Part shown: positions 1 through 55,280 of the stretch, piece by piece
How positions within the stretch are numbered: the first letter of the stretch is position 1
Layout: every line of letters starts with the position of its first letter
Assembly (NCBI GenBank): GCA_020725885.1
Contig: DYEA01000005.1
Coordinates: 1-55,280, forward strand
DNA: 55,280 bases
From: Slackia sp.
GTDB taxonomy: Bacteria; Actinomycetota; Coriobacteriia; Anaerosomatales; Anaerosomataceae
Direction of reading: 5' to 3'
Position numbers and translations under genes: made by a program
Notes under the pieces: model-generated
Database searches by the model: none
What the model was told of the DNA's origin: nothing
Seen by the model: the letters and a program-made list of their open reading frames with translations, nothing else

Positions 1-1
1 C

Positions 2-301
2 GCCAACCACCGCTCCGGCGCCTGCACAGCCTGCCACACCACGCGCTCGTGGCGGTTCACGCATCCGAGCTCGGCTTCCTGCGCCTCGTGCCACCGGGCG
101 CCTGCCAACCACTACGGCAGCAGCTGCGTTTCGTGCCACCGGCCAGGTACGGCGTGGTCGAGGGCGACATTCGCCCACCCGCGGATCCCCGGTGGCGAGC
201 ACACGTACCGCAGCTTCGCGTGCTCCAAGTGCCACCCGAACGGGTACTCGTCGGCCACGTGCACCGCGTGTCACAAGGCCGACCCAGGTGAGGACGACTG
301 A
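2..301 (+). CDS. Multihaem c-type cytochrome, 3' end only (5' end outside window)
   Basis: The reading frame is open from the window edge to the TGA at 299-301, and the start lies upstream. The visible ~99 residues carry five CXXCH haem-attachment motifs in order: CTACH, CASCH, CVSCH, CSKCH and CTACH. They are spaced 10-35 residues apart with little other sequence, as in multihaem or doubled-CXXCH cytochromes. Such proteins are exported and carry electrons outside the membrane. The ATG-initiated reading frame starting at 49 lies out of frame with the haem motifs and is not the gene. The next gene starts 15 bp downstream behind a strong ribosome-binding site, so the two are probably co-transcribed. 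The full haem number and the electron partner cannot be told from this fragment. Confidence 0.85.
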   Translation, partial: ANHRSGACTACHTTRSWRFTHPSSASCASCHRAPANHYGSSCVSCHRPGTAWSRATFAHPRIPGGEHTYRSFACSKCHPNGYSSATCTACHKADPGEDD

Positions 302-316
302 GCAGAGGAGGACACC

Positions 317-784
317 ATGGATGCACGACGCGCGTTGATCGTCGCCGCGGCCGCCGCGGCACTGCTCGCCATCGCGGGCACCGCCATGGCGCTGGCTGGA
401 GGCGGCACCCACGCCAAGGCTCAGGACGGTGCGCTCGTTCCGGTCGAGACATCCGTCGCCGCGCCGGCGCACGATGCGGCTCCAGGCGCGGATCAGAGCC
501 GGCCCCCGGCGCCCACGGACTCAACGGATGCAGACGGGGTAGACGACGCGGACGAGGTGGAAGACTTCGACGACGACCAAGCCGATGCGGACGTCGACGA
601 GACGACCGACGACGCAGAGGACGTGGAGGATGCTGACGAAGCCCACGACGCGGACGAGGTGGAACAAGACGAGGCCGAAGAGGTCGAGGACGACCAGGAC
701 GCTGACGACGACACCGATGACTTCGAACAGCACGAGGCAGACTCGCACGACAGCGAGCACACGGCATCCGGGTCTCACGACTGA
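317..784 (+). CDS. Secreted or membrane-anchored Asp/Glu-rich low-complexity protein
   Basis: This 155-residue protein is preceded by a strong ribosome-binding site (AGAGGAGG, 6 nt before the ATG). Residues 5-30 form one Ala-rich hydrophobic segment, a signal peptide or N-terminal anchor. From about residue 70 to the end it is almost only Asp, Glu, Ala, Val and Thr, with a few His residues near the C terminus. Net charge is strongly negative and no fold or catalytic motif is recognisable. It follows the multihaem c-type gene by 15 bp, and a similar acidic protein follows it. The composition would suit cation or metal binding at the cell surface, but that is inference. Confidence 0.7.
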   Translation: MDARRALIVAAAAAALLAIAGTAMALAGGGTHAKAQDGALVPVETSVAAPAHDAAPGADQSRPPAPTDSTDADGVDDADEVEDFDDDQADADVDETTDDAEDVEDADEAHDADEVEQDEAEEVEDDQDADDDTDDFEQHEADSHDSEHTASGSHD

Positions 785-821
785 TCCATCGCGCCCGGTG
801 CAGCCGGTGCGCCTCCGGTTT

Positions 822-860
822 CGGGAGACCCGCCCCCACCCCTCACAGGCGGGTCTCCCG
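822..860 (+). terminator. Strong hairpin after the first acidic protein gene
   Basis: A perfect 13-bp inverted repeat (arms 822-834 and 848-860, 13-nt loop) lies 38 bp after the stop codon at 784. No clear T-run follows, so it may be a weak or factor-assisted terminator, or an RNA-stability hairpin. Confidence 0.5.
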
Positions 861-905
861 GCCTCGTAGCGTACGCTCGCACGAGAGTCTAGACTGGTGA
901 GCAGG

Positions 906-1295
906 ATGAAGACGTATCGGATCATGACGGTGATGCTCGCGTGCGCCTGCTCGGTCGCGCTTACGGCTGCAGCCATGGCGCGCGGGTCCGCGACTGCCGG
1001 GCGATCTCACGCGACCCCGCCGCTGATCGTCACCGACATCGCCGCGGAGCCCGCAGCAGATGCCACGCACACGCCGTCGGCTCCGCCGAACGCGTCCGAA
1101 CCGACCGCAGCGCCGACCGAGCAGCCCCCAAGCTCTCCAGCACCCTCCGCCGGCGGCGATGACGAGGAGGAACGGCGCGAGACGGTGCGCCCGGAGGTGC
1201 GCGAGGAGCCCGGCGATGAGGCCGACGACGCAGATTCCGAGGCCGACGACGCCTCAGAGCCGGACGAAGGCCACGGCACCGAACACGACGAGTGA
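906..1295 (+). CDS. Second secreted acidic Pro/Asp/Glu-rich protein
   Basis: I use ATG 906, because GGTGA at 896-900 gives a normally spaced ribosome-binding site. An in-frame GTG at 897 is possible but has no ribosome-binding site of its own. The product (129 residues) has an N-terminal hydrophobic segment with two Cys (residues ~5-25), which looks like a signal peptide. A Pro/Ala/Thr-rich linker follows, then a Glu/Asp-rich tail ending in His and acidic residues. It resembles the product of 317-784 in composition and layout. The response-regulator gene begins 7 bp after its stop, so this protein is probably made with the two-component system. It may be a sensor accessory protein; the function is unknown. 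Confidence 0.65.
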   Translation: MKTYRIMTVMLACACSVALTAAAMARGSATAGRSHATPPLIVTDIAAEPAADATHTPSAPPNASEPTAAPTEQPPSSPAPSAGGDDEEERRETVRPEVREEPGDEADDADSEADDASEPDEGHGTEHDE

Positions 1296-1302
1296 GGCGG
1301 CC

Positions 1303-1968
1303 ATGCGGGTGCTCTTGGTCGAAGACGAAGACCGGATCGCCTCGTTCATCACGAAAGGCCTCCGCGCCGAGGGCCACGCCGTCGACACCGCCAAGACCGT
1401 CGCCGAGGCGCACGCCCTCATCGGGAACCAGCAGTACGATGTCGTGCTGCTCGATCTCCGTCTGCCTGACGGTCACGGCGTCTCGGTCCTGCGTGCGATC
1501 CGCGCCCGCGACCCGGAATCCCCGGTCATCGTGCTGAGCGCGCTCGGCTCGACGGACGACAAAGTCTCGTTGCTCGACGAAGGCGCCGACGACTACCTGG
1601 TCAAACCGTTCGAGTTCGCCGAGCTGTCCGCACGGATCAGGGCCGCGACGCGCCACGGGCAACGAAGCGCGCGCGTCCTGGAGGTCGGCGACCTACGGCT
1701 GGACACCAAGACGCGGGTCGCCACGAGGGGCGGCGTCTCCATCGAGCTGCCCAGCCGGGAGTTCGCGCTGCTCGAGTACCTGATGCGCCACGCCGGGCAG
1801 GTCCTGACGCGGCAGCAGATCATCGACGCCGTCTGGGGCTTCGGCTTCGAGAGCGCGAGCAACGTCGTGGACGTGTACGTCGGGTACCTGAGGCGCAAGC
1901 TCGATCGCCCCGGCGAGGCGTCGGTGATCGAGACGGTCCGCGGAGCCGGCTACCGTGTCCGGGCGTAG
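1303..1968 (+). CDS. OmpR/PhoB-family response regulator
   Basis: This 221-residue protein has two domains. The receiver domain (residues ~1-115) shows the acidic pocket EDED near residue 8, the phospho-acceptor Asp51 (in LLDLRLPDG) and the conserved Lys in LVKPF. The winged-helix DNA-binding domain (~125-221) ends with the typical VDVYVGYLRRKLD and GAGYRVRA signatures. ATG 1303 starts the receiver fold exactly and has GAGGCGG just upstream; the frame is open further upstream but reads through the preceding gene. The 3' end overlaps the histidine kinase gene by 14 bp, so the pair is translationally coupled. The stimulus is unknown. Confidence 0.93.
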   Translation: MRVLLVEDEDRIASFITKGLRAEGHAVDTAKTVAEAHALIGNQQYDVVLLDLRLPDGHGVSVLRAIRARDPESPVIVLSALGSTDDKVSLLDEGADDYLVKPFEFAELSARIRAATRHGQRSARVLEVGDLRLDTKTRVATRGGVSIELPSREFALLEYLMRHAGQVLTRQQIIDAVWGFGFESASNVVDVYVGYLRRKLDRPGEASVIETVRGAGYRVRA

Positions 1969-3358
1969 GCGGCTCTCGGCGGTATCGCGCGTCGCGATCG
2001 GCACAACGGTCGCGATCGCTGCGGGCGTCGTCGCGGTCTCGACGGTCTCGTACGCGATCGTCGCGCGCTCCTTGAGCACGCAGCTCGATGCCCGGCTGGT
2101 GCAGGAGACCTCGTGGTTCGCCGAGGCGGTCGCGCAGGGCAAGCCGGCCTCTCGTGAAGCGCTGCGAGAGGCGGTCCGCGCGTACTTCGCTTCGCACAGC
2201 TCCCCTTCGGCGGAACAGGCGCCGATCCTGGTGGTGAGACTCGCCGACGGCACCGTGATCTCCAACAGCGAAGTCAGGCTGGAATCGGTCGTCGCGACGG
2301 CGTCGCAGCCGCCCGGGCCGTCCATCAAAACGGCGGCCTTCGAAGGCCGACGCTACCGCGTCGCCTCGTCCCCGATCACCGGCCGCGACGGCATCGTGCT
2401 CGGCACGTTCTGGGCTGCGCTGTCGCTGCGCGAGACCGAAGCGGTGCGGACCGACCTCGCCACGACGCTCGCCCTCGTCAGCGTCGCCGTGACGATCCTC
2501 GGGGCAGCGGCCTCCGCGACGATCGCGCGCGCGGCTCTCGCCCCGCTCAGACGAGTCGCTGCCGCCGTGGAAGCCATCGAAGACGCGTCCGAGCGCCGCG
2601 AGATCCCCTACGACGGCCCGCGGGACGAGGTCGGCCTCCTCGTCGAGGCGATCGACCGGCTCCTTGAACGGGTCGAGACGGCCCTCGCTGAGCAGAAACG
2701 CTTCGTGGCGGATGCGTCGCACGAGCTGCGCACGCCGCTCGCCATCGCGCGCGGGCACCTCGGCCTGCTGCGGCAGGCGTGCGCCGAGAAGGCCCCGGCC
2801 GGCGAATCGCTCGACGTCGTCAACGACGAGCTCCTGCGCATGGAGCGGATCATCGCCGACCTCCTCGACCTCGCCGCGCTCGACGCCGGCGGCGCCCCAC
2901 GGCCGTTCCAGGCGCTCGACGTGTCTGTGCTCCTCGCGGAGACCGCGCACCGGGCCCGCACCATGGGCGCGAGGGACGTGCGGGTGTCGGCTCCGCCGGA
3001 TGTGTGGGTGTCTGGCGACCCCGACCTGCTTGAGCGAGCCCTCACGAACATCGTCAAGAACGCCCTGGCCGCAGCGGGCGCGGACGCCCCGCTCGAGCTG
3101 GCCGCCCACGCCGGCGACGGCACGGTGACGATCTCGGTCGCGGACCGCGGGCCGGGCATTCCCGACGAGGACGTGGGCCGCATCTTCGAGCGATTCTTCC
3201 GAGGCGCTTTGAGGCGCTCCGACGGGGACGGAAGCGGGCTCGGCCTTGCGATCGCCGCACAGATCGCCGCGCTGCACCGGGGCTCTATCGCCGCGACGAA
3301 CCGCCCCGGCGGCGGCGCGATCTTCACCGTGACGCTGCCGCGTCTTCGGGACGTCTGA
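1955..3358 (+). CDS. Membrane sensor histidine kinase
   Basis: This 467-residue protein starts at a GTG inside the end of the response-regulator gene. Layout: transmembrane helix (~12-37), extracytoplasmic sensor region (~38-165), second helix (~168-195), HAMP linker, HisKA domain with His256 in ASHELRTP, then the ATPase domain. The ATPase domain shows the N box (LTNIVKNAL), G1 box (DRGPGIPDED), F box (FERFFRG) and G2 box (GSGLGLAI). All catalytic motifs are intact. It should autophosphorylate and pass phosphate to Asp51 of the neighbouring regulator. The sensor region resembles no ligand-binding domain I can name. The gene converges on selB with a 6-bp gap. Confidence 0.93.
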   Translation: MSGRRRLSAVSRVAIGTTVAIAAGVVAVSTVSYAIVARSLSTQLDARLVQETSWFAEAVAQGKPASREALREAVRAYFASHSSPSAEQAPILVVRLADGTVISNSEVRLESVVATASQPPGPSIKTAAFEGRRYRVASSPITGRDGIVLGTFWAALSLRETEAVRTDLATTLALVSVAVTILGAAASATIARAALAPLRRVAAAVEAIEDASERREIPYDGPRDEVGLLVEAIDRLLERVETALAEQKRFVADASHELRTPLAIARGHLGLLRQACAEKAPAGESLDVVNDELLRMERIIADLLDLAALDAGGAPRPFQALDVSVLLAETAHRARTMGARDVRVSAPPDVWVSGDPDLLERALTNIVKNALAAAGADAPLELAAHAGDGTVTISVADRGPGIPDEDVGRIFERFFRGALRRSDGDGSGLGLAIAAQIAALHRGSIAATNRPGGGAIFTVTLPRLRDV

Positions 3359-3364
3359 GCGCCA

Positions 3365-5278
3365 CTACCCCTCCGCGCGCTTGCCGAGCGTGCGCGCGTC
3401 GCCCTCGCGCTTCGTGACGCCCTGCGCGTCAAAATGCTCGAGCAGCGGCACGACGTACTTGCGGCTCGATCCGGTGATGTCGCGCGCGTCTTTCGCGAGC
3501 ATGCTGCCGTGCTCGCGGATGTACGCGACGATCTTCCGCCGCGCCTCGTCCACCGCCGCCGCGTCGAAGTGCAGGTCAGGCCCGACGCGCACCACCTCGC
3601 CTGAGGCGACCAGCTTGGTAAGCACCCGGCGCACGACGTCGAGCGGCGCGCCCGCCGACTGCGCGAGCTCGGCCATGCCCTGCGGCTGCAGCCCTTGCTC
3701 GGCGAGCAGCGACTTGATCCGCTCGCGCACCGCCTCCTCCTCGGCGAGCGCGGCAGAGGCCGCCTTGGGATGCCGCACCTCGCCGCCGGCGAGCGCCGCC
3801 CGTCCCGCCTCGACGGCGCGCGCAAGCAGCGCGTCGAAGACCTTCGGCTCCAGCCGCTTGTCCACGCGGTCGCGCAAGGCGAGCGCAGAGACGCCCGTCG
3901 CGGTCGGATTCTCGTCGTGGAACGCCTTCAGTTCCGCCTCGATCGCGTCGAGCAGGCCAGCGAGCGCCTCGCGCGTCACGAAGAACGTCTCCGAACCGAC
4001 CTTCAGCCGCTCGAGGTCGGCCTTGTTCAGCTGGTCGGCCACCTGCGGGCGCGGCAGCCCGAGCGCGAGCGCCGCCTGCGCGCTCGTCATCGGGATGGCT
4101 CGCGCACGCAGCAGGCCGAGCGCGGCGCCGCCGAGGTCTCCTGTGCGCAGCGCTTCCAGCAGCTCCCGCTCGTGCTCCTTCAGGCGCGTCCGCCGCGGCG
4201 GGAGCACGTCGAGCACCACCCCGCCGCCGATCGTCCACATCGGCGAGTAGCGCCGGATGATGAAACGGTCCCCGTAGCGCGGCATGAGCGGCTCCTCGAG
4301 CCGCACCTGCGCGTACCCGCGCTCGCCCGGCATGAGCGCCTCGGAGTCCATGAGCAGCACGCGGCCCAGCACCTCGCGCGTGCCGTGATGCACGTGCACG
4401 CGGGTGCCGGTCTCGAACGGCTTGTCTTCGCTCGCGAGGTACGTCACCCACGCGTCGAAGCGGTCGGTGACGCTCAGCGAGCCGGGCTCAGCCACCACGT
4501 CTCCGCGCTCGACCTCGTCGCGCTCCAGCCCGGCCAGGTTGAGCGCCACGCGGTTGCCCGCCCGGGCCCTGTCGACGGCCTGGCCGTGCACCTGCACCGA
4601 GCGGATGCGGCCCTGCTTGCCGCTCGGGTAGATCTCGACCTGCGCGTCATGCTCCGCGACGCCGCTCCAGAGCGTGCCCGTGACCACCGTGCCCGCGCCT
4701 GCGATCGTGAACACGCGGTCGACCGGCAGCCGCATCGGCAGGTCGGCGTGCCGCGCGGCCGTCTCGGCAGCGACCGCATCGATCGCCGCCTTGAGCTCCT
4801 CCAGCCCCTGTCCGGTCTTCGACGAGACCGGCACGATCGGCGCGCCGTCGATGCTCGTACCCGCGATCAGCTCCCGCACGTCCTCGGCCACGAGCTCCAG
4901 CCACTCCTCATCGACCAGGTCCGCTTTCGTGAGCGCAACGACGCCCGCGGGCACGCCGAGCAGGTCGATGATCGCGAGGTGCTCGCGGGTCTGCGGCATG
5001 ACGCCGTCGTCTGCTGCCACCACGAACAGCACGACGTCGATGCCGGTCGCGCCGGCCACCATCTGCCGGACGAACCGCTCGTGCCCAGGGACGTCCACCA
5101 CGCCCATCGACCGCCCGCTCGGCAGCTCCAGCCGCGCGAAGCCCAATTCGATGGTGACACCGCGCTCCTTCTCCTCTGGCAAGCGGTCAGGATCGGTGCC
5201 CGTCAGCGCTTTGACGAGCGAGGACTTGCCGTGGTCGATGTGACCTGCGGTGCCGAGCACGAGGGACGGTGCGGACAT
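3365..5278 (-). CDS. selB: Selenocysteine-specific elongation factor SelB
   Basis: SelB is the EF-Tu-like GTPase that carries Sec-tRNA(Sec) to UGA codons marked by a SECIS hairpin. The 637-residue product has the GTPase motifs GHIDHGKS (G1), DVPGHE (G3) and TKAD (G4) in the first ~150 residues. Translation-factor beta-barrel domains follow, then a C-terminal region of about 250 residues with the winged-helix repeats that bind SECIS RNA. Length is normal for bacterial SelB. ATG 5278 is preferred over the adjacent TTG 5281 because AGGAGG lies 4 nt before the ATG. selA lies 35 bp upstream on the same strand, so selA-selB form an operon. Confidence 0.95.
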
Positions 5279-5313
5279 CAAGCCTCCTGTCGCTCCTTCT
5301 GCCGCGCGCCGCG

Positions 5314-6705
5314 CTACCCGGCAAGCGCCGAAAGCGCCCCGACGATGACGTCGTCGTCGCCGTCAAGCAGCGTGCGCGGGTCGATGAGCAGACGCTCCTC
5401 GCTGATGCGGGCGACGATCGGCGGCTCGCCGCAGCGCAATCGCGCCTCGAGCTCGGCGACGCTCATCTGCGACGGAATCACCGTCGTCACCACCGTGGGG
5501 ATGTCCGCCATCGGGAGCGCCCCGCCGCCAGCGCGCGAGACCTCCTCGGCGGTGCCGGTCGCGTACGCGCCCCCGCACGCCTCGGCGATGCGGGCCGCGA
5601 GCCGCTCGGCGCGCTCGCGCATCTCGTCGACGCCGGCAGACAGCATCCGAAGCGTCGGGATCTCCCGCTTCGCCCGGTCCGGGTCGAGGTAGAGGCGCAG
5701 CGTCACCTCGAGCGCCGCGAGCGTCATCTTGTCGAGGCGGACCGCCCGCGCCATCGGATGCTTCTTGAGCGCCTGCACGACGTGCCACTTGCCGGCGATG
5801 ATGCCGGCCTGCGGGCCGCCTAAGAGCTTGTCGCCCGAGCAGGTCACCACGTCGGCGCCGGCGGCCACGGACTCGCCGATCGTCGGCTCGTACGGCAGTC
5901 CCCACTGCCGTAGGTCGACGAGCACGCCTGAGCCCTGGTCCTCCATCACCGGGATGCCGTGCCGCGCGCCGAGCTCGACGAGCTCCTCGAGCGAGACCTC
6001 CTGCGTGAACCCGACGACGCGGTAGTTGCTCGTGTGGACCTTGAGCAGCAGCCCCGTGTCGGGCGTGATCGCGGCCTCGTAGTCGCGCAGGTGCGTCTTG
6101 TTGGTGGTGCCGACCTCCACCATCACAGCGCCGCTTTCGCGCATGACGTCCGGCACGCGGAACGACCCGCCGATCTCGACGAGCTGGCCACGGCTCACGA
6201 TCGCGCGCTTCCCGCGTGCGAGCCCCGCCAGCGAGAGCAGCACAGCGGCGGCGTTGTTGTTGACCGCCATGGCGGCCTCGGCGCCGGTCAGGCGGCAGAT
6301 GAGCTCCTCGACGTGGGCGTGCCGGCTGCCGCGCTCGCCGGCCTCGACGTCGTACTCGAGCGTCGAGTACGCGCCCGAGACCTCCGCCACGGCCTCGACG
6401 GCCTCGCGCGCGAGGCACGAGCGCCCCAGGTTCGTGTGAACGACGATGCCGGTGGCGTTGACGACGCGCCGGAGCGACCTGCGCGCCTTGCGCTCCACTA
6501 GCGCCGCGACGCGGGCCGCGACCGCGTGCTCGGAGACGTCCGGCTCGCCGCCTGAGCGGATCTCCTCGCGCAAGGCGTCGAGCGTCTCGCGCACCGCGTC
6601 GGTCACGAGCACGCGCGGGTGCACCGAGGCGAGCGCGGCGAGGTCGTCCCGCTCCAGGAGCCGGTCCACCTTGGGAAGCGCGCGGAAAAGCGACTGGGTG
6701 TCCAT
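5314..6705 (-). CDS. selA: L-seryl-tRNA(Sec) selenium transferase SelA
   Basis: SelA is a PLP enzyme that converts Ser-tRNA(Sec) to Sec-tRNA(Sec) with selenophosphate. The 463-residue protein has the family N-terminal domain (LPKVDRLL) and a fold-type I PLP domain. Lys293, in SGDKLLGGPQAG, is the expected PLP lysine. VNATGIVVHTNLGR and NNNAAAVLL are further family signatures. Length is normal. The gene lies 35 bp upstream of selB on the same strand. It is divergent from the NapH-like gene at 6840, with 134 bp between them. The ribosome-binding site before ATG 6705 is weak. Confidence 0.96.
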   Translation of the reverse strand: MDTQSLFRALPKVDRLLERDDLAALASVHPRVLVTDAVRETLDALREEIRSGGEPDVSEHAVAARVAALVERKARRSLRRVVNATGIVVHTNLGRSCLAREAVEAVAEVSGAYSTLEYDVEAGERGSRHAHVEELICRLTGAEAAMAVNNNAAAVLLSLAGLARGKRAIVSRGQLVEIGGSFRVPDVMRESGAVMVEVGTTNKTHLRDYEAAITPDTGLLLKVHTSNYRVVGFTQEVSLEELVELGARHGIPVMEDQGSGVLVDLRQWGLPYEPTIGESVAAGADVVTCSGDKLLGGPQAGIIAGKWHVVQALKKHPMARAVRLDKMTLAALEVTLRLYLDPDRAKREIPTLRMLSAGVDEMRERAERLAARIAEACGGAYATGTAEEVSRAGGGALPMADIPTVVTTVIPSQMSVAELEARLRCGEPPIVARISEERLLIDPRTLLDGDDDVIVGALSALAG

Positions 6706-6768
6706 GCGGCCATTCTAGCGGAGCGCCCAAGCCGCACAAGCGGAAGCGTGCGGGTGGAATCCACCGTT

Positions 6769-6786
6769 CCTTCACGGCGCCTTCAC
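6769..6786 (+). promoter_or_regulatory. Direct repeat CCTTCAC with 11-bp period
   Basis: CCTTCAC occurs at 6769-6775 and again at 6780-6786, exactly one helical turn apart, in the selA/NapH-like intergenic region. A TACTAT hexamer, a possible -10 element, lies just downstream. OmpR/PhoB-family regulators typically bind direct repeats of 11-bp period. Assignment to the regulator at 1303-1968 is inference. Confidence 0.4.
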
Positions 6787-6839
6787 AGGAGTTCGTTTTA
6801 CTATGCACGAATCCAGGCCGCAGACGTCGAGGAGGACCG

Positions 6840-8111
6840 ATGCCCGCGAACCACAGCGAGACCGCCCCGCGCCCAGCCCAGCCCCCGCTCGCGCCCAAAG
6901 CGCCCCGGCGCGCCGCCCGCCTCGTCCGCTGGGCGGTCCTCGCTGTGGTGCTGGCAGCCACCACGGCGCTCGGCATCCTGCACCAGAAAGCCGGCGTCGG
7001 GAAACCCGTCGGCGTGGACGCGCTGTGCCCGTTCGGCGGCCTGGAGACTCTGTGGTCGCTGGTGAGCACAGGCACGCTCCTTCGGCGCGTCGCGCTCTCG
7101 AGCGTCTTGCTCCTCGGCGCAGCCGTCGCCACTGCCCTGGTATTCCGGCGCACGTTCTGCGGCCGCATCTGCCCGCTCGGGTTCCTGCAGGAGCTCGCCG
7201 GCCGCATCGGACGGGGCGTGTTCGGCCGCCGTCTCGAGGTGCCCGCCGCGCTCGACAGGCCCGCGCGGCTCCTCAAGTACGTCGTCCTCGGCGTCTCGCT
7301 GCTCGCCGCGTGGCAGACGGCTGAGCTCGCGATCAGGCCGTACGACCCGTGGGTGGCATACCAGCACCTCACGTCGCCAGAGGTGCTCACCGAGTTCGGA
7401 GTCGGCCTGGCGGTGCTCGGGGTCTCTCTCGTCGGCTCGTTCTTCTACGACCGCTTCTTCTGCAAGTACGCCTGCCCGATGGGCGCGTTCCTGGCGCTGG
7501 TCTCGCGCTTCGGCCTCGTCAAGGTCCGCCGCAACGCCTCAACGTGCATCGACTGCAAGGCGTGCGACCGCGCCTGCCCGGCCAACGTCAGCGTCTCCAC
7601 GGCAGACGTCGTCACGAGCCCCGAGTGCATCGACTGCGGCGAGTGCGTGGCGGCCTGCCCGGTCGCAGGCACGCTCGCACAAGGCACCAAGACCCGCGCG
7701 CTCACGCCTGTGGCTGCAAGCGTGCTTTCGGTGGCGCTGTTCGCGTCGCTCGTCGGCGGGGCGACCGCGGCAGGCGTCTTCGGCTGGACGATGCCGACCT
7801 TGAAGCAAGAGATGCAGCGGCGCGGCAGCGGCGACGGAGGCGAAGCTCCGGCAGCCGGCACCCTCGACACGTCGCTCATCCGCGGCTCGACGACCATCTC
7901 CGAGATCGTCGACGCCACCGGCATCCCAGCTGAGGAGTTCACCCGTGTGTACGGCGTTCCCGCCTCAGAGCAGGACCGGCCGCTCAAGGAGCTCAAGGAC
8001 ACCTACGGATGCTACCCGGGCGACGTCCGCGCGTTCGTCGAGCTGTACCTCACCGACCCGGCAGCAGCCGCCACGTACGTGCCAGGATCGGCGACGGAGG
8101 GCGGGCACTAG
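6840..8111 (+). CDS. NapH-like membrane Fe-S protein with ferredoxin domain and C-terminal extension
   Basis: This 423-residue integral membrane protein passes electrons between the quinone pool and a soluble or exported partner. It has about five hydrophobic segments and two NapH/NosR-type CxxxCP motifs (CGRICP near residue 105, CKYACP near 212). Two 4Fe-4S motifs follow: CIDCKACDRACP and CIDCGECVAACP. A further helix comes next. A C-terminal domain of ~75 residues after about residue 345 (SEIVDATGIPAEEF) is of a type seen appended to membrane electron-transfer proteins. The ribosome-binding site is GAGGAGG. No nap or nos reductase gene is adjacent, so the partner is unknown. Confidence 0.85.
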   Translation: MPANHSETAPRPAQPPLAPKAPRRAARLVRWAVLAVVLAATTALGILHQKAGVGKPVGVDALCPFGGLETLWSLVSTGTLLRRVALSSVLLLGAAVATALVFRRTFCGRICPLGFLQELAGRIGRGVFGRRLEVPAALDRPARLLKYVVLGVSLLAAWQTAELAIRPYDPWVAYQHLTSPEVLTEFGVGLAVLGVSLVGSFFYDRFFCKYACPMGAFLALVSRFGLVKVRRNASTCIDCKACDRACPANVSVSTADVVTSPECIDCGECVAACPVAGTLAQGTKTRALTPVAASVLSVALFASLVGGATAAGVFGWTMPTLKQEMQRRGSGDGGEAPAAGTLDTSLIRGSTTISEIVDATGIPAEEFTRVYGVPASEQDRPLKELKDTYGCYPGDVRAFVELYLTDPAAAATYVPGSATEGGH

Positions 8112-8152
8112 GCCGCTCCCGCTCACGCGCCTCCGCACGAGCCGCCCGCGCG

Positions 8153-8602
8153 TCAGCCCAGCACTTCCTCGAGGTGGAACCCGCGATCGAACGGGTCGCG
8201 GAACGCAACCCCCTCGATGGTCCTCCCATCCTGGAAGTCCTCCGAGAGCACCACGGGGACGCCGTGGACGAGAGCGGCCGCCCAGATTTGCGCATCGAAG
8301 TACGACAGGCCATGCTGCGCTACGCCGCGGACGGCCTCGTGAACGACGGCTGCGTCCACGCTGAGCACGTCGAAGATCTCAGCGAAATGCACGACCTGCC
8401 TTGCAGCGACCGCTGCCGTAAGGGGAACCGCGAACTTCCGGCTCACGACGACGAAGAACTCCCCGAGAACCTGCGTCGAGACGCATCCGGCCCCGGCAGC
8501 CGCTAGGCCTGCGACGACTGCGGTCGCTCTTGCGCGCTTTGCGGGCTCGTCGCCGTCGAACAGGTAGACCAGGACATTCGTGTCAACGAGCGCCGCGGCC
8601 AT
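8153..8602 (-). CDS. vapC: PIN-domain toxin, VapC type
   Basis: This 149-residue PIN-domain ribonuclease has the conserved acidic residues in order: Asp7 (VDTNV), Glu48 (LGEF), Asp103 (YFDAQIW) and a C-terminal acidic cluster 121-125 (EDFQD). These coordinate the metal ions that cleave RNA, usually tRNA or rRNA. Its start lies 20 bp inside the end of the antitoxin gene, the normal vapBC arrangement. All catalytic residues are present, so the toxin should be active. Confidence 0.88.
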   Translation of the reverse strand: MAAALVDTNVLVYLFDGDEPAKRARATAVVAGLAAAGAGCVSTQVLGEFFVVVSRKFAVPLTAAVAARQVVHFAEIFDVLSVDAAVVHEAVRGVAQHGLSYFDAQIWAAALVHGVPVVLSEDFQDGRTIEGVAFRDPFDRGFHLEEVLG

Positions 8603-8849
8603 GCGCGTCCTCGCGCGTCCAACGATGCCCGCCGCTGCCGACGCCGGCCTCGGCGGCCCGCTCGCTCGCCTCGAGCACGGACCGCCACGCTTCCGCTCGC
8701 AGGCGCTGCCGCTCCTGCTCAGCGAGCAACGCGTCGATCGCCTCGCGGATGAGGGCCGACTGCGACACCCCCATCTCGCGTGCCTTGGACGCCAAAGCGC
8801 GGTCCTGCTCCCGAGTGATGACGACCTGCTTGCGGACCATGCGCTCCAT
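8583..8849 (-). CDS. vapB: Ribbon-helix-helix antitoxin, VapB type
   Basis: This 88-residue protein has an N-terminal ribbon-helix-helix domain (residues ~5-45: RKQVVITREQ, then SQSALIREAIDALL). A Glu/Arg-rich helix and a disordered tail, which would bind the toxin, follow. Such proteins neutralise VapC and repress their own operon. It overlaps vapC by 20 bp. ATG 8849 is used; ATG 8840 is an alternative start. A TATACT hexamer about 60 bp upstream on this strand is a likely -10 element. Confidence 0.82.
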   Translation of the reverse strand: MERMVRKQVVITREQDRALASKAREMGVSQSALIREAIDALLAEQERQRLRAEAWRSVLEASERAAEAGVGSGGHRWTREDAHGRGAR

Positions 8850-8959
8850 GATGCGGCGTAGCTCCTACCGGTGCGTGAACGGTTCCTTCCCGACTATTAC
8901 ACACCAGTATACATACCGACCGCCCAGACCGATGCCCCGTGCGTTCCTCCTGCACAACC

Positions 8960-8995
8960 AGAGGGAGACGCCTGGGCAGCCCAGGCCGGCCCTCT
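8960..8995 (-). terminator. Hairpin at the end of the selD-yedF operon
   Basis: A perfect 7-bp inverted repeat with 3-nt loop (8970-8986) lies inside a second pairing of AGAGGG with CCCTCT (8960-8965 with 8990-8995). The outer arm overlaps the stop codon of the YedF-like gene. No T-run follows. Confidence 0.4.
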
Positions 8996-9332
8996 ACGCG
9001 ATCGTCACCACGTCGTCAGCGCGCATGAAGGCCGCCGCAGTGTCGTTCATGTTCCCGACCTCGCCGACGGCGAGCGAGTCCTTGAGCCCGTAGTAGTCGA
9101 GGCAGGTTCCGCACGACTTGACGGCCACGCCGTCCTCGGCGAGCAGCCGCAGTTCGTCGAGCGCCGGCGACCCTTCACACGCCAACCGCACGCCCGAGTT
9201 CATCAGCAGCACCGCGTCCGGTTTGGGCTCGGTGCGCGCGAGCGAGTACAGGAACGACGCCGCGAGCTTGCGCCCGAGCTCCTCGTCGCCCTGGCCGATC
9301 CTGTCGGTGCTGATGAACACGACCTTGCCCAT
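8994..9332 (-). CDS. yedF: DsrE/YedF-like selenium-metabolism protein
   Basis: This 112-residue protein starts at ATG 9332 with GGGAGGT upstream. It matches the C-terminal DsrE-like half of the YedF selenium-metabolism family: MGKVVFISTDRIGQGDEELG at the start, then LMNSGVRL, the cysteine pair SCGTCLDYYG, and GEVGNM. Most family members carry an N-terminal TusA-like domain, which is absent here, and the upstream reading frame belongs to selD. It lies 26 bp after selD on the same strand, as in many Sec-using bacteria. The proposed role, handling sulfur/selenium for SelD, rests on this gene association. Confidence 0.82.
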   Translation of the reverse strand: MGKVVFISTDRIGQGDEELGRKLAASFLYSLARTEPKPDAVLLMNSGVRLACEGSPALDELRLLAEDGVAVKSCGTCLDYYGLKDSLAVGEVGNMNDTAAAFMRADDVVTIA

Positions 9333-9358
9333 CGCGCGACCTCCCGCGTCCTCGTCGC

Positions 9359-10390
9359 CTACACGATGCGGACCGCTCCCGGGCGGCCCTCCACACACCG
9401 GCCGACAGCCACCGCATCTTCCCCGCGCACCGCCAGCGCCGCGAGCAGCGCATCCGCCTTCTCTTCCGCGACCGCCATCAGCAGCCCGCCCGACGTCTGC
9501 GGGTCCGCAAGCACGCCCTTCCAGTCGAACCCGGCCGGCCCCCAGTCCACCCACTCCTCCAGGAACGAGAGCACGTCTGCGGTACGCCCCGGCCGGACGC
9601 CTTGCCCCGCGTACTCGACGACGCCCGGCCACACCGGCACACGCTCCAGCTCGATCTCGACCGCCACGCCGCTGCCGAACGCCATCTCGCGCGCGTGGCC
9701 CGCAAGCCCGAACCCGGTGATGTCGGTGCCCGCGTGCACGCCGACTTCCTGCATCGCCTCGGCGGCGGCAGCGTTCAGGTGCGCCATGCTCTCGATGACT
9801 TCCGCCAGCGACTCCTCTGTCTCCAGCCCCTGCTTGAGCGCCGTGTTGAGGATGCCGACGCCGAGCCGCTTCGTGAGCACGAGCACGTCGCCTGGCCGCG
9901 CACCCACGTTGCGCACCACGCGGTCCGGATCCACCACGCCCATCACCGACAGCCCGTACTTCGGCTCCTTGTCGTCGATGGTGTGGCCACCGACGATCAC
10001 CGCGCCTGCTTCGCGCACCTTGTCAGCGCCGCCTTGAAGCACGCGCGCGGTCACCTCGGCCGGAAGCGAGCACGGCATCGCGAGCAGGTTCATCGCCGCA
10101 AGCGGCCTGCCGCCCATCGCGTAGATGTCCGAGAGCGCATTCGCCGCCGTGATGCGGCCGAAGTCGTACGGGTCGTCCACCATCGGCGTGAAGAAGTCGA
10201 CGGTGAGCAGCACGGCCGTCTCGCCAAGCCGATAGACGGCGGCGTCGTCCGACGTCTCGAACCCGACCATCAGGTCTTCGGAGCTGCCCGGCGCCATCTT
10301 CTCGAGCACGGCTGCGAGGTCGCCCGGACCCCACTTGGCAGCTCAACCGGACTTCGTCGACAGCTGCGTGAGGCGTATCGCAGGCTGCAT
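9359..10390 (-). CDS. selD: Selenide, water dikinase SelD, itself a selenoprotein (in-frame UGA at codon 16)
   Basis: SelD makes selenophosphate from selenide and ATP. An uninterrupted frame begins only at internal ATG 10309, but homology extends through an in-frame TGA at 10345-10343 to ATG 10390. The N terminus reads MQPAIRLTQLSTKSG, then U16, then AAKWGPGDL. This is the active-site position that is Cys or Sec in SelD, followed by the conserved Lys. Full length is 343 residues, normal for the family. Later signatures include VDFFTPMVDDPYDFGRI, GGHTIDD and DITGFGLAGH. A SECIS-like hairpin follows the UGA. Automated annotation would truncate the gene and lose the active site. It forms an operon with the YedF-like gene. 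Confidence 0.95.
10311..10342 (-). promoter_or_regulatory. Bacterial SECIS element of selD
   Basis: Directly 3' of the UGA, nucleotides +1 to +5 (GCTGC) pair with +28 to +32 (GCAGC). An inner 6-bp stem GGGGTC/GACCTC (+11 to +16 with +22 to +27, one G-U pair) closes a 5-nt loop CGGGC at +17 to +21. A hairpin at this distance from the UGA is what SelB recognises in bacteria. Confidence 0.8.
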
Positions 10391-10420
10391 GCGCGCTCCA
10401 ATCGAGTCACATCATCGCTC

Positions 10421-10438
10421 ATGCGTAGCATAACGCAT
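10421..10438 (-). promoter_or_regulatory. Palindrome upstream of selD
   Basis: ATGCGT-N6-ACGCAT is a perfect inverted repeat 31 bp upstream of the selD start. On the minus strand its centre reads TATGCT, a possible -10 element. This is an operator candidate with no recognised regulator. Confidence 0.4.
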
Positions 10439-10507
10439 GATGATTGATGGAGGCACACGCGCCTCTCTGGCTGCCACGCGCTGCGCGCCGGGTCGCCGCC
10501 GTTCGCC

Positions 10508-11863
10508 TTACAGCCCCGCCGCGACCTCGTCGTCAGACGGGAACGGTTCGCTCGGGCGCGCGAACAGGAAGCCCTGCCCGTACTCGACGCCGATCTCGCG
10601 CAGCGCCGCGAGCTCCTCGGGGGTCTCCACGCCCTCCGCGACGAGCTTCACCCCGACCCTCGCGGCGAACGAGTGCATGCTCTCGACCAGTTGCCGGCGG
10701 ATCTCGTCGGAGTCGATCCCGCGGACGAGCGACATGTCGATCTTCACCCACTCGGGACGCACCTCGGCCAGGCACTGCAGCGACCCGTACCCGGCGCCGG
10801 CATCGTCGATCGCGATCGAGAAGCCGAGCATCCGCAGGTACTCGATCGTCGAGCGGAACGCGCAGAAGTCCTGGATGGCGGTGCGCTCGGTGATCTCCAG
10901 CACGATGTGCTTCGGCTGCAGCCCGGCCTCGGCGAGCAGCGACGTGAAGACGACCTCGCGAAGCTCGGGGTCGGCCACCGCCTCCGGCTCCACGTTGATG
11001 AACATCAGCCTGCCTCCGGGCAGCCCCTTGGCAGCCTCGAGCGCCCGCTTGCGGCACAGCCGCTCGAGCCGCACCACCATGTCGGCGTCGTACGCGGCCT
11101 TGAACAGCTTGTCCGGCCGCTCGAACTCGGTCGCCTCGGGGCCGCGCGACAGCGCCTCGTATCCGATCACTGAGAGATCGTCGAGCCGCACCATCGGGTG
11201 CACGAGCGTGCGCACCGCCTCGGTGTCGATGATCTCCTTAAGGCGCCGTCCGCGCTCTTCGGCGTCTTGGGCCTCACGCGCATCGGCCTGCGCGAGCGCC
11301 CGGTCGAGCGCGTCGTGCACGAGGCGCTCCATCCTGAGCTTCGGGTCGTGCTTGACGGTCGCAGCGCCCACGTAGCACCCGAACTTCACGTACAGCGCCG
11401 GGTCGAGCGTCGCCTTCAGCTCTCGCCGCACCCGCTCCTCGACGCGCCGGGCGAGCGCCATGAGCGCGTCGCGCTCCATGTGCTTGGTCGTCCGCGGAGG
11501 AGACAGAAGCACCACGAACGCGTTGCCCGAGATCATGAGCTCGGCGACGATGTCGGAGTCGCGCAGCTCCGAGCCGGTGATACGCTCGAGCGCGAGCGCG
11601 ACGTCGCGCATCACCTCGTCGAAGACCTTCCAACCGTAGATCTCCTCGATCTTCGAGTACTTGACGACGTTCAGGCACAGGAGCGAGATCTCCCCGCGCT
11701 CCTCAAGCAGAGACTCGATGCGAGGGAACAGCAGCGGCGTCGTCGGCAGGCCCGTCACCGGGTCGAACAGCAGCCGCTTCACCTCGGGATGCTCGGCGAG
11801 CACGTCGTGCAGCTCGAGCCACGACTCGAGCAGGAAGTCGTGGAAGTCGTGTCGGTCATACAT
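10508..11863 (-). CDS. c-di-GMP phosphodiesterase-like protein: degenerate GGDEF plus EAL domain
   Basis: This 451-residue cytoplasmic protein has no transmembrane segment. Residues ~30-190 have a GGDEF fold (FDPVTGLP start), but the signature position reads SGNAF near 112-116, so cyclase activity is unlikely. Residues ~215-451 form an EAL domain with key residues kept: Glu236 (YEALSRG), Asn in FINVEP, Glu in LEITERT, the Asp pair in IDDAGAGYG, WVKID, the Glu in VAEGVET, and GQGFLFARP. It should hydrolyse c-di-GMP. It is the last gene of a four-gene operon, 9 bp after the glycosidase-like gene. The degenerate GGDEF domain may act as a GTP sensor, as in some family members; that is inference. 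Confidence 0.88.
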   Translation of the reverse strand: MYDRHDFHDFLLESWLELHDVLAEHPEVKRLLFDPVTGLPTTPLLFPRIESLLEERGEISLLCLNVVKYSKIEEIYGWKVFDEVMRDVALALERITGSELRDSDIVAELMISGNAFVVLLSPPRTTKHMERDALMALARRVEERVRRELKATLDPALYVKFGCYVGAATVKHDPKLRMERLVHDALDRALAQADAREAQDAEERGRRLKEIIDTEAVRTLVHPMVRLDDLSVIGYEALSRGPEATEFERPDKLFKAAYDADMVVRLERLCRKRALEAAKGLPGGRLMFINVEPEAVADPELREVVFTSLLAEAGLQPKHIVLEITERTAIQDFCAFRSTIEYLRMLGFSIAIDDAGAGYGSLQCLAEVRPEWVKIDMSLVRGIDSDEIRRQLVESMHSFAARVGVKLVAEGVETPEELAALREIGVEYGQGFLFARPSEPFPSDDEVAAGL

Positions 11864-11872
11864 GCGTGTCGC

Positions 11873-13771
11873 TCACCCCAGCTTCGCGTACGTCACAAGC
11901 AGTGCCGTCGCCCCGTTAGCCGCAAGCGGGACCTCGAACTCGGCCGCCCCCGCCTCGACTTCCTCGCCGCCGCGGACGTCTGAAACGGTCGCCACGGTCC
12001 TGCCGAAGCGCAGCATCGTCTGCGTCTGCTCCGCATTGTGCACCAACAGCACTACGATGTCGCGCCCTTCTCCCAGGAAGTGGGCGATCTCCACGTCGGG
12101 CGCGCTGCACTCGACCATGGGGCCGGCTCCCGCGGCCCGCGCGACCGATCCGTACACCTCGCGCACGAAGGAGCGCACCGGAGCCGGCGTCGCCCACGGA
12201 TCGGCCTGGGCGATCGCCCGCTCGATCGGCGTGGCAAGGAAGACGGCGCGGCCTTGCCCGTGCTGACGCACGGTTGCCAAGGGGCTGCCGTTCTCGTCGG
12301 TAGCGACCACGAGCGCGTCTTTCGGCGCCAACAGCGCGAAGCACGGCAGCGGCTGTTCCGCGTCGAAGGACGCGATCGACCCGAGCACGCCCGGCTGCGC
12401 CACCCTGCAGGAGAAGCGGCGTCGCGGCCCATGGTCGCCCAGGAACTCGACGCCGAAGATCTCGCGGACGCCAGGGTCGGCGTCGCCGCCGCCGTACGAC
12501 AGCACCAGCGAGCCTCCTGCCTGCACGAACGCAGCGAGACGCCGCCAGGTCTCGGGCGCGAGCCGGAACGGCGAGGGCACGAACAGCGTCTGGTAGCCGC
12601 CGAGCTCGTCGCCCTCGCGGGCGACCGCGACCGGCAGATGCGCCTCTTTGGCCGCGATGTAGGCCTGCACGCAGGCGCGCGGCGCGTACAGCCCGGCGAG
12701 CGACGGCAGCGGCTCGTAGCGCTCTGCCGGCACCAAGACCGCAGCGCGCTCGGGAGCAAGCGAGAACTCGTCGAAGTCGATGGCGCCGACCGTCTTGGCG
12801 AACGCGCGAACCTCCCGCAGCGCCGGCTTCGGGGCCCCGGAGATGTCCGTCAACCCGACCAGCACCTCGAATGGGTCTCGGAAGTACGGCTCGCGACGCT
12901 CCGTCTCCACGTCCCGCCAGCGGCGAAGCAGCACGCCGCTCGCGCGGTTCATGAGCGCCGAGTACAGGACCGTCCGCACGTACGCGGCCTCTTCGGCGGC
13001 CGAGAAGTCCAGCGAGTGCACGCCGACGCCGTCGACGGTCACTGGCAGGTCGCGAAGCGACGCTCGGACGAGGAATCCGTCCACGTAGGTCGACGGGCCG
13101 GATGTCAGCGGCCCTTCAGCCAGGTACGCGCGGTACGGCGAGGTGAGGTGGCTCGTCGCGCTCTCGGAGAAGTCGATGGCAGGGCGCGCGTCGAGGCAGG
13201 TCTCGCGCAAGAAGGTCTCAGCATCGATACCAAGCCAGATGGGGCGCTCGGGATCCACCTCGCGGATCGCCTCGCGGAGCGTCCGCACCCACGCCTCGAG
13301 CGCCTCCTCGGAGGAGAACCCGGTGCAGAACGCCTCGTTCGCGAGATCCCAGGCGTGCACCGTGGGCTCAGTGCGGTACCGGTTCACGATCCGCTGCACG
13401 AGCGCGACTTCCCGCTGGATGAGGTAGTCGTCCGTCCGGGGATCGCGCTTCTTGCCCCACGGCACCGCCGTGAGCTCGGCGAGACGGTCATCGGCGAAGA
13501 AGCACGCCACGACTTTCAGGCCGCGCTCTTTGGCCTTCGCCACGACCCCGTCCAGCCGGTCGAACATCTCCTCGTCGTACTGCCCGACCTGCGGCTCCAG
13601 GCACCGCCACGACACGAACACCCGGACGAGCCACATGCCCGCCTCGGCGATGGCGTCGAGGTCTTCGGCGACGCCCTCCGCGTACCAGTCTTCCGGCGAC
13701 TGCCGCTCGGCCGACAGCGGATACAGGTCGATGCCCACGGGGAAGGCCCGGTTCCGCGGTATCGTGCTCAC
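11873..13771 (-). CDS. Clan-A glycoside hydrolase-like protein with probable altered nucleophile
   Basis: This 632-residue protein starts at GTG 13771, overlapping the TPR gene stop by 4 bp (GTGA) with GAGGAGGG upstream. The N-terminal ~310 residues look like a (beta/alpha)8 barrel of the GH5/GH42 clan. WRCLEPQVGQYDE lies near strand 2, and WDLANE carries the expected acid/base Glu. At the nucleophile strand, where PVxxEFG is usual, it reads VTVDGVGVHS, so the Glu may be missing. A middle domain of class I glutamine amidotransferase-like fold (TLFVPSPFRL, LSYGGGDAD) and a small beta domain follow, as in GH42-like proteins. There is no signal peptide. The substrate is unknown. Confidence 0.72.
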   Translation of the reverse strand: MSTIPRNRAFPVGIDLYPLSAERQSPEDWYAEGVAEDLDAIAEAGMWLVRVFVSWRCLEPQVGQYDEEMFDRLDGVVAKAKERGLKVVACFFADDRLAELTAVPWGKKRDPRTDDYLIQREVALVQRIVNRYRTEPTVHAWDLANEAFCTGFSSEEALEAWVRTLREAIREVDPERPIWLGIDAETFLRETCLDARPAIDFSESATSHLTSPYRAYLAEGPLTSGPSTYVDGFLVRASLRDLPVTVDGVGVHSLDFSAAEEAAYVRTVLYSALMNRASGVLLRRWRDVETERREPYFRDPFEVLVGLTDISGAPKPALREVRAFAKTVGAIDFDEFSLAPERAAVLVPAERYEPLPSLAGLYAPRACVQAYIAAKEAHLPVAVAREGDELGGYQTLFVPSPFRLAPETWRRLAAFVQAGGSLVLSYGGGDADPGVREIFGVEFLGDHGPRRRFSCRVAQPGVLGSIASFDAEQPLPCFALLAPKDALVVATDENGSPLATVRQHGQGRAVFLATPIERAIAQADPWATPAPVRSFVREVYGSVARAAGAGPMVECSAPDVEIAHFLGEGRDIVVLLVHNAEQTQTMLRFGRTVATVSDVRGGEEVEAGAAEFEVPLAANGATALLVTYAKLG

Positions 13772-14925
13772 GCCGAGCCCTCCTCGACGTACCGGTCGAA
13801 CAGCTCCCAGAAGGTGCCGAGCCGCTTCGTGTCGTAGTAGGCGGCCCGCCGGATGTGCCACTGCGCCTCCGCGTACGCGCCTTCCGAGAAGAGCACGGCC
13901 GCGAGCCCGAAGCGGGCGCGCACGCACGCCGGGTCGAGCGCGACGGCCGCCAGGTACGCCTTGCGCGCCTGCCGGTAGCGCTGCAGCCCGAGCAGCGCCT
14001 CGGCCAGCAGCACGTGCGTGAGCGGCTCTCCCGGCGCCGCCTTGGCGAGCGCGAGGAACACGCGGGCCGCGTGCTTGGCGAGCCCCGGCCGCTGCGCATA
14101 GGTGGTGCCGAGCACGTAGAGCCCCTCGACGAGCTCCGGGCTGTCTGCGAGGGCCCGCACCGCGCACGCCATCGCCTCGTTCATCGCCTCCTGCTTGAGG
14201 TAGCAGAACCCTGCCAGGGCCAGTGCCTTCGCGTCATTGGGGTCGTCGTCGAGGAGCGTCCGGACCACGTCCGCCGCTCCGAAGAAGTCCTCGGCCCTCG
14301 CCAGCGCCACCGCTTCCGCGTACCGGACCTCGCGCGGCGTATCCGGCCCCACGTCGCCGGACGGTTCCCGGTCCGGCAACCCGACGAGCGCGAAGAACAG
14401 CGCGTCCTGGCTCGGGTCGAGCGCGCCGGCTGCGCGGATCAACGGCAGCGCCGTAGGCATGCCCTCGCGCTTGAGCGCGTCGATCGCGAGGTTGTAGTGC
14501 GCCCGGGCCTGGTGCGGGTCGAGCTCGAGCGCCCGGCGCCAGCTGTCGCGCGCCTCCTCGTCGAAGGCCGCCGCCGAGAACGCCTCTCCGAGCTGCACGT
14601 GCGCGATCACGAGGTCGGGGACCACCTCCGCGAGCTCGTGCCACACCAGCACCGACTGATCCCACATGCCGCCGCGGCGGTCGTACGCGAGCCCAAGAGC
14701 CAGGTACGCCGGGCTGCAGTCGGGGTCGAGCTCGATCCCTTGCGTCGCGGTCGCGATGGCCTCGTCGTAGAAGTCCTCGCCCAGCAGCAGGTCCGCGAGC
14801 AGCGCGTGCGTCGCCGCATCTCGCTCGTCGATCGCGAGCGCCTCGTGGCACGCCGCGACCGCCTCAGCCACCCGCCCTTGGCGCGCGAGCCCCTCGGCGA
14901 TCATCGCCTGCTGCGAGCGAGTCAT
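13768..14925 (-). CDS. TPR-repeat protein
   Basis: This 385-residue protein is built of tetratricopeptide-like helical pairs throughout. Typical helix B endings (ALAIDERDAATHALLADLLL, GIELDPDCSPAYLALGLAYD, ALELDPHQARAHYNLAIDAL) recur about every 34 residues. It has no signal peptide or transmembrane segment and is probably a scaffold for protein contacts. The ATG overlaps the stop of the corrinoid-protein gene (ATGA) with AGGAGG upstream. Its own stop overlaps the start of the glycosidase-like gene. Such coupling suggests that the four products act together. Confidence 0.85.
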   Translation of the reverse strand: MTRSQQAMIAEGLARQGRVAEAVAACHEALAIDERDAATHALLADLLLGEDFYDEAIATATQGIELDPDCSPAYLALGLAYDRRGGMWDQSVLVWHELAEVVPDLVIAHVQLGEAFSAAAFDEEARDSWRRALELDPHQARAHYNLAIDALKREGMPTALPLIRAAGALDPSQDALFFALVGLPDREPSGDVGPDTPREVRYAEAVALARAEDFFGAADVVRTLLDDDPNDAKALALAGFCYLKQEAMNEAMACAVRALADSPELVEGLYVLGTTYAQRPGLAKHAARVFLALAKAAPGEPLTHVLLAEALLGLQRYRQARKAYLAAVALDPACVRARFGLAAVLFSEGAYAEAQWHIRRAAYYDTKRLGTFWELFDRYVEEGSA

Positions 14926-15584
14926 CGCCCGGCCTCCTGCTTGAGCACGTCGCGCCGCACGCGCTCCAGCACGTCGAGGGCGCCTTGCGCGGTCGATATG
15001 ACGCCCTGCGCGCCCACGCTGCGCGCGAGCGAGGGATCAGCAGCGAACGGCCCGCCACACACGAGCAGCACCACGTCAGCACGGCCTTCCGCGACCAAGA
15101 GGTCGCGGACCCCCTCGACCGCCCGCGCTGTCGCGAGCATTTCGGCGAACGCGATGACGACGCGCGCGCCCGTCTCCTCGACGCGCTCGAGGAAGTCTGA
15201 CGCGCGCACGTCCACGCCGAGGTCGAAGACGCGATAACCAGACTCCTTGAGCGCGCCAGCGATGATGTTCTTCATCACGCTGTGGCGGTCGCGGTGCATC
15301 ACGCCGAGCACCACGCCGACCCCTGTGTCCGGCCGGGCGAGCGGCGGCATCACGAACGACGAGACCTGCTCGGCGACCACCGCAGCCTGCGTGAACGCGA
15401 GCTCGTCGATCTCGCGGCGTGCCCAGGCTTCTCCGAGCATGGCGATTGCGGGCACGTACAGCGTGTCGAAGAGTTCCGACTGCGGCACGCCGGCGGAACG
15501 GACCTGCTCGACGACGCGGATCGCGGCCGCCGGGTCGTTGCCGGTGAACGCCCGGAACAGGCGCTCGGCCTCGCTCTCGTGCAC
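14922..15584 (-). CDS. Corrinoid (B12)-binding domain protein with variant DxHxxG motif
   Basis: This 220-residue protein has an N-terminal helical cap (residues ~1-85, with the GEAWARREIDELAFTQAA stretch common in B12-binding regulators and methyltransferase partners). A Rossmann-type B12-binding domain follows. The cobalt-ligand motif reads DRHSVMKN: the Asp and His of DxHxxG are kept but the Gly is Met. Later motifs include LGVDV and a CGGPF loop. GTG 15584 is chosen because AAAGGAGG lies 8 nt upstream; the open frame upstream runs through a tRNA gene. No methyltransferase or DNA-binding domain is attached. A light or corrinoid sensor role is possible but unproven. Confidence 0.82.
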   Translation of the reverse strand: MHESEAERLFRAFTGNDPAAAIRVVEQVRSAGVPQSELFDTLYVPAIAMLGEAWARREIDELAFTQAAVVAEQVSSFVMPPLARPDTGVGVVLGVMHRDRHSVMKNIIAGALKESGYRVFDLGVDVRASDFLERVEETGARVVIAFAEMLATARAVEGVRDLLVAEGRADVVLLVCGGPFAADPSLARSVGAQGVISTAQGALDVLERVRRDVLKQEAGR

Positions 15585-15655
15585 CGGTCCGACCTCCTTT
15601 GCGTCGCCGAGGCTTGCAGTGCGCTCATGCGGCGCGTCTGCGCCGCGGTGGTTCC

Positions 15656-15742
15656 TGGTAGCGGCGGTGGGAGTCGAACCCACACGGCCTTTCGGCCAGA
15701 GGCTTTTAAGGCCCCCTCCTGTACCGATTCGGATACGCCGCC
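15656..15742 (-). tRNA. tRNA-Leu (anticodon UAA), CCA encoded
   Basis: A class II tRNA fold is visible on the minus strand. It has a 7-bp acceptor stem (first pair G-U), D-arm, anticodon loop CTTAAAA (anticodon TAA), a long variable arm with GAAA loop, and a T-arm with loop TTCGACT. Discriminator A and the genomic CCA end at 15656. The long variable arm and A73 fit leucine. The 5' end lies 1 nt after the ppx-like stop codon, so it may be processed from that transcript. Confidence 0.93.
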
Positions 15743-15743
15743 G

Positions 15744-16724
15744 TCATTCGCGCTCGACGTCCACCCCGCCCGCGCCCGAGCGGCGGGCCGCGTAGCGGTC
15801 GAGCACTGCCCCATAGAGGATATCGTGCTCGCTCACAAGCGTCGAATCGAGCCCGGACAGCGCCAGCGCGGTCTCAAGGATGAGCGTGCCGGCCACGATC
15901 ACGCTCGCGCGGTCGGGCTCCAGCCCGACGACGCGCCGCCGCTCCTCCAAAGGCATCGAAGCCAGCCGTTCGACGATGTCCGCCACGACCGCCCCGCTCA
16001 GCCGGTAGCCGTGCACTCGCTCGGGATCGTACGGGTCGAGCGCCATGTCGATCGCAGCCAGCGACGTCGCGGTGCCCGCGACGGAGATCATCGCGTGCGG
16101 CCGCTCGGAGAGCGCGGCGAAGAACGGCTTGAGGGCCGCGGCGACCTCGGCCCTCGCTTGCTCGATCTCGCGCGGCGTCGGCGGGTCGCTTCGGAGGAAC
16201 AGCTCGGTCACACGCTTCGATCCCACGTCCACCGACCGCGCGGCGTGGATCCGCACCGACCCATCGGCAGGCGTGCCGGAGCCGAGCACCAGCTCGGTCG
16301 ATCCGCCCCCGACATCGACCACGAGGGTGCCCTCCCCTCCGAGCTCGTACGCGACGCCGGCGAACGTCAAAGCGGCCTCCTTCTCGCCGGTGATGACCTC
16401 GAGATCGACACCCGTGCCCGCGATCGCATCTGCGAGCTCGCCGGTGTTGGCTGCGTCCCGAGCCGCGCTTGTCGCGACCGCAAGCACGTCCTCCGCGCCG
16501 AGCGAGCGCGCCTCCGCCGCGTATTCGGCGACCGTCGCAGCCACCCGCGCGATGGCCTCGGCGCTCAGCAGCCCGGTGCCGGTCCAGCCGTCGCCGAGGT
16601 GCGTGATGCGCGAACGCCGCACGACTTCGCGTACGCTCGCCGGCCCGACGTCGGCCACGAGCAGCCGGGTCGTCACCGTCCCCATGTCGATCACTGCGAG
16701 ACGCTCGACCGCCTCAGGCCTCAT
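15744..16724 (-). CDS. Ppx/GppA-family exopolyphosphatase or pppGpp phosphatase
   Basis: This 326-residue protein has the ASKHA fold: DMGTVTTRLLVADV (phosphate 1 loop), the catalytic-region Glu in VITGEKEAALTF, and the DVGGGSTELVLG phosphate 2 loop. It is the short form, without the C-terminal HD-type domain, like actinobacterial Ppx2 proteins. ATG 16724 has GGAGGG upstream and overlaps the DUF501 gene end by 11 bp. It is the last protein gene of the eno-ftsB-DUF501-ppx block known from Mycobacterium. Whether the substrate is polyphosphate or pppGpp cannot be told from sequence. Confidence 0.88.
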   Translation of the reverse strand: MRPEAVERLAVIDMGTVTTRLLVADVGPASVREVVRRSRITHLGDGWTGTGLLSAEAIARVAATVAEYAAEARSLGAEDVLAVATSAARDAANTGELADAIAGTGVDLEVITGEKEAALTFAGVAYELGGEGTLVVDVGGGSTELVLGSGTPADGSVRIHAARSVDVGSKRVTELFLRSDPPTPREIEQARAEVAAALKPFFAALSERPHAMISVAGTATSLAAIDMALDPYDPERVHGYRLSGAVVADIVERLASMPLEERRRVVGLEPDRASVIVAGTLILETALALSGLDSTLVSEHDILYGAVLDRYAARRSGAGGVDVERE

Positions 16725-17238
16725 CCTCGTCCCTCCTGCTGCAGCGCTCGTCCTCGCAGCGCACGCCCGCTTGCTCGAGGATCTCCTGCCCGACTGGGTC
16801 GGGCACGCCTGCCAAGGCGGCCGCCACTCGCGCGTGCAGGCACTTCGTGGCAAGCGGGTCTGCCTGGCCCGCCACGCCGGCGCCGGCGCACGGGTCCTCG
16901 CCTGCAGCGGCCGCCGCCCGCCTCCTGCCGACCTCGTCGTGCGCCTTCAGCATCCGCACAGCGAAGCCCGGGTCCCGCATCGCCTTCTCGTCGAACGACG
17001 CAAGCGCCCCACGCGACTCTGCATCGCTCGCAGCCCGCGCCAGGTACGGGCACGTGAGGTAGTACAGCGTCGGGAACGGCTCTCCCGTCGCGAGCACGGG
17101 TCGCGTCTCGATGGCTTGCGGGAACCCGTACGCGCACCGCGCCGCGACCGTCCAGGGCCCTCGCGGAGGCCTCCCGAGCTGCCACTCCACGACCTGCTCG
17201 TCGCGCGCGCGAGCAGTCTCCCGCACCTCAGCGCTCAT
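16714..17238 (-). CDS. DUF501-family protein
   Basis: This 174-residue cytoplasmic protein has the DUF501 pattern: VVEWQLGRPPRG, then YGFPQAIETRPVL, FPTLYYLTCPYL and a Cys-rich C-terminal part (residues ~130-165). Conserved Cys and His suggest metal binding, but the function is unknown. The start codon overlaps the ftsB stop (ATGA), and the end overlaps the ppx-like gene. The family is almost confined to Actinobacteria and sits in this same gene order, which supports the lineage assignment. Confidence 0.88.
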   Translation of the reverse strand: MSAEVRETARARDEQVVEWQLGRPPRGPWTVAARCAYGFPQAIETRPVLATGEPFPTLYYLTCPYLARAASDAESRGALASFDEKAMRDPGFAVRMLKAHDEVGRRRAAAAAGEDPCAGAGVAGQADPLATKCLHARVAAALAGVPDPVGQEILEQAGVRCEDERCSRRDEDEA

Positions 17239-17750
17239 CGCTTCACGCCGAAGAACAGGTCGAGGATGGCCGTGACGGGCGACGTGTCTTCGGCCTGGAC
17301 GCTTCTCGTCTTCTCGGACACGTCCGGTGCGGGCGCGGCCGTCGGTTCCTCGTCGGTGACGATGTAGACCTGCTCTCCGGGTCGCGTCAGGCCAAGGCTT
17401 TCTCGCGCGACCTCTTCCACGCCCTCGGGCGTCTGTAGCCGCTGCGCCTGCTTCCGGAGCGCCTCGTTGCGCTCCCTGAGCGCCTCGAGGCGCTCTTCGA
17501 GCGTCTGCTTCTGGCGCTGCTGCTGGTACTCGATACGCATCACCGGATACAGCACCCACGTCGCGAGCACGAACGCTGCTACGAGGATCGCAGTCGCTAG
17601 GCGACGCTCGGCTTTCGTGGCGCGACGAGGACGACGGGAACCTGGCTTGGAAGGTGCGCGACGGGCAGACGCCGACGGCGTCCTCGCCTTGGAGGACCGC
17701 TTCGCCGCGTCCGCTCGAGCCCGGTTCTTCGTCGCGCGTGCAGTGGCCAT
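17235..17750 (-). CDS. ftsB: FtsB/DivIC-type septum formation initiator protein
   Basis: This 171-residue bitopic membrane protein has a long basic, Ala/Ser/Lys/Arg-rich cytoplasmic N terminus (1-50) and one transmembrane helix (~51-70). An extracytoplasmic coiled coil follows (QQRQKQTLEERLEALRERNE), then the family signature EGVEEVARESLGLTRPGE. It should join FtsL and FtsQ in the divisome. ATG 17750 is used; the frame also offers a TTG 24 bp upstream without a ribosome-binding site. It overlaps the DUF501 gene by 4 bp. Confidence 0.88.
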   Translation of the reverse strand: MATARATKNRARADAAKRSSKARTPSASARRAPSKPGSRRPRRATKAERRLATAILVAAFVLATWVLYPVMRIEYQQQRQKQTLEERLEALRERNEALRKQAQRLQTPEGVEEVARESLGLTRPGEQVYIVTDEEPTAAPAPDVSEKTRSVQAEDTSPVTAILDLFFGVKR

Positions 17751-17812
17751 GCTCTCGTCTTCGTGCTGCGTCAAGGCCGGCGGATAGCGCGCAGCGAGCT
17801 GCGCTCTCGCGA

Positions 17813-17843
17813 ATCATACCACGAAGAGCCGAGCGAGCGTGAA
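17813..17843 (-). promoter_or_regulatory. Candidate promoter of ftsB-DUF501-ppx
   Basis: On the minus strand TTCACG (17843-17838) and TATGAT (17818-17813) are 19 bp apart, about 60 bp upstream of ftsB. The -10 match is good, but the spacer is long. Confidence 0.35.
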
Positions 17844-17910
17844 CCTCAAGTCGAGGCGAAGACTCTGCGCGCCACACGGAACGCTCGCGCACCCGGGTGC
17901 GGCCCAAGCG

Positions 17911-19311
17911 TCACACCTGCGTCACTTGCACGAGGTTGGTCGTGCCTGGGACCCCCACGGCCACGCCCGCCGTCAGCGCCACCAGGTCGCCGGAGCGCGC
18001 GAAGCCAGCGCTCCGCACCGCCTCGACCGCGTGCGCAAGCATCTCGTCGATCGACCCGTGTTGCGGGACCACGATCGGCCGGACGCCCCACACGAGCGCC
18101 ACCCGGCGCGCCACGCGCTCGTCCGGCGTGGCGGCGACGATGGGAGTGGCTGGCCTGTGCGCCGCGACCGCCCTCGCCGTGGCGCCCGACTGCGTGGCTG
18201 TGACGATCGCCGCGAGGTCGAGCACGCGAGCGATCTCGCAAGCGGCAGCGCTCACGGCACGAGCCACGTCGTGTCTGCCGGAGAGCGGCGGCACCCCTGC
18301 CTCGCCTGCTCCCAACTCGCCCTCGGCGGCCTCCGCGATGCGGGCCATCGTCTCGACGGCCTCCACCGGATACGACCCGACCGCAGTCTCCGCAGAGAGC
18401 ATCACGGCGTCGACCTGCTCGAAGATCGCGTTTGCGACGTCGGACGCCTCGGCACGCGTCGGGCGCGGCGAGCTCACCATCGACTCGAGCATCTGCGTGG
18501 CCACGATGACGGGCTTTCCTCGCTCCCGAGCCATCGCCACGATCCTGCGCTGGATGAGCGGCACCTGCTCGGTGGCGGTCTCCACGCCGAGGTCGCCACG
18601 CGCGACCATCACGGCATCGGCCGCCTCCACGATGCCGTCGAGGTGCTCGACGGCCTCGTGCTTCTCGATCTTCGCCACGACCGGGACCCCCGCTTCGCCG
18701 ATAAGCTCACGAAGCCGGACGACGTCCCGCGGTCCCCGCACGAACGACTGCGCGACGAAGTCGACGCCGGCTTCGAGCCCCCAGGCCAGGTCGTCACGGT
18801 CCTTGTCGGTGATCGCGTCCAGCGACAGCCGCACGCCCGGCACGTTCACGCCCTTGCGCGAGAGCAGAGGCCCGCCGGTCAGCACCACCGTCACGAGACG
18901 GGACTCCTCGCGCGTCTCGACAGCGAGCTCGATGCGCCCGTCGTCGAGAAGCACGCGAGCCCCTGGCGGGATGTCGGCGATGACCTCGGGGTGCGTGAGG
19001 CACGCGCGCTGGCGATCGCCCATGCACTGGTCGGCCACCAGGTCGAAGCGCGCGCCCCGCTCGAGCACCACGCCTGGAGCGACGTCGCCGACCCTGAGCT
19101 TCGGCCCTCCCAGGTCCAGCATGACTGCGACGTGCTTCCCTGCGTCCGACGCCGCTTCGCGGACGAGCCTCAGGCGCGTCGATAGGTCCTGACGGGTGCC
19201 GTGCGACGCGTTCAGCCGGGCGACGCACATGCCGGCAGAGATCATGCGCCTGATGACGTCGGGTTCCTCGCTCGCCGGACCGATGGTGGCCACGATCTTC
19301 GTCCTGAGCAT
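17911..19311 (-). CDS. pyk: Pyruvate kinase
   Basis: This 466-residue glycolytic enzyme makes pyruvate and ATP from phosphoenolpyruvate and ADP. Signatures: TKIVATIGPAS at the N terminus, the catalytic Lys in VVAKIEKHEAV, metal-binding Glu and Asp in that strand and in VMVARGDLGVE, and MLESMVSSPRPTRAEASDVANA. ATG 19311 has GGGAGGG 6 nt upstream. The open frame continues upstream opposite hsp20 but is not coding there. It lies between hsp20 and ftsB, an insertion relative to the mycobacterial order, and is divergent from hsp20. Confidence 0.96.
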   Translation of the reverse strand: MLRTKIVATIGPASEEPDVIRRMISAGMCVARLNASHGTRQDLSTRLRLVREAASDAGKHVAVMLDLGGPKLRVGDVAPGVVLERGARFDLVADQCMGDRQRACLTHPEVIADIPPGARVLLDDGRIELAVETREESRLVTVVLTGGPLLSRKGVNVPGVRLSLDAITDKDRDDLAWGLEAGVDFVAQSFVRGPRDVVRLRELIGEAGVPVVAKIEKHEAVEHLDGIVEAADAVMVARGDLGVETATEQVPLIQRRIVAMARERGKPVIVATQMLESMVSSPRPTRAEASDVANAIFEQVDAVMLSAETAVGSYPVEAVETMARIAEAAEGELGAGEAGVPPLSGRHDVARAVSAAACEIARVLDLAAIVTATQSGATARAVAAHRPATPIVAATPDERVARRVALVWGVRPIVVPQHGSIDEMLAHAVEAVRSAGFARSGDLVALTAGVAVGVPGTTNLVQVTQV

Positions 19312-19366
19312 CGGCGCCCTCCCGGATGTAGGTCCCCTATGCTCGTACCCGTTTTCCGAACACGCG

Positions 19367-19396
19367 TTGTTTAGAACGCAAGAAAGGTGGTATATA
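19367..19396 (+). promoter_or_regulatory. Promoter of hsp20
   Basis: TTGTTT (19367-19372) and TATATA (19391-19396) are 18 bp apart, in a locally AT-rich patch unlike the surrounding GC-rich DNA. Confidence 0.6.
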
Positions 19397-19405
19397 AGAT
19401 AGCGC

Positions 19406-19435
19406 TCAGACAATCTGACACTAAGACGCTTAGAT
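19406..19435 (+). promoter_or_regulatory. Operator region of hsp20 (two inverted repeats; motif shared with dnaK promoter)
   Basis: Two perfect 5-3-5 inverted repeats lie side by side: TCAGA-CAA-TCTGA (19406-19418) and CTAAG-ACG-CTTAG (19421-19433). Across them runs TGACAC-N7-CTTAGAT (19416-19435), which recurs with the same spacing at the dnaK promoter. The position just after the -10 element suits repression. HspR, encoded at 45809-46219, is the likely binder. Confidence 0.6.
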
Positions 19436-19452
19436 GTTGGAGGTGATGGGCT

Positions 19453-19914
19453 ATGGCGATCGTTCGGTGGGATCCCTTTGGCGAGCTGATGAGCATCCAG
19501 CGCGAGATGGACCGGCTCTTCGGCCGGCTCGGGTTCGGACGGCTGGCTGAGAGCACCGCCTCCGAGGTGGCGTGGATGCCGCGGATCGACGTGAAGTCGA
19601 CCGGCGACGACATGGTCGTGTACGCCGAGCTGCCCGGCATGAGCAAGGACGACATCTCTGTCGAGGTCACCGACGGCGTGCTCACCATCAAAGGCGAGCG
19701 GAAGGCGGAGACCGAGAAGAAGGAAGAGGGCTGGCTCATCCGCGAGCGCAGCTACGGCGCGTTCGAGCGGTCGCTGGCTCTGCCTGAAGGCGTGGAGCCC
19801 GAGAAGATCACGGCCGACTACAAGGACGGCGTGCTCGAGGTCCACATCCCGAAGGCGATGGCGGCGCTCAAGCCCAAGACCCACAAGATCGCGCTGGGCG
19901 AAGGCAAGAAGTAG
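19453..19914 (+). CDS. Hsp20-family small heat-shock chaperone
   Basis: This 153-residue ATP-independent holdase binds unfolding proteins. The N-terminal part (MAIVRWDPFGELMSIQREMD) is typical of bacterial class A small Hsps. The alpha-crystallin domain (~45-140) includes YAELPGMSKDDISVEV, LTIKGERK, the signature YGAFERSLALPEGV and the C-terminal DGVLEVHIPK. A ribosome-binding site (GGAGG) lies upstream. The gene is divergent from pyk and convergent with eno. Its promoter carries an operator-like motif shared with the dnaK operon. Confidence 0.95.
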   Translation: MAIVRWDPFGELMSIQREMDRLFGRLGFGRLAESTASEVAWMPRIDVKSTGDDMVVYAELPGMSKDDISVEVTDGVLTIKGERKAETEKKEEGWLIRERSYGAFERSLALPEGVEPEKITADYKDGVLEVHIPKAMAALKPKTHKIALGEGKK

Positions 19915-19933
19915 GCCATACCCCCTCTCACCG

Positions 19934-19970
19934 GAAGGCCCCGCGGAATCCCGCGGGGCCTTCGTTCGTC
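19934..19970. terminator. Bidirectional terminator between hsp20 and eno
   Basis: A perfect 13-bp GC-rich inverted repeat (19934-19946 with 19951-19963, 4-nt loop) is followed by TTCGTTCGTC. It lies between two convergent genes and can serve both. Confidence 0.75.
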
Positions 19971-19995
19971 GCCTAGGGATCGCGGCCGCTGCGAC

Positions 19996-22745
<2,750 letters not shown>

Positions 22746-22767
22746 GACGCCCCCCGAGCCGTGCGCG

Positions 22768-23754
22768 TCACTTCGCGGTGGCCTCCGAGCTCCCGGCCTT
22801 CCCGGCCTCGGCCAGCTGCTTGTCGAGGATCTCGATCTTCGCCTTCTCTTTGAGCTTGGCGAGGTAGTCGTTCCAGGTCTTGGTGCGTGCTTCTTGCTCC
22901 AGCGTGCTCTTGATGAGGTCCTTGACCTCCTCGTACGGCTGGATGCCGCCCGGCGTCTCGCCCAGCTTCTTGATGATGTGCCAGCCGAACTGCGACTTCA
23001 CGAGCCCGCTCACCTCGCCGACCTGGAGCTCGTCGGCCGCCTCCTGGAACTCCTTGACGTACTTCGAGGTCGGAGCTGAGCCGAGGTCGCCGCCCGAGTT
23101 CTTCGAGCCGGGGTCGGTGGAGTACTTCGCCGCCAGGGCGCCGAAGTCTGCGCCGCCCTGGATCTCCTTGAGCACCTTCTCGGCAGTCGCCTTGTCGTTC
23201 TCGGCGAACAGGATGTGCTGGAGGTGCGCTTCGGGCTCCTTGCTGAACTGCGTGCTCTTGTTGTCCTCGTAGTACTTCTTGATCTGGTCCTCGGAGATCT
23301 TCGGCGCCGGCGCCACCTTGTCGTACAGCGCCTGGTAGATGAGCTGGTCGGAGATGCTCTGGCGGATCTGCTCCATCGTCATGCCCGACTGCTTGACGAC
23401 CTCGTTGAACGAGTTCTCGTCGGGGTAGCTCGCCTTGATCTCGGCGAGCTTGGCGTCGATGTCCTTGTCGGTGACCTTGATGCCGAGGCGCTTCGCCTCC
23501 TGCCGCACCAGCACCGCCTCGATCATGCTGTCGAGGATCATCCGCTTGTACTGCAGGAGCATCGGGTCGCCTTCCTTGAGCGATGCGAGCGTGGTGTCCT
23601 GCTTCTTGGCGACCGTGACGATACTGTCGAACTCCTCGCGGGTTATCTTCTCGCCGTTGACCTTCGCGACCGCGCCGCCAGAGCCGCACCCTGCGGCCGT
23701 GACGATGAGCGCGAGCGCGGCGGCTGCAGCTGCGATGCGCGTGCGGACTCTCAC
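22768..23754 (-). CDS. Lipoprotein peptidyl-prolyl isomerase (SurA/PrsA-like parvulin)
   Basis: This 328-residue extracytoplasmic foldase starts at GTG 23754 with AAGGAGG 8 nt upstream. The signal peptide ends in the lipobox TAAGC at about residue 24. A SurA-N-like helical chaperone region (~30-170: VNGEKITREEFDSIV) follows. The parvulin domain (~185-290) includes HILFAENDKATAEKVL, STDPGSKNSGGDLG and FGWHIIKKLG. It should help exported proteins fold. It is the first gene of the foldase-mazG-eno operon. A TGCTATACT extended -10 lies at about 23840-23832. Confidence 0.9.
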   Translation of the reverse strand: MRVRTRIAAAAAALALIVTAAGCGSGGAVAKVNGEKITREEFDSIVTVAKKQDTTLASLKEGDPMLLQYKRMILDSMIEAVLVRQEAKRLGIKVTDKDIDAKLAEIKASYPDENSFNEVVKQSGMTMEQIRQSISDQLIYQALYDKVAPAPKISEDQIKKYYEDNKSTQFSKEPEAHLQHILFAENDKATAEKVLKEIQGGADFGALAAKYSTDPGSKNSGGDLGSAPTSKYVKEFQEAADELQVGEVSGLVKSQFGWHIIKKLGETPGGIQPYEEVKDLIKSTLEQEARTKTWNDYLAKLKEKAKIEILDKQLAEAGKAGSSEATAK

Positions 23755-23874
23755 AGTGATTCCTCCTTGCGCCGGGGTACGGCTCCCGGCATCGATGGCA
23801 TCCGCCTCCGGCAGCGGCCGGGGCTCTCGTGAGTATAGCACCGGCATGGTGCGTGGGCGGCGCGCCCGCAGCGG

Positions 23875-23903
23875 TTGAGACGCTATCGGCACCTCGCTAC
23901 ACT
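23875..23903 (+). promoter_or_regulatory. Promoter of the small membrane protein gene at 23948
   Basis: TTGAGA (23875-23880) and TACACT (23898-23903) are exactly 17 bp apart, 45 bp before the start codon. Confidence 0.65.
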
Positions 23904-23947
23904 CGTCACGTCCGCCGAAGGGAACGACGCGAAGGAGGGGGCGCGCC

Positions 23948-24142
23948 GTGAGCTGGATACAGAATATGGCGCACACGCTGCACCACTGGGCAGCGGCGGA
24001 GGTCGAAGCCAGGTTCCCTACCCGCCGGAGGTCTGAGGATCCTCCGCGTCACGCGGGTCGCACCCAGCTCATCGGGCTCGCGGTGTTCTTGATAGCCCCG
24101 GTCGCCATCTGGCTCCTGCTCGACTGGCTCACGGGGCGGTAG
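23948..24142 (+). CDS. Small membrane protein with one C-terminal helix
   Basis: This 64-residue protein starts at GTG 23948 with GAAGGAGG upstream and a good promoter at 23875-23903. A polar, His/Arg-rich N-terminal half (1-38) precedes one transmembrane helix (~40-60: LIGLAVFLIAPVAIWLLLDW). It is a likely tail-anchored or type II protein of unknown function. It lies between the divergent foldase operon and convergent mfd. Promoter and ribosome-binding site support it as a real gene despite its size. Confidence 0.65.
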   Translation: MSWIQNMAHTLHHWAAAEVEARFPTRRRSEDPPRHAGRTQLIGLAVFLIAPVAIWLLLDWLTGR

Positions 24143-24154
24143 GCGCAGCCGCCC

Positions 24155-27118
24155 CTACCCCTCGCCCCGCAGCTCCGCGACCGCCTCGCGCAGCATCTCC
24201 GCATAGAGGTAGAAGCCGACTTCGCTCACGTGCCCGCTCTGCTCGGCGCCCAGCAGCGAGCCCGCCCCGCGGATCTCCAGGTCGCGCATCGCGATCTTGA
24301 TGCCCGCGCCGAGCTCGGTATGCTCCCCCACCGCGGCCAGCCGGTCGTACGCCTGGTCGGTGAGGTTCGCGCCGGGCGGGAAGAGGAAGTACGCGAACGC
24401 ACGCACGTGGCTGCGCCCGACGCGCCCCTTGAGCTGGTAGAGCTGCGCGAGACCGAGCCGCTGCGAGTCCTCGATGATGAGCGTGTTCGTGTGCGGGTTG
24501 TCGATGCCGCTCTCGACGATCGTCGTCGAGACGAGCACGTCGACCTCGCCGGCCGAGAACCGCTCCATCACGCGCTCCAGCTCGCGTTCCGAGAGCTTGC
24601 CGTGCGCGACCGCGATCCGCACCTCCGGCACCGCCTGGCGCACGCGCTCGACGGCGTCGTCGATGGTGCGCACGCGGTTCGAGACGTAGTAGACCTGCCC
24701 GCCGCGGTCGAGCTCCGCACGGATCGCCTTCGCCACGAGCGCAGGGTCGTACTCGCCGACGTGCACGCGCACGGGGAAGCGGTTCGGCGGCGGCGTCTCG
24801 ATGATCGAGAAGTCGCGGATGCCGGACAGCGACATCTGCAGCGTGCGCGGGATCGGCGTCGCGGTGAGCGTGAGCACGTCGACCTGCTCGCGCAGGTGCT
24901 TGAGGTGCTCTTTGTGCTCCACGCCGAAGCGCTGCTCTTCGTCGATGATCACGAGCCCGAGGTCCTTCGGCGTCACGTCGCGCGAGAGCAGCCGGTGCGT
25001 GCCGATGAGCACGTCCACGGTGCCCTTGGCGAAGCCCTCGAGCGCCGCCTTCTGCTGCTCGCGCGTCCGGAAGCGCGAGAGCACCTCCACGCGCACCGGG
25101 TACGGCGCGAAGCGCTCGGAGAACGTGACGAAGTGCTGCTGCGCGAGGATGGTCGTCGGGCAGAGCACCATCACCTGCTTGCCGTCCTGCGTCGCCTTGA
25201 ATGCTGCGCGGATGGCGACCTCCGTCTTGCCGTACCCGACGTCGCCGCACACGAGGCGGTCCATCGGGCGGTCGGACTCCATGTCGGCCTTCACGTCGGC
25301 GATCGCGGCCAACTGGTCGGGCGTCTCCACGTACGGGAACGCCGCCTCCATCTCGCGCTGCCACGGCGTGTCTGGCGAGAACGCGAAACCTTTGACGGAG
25401 GCGCGCCGCGCGTACAGCTCCACGAGGTCGAACGCGAGCTTGCGAGCCGCCTTGCGGGCGCGCTCCGTCGCACGCTCCCAGTCCGCGGAGCCGAGCCGCG
25501 TGACCTTCGGAGCGACGCCTTCCGGCCCGACGTACTTCGTGATCCGCCCGACCTGCTCGAGCGGGACGTACAGCTTGTCGCCCTTCGCGTACTCCAGCAG
25601 CAGGTACTCGCGCTCGGCGCCGTCCACCTCCTGAGTGACCCGGCCCCGGAAGTGCGCGATGCCGTGGACCGCGTGCACCACGTAGTCGCCCGGCTTGAAC
25701 GCCGCCGCGGCGCGCGCCGCGTCCTCGATCGAAGGGCCTTGCGCACGCTGCGAGCGCGGGCGCACGTCGTCGGCGCTCACCACTGCCAGCCGCGCGTTGG
25801 GAAGCACGAAGCCCGCAGGCACGTCCGCCTCCGTCACGACCGCGGCGCGCGGGTGCGGCTCCGCCTCGGGGCTTGCCACCACGTCGACGACCGACACGCC
25901 GCCGTCCGTGAGCGCCCGCGCCAGGCCGCGGCGCGAGCGGTGGTCGTACGCCGCGACGACGACGCGGCTGCCGCCCGACAGCAGCGAACGCACGCCCGAG
26001 ACGAACGCCTTCTCGCCCCCGGCGACCTCCGGCTTGCGGGCGGCGACCTGCGCGTCGACTCCTGCGCCGGTCCGGGCGACCGCGAGCAGCGTCAGACGCT
26101 GGCGCGTCCCGAGGTCGAGCGCCTTCGGGGGCCAGAACAGCCCGTCGAGCGGCACGCCCGCGTCGCGGGCCCTGCCTGCGACCTCCTCGTGGTAGCGCAC
26201 CACGTCGTCGAACAGCGCCCTGGGCTCGACGACGGCCACGAGCGCATCGGCTGGCAGGTAGTCGAGCAGCTGCCCCGGCCTCTTGTAGAACGCAGGCAGG
26301 TACTGCTCGACGCCGTTGAAGAGCACGCCTTCCTTGATGCGGGCGAGGTCGTATGCGAGCCGGTCGTCTGCGCGGGCTCGCCCGCCGAGCGCCCGCTCGG
26401 CCGCCTGCGCCGCCCGCGTACCCAGGACGACCTCGCGGCACGGATACGCCTCGTACCGCTCGGCCTCGCCGATCGTCTGCTGGGTCGTCGGAACGTAGCG
26501 CTTGATGCTTTCCACCTCGTCTCCGAACAGTTCCACGCGCACGGGGTAGGCGGCTTCCGGCGAGAACACGTCCATGACGCCGCCGCGCACCGCGAACTGC
26601 CCGCGCTCCTCGGCCACGTCCACTCGCTCGTAACCGGAGCGCGCGAGGCGCTCGACGGCAGCAGCGAGGTCGAGCTCGCCTCCCCGCACGACCTCAAGCG
26701 GCTCGAAGACGTGCGAGCCTTGCGGCGGCAACGCACGCAGCAGCGCCCGCGCGCTCGCGACGACGACCGCCGCGGTCCCCGACGTGAGGGCGTGCACCGC
26801 GCGGGCCCGCTTCCCCACGACCTCCAGCGGCGGCGCCTCGCGCATCCACGGCATGTCGGGCCGCAACGGGAACCGCAGCACGCGCTCGGCTCCGAGGTAG
26901 GCGCGCAGTTGCAGCGCGAACTGCTCCGCCGCGTCCTCGCCAGGCACGACGGCGAGCACAGGCCTGCGGCGCTCGGCCGCGAAGGCCGCCACGAGCGCAG
27001 GACGCACGAACGCGGCGGCGGCAAGCGTCACGTCGCCGCCGGACGCCAGCGTCTCTCGCGCGCGCTCGAGCACCCGATCGCGCCAGACGTCTTTTCCGAT
27101 GAGGTCGATGAGCCGCAC
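24155..27118 (-). CDS. mfd: Transcription-repair coupling factor Mfd, lacking the C-terminal D7 domain
   Basis: Mfd removes RNA polymerase stalled at lesions and recruits UvrA. The 987-residue protein has the UvrB-like N-terminal region (residues ~1-330), the RNA-polymerase-interaction domain (GDYVVHAVHGIAHFRG near 460), and the two RecG-like helicase domains. The helicase has GDVGYGKTEVA (Walker A), DEEQRFG and the TRG/motif VI region QLKGRVGRSHVRAFAY. It ends shortly after RGAGSLLGAEQSGHVSEVG at a TAG. E. coli Mfd continues ~200 residues as the autoinhibitory D7 domain, which is absent here. Other frames downstream do not encode it. It is divergent from nth. Confidence 0.95.
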   Translation of the reverse strand: MRLIDLIGKDVWRDRVLERARETLASGGDVTLAAAAFVRPALVAAFAAERRRPVLAVVPGEDAAEQFALQLRAYLGAERVLRFPLRPDMPWMREAPPLEVVGKRARAVHALTSGTAAVVVASARALLRALPPQGSHVFEPLEVVRGGELDLAAAVERLARSGYERVDVAEERGQFAVRGGVMDVFSPEAAYPVRVELFGDEVESIKRYVPTTQQTIGEAERYEAYPCREVVLGTRAAQAAERALGGRARADDRLAYDLARIKEGVLFNGVEQYLPAFYKRPGQLLDYLPADALVAVVEPRALFDDVVRYHEEVAGRARDAGVPLDGLFWPPKALDLGTRQRLTLLAVARTGAGVDAQVAARKPEVAGGEKAFVSGVRSLLSGGSRVVVAAYDHRSRRGLARALTDGGVSVVDVVASPEAEPHPRAAVVTEADVPAGFVLPNARLAVVSADDVRPRSQRAQGPSIEDAARAAAAFKPGDYVVHAVHGIAHFRGRVTQEVDGAEREYLLLEYAKGDKLYVPLEQVGRITKYVGPEGVAPKVTRLGSADWERATERARKAARKLAFDLVELYARRASVKGFAFSPDTPWQREMEAAFPYVETPDQLAAIADVKADMESDRPMDRLVCGDVGYGKTEVAIRAAFKATQDGKQVMVLCPTTILAQQHFVTFSERFAPYPVRVEVLSRFRTREQQKAALEGFAKGTVDVLIGTHRLLSRDVTPKDLGLVIIDEEQRFGVEHKEHLKHLREQVDVLTLTATPIPRTLQMSLSGIRDFSIIETPPPNRFPVRVHVGEYDPALVAKAIRAELDRGGQVYYVSNRVRTIDDAVERVRQAVPEVRIAVAHGKLSERELERVMERFSAGEVDVLVSTTIVESGIDNPHTNTLIIEDSQRLGLAQLYQLKGRVGRSHVRAFAYFLFPPGANLTDQAYDRLAAVGEHTELGAGIKIAMRDLEIRGAGSLLGAEQSGHVSEVGFYLYAEMLREAVAELRGEG

Positions 27119-27179
27119 AGCCGTCCGTTCTCAGGCAGCACGAATGCCCGCGACCGCGATGCGGTGCGGGGGCGCTTCA

Positions 27180-27195
27180 GGGTACCATCGTACCC
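27180..27195. promoter_or_regulatory. Palindrome GGGTAC-CATC-GTACCC between mfd and nth
   Basis: A perfect 6-4-6 inverted repeat lies between two divergent DNA-repair genes, 24 bp before the nth start and 62 bp before mfd. It is an operator candidate and does not match the GAAC-N4-GTTC LexA box of Gram-positive bacteria. Confidence 0.4.
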
Positions 27196-27218
27196 GTCAC
27201 GAGGCGAGAGGAGCGTGC

Positions 27219-27875
27219 ATGGACACCGTCGAGCGCGCCAAGGAGATCTCGCGGCGGCTTGCCGAAGCGTACCCGGACGCCCACATCATGCTCGAGTACG
27301 CAGACCCGTTCCAGCTGCTCGTCGCCGTCATGCTCTCGGCGCAGACAACCGACGTCACCGTGAACAAGGTCACGCCCGAGCTGTTCGCCGCCTACCCCAC
27401 CGCAGAAGCGCTCGCTGCCGCCGACCAGGCCGACGTCGAGCGCATCATCTACCGGACCGGGTTCTTCCGGAACAAGGCGAAGAACGTCATCGCCGCGGCG
27501 CGCATGATCGTCTCCGAGTTCGGCGGCGAGGTGCCGCGCACGATGGAGGAGCTCACGCGCCTGCCCGGCGTGGCGCGCAAGACCGCCAACATCGTGCTCT
27601 ACAACGCCTTCGGCATCCTGGACGGCATCGCCGTGGACACGCACGTGCTCAGGCTCGCGCAGCGGCTCGGCCTTACGGCGAACAAAGACCCCGAGAAGGT
27701 CGAGCGCGACTTGATGGGGCTCTTCCCGCGCGAGGAGTGGGGTGTCATAACCTACCGCCTCATCGACCACGGCCGTGCGGTGTGCGACGCGAAGCGCCCG
27801 GTGTGCGGCGCGTGCGTGCTGTCCGACGTCTGCCCGAGCGCATTCGCGGTGAAGGGCTGGCGCGAGCGCGCCTGA
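27219..27875 (+). CDS. nth: Endonuclease III (DNA glycosylase/AP lyase)
   Basis: This 218-residue base-excision repair enzyme removes oxidised pyrimidines. It has the helix-hairpin-helix LPGVARKTANIVL with the catalytic Lys, the catalytic Asp in IAVDTHVLRLA, and the C-terminal 4Fe-4S loop C-x6-C-x2-C-x5-C (CDAKRPVCGACVLSDVC). ATG 27219 has GAGAGGAG upstream; the frame is open 40 codons further but without homology. It is divergent from mfd, so two repair genes share the intergenic region. Confidence 0.96.
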   Translation: MDTVERAKEISRRLAEAYPDAHIMLEYADPFQLLVAVMLSAQTTDVTVNKVTPELFAAYPTAEALAAADQADVERIIYRTGFFRNKAKNVIAAARMIVSEFGGEVPRTMEELTRLPGVARKTANIVLYNAFGILDGIAVDTHVLRLAQRLGLTANKDPEKVERDLMGLFPREEWGVITYRLIDHGRAVCDAKRPVCGACVLSDVCPSAFAVKGWRERA

Positions 27876-27900
27876 CGCGAGCGCGGCCGCTGCCGGGCGC

Positions 27901-28656
27901 CTACGTCAGCAGCGCTGCAGCCACTGCCGCGTACAGGATCGCGGGCAGCATGTTGCCGATCGGCAGGCGCTTGATGCTCGCCAGATCGAGGCCGATCGCG
28001 AAGATGAGCGCCCCGCCCGCAAGCTCGATCGCGAAGACGACCGGGTCGGTGACGTACGGCTTGAGCCCGGCCGCTCCGAGCGCCAGGCCGCCTTGGATGA
28101 CGGCGATCGGGATGACCGACAGCCCCACGCCGGCACCCAGCGCGGCCGCGAGCGCGGTGGCCGCGATGCCGTCGAGAAGCGCCTTGAGGTACAGCAGCGA
28201 GGGGTCGCCGAGCCCGTCTTGCAGCGACCCGAGGATCGTCATCGCTCCGACGCAGAACAGCAGCGACGCTGCGACGAACCCCTCGACGAGCGTGTGGCCC
28301 TTCTCGCCTGGCTCCGTCGCTGAGCCGGGCGCGAGGAACGGCAGCCGGCCGGCTACGTCTTGCAGCCAGTGCCCGAACCGCTCCAGGTAGTGCTCGATGC
28401 GAAGCGCCTCGCCCGTGAGCGCCCCGAGCACGAGCGAGCCCACGAGCACGAGCGCCGCGTACTGCCCGACCGCCGTGCCGCCGAGGTCACGCAGGCCGCC
28501 CAGCGTCATCGAGATGCCGATGACGATGGTGGCGAGCCCGATGGCCGCGAAGGCGATCTGCCGGAACCTCTCGGCGATCAGCTTGCCGAACACGAGCCCG
28601 ATGCCCGTTCCGGCAAGCACGGTGAGTATGTTCACGAGCACACCGCGACCTGGCAC
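27901..28656 (-). CDS. DUF554-family membrane protein
   Basis: This 251-residue integral membrane protein has six to seven hydrophobic helices. It matches the DUF554/YdfK family: GTGIGLVFGKLI near the start, LVEGFVAASLLFCVGAMTILGS in the middle and LPAILYAAVAAALL at the end. Family members are putative transporters of unknown substrate. GTG 28656 is preferred because GAGGAG lies 4 nt upstream, 1 nt after the stop of the NYN gene. The two genes form an operon. Confidence 0.87.
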   Translation of the reverse strand: MPGRGVLVNILTVLAGTGIGLVFGKLIAERFRQIAFAAIGLATIVIGISMTLGGLRDLGGTAVGQYAALVLVGSLVLGALTGEALRIEHYLERFGHWLQDVAGRLPFLAPGSATEPGEKGHTLVEGFVAASLLFCVGAMTILGSLQDGLGDPSLLYLKALLDGIAATALAAALGAGVGLSVIPIAVIQGGLALGAAGLKPYVTDPVVFAIELAGGALIFAIGLDLASIKRLPIGNMLPAILYAAVAAALLT

Positions 28657-28657
28657 G

Positions 28658-29128
28658 TCACTCCTCGCCTTCCTCGTCAGCAAGCCAGATGCGCTTCATC
28701 TCTTCGGTGATCAGGTTCGCGCCGCGCGGCAGGCCGACCGTGGCGGCCGGGTATCGCCGTGAGCGCGCCTTGCGTCCCTGCGTCGCCTCGAACACGGCAG
28801 ACGCCGGCACCACCCGTGCGCCCTTCGCTTCGGCCCGTGCCCGGAGCCCTCGGTCTGACGTCACGACCGTCACGCCCGGCCCAGCGAGTCCCGCGATGAC
28901 GTCGTCTGCCGCCACGCCTCCCGAGAACCGCACCTCCACGCCGCCGGCCGTCGCATCGCGCCCGTCGCTCGCTCCGTCGAACACCACGAGGACCGCCCCG
29001 CACCCCAGGAGCGCCTGGCCGCGCGCCGCCAGCCGCCGGACGAGCGCCGCCCGCTGCTCTTCGGCCGGCAGGCCCGCCGTGGCGGGGTCGGCCATCGCGA
29101 CGTTGTATCCGTCCACGATGAAACGCAT
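28658..29128 (-). CDS. NYN-domain (YacP/Rae1-like) ribonuclease
   Basis: This 156-residue PIN-like protein has IVDGYNVAMAD at the start, FDGASDG in the middle and VTSDRGLRARAEAKGARVV near residue 95, the acidic-residue layout of the NYN/DUF901 family. Bacillus YacP (Rae1) is a ribosome-associated endoribonuclease of this family. The C-terminal tail is acidic. The gene is divergent from the selenoperoxiredoxin and is followed at once by the DUF554 gene. Confidence 0.83.
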   Translation of the reverse strand: MRFIVDGYNVAMADPATAGLPAEEQRAALVRRLAARGQALLGCGAVLVVFDGASDGRDATAGGVEVRFSGGVAADDVIAGLAGPGVTVVTSDRGLRARAEAKGARVVPASAVFEATQGRKARSRRYPAATVGLPRGANLITEEMKRIWLADEEGEE

Positions 29129-29209
29129 GCGGCAATCCTACCGCTTCCAGCTCCTGCCGTCACAGCGGGGTACATACAGGGCAGACCACGCTCAGACGAG
29201 GGAGGAGCC

Positions 29210-29695
29210 ATGCCGCAGACGCCCATGCCTCAGCCAGGGGATCCCGCTCCCGAGATCAGCGCGGCCGTCACAGGCGGCGGCGGCTTCGACCTCGCCGAGC
29301 ACCGCGGCAAGTGGGTGGTCGTCTACTTCTACCCGCGCGCGAACACGCCTGGTTGAACGCACGAGGCCAAGGACTTCCAGGACCACGCAGCCGAGCTGGA
29401 GTCCTTGAACGCTCTGGTCGTGGGCATCAGCGCCGACAAGCCCGAGGTGCAGCAGCGCTTCATCGACAAGTTCGGGCTCACGTTCCCGATGATCTCTGAC
29501 ACCGAGAAGCGCATCATCGACGCGTACGGCGCCCGCGCGGTGCTCGGCGTGGCAGCGACCCGCTCTACGTTCCTCATCGGTCCCGACGGCCGCATCGCGC
29601 ACGTCTGGCCGAAGGTGAAGCTGGAAGGCCACGCCGCCGACGTCGTCGCGAAGATCCGCGAGCTCAGCGCCGCTACGGCAGGTGCCAGCGGATGA
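29210..29695 (+). CDS. Peroxiredoxin (BCP/AhpC-TSA type) with selenocysteine at the peroxidatic position (UGA codon 49)
   Basis: This thiol-peroxidase-type enzyme reduces H2O2 and organic peroxides. The frame from ATG 29210 (GGAGGAG upstream) reads MPQTPMPQPGDPAPEI, then FDLAEHRGKWVVVYFYPRANTPG, a TGA at 29354-29356, then THEAKDFQDH and on to the TGA stop at 29693. The BCP-type motif YFYPxxxTPGC has TGA exactly at the peroxidatic Cys codon, so Sec49 is expected. Full length is 161 residues, normal for the family. An annotation that starts after the UGA would lose the active site. The 3' end overlaps the convergent dehydrogenase gene by 23 bp. Sec machinery is encoded at 3365-10390. Confidence 0.93.
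29362..29387 (+). promoter_or_regulatory. Candidate SECIS hairpin of the peroxiredoxin gene
   Basis: Counting from the base after UGA, +6/+7 pair with +31/+30, +9/+10 with +28/+27, +11/+12 with +25/+24, and +15/+16 with +22/+21. The apical loop ACTT is at +17 to +20. Internal mismatches make it weaker than the selD hairpin, but the loop position is the same. Confidence 0.45.
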
Positions 29696-31808
29696 GCTGC
29701 TCGACCTGAGCGTTCACCGCACCCGTCCCGCCGTAGACCACCGCTTCGCGGGCTGCCGCTTGCGAGGCGATGAGCGCTTGCCGGATGTGTGCGGGAAGCG
29801 AGTCCGGTTTCGTCAGGAGCAGGAACCCGCGCTTCGCTCCAGCCGCCGCCCCGCCCGCCAGCCCGTCCGGAAACGCGACGCCGGACGCTACGCCGACGTA
29901 CGAGCCGTCGGTCCATCCCTCCGTCAGCGCCTTCGCCCTGAGCGCAGCAGCGGTCGCGTACCTGTCGACCCCGTTGATGCGCTCCCATGGCACGCCGAGC
30001 GAGCCCGCGGTGGAGTCGGCCACCGCCCCGGTGCCTCCGAGCACCCACGCACGCGTCACCCCGAGGTCTTGGATCGCCGCCTTCGTGGAAGCGGGCGCCG
30101 CATCAGGGCGCACCAGGAGCACCGGCATGCCGTTGCCGTACGCAAGCGGCGCCGCTGCCAGCGCGTCGGGGAACAGGTCGCCGCGCGTGACGAAGACGGC
30201 TCCGCTGAACGCCGCGCCCAGCCGACGGACCGTCTCGCGAGCGACGTTCGCTGCCGTGTCGTACCGGTCGACGCCCTCGATCCTGGTGACGGCGTAGCCC
30301 GCCTGCTCCAGCTGGGTCTTCACTGCGTCAGAGACTGCGCCTGTACCGCCCACGATGATGACGTCGCGGACGCCCAGGGCGCCCGTGGCGAGCGCGGACG
30401 CGAGCGCGTCAGGCACCGAGTCCCGCCTCGTCAGCAGCACCGGCCCGTCGACGGCGCCTGCAAGCGAGGAAGCCGCCAGCGCATCCGGGAACTGCTCGCC
30501 GGTCACCACGACCGCCGTCGTGCACCCCGAAGGGAACGCCGCGCGCGCGATCGCGGCCGCGGTCGCGTAGCGGTCTGAGCCGCCGAGCCTCGTAAGCGGC
30601 ACCTCGGGCGGCTGGTTGCCGTCCCTCAGCTCGTAGACCGTGCCGTCCATGTACTCGGCCAGATACAGCTCGCCGTCGTCGTCCTGCCCGAAAGTGGTGA
30701 TCAAGAACGGCGTGTCCAGCGCGAGCGCGACGGCGTGAGTGGTCGTGGACATGCTCCAGATCCGGCCAGACTCGAAGTCGCCGAAGAAGTACCGGCCCTG
30801 CCAGGCCGGGTACCGCGTCCCACGGTAGACGAAACCGCCGGTGACGCAGTCGTCCCCTTGATCGTGGTTGTACTCGTACACCGGGAACGTGAGCCCGGCC
30901 GTCGGCTTCGGAGCGGAGCCGACGGGGAACGGCAGGCTGCCCTCGTAGTGGTTCCACCCGTAGTTGCGGCCGCCCGCGCCCGCAGGCTCGACGTCGATCT
31001 CCTCGATGCGGTTCTGGCCGACGTCGGCGACGTACATGGCGCCGGTGGCCTTGTCGAACGAGAACCGCCACGGGTTCCGAAGCCCGAGCGCCCAGATCTC
31101 GGGCTTGTACGCCGCATTCCCGACGAACGGGTTGTCGGCGGGCACCTTGTACGGCTTGACGCCTGACTCGACGTCGATCCGGAGCATCTTGCCGAGCAGC
31201 GTGTTCGTGCGCTGTCCGTTGCCGAGCGGGTCGCCCGAGCCGCCGCCGTCGCCCATGCCGACGTACAGGTAGCCATCGGACCCGAACGCGATCTGTCCTC
31301 CGTTGTGGTTGGCATACGGCTGGTCGACCCACAGCACGCGCTCCGCGCTCGCGGCGTCGGCCTTGTCCGGATCGGCCGACACCCTGTACCGCGCGACCAC
31401 CGTGTCGCCGTTCACGTCCGTGTAGTCGACGTAGAAGTGCTGCTTCGTCGAGCCGAACCCGGGAGGAAACGCGAGCCCCAGGAGCCCTTGTTCGCCGCCC
31501 GTGCTCACCAGGCCGCGCACGTCGAGGAACGGCGTGGACAGCAGCGTGTTGTCCGCGAGGCGCCCGATGCGGATACGCCCCGGCTTCTCGACGATGAACA
31601 GGCGGCCGCTCCCGTCGCCCGCGCCCGTGACGTCGACCGGCTGCACAGCCCTGAAACGCGCAAGCAGCCGGACGCTCGGCGCGCTCGCGGCAGGCTGGGT
31701 CGCAGCAGGCTCGGCGGCGCCACGGGCAGGCGCCGCACCCGGGCCGCAGGCCACCGCCACGGCGGCGATGCACGCGAGCGAGAGCGGAAGCACGAGCTTC
31801 TTGAGCAT
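29673..31808 (-). CDS. Lipoprotein PQQ-type sugar dehydrogenase fused to three CWB2 cell-wall repeats
   Basis: This 711-residue exported protein starts at ATG 31808 behind GAAGGAGGAG. Lipobox AVAC is at about residue 21. Residues ~45-400 form a GSDH beta-propeller: PGRIRIGRL, NHNGGQIAFGSDGYLYVGMG with the catalytic-type His, and LGLRNPWRFSF with the PQQ-binding-type Arg. From ~410 three CWB2 repeats follow, each with RLGGSDRYATAA- or GVDRYDTA-like starts and VGGTGAV-like ends. It is probably anchored to the membrane and bound to the wall. The substrate is unknown and no pqq genes are visible. The 3' end overlaps the selenoperoxiredoxin. Confidence 0.9.
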   Translation of the reverse strand: MLKKLVLPLSLACIAAVAVACGPGAAPARGAAEPAATQPAASAPSVRLLARFRAVQPVDVTGAGDGSGRLFIVEKPGRIRIGRLADNTLLSTPFLDVRGLVSTGGEQGLLGLAFPPGFGSTKQHFYVDYTDVNGDTVVARYRVSADPDKADAASAERVLWVDQPYANHNGGQIAFGSDGYLYVGMGDGGGSGDPLGNGQRTNTLLGKMLRIDVESGVKPYKVPADNPFVGNAAYKPEIWALGLRNPWRFSFDKATGAMYVADVGQNRIEEIDVEPAGAGGRNYGWNHYEGSLPFPVGSAPKPTAGLTFPVYEYNHDQGDDCVTGGFVYRGTRYPAWQGRYFFGDFESGRIWSMSTTTHAVALALDTPFLITTFGQDDDGELYLAEYMDGTVYELRDGNQPPEVPLTRLGGSDRYATAAAIARAAFPSGCTTAVVVTGEQFPDALAASSLAGAVDGPVLLTRRDSVPDALASALATGALGVRDVIIVGGTGAVSDAVKTQLEQAGYAVTRIEGVDRYDTAANVARETVRRLGAAFSGAVFVTRGDLFPDALAAAPLAYGNGMPVLLVRPDAAPASTKAAIQDLGVTRAWVLGGTGAVADSTAGSLGVPWERINGVDRYATAAALRAKALTEGWTDGSYVGVASGVAFPDGLAGGAAAGAKRGFLLLTKPDSLPAHIRQALIASQAAAREAVVYGGTGAVNAQVEQLIRWHLP

Positions 31809-31826
31809 GGCTCCTCCTTCCCACGC

Positions 31827-31839
31827 ATGCATAGTGCAT
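31827..31839. promoter_or_regulatory. Palindrome ATGCA-TAG-TGCAT upstream of the dehydrogenase/CWB2 gene
   Basis: A perfect 5-3-5 inverted repeat lies 18 bp before ATG 31808. It may be an operator; no regulator is recognised. Confidence 0.3.
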
Positions 31840-31868
31840 ACCCGGGAAAGGAACGCCGCGACTCGCCG

Positions 31869-32900
31869 TCAGCCGGCGAGGAGGCGCCTCGCGCCTGCGA
31901 CGAACGCCGCCACGTCCTCCGGCGTCGTGTCCCACGAGGCCACCCACCTGACTTCGCCGGCGCGCTCGTCCCACACGTAGAAACCGAACTCCTTGGCAAG
32001 CGGCTCGATCGCCTCGCGCGGCAAGATCGCGAACACCTCGTTGGCCTCCACCGGCTGCGTGATCGCCACGCCTGGCACTGCCGCCATCCCTTCCGCGAGC
32101 AGCCGCGCCATCTCGTTCGCATGCCGCGCGTTCTCGAGCCACAGGTCGCCGCCGAAGAGCGCGATGAACTGCGCCGCGATGAACCGCATCTTCGAGGCGA
32201 GCTGCGCGCACTGCTTGCGGACGAACCGGAAGTCCGCGCCCAGCCCGTCGCGCAGGAACACGACCGCTTCGCCGAACAGCATCCCGTTCTTGGTGCCGCC
32301 GAACGACAGCACGTCGACGCCCGCGTCGGCGACCATCTCCCGAAGCGAACAGCCGAGGGCCGCTGCGGCATTGGAGATGCGTGCTCCGTCGACGTGCAGG
32401 TACATGCCGTGCTCGTGCGCGACGTCGGCGAGCGCCGCGATCTCGGCAGGGCCGTAGACCGTGCCGTACTCGGTGCTCTGCGAGACCGAAACCACGCGCG
32501 GCTGCGAGTGGTGCTCGACGCCGACGCCGAAGATGGCGCGCTCCACCATCTCGGGCGTCAGCTTGCCGTCAGGCGTCGGCACCGCGATCGATTTGCCACC
32601 GGTGAAGCGCTCCGGCGCGCCGCACTCGTCCACGTTGATGTGCGCGGTCGCCGGGCAGATGACCGCCTCGTACGGCCGCATCAGCGCCGCAAGGGCCGTC
32701 ACGTTCGCGCCTGTGCCGTTGAAGACGAAGAACGCCCGCGCCTCGTCGCCGAGATGGCGCCGCACGACAGCCTCTGCCGCACGTGTCCAATCGTCGTCGC
32801 CGTACGCGTACGCGTGGCCCTCGTTCGCCGCGCGGATCGCATCCAGCACTGCGGGATGCGCGCCCGACGCATTGTCGCTCGCGAACATCCGCCTGACCAT
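31869..32900 (-). CDS. ltaE: Low-specificity L-threonine aldolase
   Basis: This 343-residue PLP enzyme splits L-threonine or L-allo-threonine to glycine and acetaldehyde. It has the fold-type I layout: FASDNASGAHPAVLDAI at the start, Asp171 in LHVDGAR contacting the PLP ring, and the PLP Lys204 in SFGGTKNG. Length is normal. The ribosome-binding site is GGGGAG. It lies 3 bp after the OB-fold-like gene on the same strand and ends the PP2C-trkH cluster. An unrelated fold-type I aldolase such as phenylserine aldolase is possible. Confidence 0.9.
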   Translation of the reverse strand: MVRRMFASDNASGAHPAVLDAIRAANEGHAYAYGDDDWTRAAEAVVRRHLGDEARAFFVFNGTGANVTALAALMRPYEAVICPATAHINVDECGAPERFTGGKSIAVPTPDGKLTPEMVERAIFGVGVEHHSQPRVVSVSQSTEYGTVYGPAEIAALADVAHEHGMYLHVDGARISNAAAALGCSLREMVADAGVDVLSFGGTKNGMLFGEAVVFLRDGLGADFRFVRKQCAQLASKMRFIAAQFIALFGGDLWLENARHANEMARLLAEGMAAVPGVAITQPVEANEVFAILPREAIEPLAKEFGFYVWDERAGEVRWVASWDTTPEDVAAFVAGARRLLAG

Positions 32901-32903
32901 GCG

Positions 32904-33422
32904 TCACTCCCCTTCTGACTCGCGCACGCTTCGCCGGCGCGCCACGGCAAGCGCAGCGGCGGCCAGAGCGAAACCCGCTGCTCCGACGAGACCGTCACGA
33001 AGCCGCACGGTCTCCGCTCGTTTGGTGCCGCGTTCGACGACCTCGAGCGAGGTCGCATGCACGTCGAGGTCGCCGCCGTGGCGGTCGCACGCGAGGTTCA
33101 CGACACCCGTCACGCGCACCGTGTCGCCTGTCTGCCGGTACCCGCCCCAGCGCTCGATCGGGCGCGCCATCTCGCGCGGCATCCACACGCCGATGGCCGC
33201 GCCGCTGGCGAGCACGTTGACCCAGACGCTGTCCTCGTCTGCTCGCAGCGCCTCCCCGATCGCCTCGCCCTCGAAGACCACCTGTTGCCCGTCGAGCTCG
33301 GCAGCCCGAGCGACGACTTCGGGGATTCGCATCGGCAGCGCCTCTTGGGCTACGGCCGCCGCAGGAACCAGCCCGACGAGCAACGCCGCCGTCGCGAGGA
33401 GCGCAGGCACGGCGCGCCTCAT
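32904..33422 (-). CDS. Exported OB-fold-like protein with C-terminal membrane helix
   Basis: This 172-residue protein has a signal peptide (residues 1-25, Ala-rich). A domain of ~100 residues with alternating strands follows (LDGQQVVFEGEAIGEAL, SVWVNVLASGAAIGVWM, GDTVRVTGVVNLAC), resembling an OB fold of the bacterial tRNA_anti-like type. A C-terminal transmembrane helix (~145-163) ends in Arg-rich residues. No catalytic residues are visible. ATG 33422 overlaps the trkH stop by 4 bp, so the two are coupled; it may be an accessory of the transporter or act on its own. Confidence 0.7.
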   Translation of the reverse strand: MRRAVPALLATAALLVGLVPAAAVAQEALPMRIPEVVARAAELDGQQVVFEGEAIGEALRADEDSVWVNVLASGAAIGVWMPREMARPIERWGGYRQTGDTVRVTGVVNLACDRHGGDLDVHATSLEVVERGTKRAETVRLRDGLVGAAGFALAAAALAVARRRSVRESEGE

Positions 33423-34930
33423 CTGCCGCCCCGTCTGGTCGCCGGGAGCATCGTGGCCGCGACGAGCGCGAACAGCGCGATGAACTCGAGACGCCCGGCC
33501 CACATCTGCACGATGTACGTCGCCTTGAGCACCGCCGGCATCGAAGGCGACGTGATGCCCGTCGACAACCCTACGTTCGCGGCCGCAGACACAGATTCGA
33601 AGACTGACTCGGCGACGCCATAGCCGCATGCGACCCCCACCAGGCCGCCCGTCACGTACGTCACCAGGTATAGCGTTGCGATCATGAGCGCAGACGCCAG
33701 GGCCTCCGGCGTCAGGATGCGAGACTTCATGTGGTGGAAGCGCGTCACCACGATGGCAGTCGGCGGAGCGAGCGAGGACTTGACCCACCGCACGACGCCC
33801 TTTGCGATAAGCCCGACGCGAAGCGCCTTGATGCCGCCAGCCGTCGAGGACGCCATGCCGCCGAACGCCATCGCGAGCACGACGGCGACGAAGCCGAGGC
33901 CGCCGAAGTCTCGCAGCCACTGCACCGCATACAGCGTCTGGTGACCGGTGCCGGTGTTCGCTGAAAGCACGTGGTAGACGCCTTTGCGCACGACCTCGCC
34001 AGATGACCCGAACGCTAGCGTCGCCGCCAGGCCGCTAGCCGCGAGCACGCTCAGGGCGAAGATGTTGAGCGCAAGCGTGCGGACCTCCGTGTTCTTGAAC
34101 AGCTCGCCGCGGTCTCCTCGCCAGATGTCGGCGTGGAGGCTGAAGTTGAACGTGCCCGCCAGCATCAGCATCACGGTGATCCACTCAAACCACGCGCTGT
34201 GGTAGTAGAGAGCGTTTTGCGACTGCGGTCCGAAACCGCCCGTGTCGAACGTCGCCACCGTCGCCCAGAATGCGTGCAGGGTGCCGCGCACGAGGTCCAT
34301 CCCGCGCACGAGGTTCAGGACCGAAAGCGCCGTCGTGCCCAGCAGCACGTACACCGCCGTGACGAACCAGATGAAGCGCGCGGTGTTGATGACGTTCGGC
34401 ATGATCCGCTCGTCGCGCGCCTCCGCAAGGTACAACGAGACCGCACCGCCGCCGTGCGCGAGCGCGAACGAAAGCACCGCCACGACGATCCCCTGACCGC
34501 CCACCAGGTGCATCAGGTGACGCCACATGTTGTGCGCGTGTGCAAGGTGGTCGAGGTCTTGGACGAGCGTGAGTCCCGAGGTCGTGAGCGACGACATCGA
34601 CTCGAACAGCGCATCTAGGTATGAACCGTAGTGACCCGAAAGAGCGAGCGGCACGGCTCCGAACACCGCAGCAGCGAAACACCCGAGAGCGGTCACGATC
34701 AGCCCGTTCGCCGCGGTGAGCTTCGCGCGCTCTGGAGCCGCCAGCATCAGCAGCGCACCCGCGCCGAGCGCAAGCCCGCTCCCCGCGAAGTAGTGGAGCA
34801 TCGGGGCCCGCTCACCCAGGATCGCCGCCGTCACGAACGGAACGGCCATGAGGATGCCGATGCCGACGACGAGCATGCCGAGGTACCGGGCGATCACTCG
34901 GACATCATCACGCGTGCGAGGTACCCACAT
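33419..34930 (-). CDS. trkH: TrkH/KtrB-type potassium uptake channel subunit
   Basis: This ~503-residue integral membrane protein has four MPM repeats. Filter-like P-loops are visible: SLTTSGLTL (P1), ATFDTGGFG (P2), LSANTGTGHQT (P3) and AAANVGLSTG (P4), each with the conserved Gly. It should move K+ (or Na+) inward. No trkA/ktrA regulatory subunit lies nearby. ATG 34930 is used; the TTG at 34939 is too close to the GGGAG. A 43-codon membrane-protein ORF lies 15 bp upstream, and the OB-fold-like gene overlaps downstream. Confidence 0.92.
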   Translation of the reverse strand: MWVPRTRDDVRVIARYLGMLVVGIGILMAVPFVTAAILGERAPMLHYFAGSGLALGAGALLMLAAPERAKLTAANGLIVTALGCFAAAVFGAVPLALSGHYGSYLDALFESMSSLTTSGLTLVQDLDHLAHAHNMWRHLMHLVGGQGIVVAVLSFALAHGGGAVSLYLAEARDERIMPNVINTARFIWFVTAVYVLLGTTALSVLNLVRGMDLVRGTLHAFWATVATFDTGGFGPQSQNALYYHSAWFEWITVMLMLAGTFNFSLHADIWRGDRGELFKNTEVRTLALNIFALSVLAASGLAATLAFGSSGEVVRKGVYHVLSANTGTGHQTLYAVQWLRDFGGLGFVAVVLAMAFGGMASSTAGGIKALRVGLIAKGVVRWVKSSLAPPTAIVVTRFHHMKSRILTPEALASALMIATLYLVTYVTGGLVGVACGYGVAESVFESVSAAANVGLSTGITSPSMPAVLKATYIVQMWAGRLEFIALFALVAATMLPATRRGGR

Positions 34931-34945
34931 GCTTCGCAAGACTCC

Positions 34946-35077
34946 CTAGACCAGGACCGCGATGAGGACCGCAACGGCAGCAAGCAGAGCGATGAAGGCG
35001 GCCGCCACCGCAACCTCAGTGAGGAGACCGCTTCGCCAGTGCTTGTACGGGCTCTGTAACGGACTGATTTCTGGCAC
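34946..35077 (-). CDS. Putative 43-residue single-helix membrane peptide upstream of trkH
   Basis: A short frame starts at GTG 35077 with GGGAG 4 nt upstream and ends at TAG 34946, 15 bp before the trkH start. The product begins VPEISPLQSPYKHWRSG and then forms one hydrophobic helix (~residues 18-43: LLTEVAVAAAFIALLAAVA and on). It recalls the small subunits of other K+ transporters, such as KdpF, in size and place only. It lies within a gap of 216 bp between annotated-size genes. The lack of homology evidence keeps confidence moderate. Confidence 0.5.
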   Translation of the reverse strand: MPEISPLQSPYKHWRSGLLTEVAVAAAFIALLAAVAVLIAVLV

Positions 35078-35146
35078 TGGACTCCCGTCGCGCACGACGC
35101 CGATGCTCGTGACGCGAATGGTACCGCAAACGGTGACCGTGCCGCT

Positions 35147-36754
35147 TCAGACCGCCGACAGCTCCAGACGCTGCTGTCCAGCGTCGGCCTCGGCAGTGCG
35201 GCGAAGCGCCAGGATCGCCACGTCCTCGGTCAGCCGCCCCTCGGCGAACGAGAACAGCTCGAGGAAGAGCTCCTGCGGAACGTCTTGGGTCTGCACGTCG
35301 GAGCACGCTGCGCACGCGCGAAGGAAGCGCCGAGAGCCGAACTGCTCGCCGTCGTGCCGCCTCGCTGCGACCGCGCCGCTCGTGTAGGCGACGAGAAGGT
35401 CTCCGACGGCGAGCTCGATGTGATGGACCCCTACGCCGTGAGCGCGCCGTGAGCCAAGCACCGGCCCATCGCTCTCCAGCGCGACGGGCTCCTCGCCAGG
35501 CCGGACGAGCACCGGGGGAAGGTGCCCGGCGCTGGCGTACGACATCGCGCCCGTCCTCAGGTCCAGCGTGGCGAAGAACGCGCTGGCGCTCAACCCTGGC
35601 TGCGTGTGTGCGACCACGTCATCCGCATGCTTGAGAACGCTGCTGGGGGCCGGCAGCCGATACGCCTCGGAGCGTATCGCGCTTTTCAACAACGTCGCGA
35701 GCGCAGGGACCTCCGTCGACCCGCGCTCGACGCTCCCGATCACCACACCCGCACGGCCCTCGGGCAGCGGCGTCACGTCGTAGAAGTCCCGCCCGAGCAC
35801 GGCCCCGGAAGAGGCGGAGTGGAACAGGTGTCCGATCTCGCAGCCGTCCACCGCGTCCGGAGCGGTGAAGAAGGCCGACTGCAGCGTGCGACGCATCGCG
35901 CGCTCCGACTCGTATGCCCGCGCGTTCTCGAGCGCGAGCGACAGCGAGACGGACAGCTTCTCGGACGCTTCGAGCACGGCAGCGCTGAAGGCCGCCTCCG
36001 TGTCCCAGCAGAAGCCCAAGACCGCCGCCGCCTCGCCACGGTGCAATACGGGAACCAGCAAGAACGCGCCGATGTCGTGCCGCTCCATCAAGAGACGCTC
36101 GACGGCGTCGGCGTCCTCGGCGGACCCGACGGCGATCACGCGCATGCGCTCGGCAGCCAGCCGCGGCAGCGAGGGGCCGTCGTCCGAGAAGCGCAGCCCC
36201 ACCATCTCGCCTGGCCATCCGTGAACGTTCCGGAACACCCAGGCGCCAGGCACCCGCTCGGCGATCCAGCCCCAGTCGGCGCCGAACACCTCGGTCGCCT
36301 CGACGAGCACGCGCTGCATCGCTTCCTCAGCGTCGAGCGTTGAGAGGATGGTCGCGTCGATCAGGCCCATCGCACGCCGGATCTCGTCTAGTTCTGCTTC
36401 AGCCCGCTTGCGTGCAAGGACGGCCTGCGTGACGTCCACCGCGGTGAATAGCACGTCGAACGGACCGCCGACTTCTCCTGGAATCGGCAGGTAGTCCAAC
36501 TGCCAGTAGGTGGTCTCTCCCCAGGAGGGCGAGTGCTCGTACTCGGGAACAGTCACCGCATGGCCCGTGTACGCGGCGTCGATGAAGCGCACGGCGGAAC
36601 GGGTGTCGGACAGGAACCCTCTGACCGGCATGCCGAGCAGGTCCCACTGCGGCCGGACGTCGTCGAGCACGTCGCGGAACGCGCGGTTCATCCAGACGAA
36701 CCGCATCTCGGCCCCCGACCAGACAGCAGCGGGGAACGAGGCGCCCTCGAGCAT
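35147..36754 (-). CDS. PAS-GAF-PP2C (SpoIIE/RsbU-type) phosphatase
   Basis: This protein (535 residues from ATG 36754) has a PAS domain (~1-115: FVWMNRAFRDVLDDV), a GAF domain (~130-275: LDAEEAMQRVLVEATEVFGADWGWI) and a SpoIIE-type PP2C domain (~300-525). The phosphatase shows VLGRDFYDVTPLPEGRAGVVIG (GDxxD region), FFATLDLRTGAMSYASAGHLPPVLV and TEDVAILALR. It should dephosphorylate an anti-anti-sigma factor in partner switching. The in-frame region upstream of ATG 36754 looks like normal PAS leader to a TAA at 36847 but has no ATG, GTG or TTG, and ATG 36754 has no spaced ribosome-binding site. The true start is uncertain. Confidence 0.85.
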   Translation of the reverse strand: MLEGASFPAAVWSGAEMRFVWMNRAFRDVLDDVRPQWDLLGMPVRGFLSDTRSAVRFIDAAYTGHAVTVPEYEHSPSWGETTYWQLDYLPIPGEVGGPFDVLFTAVDVTQAVLARKRAEAELDEIRRAMGLIDATILSTLDAEEAMQRVLVEATEVFGADWGWIAERVPGAWVFRNVHGWPGEMVGLRFSDDGPSLPRLAAERMRVIAVGSAEDADAVERLLMERHDIGAFLLVPVLHRGEAAAVLGFCWDTEAAFSAAVLEASEKLSVSLSLALENARAYESERAMRRTLQSAFFTAPDAVDGCEIGHLFHSASSGAVLGRDFYDVTPLPEGRAGVVIGSVERGSTEVPALATLLKSAIRSEAYRLPAPSSVLKHADDVVAHTQPGLSASAFFATLDLRTGAMSYASAGHLPPVLVRPGEEPVALESDGPVLGSRRAHGVGVHHIELAVGDLLVAYTSGAVAARRHDGEQFGSRRFLRACAACSDVQTQDVPQELFLELFSFAEGRLTEDVAILALRRTAEADAGQQRLELSAV

Positions 36755-36948
36755 CTCCGCAAGAGCGGCCCGTCTTCGGTCTTGCCCGCGGGCAAGCGGT
36801 CGTCTGTCGGCTATCTCAGTCGTGACGGCTCCTCGAAAGACGTCTTACGCGCAATGTATCGGCTCGATGACGCATCTGCTCAAGATGAACGCGCCGAACG
36901 GCGAAGGGGATACAGGTAGGGTTGGATCGGATCGTGGAGGTGATCCGT

Positions 36949-37878
36949 ATGGGACGCAGGACACTCGCCCTCGTGGCGGCGCTCGCGCTCGTCTTCACGA
37001 CGATCTCGGTGGGCGCTGCTGGCTGCACGAAGAGACCGTCGACCTCGACCGAAGACGCAACCGGCTCTCGTCCCGCAACCACGACGTCGGCTGAGGAGAC
37101 CACAGAGCAGAACGAGGCGACCGCCACACCGCCAGAGAACAGCGGGGGCCCAGTCGCTCCCCGACGCCTGACGCTTGCCGTGTACCTGCCGCGCGGCGAC
37201 AAGCTCGGAGTGGTCGCGCGCGAGGTGCCGCAGACCAAGGCAGTCGCAACCGCTGCAGTAAACGAGCTCCTCAAAGGGCCGTCGAGCGCCGAGGTCGCAT
37301 ACGGCTTCCACACGGAGGTGCCTGCCGGGACACGGCTCCGGTCGATCTCGATACGCGACCACGTGGCGACCGTCGACCTCACGGGCGAGTTCGACGACGG
37401 AGGCGGGTCGCTCTCGATGTTCATGCGGCTCGCCCAGCTCGTGTTCACCGTGACGCAGTTCGATTCCGTCGACGCGGTGACGCTGAAGCTCGACGGCGTC
37501 CCGGTGGAGATCTTCAGCGGCGAGGGCATCGTGATCGACAAGCCGATGCGCCGCGCAGACTTCGAAGACGTCCTGCCCGCGATCTTCGTCGAGAAGCCGC
37601 TTCCGGGAGCGACGAGCAAGAGCCCCTTGAAGATCAGCGGCACCGCGAACGTCTTCGAGGCCGTCTTCAAGGCCGAGGTGCGGGACGCGTCGGGCGCGGT
37701 GGTCGGCTCGAAGACGGTGACGGCGACCTCCGGGACCGGCACGCGAGGAACCTTCGCCGACAGCGTCCCGTTCACGGTCACGCGCACGCAGATGGGCTCG
37801 CTCGTCGTGTTCGCCGAGTCGCCGCGGGACGGATCGCGGATCGACGTCGTGACGATCCCGGTCAAGCTCGTCCCGTAG
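36949..37878 (+). CDS. GerMN/Gmad2-domain lipoprotein
   Basis: This 309-residue exported lipoprotein starts at ATG 36949, preceded by a near-perfect GGAGGTGATC. The signal peptide ends in the lipobox AAGC at about residue 27. A Ser/Thr-rich linker follows, then a GerMN domain (~75-195: RLTLAVYLPRGDKLGVVARE, VNELLKGPSSAEV, FDDGGGSLSMFMRLAQLVFTV). A Gmad2 Ig-like domain (~220-305: LKISGTANVFEAVFKAEVRD) closes it. These domains were first seen in spore germination proteins but are common in non-sporulating Actinobacteria (e.g. LpqB-like). Its role is probably in the cell envelope. Confidence 0.9.
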   Translation: MGRRTLALVAALALVFTTISVGAAGCTKRPSTSTEDATGSRPATTTSAEETTEQNEATATPPENSGGPVAPRRLTLAVYLPRGDKLGVVAREVPQTKAVATAAVNELLKGPSSAEVAYGFHTEVPAGTRLRSISIRDHVATVDLTGEFDDGGGSLSMFMRLAQLVFTVTQFDSVDAVTLKLDGVPVEIFSGEGIVIDKPMRRADFEDVLPAIFVEKPLPGATSKSPLKISGTANVFEAVFKAEVRDASGAVVGSKTVTATSGTGTRGTFADSVPFTVTRTQMGSLVVFAESPRDGSRIDVVTIPVKLVP

Positions 37879-37900
37879 CGGACCCCCTCACCGAGCATGC

Positions 37901-37932
37901 CAGGTGCGCCGATAGTACAATCGGCGCACCTG
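37901..37932 (+). promoter_or_regulatory. 13-bp perfect inverted repeat before the LOG-family gene
   Basis: Arms 37901-37913 and 37920-37932 with a 6-nt AT-rich loop lie 22 bp after one gene and 19 bp before the next start codon. A weak T-tract (GTTTC) follows. It may terminate the GerMN transcript or act as an operator. Confidence 0.5.
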
Positions 37933-37951
37933 CCGTTTCGAGGAGGACGCG

Positions 37952-38689
37952 ATGGCTGAGTTCCAGACCGACGACCGCGACGCCTACCCGCCGAGCCTGC
38001 TCGAGCAGGTCATCGGCGCCGAGGCGGAGTTCCTCGCTGGAGGGCACGGCCACGAGGAGAACACCGTCTCCGCAGTCCGGATCTTCCTCGAGTTCTTGCG
38101 GGGCTTCGAGTTCCTGAACATCAACCGCCCCATGGTGACCGTGTTCGGTTCCGCGCGTTTCGGCGAGGACCACGAGTACTACCAGCTGGCGCGCTCGCTC
38201 GGCCGCGCGCTCGCCGAAGAGGGCTACGCCGTGATGACAGGCGGCGGCCCCGGCATCATGGAAGCCGCCAACCGGGGCTGCAAGGACGCCGGCGGGCTGT
38301 CCATCGGCGCGAACATCCACCTGCCGCACGAGCAGAAGCCGAACCCGTACCTCGACCGGGTGATGACCTTCGAGCACTTCTTCGTGCGCAAGGTCATGAT
38401 GGTGAAGTACTCCCGGGCGTTCGTCATCATGCCCGGCGGCTTCGGGACCTTAGACGAGCTGTTCGAGGCCATCACGCTCATCCAGACCGGCAAGATGGCG
38501 TCGTTCCCCGTCGTCGTGATGGGCTCGCACTACTGGCGGCCGCTCATGCTGTTCTTCCGCGACACGCTCGTCGCGAACGGCACCATCGAAGCGACCGACC
38601 TGGACTACATCTACTTGACCGACGTCGTCGAAGACGCGATCGCGTACATCAAGGCGCACCCGCACGGCAACAACGGCACGATGCCGTAG
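37952..38689 (+). CDS. LOG-family (TIGR00730) nucleotide-phosphoribohydrolase-like protein
   Basis: This 245-residue protein has a Rossmann-like fold. It has MVTVFGSARF near residue 65, GGGPGIMEAANRGCKDAGG and the catalytic-type motif PGGFGTLDELFE. LOG proteins release the base from cytokinin or nucleotide 5'-monophosphates; some were misnamed lysine decarboxylases. The N-terminal ~50 residues are an extra helical extension common in the Gram-positive versions. GAGGAGG precedes the ATG. The physiological substrate here is unknown. Confidence 0.9.
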   Translation: MAEFQTDDRDAYPPSLLEQVIGAEAEFLAGGHGHEENTVSAVRIFLEFLRGFEFLNINRPMVTVFGSARFGEDHEYYQLARSLGRALAEEGYAVMTGGGPGIMEAANRGCKDAGGLSIGANIHLPHEQKPNPYLDRVMTFEHFFVRKVMMVKYSRAFVIMPGGFGTLDELFEAITLIQTGKMASFPVVVMGSHYWRPLMLFFRDTLVANGTIEATDLDYIYLTDVVEDAIAYIKAHPHGNNGTMP

Positions 38690-38743
38690 CGGGGCGCGGA
38701 CGGCCGCGGCTGGATCGCCGCACGCTCCGCACCCCGCCCGCGC

Positions 38744-40747
38744 TCACACCGCCTCGTCGTACGCGCGCTCGAACTGGCTCGTGTATAGCTCGTGGTAGAA
38801 CCCGCGGCGCGCCATGAGCGTCTCGTGGTTGCCCTGCTCGACGATGCGGCCGTTGTCCATGACGATGATCGTCTCTGCGTTGCGGATGGTCGACAGACGG
38901 TGCGCGATCACGAAGCTCGTGCGGCCCTTCATGAGCCGCGCCATCGCCCGTTGGATGAGCACCTCGGTGCGCGTGTCCACCGAGCTCGTGGCCTCGTCGA
39001 GGATGAGGATCTGCGGGTCGGCGAGGAATGCTCGCGCTATCGTAAGCAGCTGCCGCTCGCCTTGCGAGACGTTGGCGGCGTCGTCGTCGATGCGCGTGTC
39101 GTAGCCGTCCGGCAGCGTCCGCACGAAGTGGTCGACGTGCGCCGCCTGCGCCGCGGCGACGATCTCCTCCTCGGTCGCGCCCTCCTTGCCGTACGCGATG
39201 TTCTCGCGGATGGTTCCGCCGAACAGCCACGTGTCCTGTAGCACCATGCCGAACAGGCGCCGCAGATCGTCGCGGGCCATGTCGCGGACGTCCACGCCGT
39301 CGATGCGGATGGCGCCCGCATCCACGTCGTAGAAGCGCATGAGCAGGTTGACGAGCGTCGTCTTGCCCGCGCCCGTCGGGCCGACGATCGCCACGGTGTG
39401 CCCCGGCTCCACCGTCAGGCTCAGGTCCTCGATGAGCGGTTTGTCAGGCAGGTACCGGAACGAGACGCGGTCGAACTCGACCCGCCCGCCGACCTTCGCA
39501 AGCCGCACGGGCTGGGCTGGGTCCGGAGTCTCTTCCGGCTCGTCGAGGAGTTCGAAGACGCGCTCCGCGGACGCAACCGTCGACTGCAAGACGTTCGCGA
39601 TGCTCGCCGTCTGCACGATCGGCTGCGTAAACTGCTGCGAGTACTGGATGAACGCCTGCACGTCGCCCAAGGTGAGCGTCCCATTCGCCACGCGCACACC
39701 GCCGACGACGCAAATCGCCACGTAGTTCAACTTGTTGATGAAGTTCATCGAGGGCTGGATGATGCCCGAGATGAATTGCGCCTTGAAGCTCGCGTCGTAC
39801 ACCTGCTCGTTGAGCTCGTCGAAGCGCTCGATCGCCTGCTTCTGACGCCCGAACACCTTCACGATTGCATGACCGGTGTGCATCTCTTCCACGTGGCTGT
39901 TGAGCGCGCCGATGCGTTCCCACTGCCGCGCGAACTGCACCTGCGAGCGCTTCGCGATCGCCATCGTCACGACGACCGACAGCGGCACGGTGACAAGCGA
40001 GATCAGCGCGAGCACCGGGCTGATCGAGAACATCATCGCGAGCACGCCGACGATGGTGAGCACGGCAGTCACGAGCTGCGTGAGCGCCTGCTGCAGCGTC
40101 TGGGCGATGTTGTCGATGTCGTTCGTCACGCGGCTGAGGATGTCGCCACGCGGATGGTCGTCGAAGTACTTCAGCGGTAGCCGTGCGAGCTTCTCGTCCA
40201 CGCGCCTGCGCATGTCGTAGACCACGCGCTGCGAGACGCCTGCCATCAGGTAGCCTTGGCCCCACATGAAGAGCGCTGAGAGCAGGTAGAGCCCGCCGAC
40301 GACAGCGAGGATGCCGCCAAGGCGGTCGAAGTCGATGCCCTTGCCAGGCGTGACGTCCATCGCCGAGAGCATGTCGGCGAGGCGGTCTTGCCCCTTGGCG
40401 CGCAGCATCTGCACGACCTGGGACTTCTGGACGCCGGCCGGCATCTGCTTGCCGACGACCCCTTCGAAGATCACGTTGGTCGCTTTCCCGATGACCTTCG
40501 GCGCCGCGACGCTGAGCGCGACGCTCGCCGCCGCAAGCACCATCACGAGCGCAATGCGCGCCGCCTGCGGCTTCAGCAGCGCTCCCAGCCGTTTGAGCGT
40601 CCCTTTGAAGTCGCGCGCCTTCGCGGCCGGCGCAGCCATGAAGTGACCGCCGCCCGGCCCGAACCCCCTGCCGGGCCCGGGACCCGGGCGGCCAGAGCCG
40701 AACGCCAAAGCGCGATCGACGCGCGTCACTGCCTTGTCCTCGCTCAT
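38744..40747 (-). CDS. ABC exporter half-transporter, consensus-Walker B subunit
   Basis: This 667-residue protein has a Gly/Pro-rich cytoplasmic N-terminal leader (residues ~18-35), a six-helix membrane domain (~55-385) and an NBD (~420-660). The NBD has GPTGAGKTTLV (Walker A), signature NVSQGERQL in place of LSGGQ, and Walker B LILDEATSSVD with the catalytic Glu. It pairs with the next protein, whose Glu is replaced. Its start overlaps the partner's stop by 4 bp. It is probably a multidrug or lipid exporter regulated by the MarR protein upstream. Confidence 0.92.
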   Translation of the reverse strand: MSEDKAVTRVDRALAFGSGRPGPGPGRGFGPGGGHFMAAPAAKARDFKGTLKRLGALLKPQAARIALVMVLAAASVALSVAAPKVIGKATNVIFEGVVGKQMPAGVQKSQVVQMLRAKGQDRLADMLSAMDVTPGKGIDFDRLGGILAVVGGLYLLSALFMWGQGYLMAGVSQRVVYDMRRRVDEKLARLPLKYFDDHPRGDILSRVTNDIDNIAQTLQQALTQLVTAVLTIVGVLAMMFSISPVLALISLVTVPLSVVVTMAIAKRSQVQFARQWERIGALNSHVEEMHTGHAIVKVFGRQKQAIERFDELNEQVYDASFKAQFISGIIQPSMNFINKLNYVAICVVGGVRVANGTLTLGDVQAFIQYSQQFTQPIVQTASIANVLQSTVASAERVFELLDEPEETPDPAQPVRLAKVGGRVEFDRVSFRYLPDKPLIEDLSLTVEPGHTVAIVGPTGAGKTTLVNLLMRFYDVDAGAIRIDGVDVRDMARDDLRRLFGMVLQDTWLFGGTIRENIAYGKEGATEEEIVAAAQAAHVDHFVRTLPDGYDTRIDDDAANVSQGERQLLTIARAFLADPQILILDEATSSVDTRTEVLIQRAMARLMKGRTSFVIAHRLSTIRNAETIIVMDNGRIVEQGNHETLMARRGFYHELYTSQFERAYDEAV

Positions 40748-42471
40748 GCGATCTCCTCAAGCGTCAACTGAGACTCGACGATCTCACGGTAGGTCTCGCA
40801 CGTCTCGAGCAGCTCGGCGTGCGTGCCGATGCCGACGACCCGCCCCTGGTCGAGCACGACGATGCGATCGGCGTCCATGATGGTGCTCACGCGCTGCGCG
40901 ACGATGATCACCGTCGCGTCGCGCGTCTCGCGCCGGAGCGCCTTGCGCAGGCGCGCGTCGGTGGCGAAGTCCAGCGCCGAGAAGCTGTCGTCGAACACGT
41001 ACACGTCCGGCTTCTTCACGAGCGCCCGCGCGATAGCGAGGCGCTGGCGCTGGCCGCCCGAGACCGACACGCCGCCCTGCGCGACGGGCGTATCAAGGCC
41101 CTGCGGCATCGCTTCGACGAACTCGCGGGCCTGCGCGACCTCGAGCGCGTGCCACAGATCCTCGTCCGTCGCATCCGGCTTGCCGAACCGCAGGTTGTCG
41201 GCCACCGTCCCCGAGAACAGGAACGCCTTCTGCGGCACGAAGCCGATCTTCGCCCACAGCCGCTCGCGAGGCATCTCGCGCACGTCCACGCAGTCGACGA
41301 GCACCCGCCCCTCGGTGGCGTCGTAGAAGCGCGGGACGAGGTTGATGAGCGTGGACTTGCCGCTGCCGGTGCTCCCGACGATGGCCGTCACCTCGCCTGG
41401 CGCCGCTGAGAACGTCACGTCGCACAGCACAGGATGCTCCGCGCCGGGGTAGCGGAAGCTCACGCCCTCGAACGCCACGAACCCGCACGCCTCCGACTCT
41501 TGCGCCGGCGTCTGCGGATCGCGGATCGAAGGCTCCGTCTCCAGCACCTCGACGATGCGCTCCGCGGACGCCGCGGCGCGCGGCACCATCACGAACATCA
41601 GCACCGCCATCATCACCGAGATGAGGATCTGCATCATGTACGCGAGGAACGCCATCAGGTTGCCGACCTGCATCGCGCCTGCGTCAACCCGCCGAGCGCC
41701 GAACAGCAGGATCGCCACCGTCGTGAGGTTGAAGATGACCATCATCGCCGGCATGACGGTGGCGAACAGCCGCTGCACGCGAAGCGCGGTCTCAGTGAGG
41801 TCCGCGTTGGCCTCTTCGAACCGCTCCTGCTCGTGCGCGGTGCGCACGAAGGCGCGGATCACGCGCACGCCCGAGAGGTACTCCCTCACGACCTGGTTGA
41901 TGCGGTCGGTCTTGGCCTGCACCGCGCGGAACAGCGGCAACGCCTTTGAAAGCGCGAGGCCGATCACGACGCCCATCAGCGGTATGACGACGAGCAGGAG
42001 CCCGGAAAGCGGGACGTCTTGCCGAAGGGCCATGACGACGCCGCCGATCGCCATCACGGGCGCCAGGATCATGATGTTCAGGGCCATGACGGCCAGCATC
42101 TGGACTTGCTGCACGTCGTTGGTGTTGCGCGTGATGAGCGACGCCGTCCCGAAGCGGTTGAGTTCCGCCGCCGAGAACCCTTCGACCGCCCTGAACACCG
42201 CGCTGCGCACGTCGCGACCGAACGCCATCGCCGTCTTCGCGCCGAAGTACACGGCGACCACTGACACGATGCCGAGCACAAGCGTCACGCCGACCATGAG
42301 CCCGCCCGTGCGCAAGATGTAGTCGACGTCGCCCTGCGCGATGCCGTTGTTGATGATCTCGGCGTTGAGGTCGGGCAGGTACAGGTTGGCGATCGCCTGA
42401 GCCACGAGCAGCACCACCACCAGGGCGATCTGCTTCCCGTAGGGCTTCAAGAACCGTGCGAGCTTGCTCAT
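40744..42471 (-). CDS. ABC exporter half-transporter, degenerate catalytic-site subunit
   Basis: This 575-residue protein starts at ATG 42471 with GAGGAG 4 nt upstream. The membrane domain (~1-310) is followed by an NBD with GSTGSGKSTLINLVPRFYD, signature VSGGQRQRLAIARAL and Walker B VYVFDDSFSALD. Asp replaces the catalytic Glu, so one of the two ATP sites of the heterodimer is non-canonical, as in BmrC/BmrD- and TmrAB-like exporters. It lies 1 bp after marR and overlaps the partner gene. Confidence 0.92.
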   Translation of the reverse strand: MSKLARFLKPYGKQIALVVVLLVAQAIANLYLPDLNAEIINNGIAQGDVDYILRTGGLMVGVTLVLGIVSVVAVYFGAKTAMAFGRDVRSAVFRAVEGFSAAELNRFGTASLITRNTNDVQQVQMLAVMALNIMILAPVMAIGGVVMALRQDVPLSGLLLVVIPLMGVVIGLALSKALPLFRAVQAKTDRINQVVREYLSGVRVIRAFVRTAHEQERFEEANADLTETALRVQRLFATVMPAMMVIFNLTTVAILLFGARRVDAGAMQVGNLMAFLAYMMQILISVMMAVLMFVMVPRAAASAERIVEVLETEPSIRDPQTPAQESEACGFVAFEGVSFRYPGAEHPVLCDVTFSAAPGEVTAIVGSTGSGKSTLINLVPRFYDATEGRVLVDCVDVREMPRERLWAKIGFVPQKAFLFSGTVADNLRFGKPDATDEDLWHALEVAQAREFVEAMPQGLDTPVAQGGVSVSGGQRQRLAIARALVKKPDVYVFDDSFSALDFATDARLRKALRRETRDATVIIVAQRVSTIMDADRIVVLDQGRVVGIGTHAELLETCETYREIVESQLTLEEIA

Positions 42472-42472
42472 G

Positions 42473-43024
42473 TCACTCCTCGTCCGCCATGGTGCTGTCG
42501 GCTCCGGCGCTGGGCCCAAGCGCGTCGGCGAGGTTCTCGCCCACGCGGGTGAGCAGCCGCGAAAGCTCGGCAAGATCCGCCTGCGTGAGTCCTGCGAGCA
42601 TCGACTCGGCCTGCGATGCGAAGGTCTCGGCAAGCGCCGCTGCGACCTCGCGCCCGCGCGCGGTCAGCCGGATGCGCATGAGACGCTGGTCGTGGGGATC
42701 GGGCTTGCGCTCCACGAGACCCGCCCGCTCCATCTTCTGCACGATGCCGGTCACGGTCGGCGCCGACACGAACAGACGCAGCGCGAGCTCGCGCTGCGAC
42801 AACCCCTCCTCGCCACGAAGCGCGAAGAGGCACGCGGCCTGTCCCGGATGCACGCCGACTTGTGAGAACGCGCGGAACGCATGCTGACGGTACAGCATCA
42901 TCACGCGCTTGAGAGCGCGGAAGACACCCACGGCGTTGGGATCAAGCGCTTCCAAGGGGTCGAATGCGGGTCCGGAAGTGGCCGGACCGTCGCAGCAGCC
43001 GTGCGAACCGTTCGATACGTCCAT
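42473..43024 (-). CDS. MarR-family transcriptional regulator
   Basis: This 183-residue winged-helix repressor has an N-terminal extension with a Cys pair (GCCDG), a dimer helix (FRALKRVMMLYRQHAFRAF) and the DNA-binding part. That part includes GLSQRELALRLFVSAPTVTGIVQKM and the wing ERKPDPHDQRLMRIRLTARG. It is the first gene of the marR-ABC-ABC operon and probably represses it. Inverted repeats overlie its promoter. The ligand is unknown. Confidence 0.92.
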   Translation of the reverse strand: MDVSNGSHGCCDGPATSGPAFDPLEALDPNAVGVFRALKRVMMLYRQHAFRAFSQVGVHPGQAACLFALRGEEGLSQRELALRLFVSAPTVTGIVQKMERAGLVERKPDPHDQRLMRIRLTARGREVAAALAETFASQAESMLAGLTQADLAELSRLLTRVGENLADALGPSAGADSTMADEE

Positions 43025-43032
43025 CGCCGTCG

Positions 43033-43090
43033 CCTAATCGCTTAGGAACATAACCATTAGCATACTAACGGTCTGCCTAGGCGCCGTCAA
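43033..43090 (-). promoter_or_regulatory. marR operon promoter with two inverted repeats
   Basis: On the minus strand TTGACG (43090-43085) and TAGTAT (43067-43062) are 17 bp apart. TTAG-CATA-CTAA (43057-43068) covers the -10 element. CCTAA-TCGC-TTAGG (43033-43046) lies between it and the start codon. Both are candidate MarR operators. Confidence 0.65.
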
Positions 43091-43093
43091 CTG

Positions 43094-43121
43094 GACGGCT
43101 CCGGACAAAGCCGGAGCCGTC
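43094..43121 (-). terminator. Hairpin after clpB
   Basis: A perfect 11-bp GC-rich inverted repeat (43094-43104 with 43111-43121, 6-nt loop) lies 33 bp after the clpB stop and just before the marR promoter. No T-run follows. Confidence 0.55.
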
Positions 43122-43153
43122 GCCTCACGCTATCGAACCGCCGGTGGCGCGCC

Positions 43154-45763
43154 TCAGCGCGCCGCCTCGTGCCGCACCGAGCGGATGCCGATCTCGTCGT
43201 CGATCAGATCGATGACCACCGTGTCGCCGTCCCGCACCTCGCCTGCCACGAGCGCCTTCGCGATGCGGTCCACGACCTCACGCTGGATGACGCGCTTCAG
43301 CGGACGGGCGCCATACACCGGGTCGAACCCGTCGAGCGCGATGCGCTCCAGCGCCGCCGGCTCGATCTCGAGCGTGATGCGCCGCTCAGCAAGCCGCTGC
43401 TTGACGCGCTCCAGCTGCAGCTCGGCGATCTCCGCGACCTGCTCCATCGTGAGCTGGTGGAACACCACGATGTCGTCGATGCGGTTCAAGAACTCCGGCC
43501 GGAACGTCTGGCGAAGCACCTCTTCCACCGCCGCCTTCATCTGCTCGTAGTCGCCGCTCTTCGCGAGCTCCGTGACGAACTGGCTGCCGACGTTGCTCGT
43601 CATGATGACGATGGCGTTGCGGAAGCTCACCGTGCGGCCCTGGCCGTCGGTCAAGCGCCCGTCGTCGAGCACCTGCAGAAGCACGTTGAACACGTCCGGG
43701 TGCGCCTTCTCGATCTCGTCGAGCAGCACGACGCTGTACGGACGCCGTCGCACCGCCTCGGTGAGCTGCCCGCCCTCCTCATAGCCGACGTAGCCCGGCG
43801 GCGCGCCGATCAGCCGCTGCACGCTGAACTTCTCCATGTACTCGCTCATGTCGATGCGCACCATGTTGCGCTCGTCGTCGAACAAGAACTCCGCAAGCGC
43901 GCGTGCGAGCTCGGTCTTGCCGACGCCGGTCGGGCCGAGGAACAGGAACGAGCCGAGCGGCCGGTTGGGGTCGGAAAGACCGGCTCTCGCCCGGCGGATG
44001 GCGTTCGCGACCGCGGCGATCGCCTCGTCTTGGCCGACCACGCGCTTGTGCAGCAGCTCCTCAAGGCGCACGAGCTTCTCCATCTCGCCTTCGAGGAGTT
44101 TTGAGACCGGCACGCCGGTCCACGAGCTCACCACCTCGGCGATCTCGGTCTCGGTGACCTCCTCTTTGAGCATCGCCTCGCCCGACTGCAGCTGCTTCAA
44201 GCGTTCGTCCGCTTCGGCAAGCCGCCGCTCGAGCTCAGGGATGCGGCCGTACCGGATCTCGGCCGCGCGCTGCAGGTCGCCGTCGCGCTCGGCCCGCTCG
44301 GACTCGACCTTCGCTTCGTCGAGCTCGGCCTTCAGGCGCTGCACCTCGGCGATGACGGCCTTCTCGCTCTCCCAGCGCGCCTTGAGGCCCGAGAGTTTCT
44401 CTTGCAGTTCGGCCATCTCAGCACGCAGCGCGTCGAGCCGCTCCTTGCTCGCCTCGTCCTTCTCCTTCATGAGCGCCTGCTCCTCGATCTGGAGCTGGCG
44501 GAGCTTGCGGTCGAGCTCGTCGATCTCGGTCGGCATCGAGTCGATCTCCATGCGCAGCCGGCTCGCCGCCTCGTCGATGAGGTCGATCGCTTTGTCCGGC
44601 AAGAAGCGGTCGGTGATGTAGCGGTCCGACAGCATCGCCGCGGCCACGATGGCGCCGTCGGTGATGCGCACGCCGTGATGCACCTCGTACTTCTCTTTCA
44701 AGCCGCGCAGGATCGCGATGGTGTCCTCCACCGTCGGCTCGCCCACGTACACCGGTTGGAAGCGGCGCTCGAGCGCCGCGTCCTTCTCCACGTGCTCGCG
44801 GTACTCGTCGAGCGTCGTGGCGCCGATGCAGTGGAGCTCGCCGCGCGCGAGCGCCGGCTTGAGCATGTTCGAAGCGTCCATCGCGCCTTCAGCCGCGCCG
44901 GCCCCGACGAGCGTGTGGAGCTCGTCGATGAACAGGATGATGCGGCCCTCGGCGTTCTGCACCTCGCGCAGCACTGCCTTGAGCCGGTCCTCGAACTCGC
45001 CGCGGTACTTCGCGCCAGCCACCATCGCGCCTAGGTCGAGCGCGACGATCTCCTTGTCCTTGAGCGTCGCCGGGACGTCGCCCGCGACGATGCGCTGCGC
45101 GAGCCCCTCGACGATGGCCGTCTTGCCGGTGCCTGGCTCGCCGATGAGCACCGGGTTGTTCTTCGTGCGCCGCGACAGCACCTGGATGACGCGGCGGATC
45201 TCGGCGTCGCGGCCGATCACCGGATCGAGCTTGCCCTCGCGCGCCGCCGCCGTCAGGTTGCGGCCGAACCGCTCGAGCGCCTGGAACTGCGCCTCGGGAT
45301 TCTGGTCGGTCACGCGCGCGCCCGCGCGCAGCTCCTCGATGGCGGCGAGCAACCGCGGGGCCGTCACGCCGTGCACGCTCAAGATGCGGCTCGCCTCGCC
45401 GTTCTCCTCGGCGATTCCGAGGAGCAGGTGCTCCGTCGACACGAACGCGTCTTTGAGCTTCTCGGCGTGCTTGAAGGCCGCGTTGAGCACGGTGCTCAAA
45501 CGCGGACCGATGCCCGCAGGGCCCGTCACGCCCGGCCCGGAGACCTTGGGCATCTTGGCGATCGCCGCCGAGACCTCGGCTTCCACGAGGTCGGGGTCGG
45601 CGCCGACTTTCTGCACGATCGGCCGGACGATGCCCTCGGCGGCGTCCAGGAGCGCCTTCAAGAGGTGCTCCGGCTCTATCGTTTGCGAGGAGGCGTCGTC
45701 GGCGATGCCTTGCGCCGCCTGCAGCGCCTCCTGCGCTTTGACTGTCAACTTGTCCAATCTCAT
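43154..45763 (-). CDS. clpB: ClpB disaggregase
   Basis: This 869-residue Hsp100 rescues aggregated proteins with DnaK. The N domain (1-145: [16 protein letters not shown]) is followed by AAA-1 with [18 protein letters not shown], the coiled-coil middle domain (~400-530, rich in Glu/Lys/Arg heptads) and AAA-2 with [47 protein letters not shown] is the second Walker B region. Length is standard. It is the last gene of the dnaK-grpE-dnaJ-hspR-clpB operon, 45 bp after hspR; this linkage is typical of Actinobacteria. Confidence 0.97.
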
Positions 45764-45808
45764 CTCACATCACTTCCTTGCGACGGCCAGGGTTTACCCG
45801 CCGCGTCT

Positions 45809-46219
45809 TCACCTGCAGTCGCTCCTGCGCACGATGCCGCCGCGCGGCACGTGCACGATGTCGGCGCGCATGCTCTGACGCACGCGCTGTATCTCCACGG
45901 CGAGCCGTCGTTCGGCCTGGCTCGCCTGCGCTCGGGCCGCGTCTAACTCGGCTTGCAGCCGAGCGATGCGGTCCTCCAACTCCAAGATCCGCACGACGCC
46001 CGCGAGGTTCACCCCTTCGTCCTGGGTCAGCCGCTGTATCAGCCTGAGACGCTCGATGTCAGCGTCTGAGTACAGACGCGTGTTGCCAGCCGAGCGCTTC
46101 GGCTTGATCAGGCGCTTGCGCTCGTAGATGCGAAGCGTCTGCGGGTGCATGCCCGCGAGCTGCGCGGCCACGCTGATCATGTACAGCGGCCGGTCCTTGC
46201 TGCTCCGCTGGCTCTTCAT
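45809..46219 (-). CDS. hspR: Heat-shock repressor HspR (MerR family)
   Basis: This 136-residue protein has a MerR-type winged helix: [28 protein letters not shown], then [21 protein letters not shown]-terminal coiled coil follows ([20 protein letters not shown]). HspR, with DnaK as co-repressor, represses heat-shock operons in Actinobacteria. It lies 19 bp after dnaJ and 45 bp before clpB. Probable targets in this window are the dnaK operon and hsp20, which share a promoter motif. Confidence 0.94.
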
Positions 46220-46238
46220 CGCTCGCCTCCCTATCTGC

Positions 46239-47363
46239 CTACTTGATGTGCGAACGCACGTCCTCGGACGACAGCCGCGCGAACTCCTCCAGCAGCTCGC
46301 GCTGCCGTGCCGAGAGCTTCGTCGGCACTTTCACGCGGATCTTCACCTTCAAGTCGCCGGTGCCCTTGCCCTTCAAGCGGGGCGCTCCCTTCCCAGGGAT
46401 CCGCAGCACCTTGCCGTCCTGCGTGCCGGCCGGGATCTTCAGCCGCACGCGCTCGCCCGCAGGCGTTGGAACCGTCACTTCGGTGCCGAGCGCCGCTTCC
46501 GCGATCGTCACCGGAAGCTCGAGCACCACGTCCGCGCCGTCACGCGAGAAGTACGCGTGCGGCTTGACGTGCGTCACGACGTACAGGTCGCCCGGCGGCC
46601 CGCCTGCGACGCCCGGCTCGCCTTTGCCTTTGAAGCGCAGCTTGCTGCCGTCGGTGACGCCCGCCGGGATGTTCACCGTCACCGGCTTCACGCGCGTCAC
46701 GGCGCCGCGGCCCTTGCACGTCGGGCACGGCTGCTCGACGACCGTGCCCTCGCCGCCGCACCGCGGGCAGGTGCGGGAGAACCCGAACAGCCCCTGGCCT
46801 TGCGTGACGTGGCCCGTGCCTTTGCAGGTCGGGCAGGTCGTGCGGCTCGTCCCGGGCTTCGCGCCAGTGCCGTGACAGGTCGCGCAGGTCTCATCGCGCC
46901 GGACGTCGACCTTCGTCGAGATGCCCCGCAACGCCTCGTCGAACGAGAGCGTCACGTCGTACTGGAGGTCGGCGCCTCGGCGAGCAGCGCTGCGCGCTCC
47001 CGTGCGGGCGCCGGCCGCCGCTCGGAAGCCGGAGAACAGGTCGCCGAAGATGTCGCCTAGATCCCCGATGTCGCCGACGTGCGTGTAGGTGAAGCCGCCC
47101 GGCCAGCCCGCGCTCCCGCCCGGAGCGCCCGCACCCGGCGGCACATTGCCACCGAAGTACTGGCCGAACTGGTCGTACTGCTTGCGCTTCTCCGGGTCGG
47201 ACAGGACCTCGTACGCCTCGTTGATCTCCTTGAAGCGCTCCTCGCTGCCGCCGGCGTCGGGGTGGTGCTTGCGCGCCTGCTTCCGGAAGGCCTTCTTGAT
47301 CTCCTCCGGGGTGGCGTTCCGGCTGACGCCCAGTATGTCGTAGTAGTTCTTGGCGGCAGCCAT
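46239..47363 (-). CDS. dnaJ: Chaperone DnaJ
   Basis: This 374-residue Hsp40 has a J domain (1-70) with the HPD motif in [12 protein letters not shown] Gly-rich linker (~75-115) follows, then the zinc-binding domain with four CxxCxGxG repeats ([32 protein letters not shown]). The substrate-binding C-terminal domains end the protein. It stimulates DnaK ATPase. It lies 3 bp after grpE. Confidence 0.96.
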
Positions 47364-47366
47364 CGC

Positions 47367-48011
47367 CTACTCCTTCGCCGACGGCCCTCCGGTGCTGACG
47401 ACGACCATCGCAGGCCGAACCACTTTGCCCGCGAGCTCGTACCCCTTCTGGTAGACCTCCACCACGGTGCCTTCCGGGACGCTTTCGTCTTCTCGCTGCC
47501 CGACCGCTTGGTGCACGGCCGGGTCGAAGGGCTGGCCGAAGGGGTCGATGACCTCGACCCCTTCCTTCTTAAGCACGTCGAGCATCTGCCGGTGCACCAT
47601 CTCCACGCCTTCGAGCAGCTGCTTGAGGTCGCCACCCGCCGTCACGTGGTCGATGGCGCGCTCCAGGTTGTCGAGCACCGGCAGGATCTCGGCGATGATT
47701 CGCTCGCCCGCGCGAGCGGCCATCTCAGCCTGGTCACGCGCGACGCGCTTGCGGTAGTTCTCGAACTCCGCCTTGACGCGCTGCGCGGTCTCCAGGTGCT
47801 CGGCCGCCTCCTGGCGCGCCGCTTCGAGCTCTGCTTGCAGCTGGTCGCCACGCAGCTCGAGCTCGGCTCCCAGGTCCGTCTCCAACTCAGGGTCGACGGG
47901 AGACTCCGCGGCGGAAGCGCCCCCGACGGGCGCCTCCGCAGGGCGCTCTTCCCGAGGACCGCGCCCGGAGGGGGCGCTTCCGCCGCTCACGGTGCGCTTC
48001 CGCTCGACCAT
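47367..48011 (-). CDS. grpE: Nucleotide exchange factor GrpE
   Basis: This 214-residue protein has a low-complexity N terminus (1-55), a long coiled coil (~60-110: ELRGDQLQAELEAARQEAAEHLETAQRVKAEFENYRKR) and the beta-wing domain (GVEVIDPFGQPFDPAVHQAV, VVEVYQKGYELAGKVVRPAMV). It releases ADP from DnaK. It starts 2 bp after the dnaK stop. Confidence 0.96.
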   Translation of the reverse strand: MVERKRTVSGGSAPSGRGPREERPAEAPVGGASAAESPVDPELETDLGAELELRGDQLQAELEAARQEAAEHLETAQRVKAEFENYRKRVARDQAEMAARAGERIIAEILPVLDNLERAIDHVTAGGDLKQLLEGVEMVHRQMLDVLKKEGVEVIDPFGQPFDPAVHQAVGQREDESVPEGTVVEVYQKGYELAGKVVRPAMVVVSTGGPSAKE

Positions 48012-48013
48012 GG

Positions 48014-49915
<1,902 letters not shown>

Positions 49916-50003
49916 GCTCGCTCTCTCCCTTCGATCCCGCGCGTGCGCGGATTCGTTCGTCTCTTCAGGCGCCGGAGCTCGTCGTCCCAGGCGCGCTTGC
50001 CAC

Positions 50004-50031
50004 GGTATAATCTAAGTCACATCGTGTCAAG
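50004..50031 (-). promoter_or_regulatory. dnaK promoter with HspR-like operator
   Basis: On the minus strand TTGACA (50030-50025) and TATACC (50009-50004) form a promoter with a short 15-bp spacer. Within it, TGACAC (50029-50024), seven bases, then CTTAGAT (50016-50010) repeat the hsp20 motif. CTTGACA-N7-ACTTAGA matches the HAIR consensus CTTGAGT-N7-ACTCAAG at about 9 of 14 arm positions. The 322-bp dnaK/ferredoxin gap otherwise holds only the ferredoxin promoter. Confidence 0.65.
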
Positions 50032-50143
50032 TTTTCTGAAATTGCTTGACTGATGATACCCAGGTTCGGCCGCGCCTAAGCACGCCGTGGCTGAACACCT
50101 GACAAGGAATCCCGCGCGGGACCAGAAGGTGTCGGCCTCCCCC

Positions 50144-50172
50144 TTTACAGGGCCGCACCCGTCGGCTACTGT
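50144..50172 (+). promoter_or_regulatory. Promoter of the ferredoxin gene
   Basis: TTTACA (50144-50149) and TACTGT (50167-50172) are 17 bp apart, 65 bp before the ferredoxin start codon. Confidence 0.55.
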
Positions 50173-50237
50173 ACCTGGCGATTCGGCCCGCCCGCGTCGC
50201 CGGCGTTCGGGGGGCGTCAACGACGAAGGAGAAGGAC

Positions 50238-50426
50238 ATGCCTCGACCGATCATCGACCCTGAAGAGTGCTCCGGCTGCGGCATCTGCGTCGACGCGTGC
50301 CCCGAGGGGGTCCTCGAGCTCGTGGACGACGTCGCTGAGCCGGTCAACGAGGACGACTGCACCGGCTGCGCCACCTGCATGGAAGAGTGCCCCATGGGCG
50401 CGATCACCGAGATCGAAGAAGACTGA
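50238..50426 (+). CDS. 2[4Fe-4S] ferredoxin
   Basis: This 62-residue acidic electron carrier has two Cx2Cx2Cx3CP clusters: CSGCGICVDACP and CTGCATCMEECP. Both Cys sets are complete, so two 4Fe-4S clusters are expected. The ribosome-binding site GAAGGAG lies upstream. It is a monocistronic gene with its own promoter and a terminator closed by a TTCG loop. The redox partner is not shown by the context. Confidence 0.95.
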   Translation: MPRPIIDPEECSGCGICVDACPEGVLELVDDVAEPVNEDDCTGCATCMEECPMGAITEIEED

Positions 50427-50452
50427 CGCCCACAAGACCGCCGCATGAGACG

Positions 50453-50480
50453 CAGGGCGCCTTCGGGCGCCCTGTCCTTT
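50453..50480 (+). terminator. Intrinsic terminator after the ferredoxin gene
   Basis: A 9-bp GC-rich stem (50453-50461 with 50466-50474) closed by a TTCG loop is followed by TCCTTT. Confidence 0.8.
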
Positions 50481-50494
50481 CTGGACCCGCGCAG

Positions 50495-51040
50495 TCAGCG
50501 GCCCTTCGCAAGCGCCTTGAGCTGGCGCCAGACCGCGCGCTTCGCCCGTTCGTCAGCGAGCGCCGCGGCAAAGTCGTTCGTCGCGAGCAGCCTGAATCCC
50601 GGCACGTCCACCGGCTCGCCCGGCTTCAGTTCCTGCAATCCGAACGCGCGCGCGACGTCGTCCGCCGCGACCGGATCGAGCGCCAGGACGATCTCCGCCT
50701 CCACAGCGTGCGCTAACTCGCAGATGCGGCGGGCCGCTGCTTCGAGGTCCTCGTTCGCCTTCGCCGTCGGACGCGTCACGGCCAAGAACGGCTCTCCTGG
50801 GACGCCGAGCGCCGCGAGCGCTTTCCGGACCGCCTCGCCGTCGGGGCCCGCGAACGCTCGGCCCGCGGCCTCGTCCTCGCGCGAGAGCCGCCCCTTCACG
50901 ACGAGCGCCGCGCAGTAGGCCGGGGACGACGATGCGATGCGCGGCGATCCGCCCACCACCGACTCGGCGCGCTCGACGTCGGCGGCGACCTTCGCCAGCC
51001 AGCTCCTGGCCGAGTCCGGCGCGGCAGCTGTGCGAGTCAC
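50495..51040 (-). CDS. Uracil-DNA glycosylase-superfamily-like protein, catalytic motifs degenerate
   Basis: This 181-residue protein starts at GTG 51040, overlapping the epimerase stop by 4 bp with GGGAGGGG upstream. The order of elements recalls family 4/5 UDGs: GRAFAGPDGEAVRKALAALG (compare GxPFVGxxGxxL), VTRP, a helix before EIVLALDPVAADDV (compare PxVIVALG), and a final KRAVWRQLKALAK helix. The GExPG water-activating loop and Fe-S cysteines are missing. It may be a non-catalytic or divergent member, and the assignment is tentative. It is the third gene of the sortase-epimerase operon. Confidence 0.55.
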   Translation of the reverse strand: MTRTAAAPDSARSWLAKVAADVERAESVVGGSPRIASSSPAYCAALVVKGRLSREDEAAGRAFAGPDGEAVRKALAALGVPGEPFLAVTRPTAKANEDLEAAARRICELAHAVEAEIVLALDPVAADDVARAFGLQELKPGEPVDVPGFRLLATNDFAAALADERAKRAVWRQLKALAKGR

Positions 51041-51978
51041 GCACCCCTCCCGAACCACTTCACCGTCATCGCCAAGCCCGTCTCGAGCGGCACGCGGGCC
51101 TCCCAGCCGAAGACTTCCCGCGCCTTGGACGGGTCCAGCGCGCTTCGCGCGATGTCGCCTTCCCGTTCGGGGCCGTGCTCGACCGGACCGCCGTACCGGG
51201 TCGCCGCACGCAGATGCGCGACGAGCATGTCGATCGACGTCTCCGTGCCCGTGGAGATGTTGTACGCCGGGCCGTCGTCCCCTTCACCAGCGAGCAGGAC
51301 TGGCGACTCCAGCGCCGCCAAGATCGCCCCGACGACGTCCCCGACGTAGATGAAGTCGCGCGTCTGAGCGCCGGTCCCGAGCACCACAGGTGGGCGCCCG
51401 GACGTCATCGCTGCCGAGAAGAGCGCGACCACCCCGCCCTCACCACGCCAGTCCTGGCGCGGACCGTACACGTTCGAGAATCGCAGCGACGCGAAGTCGA
51501 CGCCGCTTCCACGCAGCTCCTCGGCGAGCACTCGCTCGGCCTCGAGCTTCGACGAACCGTACGGGTTCGTCGGACGCTTCTGCGCCGTCTCGCGGAGCGG
51601 GATTTCGGCCGGCTCGCCGTACACGGCCGCCGACGATGCCGAGAGCAGCTTGCGGGCGCCGCATGCTTTCGCTGCTCGCGCGACCGCGCGGGTCCCTCCG
51701 ACGTTGATGCGCCAATCACGCTCGGGCTCCCTCACCGACACCGGGACGCTGGTCTGCGCTGCGAGGTGCACGATGACCTCTGGCGCTATCTCGCGGACCG
51801 CGTCGATGAACCGGCTGTCGGTGACGTCGAGCGTGCGCATGTTCGCGGCCGGATGCAGGTTCTCGAGGCTTCCGGTCGACAGGTCGTCGACCACGTGCAC
51901 CTCGTGGCCCGCACCGACAAGCGACCAGACGAGGTTCGAGCCGATGAAGCCTGCGCCGCCGGTCACCAGTACCCGCAT
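51037..51978 (-). CDS. NAD-dependent epimerase/dehydratase, UDP-glucose 4-epimerase-like
   Basis: This 313-residue extended SDR has the Rossmann motif TGGAGFIGS at residues 6-14, Asp31-Asp32 for NAD ribose binding, HLAAQTSV, SSAAVYG with the catalytic Ser, and Tyr140/Lys144 in PYGSSK. RFSNVYGPRQ and DFIYVGDVV are typical of sugar-nucleotide epimerases. The substrate is probably a UDP-sugar for surface glycan. It lies 9 bp after the sortase gene and overlaps the UDG-like gene by 4 bp. Confidence 0.92.
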   Translation of the reverse strand: MRVLVTGGAGFIGSNLVWSLVGAGHEVHVVDDLSTGSLENLHPAANMRTLDVTDSRFIDAVREIAPEVIVHLAAQTSVPVSVREPERDWRINVGGTRAVARAAKACGARKLLSASSAAVYGEPAEIPLRETAQKRPTNPYGSSKLEAERVLAEELRGSGVDFASLRFSNVYGPRQDWRGEGGVVALFSAAMTSGRPPVVLGTGAQTRDFIYVGDVVGAILAALESPVLLAGEGDDGPAYNISTGTETSIDMLVAHLRAATRYGGPVEHGPEREGDIARSALDPSKAREVFGWEARVPLETGLAMTVKWFGRGA

Positions 51979-51987
51979 GTCGTCTCC

Positions 51988-52686
51988 CTACTCTCTCCCT
52001 GCTTGGTTCGGCGTGGCTCCCACGAGCACCGCACGCGCAACGATACGGTACCGCGCGCTATACGGCGGGTGGCACGCAGTAAGCGTCAGCGAAGGCTCTT
52101 CGGTCGTTGCGAAGACCTCGGTCTGGTCTGGACGCACCACGAAGACCCGCTCCACTTCATAGGTGTACGTCGTGTGCGGCGCGACAAGCGAGATCCTGTC
52201 GCCCCGCTCGAGGCGGTCGATGCGGCGGAACGGAGCGCCGTACGTCGTCCTGTGACCTGAGATGCCGCAGTTGCCGGTGGGGCCCGGCACGTCCGTGTAC
52301 GGCGCCCAACCGGGGCCGAGCCGCAGATCGCGAGGCTCGACCCCCTTGACCACCACAGCGTCCAGACCGATCGCCTCGCAGACGATCGTCGCGAACGGCT
52401 GACCCGGCTTCAGGGCGTCCCAGTACGCTTTGTCGCGCTCCCACGCGCTGAAGTCCAAAGCGGCAGTCGCTGACGGCGCTGGCGCCGTCAGCGCGGGCAT
52501 CTCCGAGCGCAACGCGGCCTGCGAGCGTGCGGCAAGGCCGTCCGTGACGCCTTGGTAGGCGAGCAGACCGAGCGCAAGCCCGAAGAACCAGTCGCTGGCC
52601 AGCCTCACGACCGAACGCCGCCAGGCCGACGAGCGGCTGCTCGGCTGAGAAGCCGCTGCGGATCCCTGCGCGTCGCTGTCGTTCAT
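51988..52686 (-). CDS. Sortase (class D/E-like transpeptidase)
   Basis: This 232-residue membrane-bound Cys transpeptidase has an N-terminal helix (~32-48) that anchors it with the active site outside. The sortase barrel (~95-225) includes His145 in GISGHRTTYGAPF, Cys205 in LTLTACHPP and an Arg in YSARYRIVARA. These form the His-Cys-Arg triad. It should cleave LPxTG-type signals and join proteins to the wall. A candidate substrate with LPFTG is encoded at 53613-55280. It heads an operon with the epimerase and UDG-like genes. Confidence 0.92.
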   Translation of the reverse strand: MNDSDAQGSAAASQPSSRSSAWRRSVVRLASDWFFGLALGLLAYQGVTDGLAARSQAALRSEMPALTAPAPSATAALDFSAWERDKAYWDALKPGQPFATIVCEAIGLDAVVVKGVEPRDLRLGPGWAPYTDVPGPTGNCGISGHRTTYGAPFRRIDRLERGDRISLVAPHTTYTYEVERVFVVRPDQTEVFATTEEPSLTLTACHPPYSARYRIVARAVLVGATPNQAGRE

Positions 52687-52763
52687 GGTCGCTCCCGGCT
52701 AAAGCCGCCGCTCCACGCTGCCGATAACGCAAGTGTACGGCGATTGAGAAGCGAATACCGGGC

Positions 52764-52860
52764 GAACCCCGAAAAAGGCACCTCCGCCGAAAGGCGGACG
52801 ACGCAAAGCCACGGGTCTACAGGAGCGCCGCTCCCAGGACAGCCGGGCTGCCGAGGCAGA
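52764..52860 (+). promoter_or_regulatory. Cyclic di-GMP-I (GEMM) riboswitch
   Basis: The 5' leader of the metalloprotease gene has the GEMM-I core. It shows AAAAAGGCACC, a stem with GAAA tetraloop (TCCGCC/GGCGGA, 52793-52808), the near-invariant GACGCAAAGCCACGGG (52798-52815), then a second hairpin region and the family 3' part GGACAGCCGGGCTGCCG (52837-52853). These match the c-di-GMP-I aptamer. A strong terminator hairpin follows, so c-di-GMP probably controls read-through into 52953-53528. Whether binding turns expression on or off is not certain from sequence. Confidence 0.9.
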
Positions 52861-52875
52861 CGCGCTGGCACACAG

Positions 52876-52923
52876 CCGGCCCGAACCCTCAAGAGGCCTT
52901 CTCGGGGGGTTCGGGCCGGTTTC
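52876..52923 (+). terminator. Riboswitch expression-platform terminator
   Basis: A perfect 13-bp stem (52876-52888 with 52907-52919) is followed by TTTC, between the aptamer and the start codon at 52953. CGAACCC of the left arm also occurs at 52764-52770 at the 5' edge of the aptamer. Either copy can pair with the right arm GGGTTCG, offering an alternative fold. Confidence 0.75.
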
Positions 52924-52952
52924 GCGCTCTGGCTCGAAAAGGGGCGTTCGAG

Positions 52953-53528
52953 ATGAAGGCGATCACGAAGAGCCGCACACGGCTCATGACCCTCACGGCG
53001 GTCGCAGCCGCCGCCATCGTGGCGGCGACGGTGGCCGTCCTCCCGGGCGACAACGCGTCCGCCCGCCTGGCGATCGGAACGACGCTCGAGGCCGCACAGC
53101 CGGCTGTGCCGACAGTGGCGTACAGCGACGACGCGCTCGACCTCGGCGCTGCCGCCAAGCAGCCGACGCCGGTCGCGGCGCCTCAGCCGGCAAGTGCCGC
53201 AGCCCCGAAGAGGACCGCCTCCGCTCCGGCAGCCAAGCCCAAGACCGTCAGCACCAAGCCCACTGCGACGAGCACCGACGAGCTCGCCGAGGCGCGCCGG
53301 ATCCTGGCGGGCCTGATCGCGAAGTACCCGATCCTCAAGGGCACGACGGTGAGCTTCGGCGACACCAAGGGCTATCAGGCGATCTGCTACTACAAGTCCG
53401 GGCGGATCGTCATCAACCCGAATCACACGGCGAGCCTCTCCCGGATCTTGAACCACGAGGTGTGGCACATCATCGACTGGCGTGACAACGGCCGCATCGA
53501 CTGGGGCGAGAACGTCCCGCCGCGGTAA
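52953..53528 (+). CDS. Small secreted HExxH putative zinc metalloprotease under c-di-GMP riboswitch control
   Basis: This 191-residue protein has a signal peptide or N-terminal anchor (hydrophobic ~12-30) and an Ala/Pro/Thr/Lys-rich linker (~45-108). A compact C-terminal domain of ~80 residues follows, with NHEVWH (His168, Glu169, His172) followed by DWRDNGRIDWGE, where an Asp or Glu could be the third zinc ligand. I know no named family for it. The transcript begins with a c-di-GMP riboswitch and terminator. It lies between the sortase gene and a sortase-anchored protein gene, both on the other strand. Confidence 0.75.
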   Translation: MKAITKSRTRLMTLTAVAAAAIVAATVAVLPGDNASARLAIGTTLEAAQPAVPTVAYSDDALDLGAAAKQPTPVAAPQPASAAAPKRTASAPAAKPKTVSTKPTATSTDELAEARRILAGLIAKYPILKGTTVSFGDTKGYQAICYYKSGRIVINPNHTASLSRILNHEVWHIIDWRDNGRIDWGENVPPR

Positions 53529-53562
53529 GCACCAGCAGAAACGACCTTCGCCTGAAGATGCG

Positions 53563-53592
53563 AGCGGGGGCCCGGACGGGCCCCCGCTCTTT
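53563..53592. terminator. Bidirectional terminator between metalloprotease and surface-protein genes
   Basis: A perfect 11-bp GC-rich stem (53563-53573 with 53578-53588, loop GGAC) is followed by CTTTC. The two flanking genes converge on it. Confidence 0.75.
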
Positions 53593-53612
53593 CGGCGCCG
53601 AAGCGCCTGCCC

Positions 53613-55280
53613 CTACTCCTGAGCCTTCTTGCGGAGCACGACCGCAGCGGCGGCTGCAGCGAGGACCGCGAGCAGGACCAGGAAGCCATTGCTGCCAGTG
53701 AACGGCAGGAACGGCTCTTCGACCGTCACGCGGACCGTCCACGAGGACTCGTGGCCGCCCGGATTGATGACCGCGACGTTGCGCAGCACCGTCGTGCCTT
53801 CCGGCATGTCCTCGGAGATGCGCATCGTGTAGGTGATGGTCCGGGACTCGCCCGGCCCGAGCGGCACCGTGTCGATCCACACGATGGTGCCATCGACCAC
53901 CGTGCCGCCTGCCGTGTCGACAGGAGTCATGTACCGCTCGTCGTAGTCGTCCACGATGCGGACCGACTCGATGATACCGTCGCCGATGTTGGAGTACGTG
54001 AGCGTGTACGTGACCAGGTCTCCCGGCTCCGCGGTCGACTTGTCTGCACTCTTGACGATGTCGGTATCGGTGAACGGCAGGAACTCCTCTTGGTTGCCGA
54101 AGTCGAGGTCCGTCAGGGCGGTGCCGTTCGTCACCACGAACGTGCCATCCGGCGCGGCCGTCTGCGTCCAACCCTCCTGCTGCTCTTCGGCGACGTAGTA
54201 GGTCCCGGGGAGCAGCCCGGCGAACGAGTACGCACCGCCTTCGCCGGTCACCGTGGTGTCGTACAGAGCGAACCCAGGCGCCGGGTCAGGGACTGCAGCG
54301 GGCTGCATGCCGTCACCGCTCGACATACGGTACAGCGCGATCGTCCAACCGGGCAGACCGACCTCGCCCGGCGCGTCCCACACGCCGTTGCCGTCGTCGT
54401 CGGAGAACTTGTGGCCGGAGACGCTCGCGCTGTACGTGAACGCGTTGGTGGTATCGCCCTCGAGGGTCTCGCCCTCGGTGATTCCGAGCACGATCTCCTC
54501 GCCGTCCTTCTCGGCGTACCACGTCACCTCGCCGATCTCGTACGGATGCTCGACGTCGATGGCGGCGCTGTACGGGCCTGAGCCGACGAGGTCGAGCCGG
54601 ATGGGCTCGCCATTGACCGTCGTCTCGACGAAGAACTTCGCTCCCGCCGGAGGCGCGTCGAACGTGAGCTCGAACGTCTTGACGTACATGACCTTGTGGT
54701 TGCCGAAGTCGGCGGCCTCGATGGCGGTGCCGCTCTCGACGACGAAGTCGCCCTCGGGAGCGTCAGTCATGCTCCAGCCTGGCTGGCCGACCTCCTCCAC
54801 CCGATACGTCCCGGGCAGCAGACCGCTGAATCCGTACCAGCCACCCTCGCCGGTGACGGTCTCGGCGACCAGCGTCCACGCGGACGGGAGGTCCAGCGGC
54901 GCGAGTCCGTTCGGAGACGGGATGGCGAGCGTCAGCCGGTACAGCCGGATCGTCCATCCTGCGAGTCCGCTTTCGCCCTCGTCCCACATGCCGTTGCCGT
55001 CGAGGTCCTCGTACTTGTGGCCCGAGATCGAGCCGGGGACGTGCTCCCAGGCATTCGTCTTCGGGCCGGTGAGGGTCTCAGGGCCGAGGACGGGCGAGAG
55101 CGGGACCTCCTCTGTGCCTGCGCGCGCGAAGAACCGCCACGAGGCGATCGTCGTGCCGTAGGGCAGCACGACAGAGGCGGTGAACACGCCCGGCGCGGCG
55201 GACGGCGAAAGCGCGAGGTCGTGGGTGGCCGCGCCGATGGTGTAGCGGACGAAGTAGCCCGTCGCGGCCGGCATGCCGGA
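53613..55280 (-). CDS. Sortase-anchored surface protein with SdrD-B-like and DUF11 domains (5' end outside window)
   Basis: The frame is open to the window edge, so the N terminus is missing; ATG 55274 is probably internal. The visible part has two SdrD B-like repeats, each starting SGHKxxDxDGNGxWD and including a LPGTYxVEE- or LPGTYYVAEE-type strand (near residues 83-190 and 283-385). Beta-rich linkers with YSAAIDVEHPYEIG lie between them. A DUF11-type domain follows (KSADKSTAEPGDLVTYTLTY). The C terminus is a complete sorting signal: LPFTG, ~20 hydrophobic residues and RKKAQE. It should be linked to the wall by the sortase at 51988-52686. Pro-containing linkers could be protease sites. Confidence 0.92.
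   Translation of the reverse strand, partial: SGMPAATGYFVRYTIGAATHDLALSPSAAPGVFTASVVLPYGTTIASWRFFARAGTEEVPLSPVLGPETLTGPKTNAWEHVPGSISGHKYEDLDGNGMWDEGESGLAGWTIRLYRLTLAIPSPNGLAPLDLPSAWTLVAETVTGEGGWYGFSGLLPGTYRVEEVGQPGWSMTDAPEGDFVVESGTAIEAADFGNHKVMYVKTFELTFDAPPAGAKFFVETTVNGEPIRLDLVGSGPYSAAIDVEHPYEIGEVTWYAEKDGEEIVLGITEGETLEGDTTNAFTYSASVSGHKFSDDDGNGVWDAPGEVGLPGWTIALYRMSSGDGMQPAAVPDPAPGFALYDTTVTGEGGAYSFAGLLPGTYYVAEEQQEGWTQTAAPDGTFVVTNGTALTDLDFGNQEEFLPFTDTDIVKSADKSTAEPGDLVTYTLTYSNIGDGIIESVRIVDDYDERYMTPVDTAGGTVVDGTIVWIDTVPLGPGESRTITYTMRISEDMPEGTTVLRNVAVINPGGHESSWTVRVTVEEPFLPFTGSNGFLVLLAVLAAAAAAVVLRKKAQE

Follow-up and report, generated by a model that had tools for sequence, protein, structure and literature searches.

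The window analysed in this study is the whole 55,280-nucleotide stretch of a Slackia sp. contig (DYEA01000005.1), and it carries a four-gene operon on the reverse strand encoding, in order, a B12-binding protein, a tetratricopeptide (TPR) protein, a glycosidase-like (GH) protein and an EAL protein (Table 1). The initial annotation had described a four-gene operon with these folds, and both points were upheld: the genes lie at the coordinates given, with overlaps of 4 bp at the B12/TPR and TPR/GH junctions and a gap of 9 bp between GH and EAL, and Pfam recovered the B12-binding, TPR, clan-A glycosidase-like and EAL folds. The B12 gene is preceded by a Shine-Dalgarno sequence (AAGGAGGT) upstream of its GTG start, and a scan for promoters and terminators gave no hit, an uninformative outcome in so GC-rich a region. 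Junctions of -1 or -4 bp are common across the 40 wide loci and the window. In the close pairs measured, dN/dS was 0.06-0.16 for B12, TPR, GH and EAL, which shows purifying selection acting on each of the four in these pairs.

Table 1. Genes of the operon and its immediate flanks in the window.
Feature	Coordinates	Strand	Description
B12	14922..15584	-	220 aa, GTG start; Pfam B12-binding E=7e-14
TPR	13768..14925	-	385 aa; presumed adaptor; Pfam TPR_11 E=2e-23 and other TPR models
GH	11873..13771	-	632 aa, GTG start; Pfam GH5/cellulase E=1e-11, GH42, GH42M
EAL	10508..11863	-	451 aa; Pfam EAL E=1e-49, GGDEF E=4e-10
tRNA-Leu(UAA)	15656..15742	-	ARAGORN; upstream operon flank
selD	9359..10309	-	Pfam AIRS/AIRS_C and synteny; downstream flank, outside the unit

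The operon is close to universal in the order Anaerosomatales, and no ortholog was found beyond it in the class and phylum samples. A set of 61 genomes was made up of the window's genome and the 60 most closely related to it; 54 of these had a GH ortholog, and in the class sample GH matches occurred in 59 genomes, all of them Anaerosomatales (Coriobacteriia, Actinomycetota); no ortholog was found elsewhere in that sample, where the sole other match was marginal (E=7e-4). A phylum sample of 396 genomes yielded just two remote GH homologs outside the window's genus (E=1e-38 and 3e-48); these homologs from other Actinomycetota (L122/L123) adjoin transporter-like genes, with no B12, TPR or EAL gene beside them. 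Outside that genus, the same phylum sample held no B12 ortholog. Scores for the B12 protein were about 1e-108 for orthologs in Anaerosomatales and no better than 2e-27 beyond it; the outside homologs are about 22-42% identical, and neither TPR nor GH was seen beside 17 outside B12 loci, whose flanks were short (about 1.5 kb or less). A search of viral contigs with the GH protein returned no relative. TPR orthologs are 52-89% identical and present in every intact locus, with residues 73-115 forming a highly conserved stretch, and a genome of the window's own genus (G001) showed 86-92% protein identity to the window. Anaerosomatales is a little-studied order of mostly uncultured subsurface bacteria.

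Within the order, the B12-TPR-GH arrangement was found at 42 placed loci, two of these cut by contig ends, and most placed loci also keep the EAL gene. Among the 40 wide loci and the window, every contig of sufficient length shows the trio uninterrupted, and no complete locus with only part of it was found. The initial annotation had named a gene-neighbourhood search as a check, with lack of conservation as the outcome that would count against the grouping; the four-gene order instead recurs across Anaerosomatales. Because the wider surroundings are syntenic too (mazG-eno-pyk-ftsB-ppx-tRNA-Leu ... selD-selA-selB), gene order is weaker evidence than joint losses. The five genomes of genus g22 and the single genome of g33 lack all four genes, and in them ppx and tRNA-Leu are followed directly by selD and the flanks are kept; in one of these two loss lineages, the empty site measures 173 and 201 bp in L141 and L145. 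The two whole-block losses nest separately among carriers in a tree of six flanking proteins, and tRNA-Leu(UAA) sits at the same place in 20 of 20 loci scanned, operon-less ones included. Genome-wide searches with positive controls found no TPR ortholog in six operon-less genomes, GH orthologs were likewise absent, and G040 and G045 lacked both (positive controls run). The whole unit has disappeared, with its flanks kept, from at least two lineages, and these data show the four genes to be one conserved unit. Joint loss supports functional coupling and does not prove it, because one deletion can remove neighbours together. Since the operon-less genomes have 6-16 GGDEF matches, c-di-GMP signalling does not depend on the trio, and equating operon loss with loss of this signalling is unsupported, as is equating it with loss of all B12-binding proteins in these genomes.

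In the EAL protein, residues E236, N290, E323, D353, D354, K374, E410 and Q430 are invariant in 33 of 33 orthologs, and the protein is therefore probably an active c-di-GMP phosphodiesterase, the activity originally assigned to it; every catalytic residue checked is kept. A GGDEF domain stands ahead of the EAL domain, a feature unmentioned in the initial annotation. Its motif reads [SA]G[NS][AS][FL] in all 33 orthologs in place of the GG[DE]EF of active diguanylate cyclases, and this half is degenerate and predicted to be inactive, perhaps serving in nucleotide sensing. Caulobacter PdeA is likewise a composite phosphodiesterase in which a degenerate GGDEF domain precedes a complete EAL domain; the operon protein differs in lacking any built-in membrane or PAS sensor, and its input presumably comes from operon partners. 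In the window's genome, 12 GGDEF matches stand against only 2 EAL matches, making the operon protein one of the genome's two EAL proteins.

Loci that keep the trio and lack the EAL gene are L043, L053 and those of the clade L048/L049/L059/L060; the gene is also missing from L065, at which TPR and GH are the only trio members visible. The absences in L043 and in the four-member clade are losses, because both are nested, whereas ancestral absence is possible for L053 and L065, as the tree is midpoint-rooted. The EAL ortholog (800+ bits) was located only at the operon locus, and elsewhere in the EAL-less trio genomes no ortholog was found, only paralogs at 35-135 bits. The EAL gene has therefore been lost alone at least twice, leaving B12-TPR-GH as the core and EAL as an optional output; because at least two nested lineages keep the trio without it, control of the operon EAL protein is not the trio's role, or is only part of it. 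The initial annotation had overlooked this dispensability of the EAL gene alongside a trio that stays together. This pattern brings in an alternative to which we give a real if minority chance, in which B12-TPR-GH would be a self-contained module that has nothing to do with c-di-GMP, such as a scaffold sensing a cofactor or glycan on behalf of cell-envelope or metabolic enzymes. The EAL gene would then be co-transcribed beside it, with the product taking its own input from the degenerate GGDEF domain. The EAL-less loci, their want of an ortholog elsewhere and the EAL junction, which is the loosest on average across loci (from overlap up to +156 bp), all favour such independence. However, the EAL gene disappears together with the trio in the whole-block losses and most loci retain it, and other EAL proteins could substitute in the EAL-less lineages.

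The AlphaFold2 model of the GH protein (pLDDT 85) describes a clan GH-A/GH42-like protein of three domains (TIM barrel, GATase-like middle and C-terminal beta domain), matching the GH5_18 and Op5Man5 mannosidases with Z about 30 and the GH42/GH164 folds over its full length; no signal peptide was evident by eye. The acid/base residue E146 (N-E motif, strand 4), as in clan GH-A, and D247 are both kept in 41 of 41 orthologs. The position of the clan GH-A nucleophile Glu on strand 7 (position 248), located by aligning the orthologs with 7bob (Glu of LQEFG) and with the L122/L123 outgroup homologs (Glu of LEEFG), is instead occupied by Gly in 21 orthologs, the window's among them, Asp in 16, Glu in 3 and Ala in 1. 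The nucleophile is thus gone in 38 of 41 orthologs, and the protein is probably a pseudo-glycosidase; the initial annotation had missed this loss in most members. Domain set and acid/base Glu are shared with the GH5_18/Op5Man5-like beta-mannosidases and GH42 beta-galactosidases, from which the order's proteins depart in this lost nucleophile and in an Arg-rich beta-8 loop, where the outgroup WNNTDY is replaced by RR-x-RD. An idea that the Glu is kept only where the EAL gene is missing was rejected, since its carriers (L055, L062 and L064) all have EAL.

The three orthologs that retain the Glu count against a pseudo-enzyme and lend something to a further alternative, in which GH would be an active cytoplasmic glycosidase of altered mechanism, co-regulated with B12 and c-di-GMP, using Asp247 or Asp248 as nucleophile or a substrate-assisted route on a cytoplasmic glycan or glycolipid precursor. 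The invariance of E146 and D247, the strong purifying selection and the complete GH42-like domain set would all suit an active enzyme. We nevertheless judge it improbable, given the Gly at the nucleophile position in about half of the orthologs, the replaced beta-8 region and the asaccharolytic character of the described family (PMC9686372). The suggestion that the operon also touches an exopolysaccharide system drew no support from the gene neighbourhood; the conserved neighbours include no sugar-uptake genes, in contrast to the L122/L123 homologs with their transporter-like surroundings.

The B12 protein is modelled (pLDDT 91) as a helical cap and a Rossmann domain of the B12-binding superfamily, with putative cofactor binding. 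Its nearest relatives are MttC, MtmC, the Moorella factor IIIm protein 1y80 and the Desulfitobacterium cobalamin protein 4jgi; profile matches were strongest to MttC (7xcn, E=4.5e-20) and 1y80 (E=1.3e-16), and the Rossmann part superposes on 4jgi/1y80 with Z about 20.5 and rmsd 1.5-1.6 over 124 residues. D99 and H101, which form the DxH of the E/DxH lower-ligand motif, and W54 are invariant in 37 of 37 orthologs, and H101 is the expected cobalt ligand.

Control of c-di-GMP by B12 photoreceptors is already known: AbDPcob is a photocobilin-diguanylate cyclase fusion (PMC10979010), and other B12 photoreceptors are fused to c-di-GMP enzymes (PMC11796333). The operon resembles these fusions in coupling a B12 cap and Rossmann fold with a DxH motif to a c-di-GMP enzyme, and differs in acting in trans, in having EAL instead of a cyclase, in lacking the EH motif and any globin or bilin domain, and in its TPR and pseudo-glycosidase partners. 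A green-light adenosylcobalamin photoreceptor module of photocobilin type acting on c-di-GMP in trans would draw on that precedent, on the resemblance of the fold to 8j2w, 8j2y and 8jbs and on the conserved W54. However, the CarH/LitR/photocobilin signature is the W-x9-EH motif of the adenosylcobalamin pocket (PMC10979010, PMC11796333), and all 37 orthologs have Phe/Leu and Thr/Ala at positions 64-65 in place of its Glu-His. Because the EH of these sensors is missing, light is disfavoured; the bilin-binding globin domain is also absent, and the described isolates are non-motile strict anaerobes from the subsurface (PMC9686372). The light responsiveness offered in the initial annotation was therefore not borne out, and we consider such a photoreceptor very improbable. 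Equally far-fetched is a corrinoid-dependent methyltransferase with the GH-fold TIM barrel in place of the MtxB barrel: the closest corrinoid profile relatives are methyltransferase corrinoid proteins, whose partners are TIM barrels, yet the conserved neighbours (about 15-20 kb at about 40 loci) include no methyltransferase or reductive activator, the Gly of DxHxxG is not kept (position 104 varies among orthologs), and TPR and EAL partners would be unexpected.

The reading that we tentatively favour from these sequence features, possible though short of probable, is that the operon products form a complex in the cytoplasm that senses cobalamin and a ligand and, in most members, lowers c-di-GMP. 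The B12 protein would bind cobalamin in the base-off/His-on state through H101 and report cofactor status, the pseudo-glycosidase would bind a sugar-like ligand without cleaving it, and the TPR protein would bridge the two. Where the EAL protein is present, the complex would set its phosphodiesterase activity and bring c-di-GMP down, which might lead cells away from attachment, pili or matrix. In lineages without the EAL protein, the trio would have a different target or act on a different c-di-GMP enzyme. A stricter form, which we hold to be rather unlikely, is that a non-photochemical cobalamin sensor and a dead glycosidase, bridged by the TPR protein, together sense B12 status and a sugar-like ligand and set c-di-GMP through a separate EAL protein. 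B12-linked c-di-GMP control has precedent, whereas no description of a B12-TPR-GH-EAL combination was found in a partial literature search, and the combination with TPR and a pseudo-glycosidase is apparently undescribed. If the favoured reading is true, such dark control in trans would make vitamin status a possible added input to c-di-GMP and the pseudo-enzyme an unusual use of a glycosidase in signalling; the light-receptor form is already known.

A vitamin-linked attachment switch would fit the physiology of the described relatives, which are piliated as well as non-motile and anaerobic, and among which Parvivirga hydrogeniphila needs vitamins, attaches to and clusters on ferrihydrite, and produces a matrix that is dense (PMC9686372). 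This species is cultured and apparently congeneric with the window, making the system testable.

A link through c-di-GMP to a riboswitch further along the window had also been considered possible. The riboswitch itself stood (positions 52768-52856, RF03167, 62.8 bits), and 11 of the 12 genomes tested have a match, in most cases a single one, although only 5 of the 12 pass the Rfam cut-off. The operon-less G040 and G051 keep the match, so the riboswitch is not obligately tied to the operon, and any coupling could run through cellular c-di-GMP.

In the window, the gene 3' of the c-di-GMP-I-GGC riboswitch encodes a small predicted secreted protein that carries an HExxH motif (HEVWHIIDW) and has no Pfam match. 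The neighbouring genes encode a sortase and a surface protein of the SdrD_B/SpaA kind with an LPFTG anchor. Across Anaerosomatales, 8 of the 12 loci read have the motif HE[VI]xHxIDW 3' of the riboswitch match. The arrangement is reminiscent of Clostridium difficile, where the surface-protein-releasing protease PPEP-1 is controlled by a c-di-GMP riboswitch (PMC6366702), and may be a separate finding in its own right.

Among genomes without the four-gene operon, two loci (L141 and L145) show a clean empty site of 173-201 bp between tRNA-Leu(UAA) and selD; in others this interval is filled with unrelated sequence, which on visual inspection looks like a pterin synthase gene in L142 and like glycosyltransferase/GtrA genes in L144. 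Two divergent operon copies occur in a single genome bin, G024 (L068 on contig C84 and L069 on C32), which is 77% complete and 5% contaminated; a mixed bin is more likely than duplication.

Outside the order, distant homologs of the operon's GH42-like protein (L122 and L123), hosted by large-genome Actinomycetota, retain the EE nucleophile region and adjoin transporter-like genes. These homologs look like active relatives, and are well suited as controls.

Coordinates of the features discussed
Feature	Location	Strand
tRNA-Leu(UAA), site edge	window 15656-15742	
selD, site edge	window 9359-10309	
Riboswitch and downstream secreted protein gene	window 52768-53528	+
Sortase	window 51988-52686	-
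Surface protein	window 53613-55274	-
Distant GH homolog	L122:7913-9853	
Distant GH homolog	L123:8951-11179

Follow-up and report, generated by a model that had tools for sequence, protein, structure and literature searches.

A c-di-GMP-I riboswitch linked to a predicted secreted minigluzincin-like protease beside a sortase and an LPFTG-anchored surface protein

We describe a cluster of four parts, in which a class-I c-di-GMP (GEMM-I) riboswitch precedes the gene of a predicted secreted metalloprotease, flanked by a sortase gene and by the gene of an LPFTG-anchored SdrD_B/DUF11 protein (Table 1). The window analysed here is one whole contig of 55,280 bases from a 1.83-Mb genome, and that genome carries a single sortase, a single LPFTG match and a single c-di-GMP-I switch; the 4-kb cluster contains all three. 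The four-part arrangement is far beyond chance and recurs in dozens of genomes. All four parts had been named in the initial annotation and were recovered in our searches: the aptamer ahead of the protease gene (RF01051, curated cut-off 35 bits), the 191-residue protein, whose export signal is typical and whose residues 168-172 read HEVWH, the sortase on one side and, on the other, the surface protein with its sorting signal. We give about even chances to the reading that the cluster is a dedicated c-di-GMP-controlled surface-protein module. Under this reading, the genome's only sortase would anchor its only LPFTG protein, the riboswitch would control, at translation, how much of a secreted minigluzincin-type zinc protease is made, and the protease would act on the anchored protein, most likely by trimming it or setting it free close to the anchor.

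Table 1 Features of the cluster, with positions in the window, strand and basis of assignment.
Feature	Position	Strand	Basis or remark
Sortase	51988..52686	-	PF04203, E 1.2e-28; divergent from protease gene
Helix A 5' strand, leader GCGAATACCGG	52751..52761	+	Covariation; pairs with segment just behind hairpin T
c-di-GMP-I (GEMM-I) aptamer	52767..52856	+	RF01051 69.3 bits, RF03167 62.8 bits
Helix O 5' strand, aptamer 3' flank	52852..52865	+	Own versus cross-species pairing
Hairpin T, 13-bp, weak TTTCG tail	52876..52919	+	Stem covariation
Helix A 3' strand, CCGGTTTCGC	52916..52925	+	Covariation
Helix O 3' strand, directly 5' of Shine-Dalgarno	52924..52936	+	Own versus cross-species pairing
Shine-Dalgarno AGGGG and flank, helix S 3' strand GGGGCGTTCG	52940..52950	+	Predicted pairing
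Secreted 191-aa minigluzincin-like metalloprotease (predicted)	52953..53528	+	Signal peptide, Ala/Pro/Thr-rich linker, C-terminal domain
Protease catalytic domain	53265..53525	+	Conserved across order; HEVWH at 53454-53468
LPFTG-anchored SdrD_B/DUF11 surface protein	53613..55280	-	Convergent with protease gene; 5' end off contig
LPFTG sorting motif	53695..53708	-	Sole match to pattern in genome
Internal sorting-like motif EEFLPFT-D, candidate protease site	54066..54080	-	124 residues before sorting motif

Conservation and linkage of the cluster

The genomes that carry the cluster belong, apparently, to the order Anaerosomatales (OPB41), which is mostly uncultured and known chiefly from metagenomes. 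The protease catalytic domain was found in 50 of the 398 genomes of our class sample, every one of them in this order, and the aptamer family in 56 of the order's 69 genomes. We show that a switch lies just upstream of 45 of the 55 protease copies of the order, in the same orientation and at a distance of 340-540 bases from the domain, and that 45 of the order's 63 switches serve this protease gene. In nearly every case a divergent sortase gene lies about 1 kb away, and the gene of an LPFTG protein runs convergently and stops about 0.5 kb downstream. Hence, the linkage in relatives on which the initial annotation depended holds across the order and, as described below, beyond it.

Among the copies judged for both features, 43 had a switch and an LPxTG neighbour, two had the switch only (L098 and L103), none had the LPxTG neighbour only, and seven had neither. 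The corresponding Fisher test (P = 2.7 × 10−7) is not corrected for relatedness and, because the genomes are related, does not give a true probability; synteny within one order is also partly inherited, so that these counts overstate the number of independent events. Four switchless proteases (L093, L094, L100 and L102) keep the sortase and have no LPFTG neighbour, which implies a possibly different role for these proteases, and second protease copies in three genomes (G028, G051 and G071) lie apart from both sortase and switch. Both kinds of copy are consistent with a protease that is tied to the sortase locus yet acts elsewhere, on cell-wall or matrix proteins or on the sortase itself, the LPFTG neighbour not being its substrate. 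This explanation also draws on the order's other c-di-GMP-I switches, which control exported hydrolases and subtilases as if the switch marked exported enzymes generally. However, every LPxTG neighbour judged occurs with a switch, and the genome holds just one LPFTG match, so we regard a different target as credible but unlikely.

A search of the phylum recovered 10 more homologues in other families, six of which are preceded by a c-di-GMP-I aptamer. LPYTG/LPFTG proteins lie near four of these homologues (L191, L193, L196 and L200), with differing gene orders, and a sortase near two (L196 and L197). Linkage that survives such rearrangement argues for shared function over inherited order alone. 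No LPxTG or sortase neighbour was seen, in the sequence available, for the homologues that have no detected switch (L194, L195, L198 and L199). Short peptide patterns searched against all genomes returned 42 loci, the named records being almost all Actinomycetota/Coriobacteriia, with one Aeromicrobium sp.

The protease and its candidate substrate

The full protease matched no family in Pfam or NCBIfam, and a PDB sequence search with the protease profile gave no meaningful match. The ATLF/PPEP (M34) profile matched none of 39 members at thresholds up to E 1 and missed the window protein even at E 10, in agreement with the initial annotation, which had seen no PPEP domain; the protein falls outside the PPEP/ATLF sequence family. 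In the aligned domain (39 sequences), H70, E71, H74, D77, W86, E88 and P91 are invariant, and HExxH is also kept in the distant homologues that we read. An AlphaFold2 model of the 87-aa domain (pLDDT 87) placed selecase and proabylysin first in both structural rankings (probability 1.0, TM ~0.57, Z 8.2), although the margin over other zincins is modest (Foldseek E 4.4 × 10−3, ~20% identity) and anthrax lethal factor reached Z ~6. PPEP chains are absent from the structural match list, which is no proof of a different fold. On the strength of the model, the protease is a small gluzincin-like protein of a family absent from the libraries searched, with a predicted fold that resembles the minigluzincins and, apparently, not PPEP, and a presumed zinc activity. 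It would have the fold and the HExxH helix in common with selecase, proabylysin and projannalysin (PDB 4qhf-4qhj, 4jiu, 4jix), and it differs from them in being bacterial, riboswitch-controlled and secreted, as its signal peptide and linker indicate.

The zinc site proposed in the initial annotation is predicted in part by the model. The HExxH helix is modelled confidently, whereas the candidate for the third ligand, probably E88, lies in the low-confidence tail, although it is invariant in the order. The small size of the domain and a third ligand that the model does not fix would suit a proteolytically dead zincin-like domain that binds the surface protein rather than cutting it, but we find this improbable given that HExxH is kept throughout the order and in distant homologues.

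The sortase carries the PF04203 domain and is the sole sortase match in the genome; its nearest subfamily is class E, at 107 bits, below the NCBIfam cut-off of 160. The C-terminus of the surface protein shows the organization of LPXTG-anchored proteins, namely LPFTG, a hydrophobic stretch and a basic tail (LPFTG...VVLRKKAQE), and LPFTG neighbours mostly have the common C-terminus (E/D)PFLPFTG. We noticed that 29 of 49 neighbours contain a further, inner [LIVM]P[FY]T, against 4.1 expected from shuffles. This inner motif usually reads EEFLPFT(D/E) and lies ~124-149 residues before the sorting motif; an alternative spot, 7-23 residues before it, is also used in other lineages. At its fifth position D, E or P mostly stands in place of G, which indicates that it is no normal sorting site. 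The inner FLPFT[D/E/P] motif could therefore be a recognition site of the protease, or alternatively it could have been left over when domains were added behind an earlier sorting signal. In view of this motif, the protease may plausibly release the surface protein. A broader and more specific proposal, that in several actinobacterial lineages unnamed riboswitch-controlled secreted minigluzincins recognise FLPFT[D/E/P], thereby countering a dedicated sortase, and are switched ON by c-di-GMP, is speculative and, in our judgement, quite doubtful.

The aptamer and its expression platform

The name that cmscan keeps for the window aptamer is RF03167 (c-di-GMP-I-GGC), at 62.8 bits with a cut-off of 59 bits. 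Judging from the model consensus, "GGC" presumably denotes G instead of A at position 47. The model reads GACGCGAA where the window reads GACGCAAA; the window has A at this position, as do all 58 switches read, in contrast to G in the RF03167 model, and the GGC-variant reading was rejected. G20, A47 and C92, the ligand-contacting bases of the Vc2 structure, are present in all 42 aligned leaders, window included, so that canonical c-di-GMP recognition is expected despite the RF03167 name. By its sequence, then, the window aptamer is a canonical c-di-GMP aptamer, and c-di-GMP its expected ligand. The 12 GGDEF matches in the genome suggest where c-di-GMP would come from.

When all column pairs of an alignment of 42 leaders were scanned for covariation, the aptamer stems and hairpin T were recovered, as was helix A, which joins the 5' leader to the segment directly behind hairpin T and whose covarying alignment columns include 17-208 (UA/CG) and 13-213 (CG/AU). 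Two further helices emerged: helix O, between the aptamer 3' flank and the segment before the Shine-Dalgarno (SD), and helix S, in which the leader and the 5' strand of P1 pair with the SD. The CCCCG at the 5' end of the aptamer doubles as P1 strand and anti-SD strand, and the SD together with its flank is predicted to pair with leader CGGGCG/CCCC while P1 is open. Duplex energies were better with own-species than with cross-species partners in 40 (A), 36 (S), 36 (O) and 39 (T) of the 42 leaders, against just 19-26 for controls. Counts of pairs show that A and T are backed by changes on both sides, and that S is well paired and almost invariant, its columns being held nearly constant because the SD is constrained anyway. 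Helix A crosses both O and S, and they are therefore probably alternatives.

Folding calculations point in the same direction. In the free ensemble, 36 of 42 leaders had the SD paired with leader sequence, compared with 8 of 42 when P1 was enforced; enforcing P1 raised SD exposure by more than 0.3 in 19 of 42 leaders and lowered it in one. For many species a check of the enforced pairs did not confirm them, so the outer P1 pairs may not be exactly those intended. For the window, predicted exposure rose from 0.29 to 0.83. With no ligand bound, the SD would be tied up in helix S by the leader together with the CCCC of P1, helix O would form and little protease would be made, whereas with c-di-GMP, P1 would close, the leader would pair behind the hairpin (helix A) and the SD would be exposed. 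These folds are most simply read as an ON switch that acts at translation, P1 freeing the ribosome site once the ligand stabilises it, and we consider this reading somewhat probable. Inner P1 pairs and helix S are able to coexist in some relatives according to the same calculations, so the polarity is not firm.

The initial annotation had drawn a terminator after the aptamer. The hairpin itself stands, and it is strong, but only TTTCG follows it, with no U-tract, and a terminator scan of the window found none on the + strand. Most relatives have GATGTGC behind the hairpin, likewise with no U-tract, TTTTT being present in L075 and L067. An intrinsic-terminator mechanism is thus unsupported beyond a few relatives, and the terminator-based control first proposed gives way to an expression platform that is probably translational. 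We also observed a possible antiterminator pairing in the window, between the 5' CGAACCCC and the hairpin's GGGGTTCG; helices A and S are the ones that the alignment favours.

The same module could operate with the reverse sign, c-di-GMP turning the protease off so that the surface protein is retained at high c-di-GMP, if P1 favoured the hairpin or a structure masking the ribosome site. All functional class-I switches of C. difficile are OFF, zmpI included (PMC6366702), other class-I switches of the order (L116, L119, L121 and L122) have the SD inside P1 in what looks like an OFF arrangement, and a strong hairpin follows the window aptamer, with a short TTT behind it here and TTTTT in the two relatives named above. 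However, the tails and the terminator scan already described speak against it, as does the finding that forced P1 exposes the SD far more often than it masks it; moreover, the hairpin occurs in both predicted states. We thus hold an OFF switch to be credible but unlikely, and the translational ON switch remains our preferred reading.

Elsewhere in the order, c-di-GMP-I switches stand ahead of genes that appear to encode exported glycoside hydrolases, parallel beta-helix proteins, subtilases and, in one case, an HD-GYP/GGDEF protein, these genes having been named by eye and not by family search. In some of the hydrolase switches the SD lies within the 3' strand of P1, an OFF-looking arrangement. 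Taken with the predicted ON switch of the protease, this suggests that the order may use one aptamer with both signs.

Comparison with known systems and significance

The parallel with the C. difficile zmpI-CD2831 system that the initial annotation had drawn is apt in parts list and layout (PMC6366702). As with zmpI/PPEP-1 (CD2830), which acts on CD2831 and CD3246, the mRNA that encodes the module's secreted HExxH protease carries a class-I switch. In C. difficile, the protease is under a class-I OFF switch and the sortase substrates are under class-II ON switches (PMC6366702), and PPEP-1 cuts these sortase-anchored substrates near the anchor (PMC6366702, PMC11460543); for the module described here, we infer such cutting. 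Several features set the two apart. The protease family differs, with no ATLF/PPEP sequence match and a predicted minigluzincin-like fold, the sortase gene adjoins as well, the LPFTG gene has no second c-di-GMP-I switch (the genome has only one), and the platform looks translational and is predicted to be ON, in contrast to zmpI. Because of the protease family, the single c-di-GMP-I switch and the predicted opposite sign, we do not file the module as a C. difficile-type member; it looks like an independently evolved counterpart of that adhesion switch. The Bc2-cap system of B. thuringiensis also has a class-I c-di-GMP switch that acts ON for a surface system (PMC4933901, PMC6366702), as predicted here, but it controls the adhesin itself by transcription read-through and involves no protease. 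We found no description of the module in open-access papers, most subscription papers being beyond our search.

If this reading is right, evolution has more than once coupled c-di-GMP to a protease encoded next to a sortase-anchored protein, here with a different protease family and possibly with the opposite sign. For an order known chiefly from metagenomes, it would also supply a circuit that regulates what is displayed on the cell surface. A system of one sortase, one substrate and one protease is compact, which makes its logic directly testable.

Aptamer assignment and neighbouring genes

Rfam places the window aptamer in RF03167, the c-di-GMP-I-GGC variant family, and the defining base of that model (G at position 47) is apparently missing from it; the variant model seems to pick up canonical actinobacterial aptamers. 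Near the module, and sharing the sortase's strand, are clpB, a MerR-type regulator, dnaJ, grpE and dnaK.

Coordinates of features in the window and at one comparison locus
Feature	Sequence	Positions
c-di-GMP-I aptamer	window	52768-52856
clpB, MerR-type regulator, dnaJ, grpE, dnaK	window	43154-49915
Internal EEFLPFT-D motif in the LPFTG protein	window	54066-54080
Tandem switch and protease units	L101 (G091)	8433-10250

Internal motif and variant protease loci

The LPFTG proteins repeat a sorting-like motif internally, FLPFT with D, E or P as the next residue, also present in the neighbours at L063, L070, L077, L085, L193, L196 and L200. An inner [LIVM]P[FY]T occurred in 29 of 49 LPFTG proteins (4.1 expected from shuffles), and FLPFT often sits one DUF11 domain ahead of the true sorting motif.

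Four switch-less protease copies (L093, L094, L100, L102) retain the sortase and an epimerase, and no LPFTG neighbour was found at these loci. At L103 (G031), a switch-bearing protease lies between two sortases, with no LPxTG protein seen nearby. At L101, where the unit is duplicated, both proteases share ~65-70% identity with the window domain.

Switches preceding other genes

c-di-GMP-I switches also precede exported glycoside hydrolases at L116, L119, L121 and L122. Because the Shine-Dalgarno sequence falls within the 3' strand of P1, their sequences suggest direct translational OFF switches. At L111, the downstream gene encodes an HD-GYP/GAF/GGDEF-like protein, possibly forming a feedback loop that acts on c-di-GMP itself.
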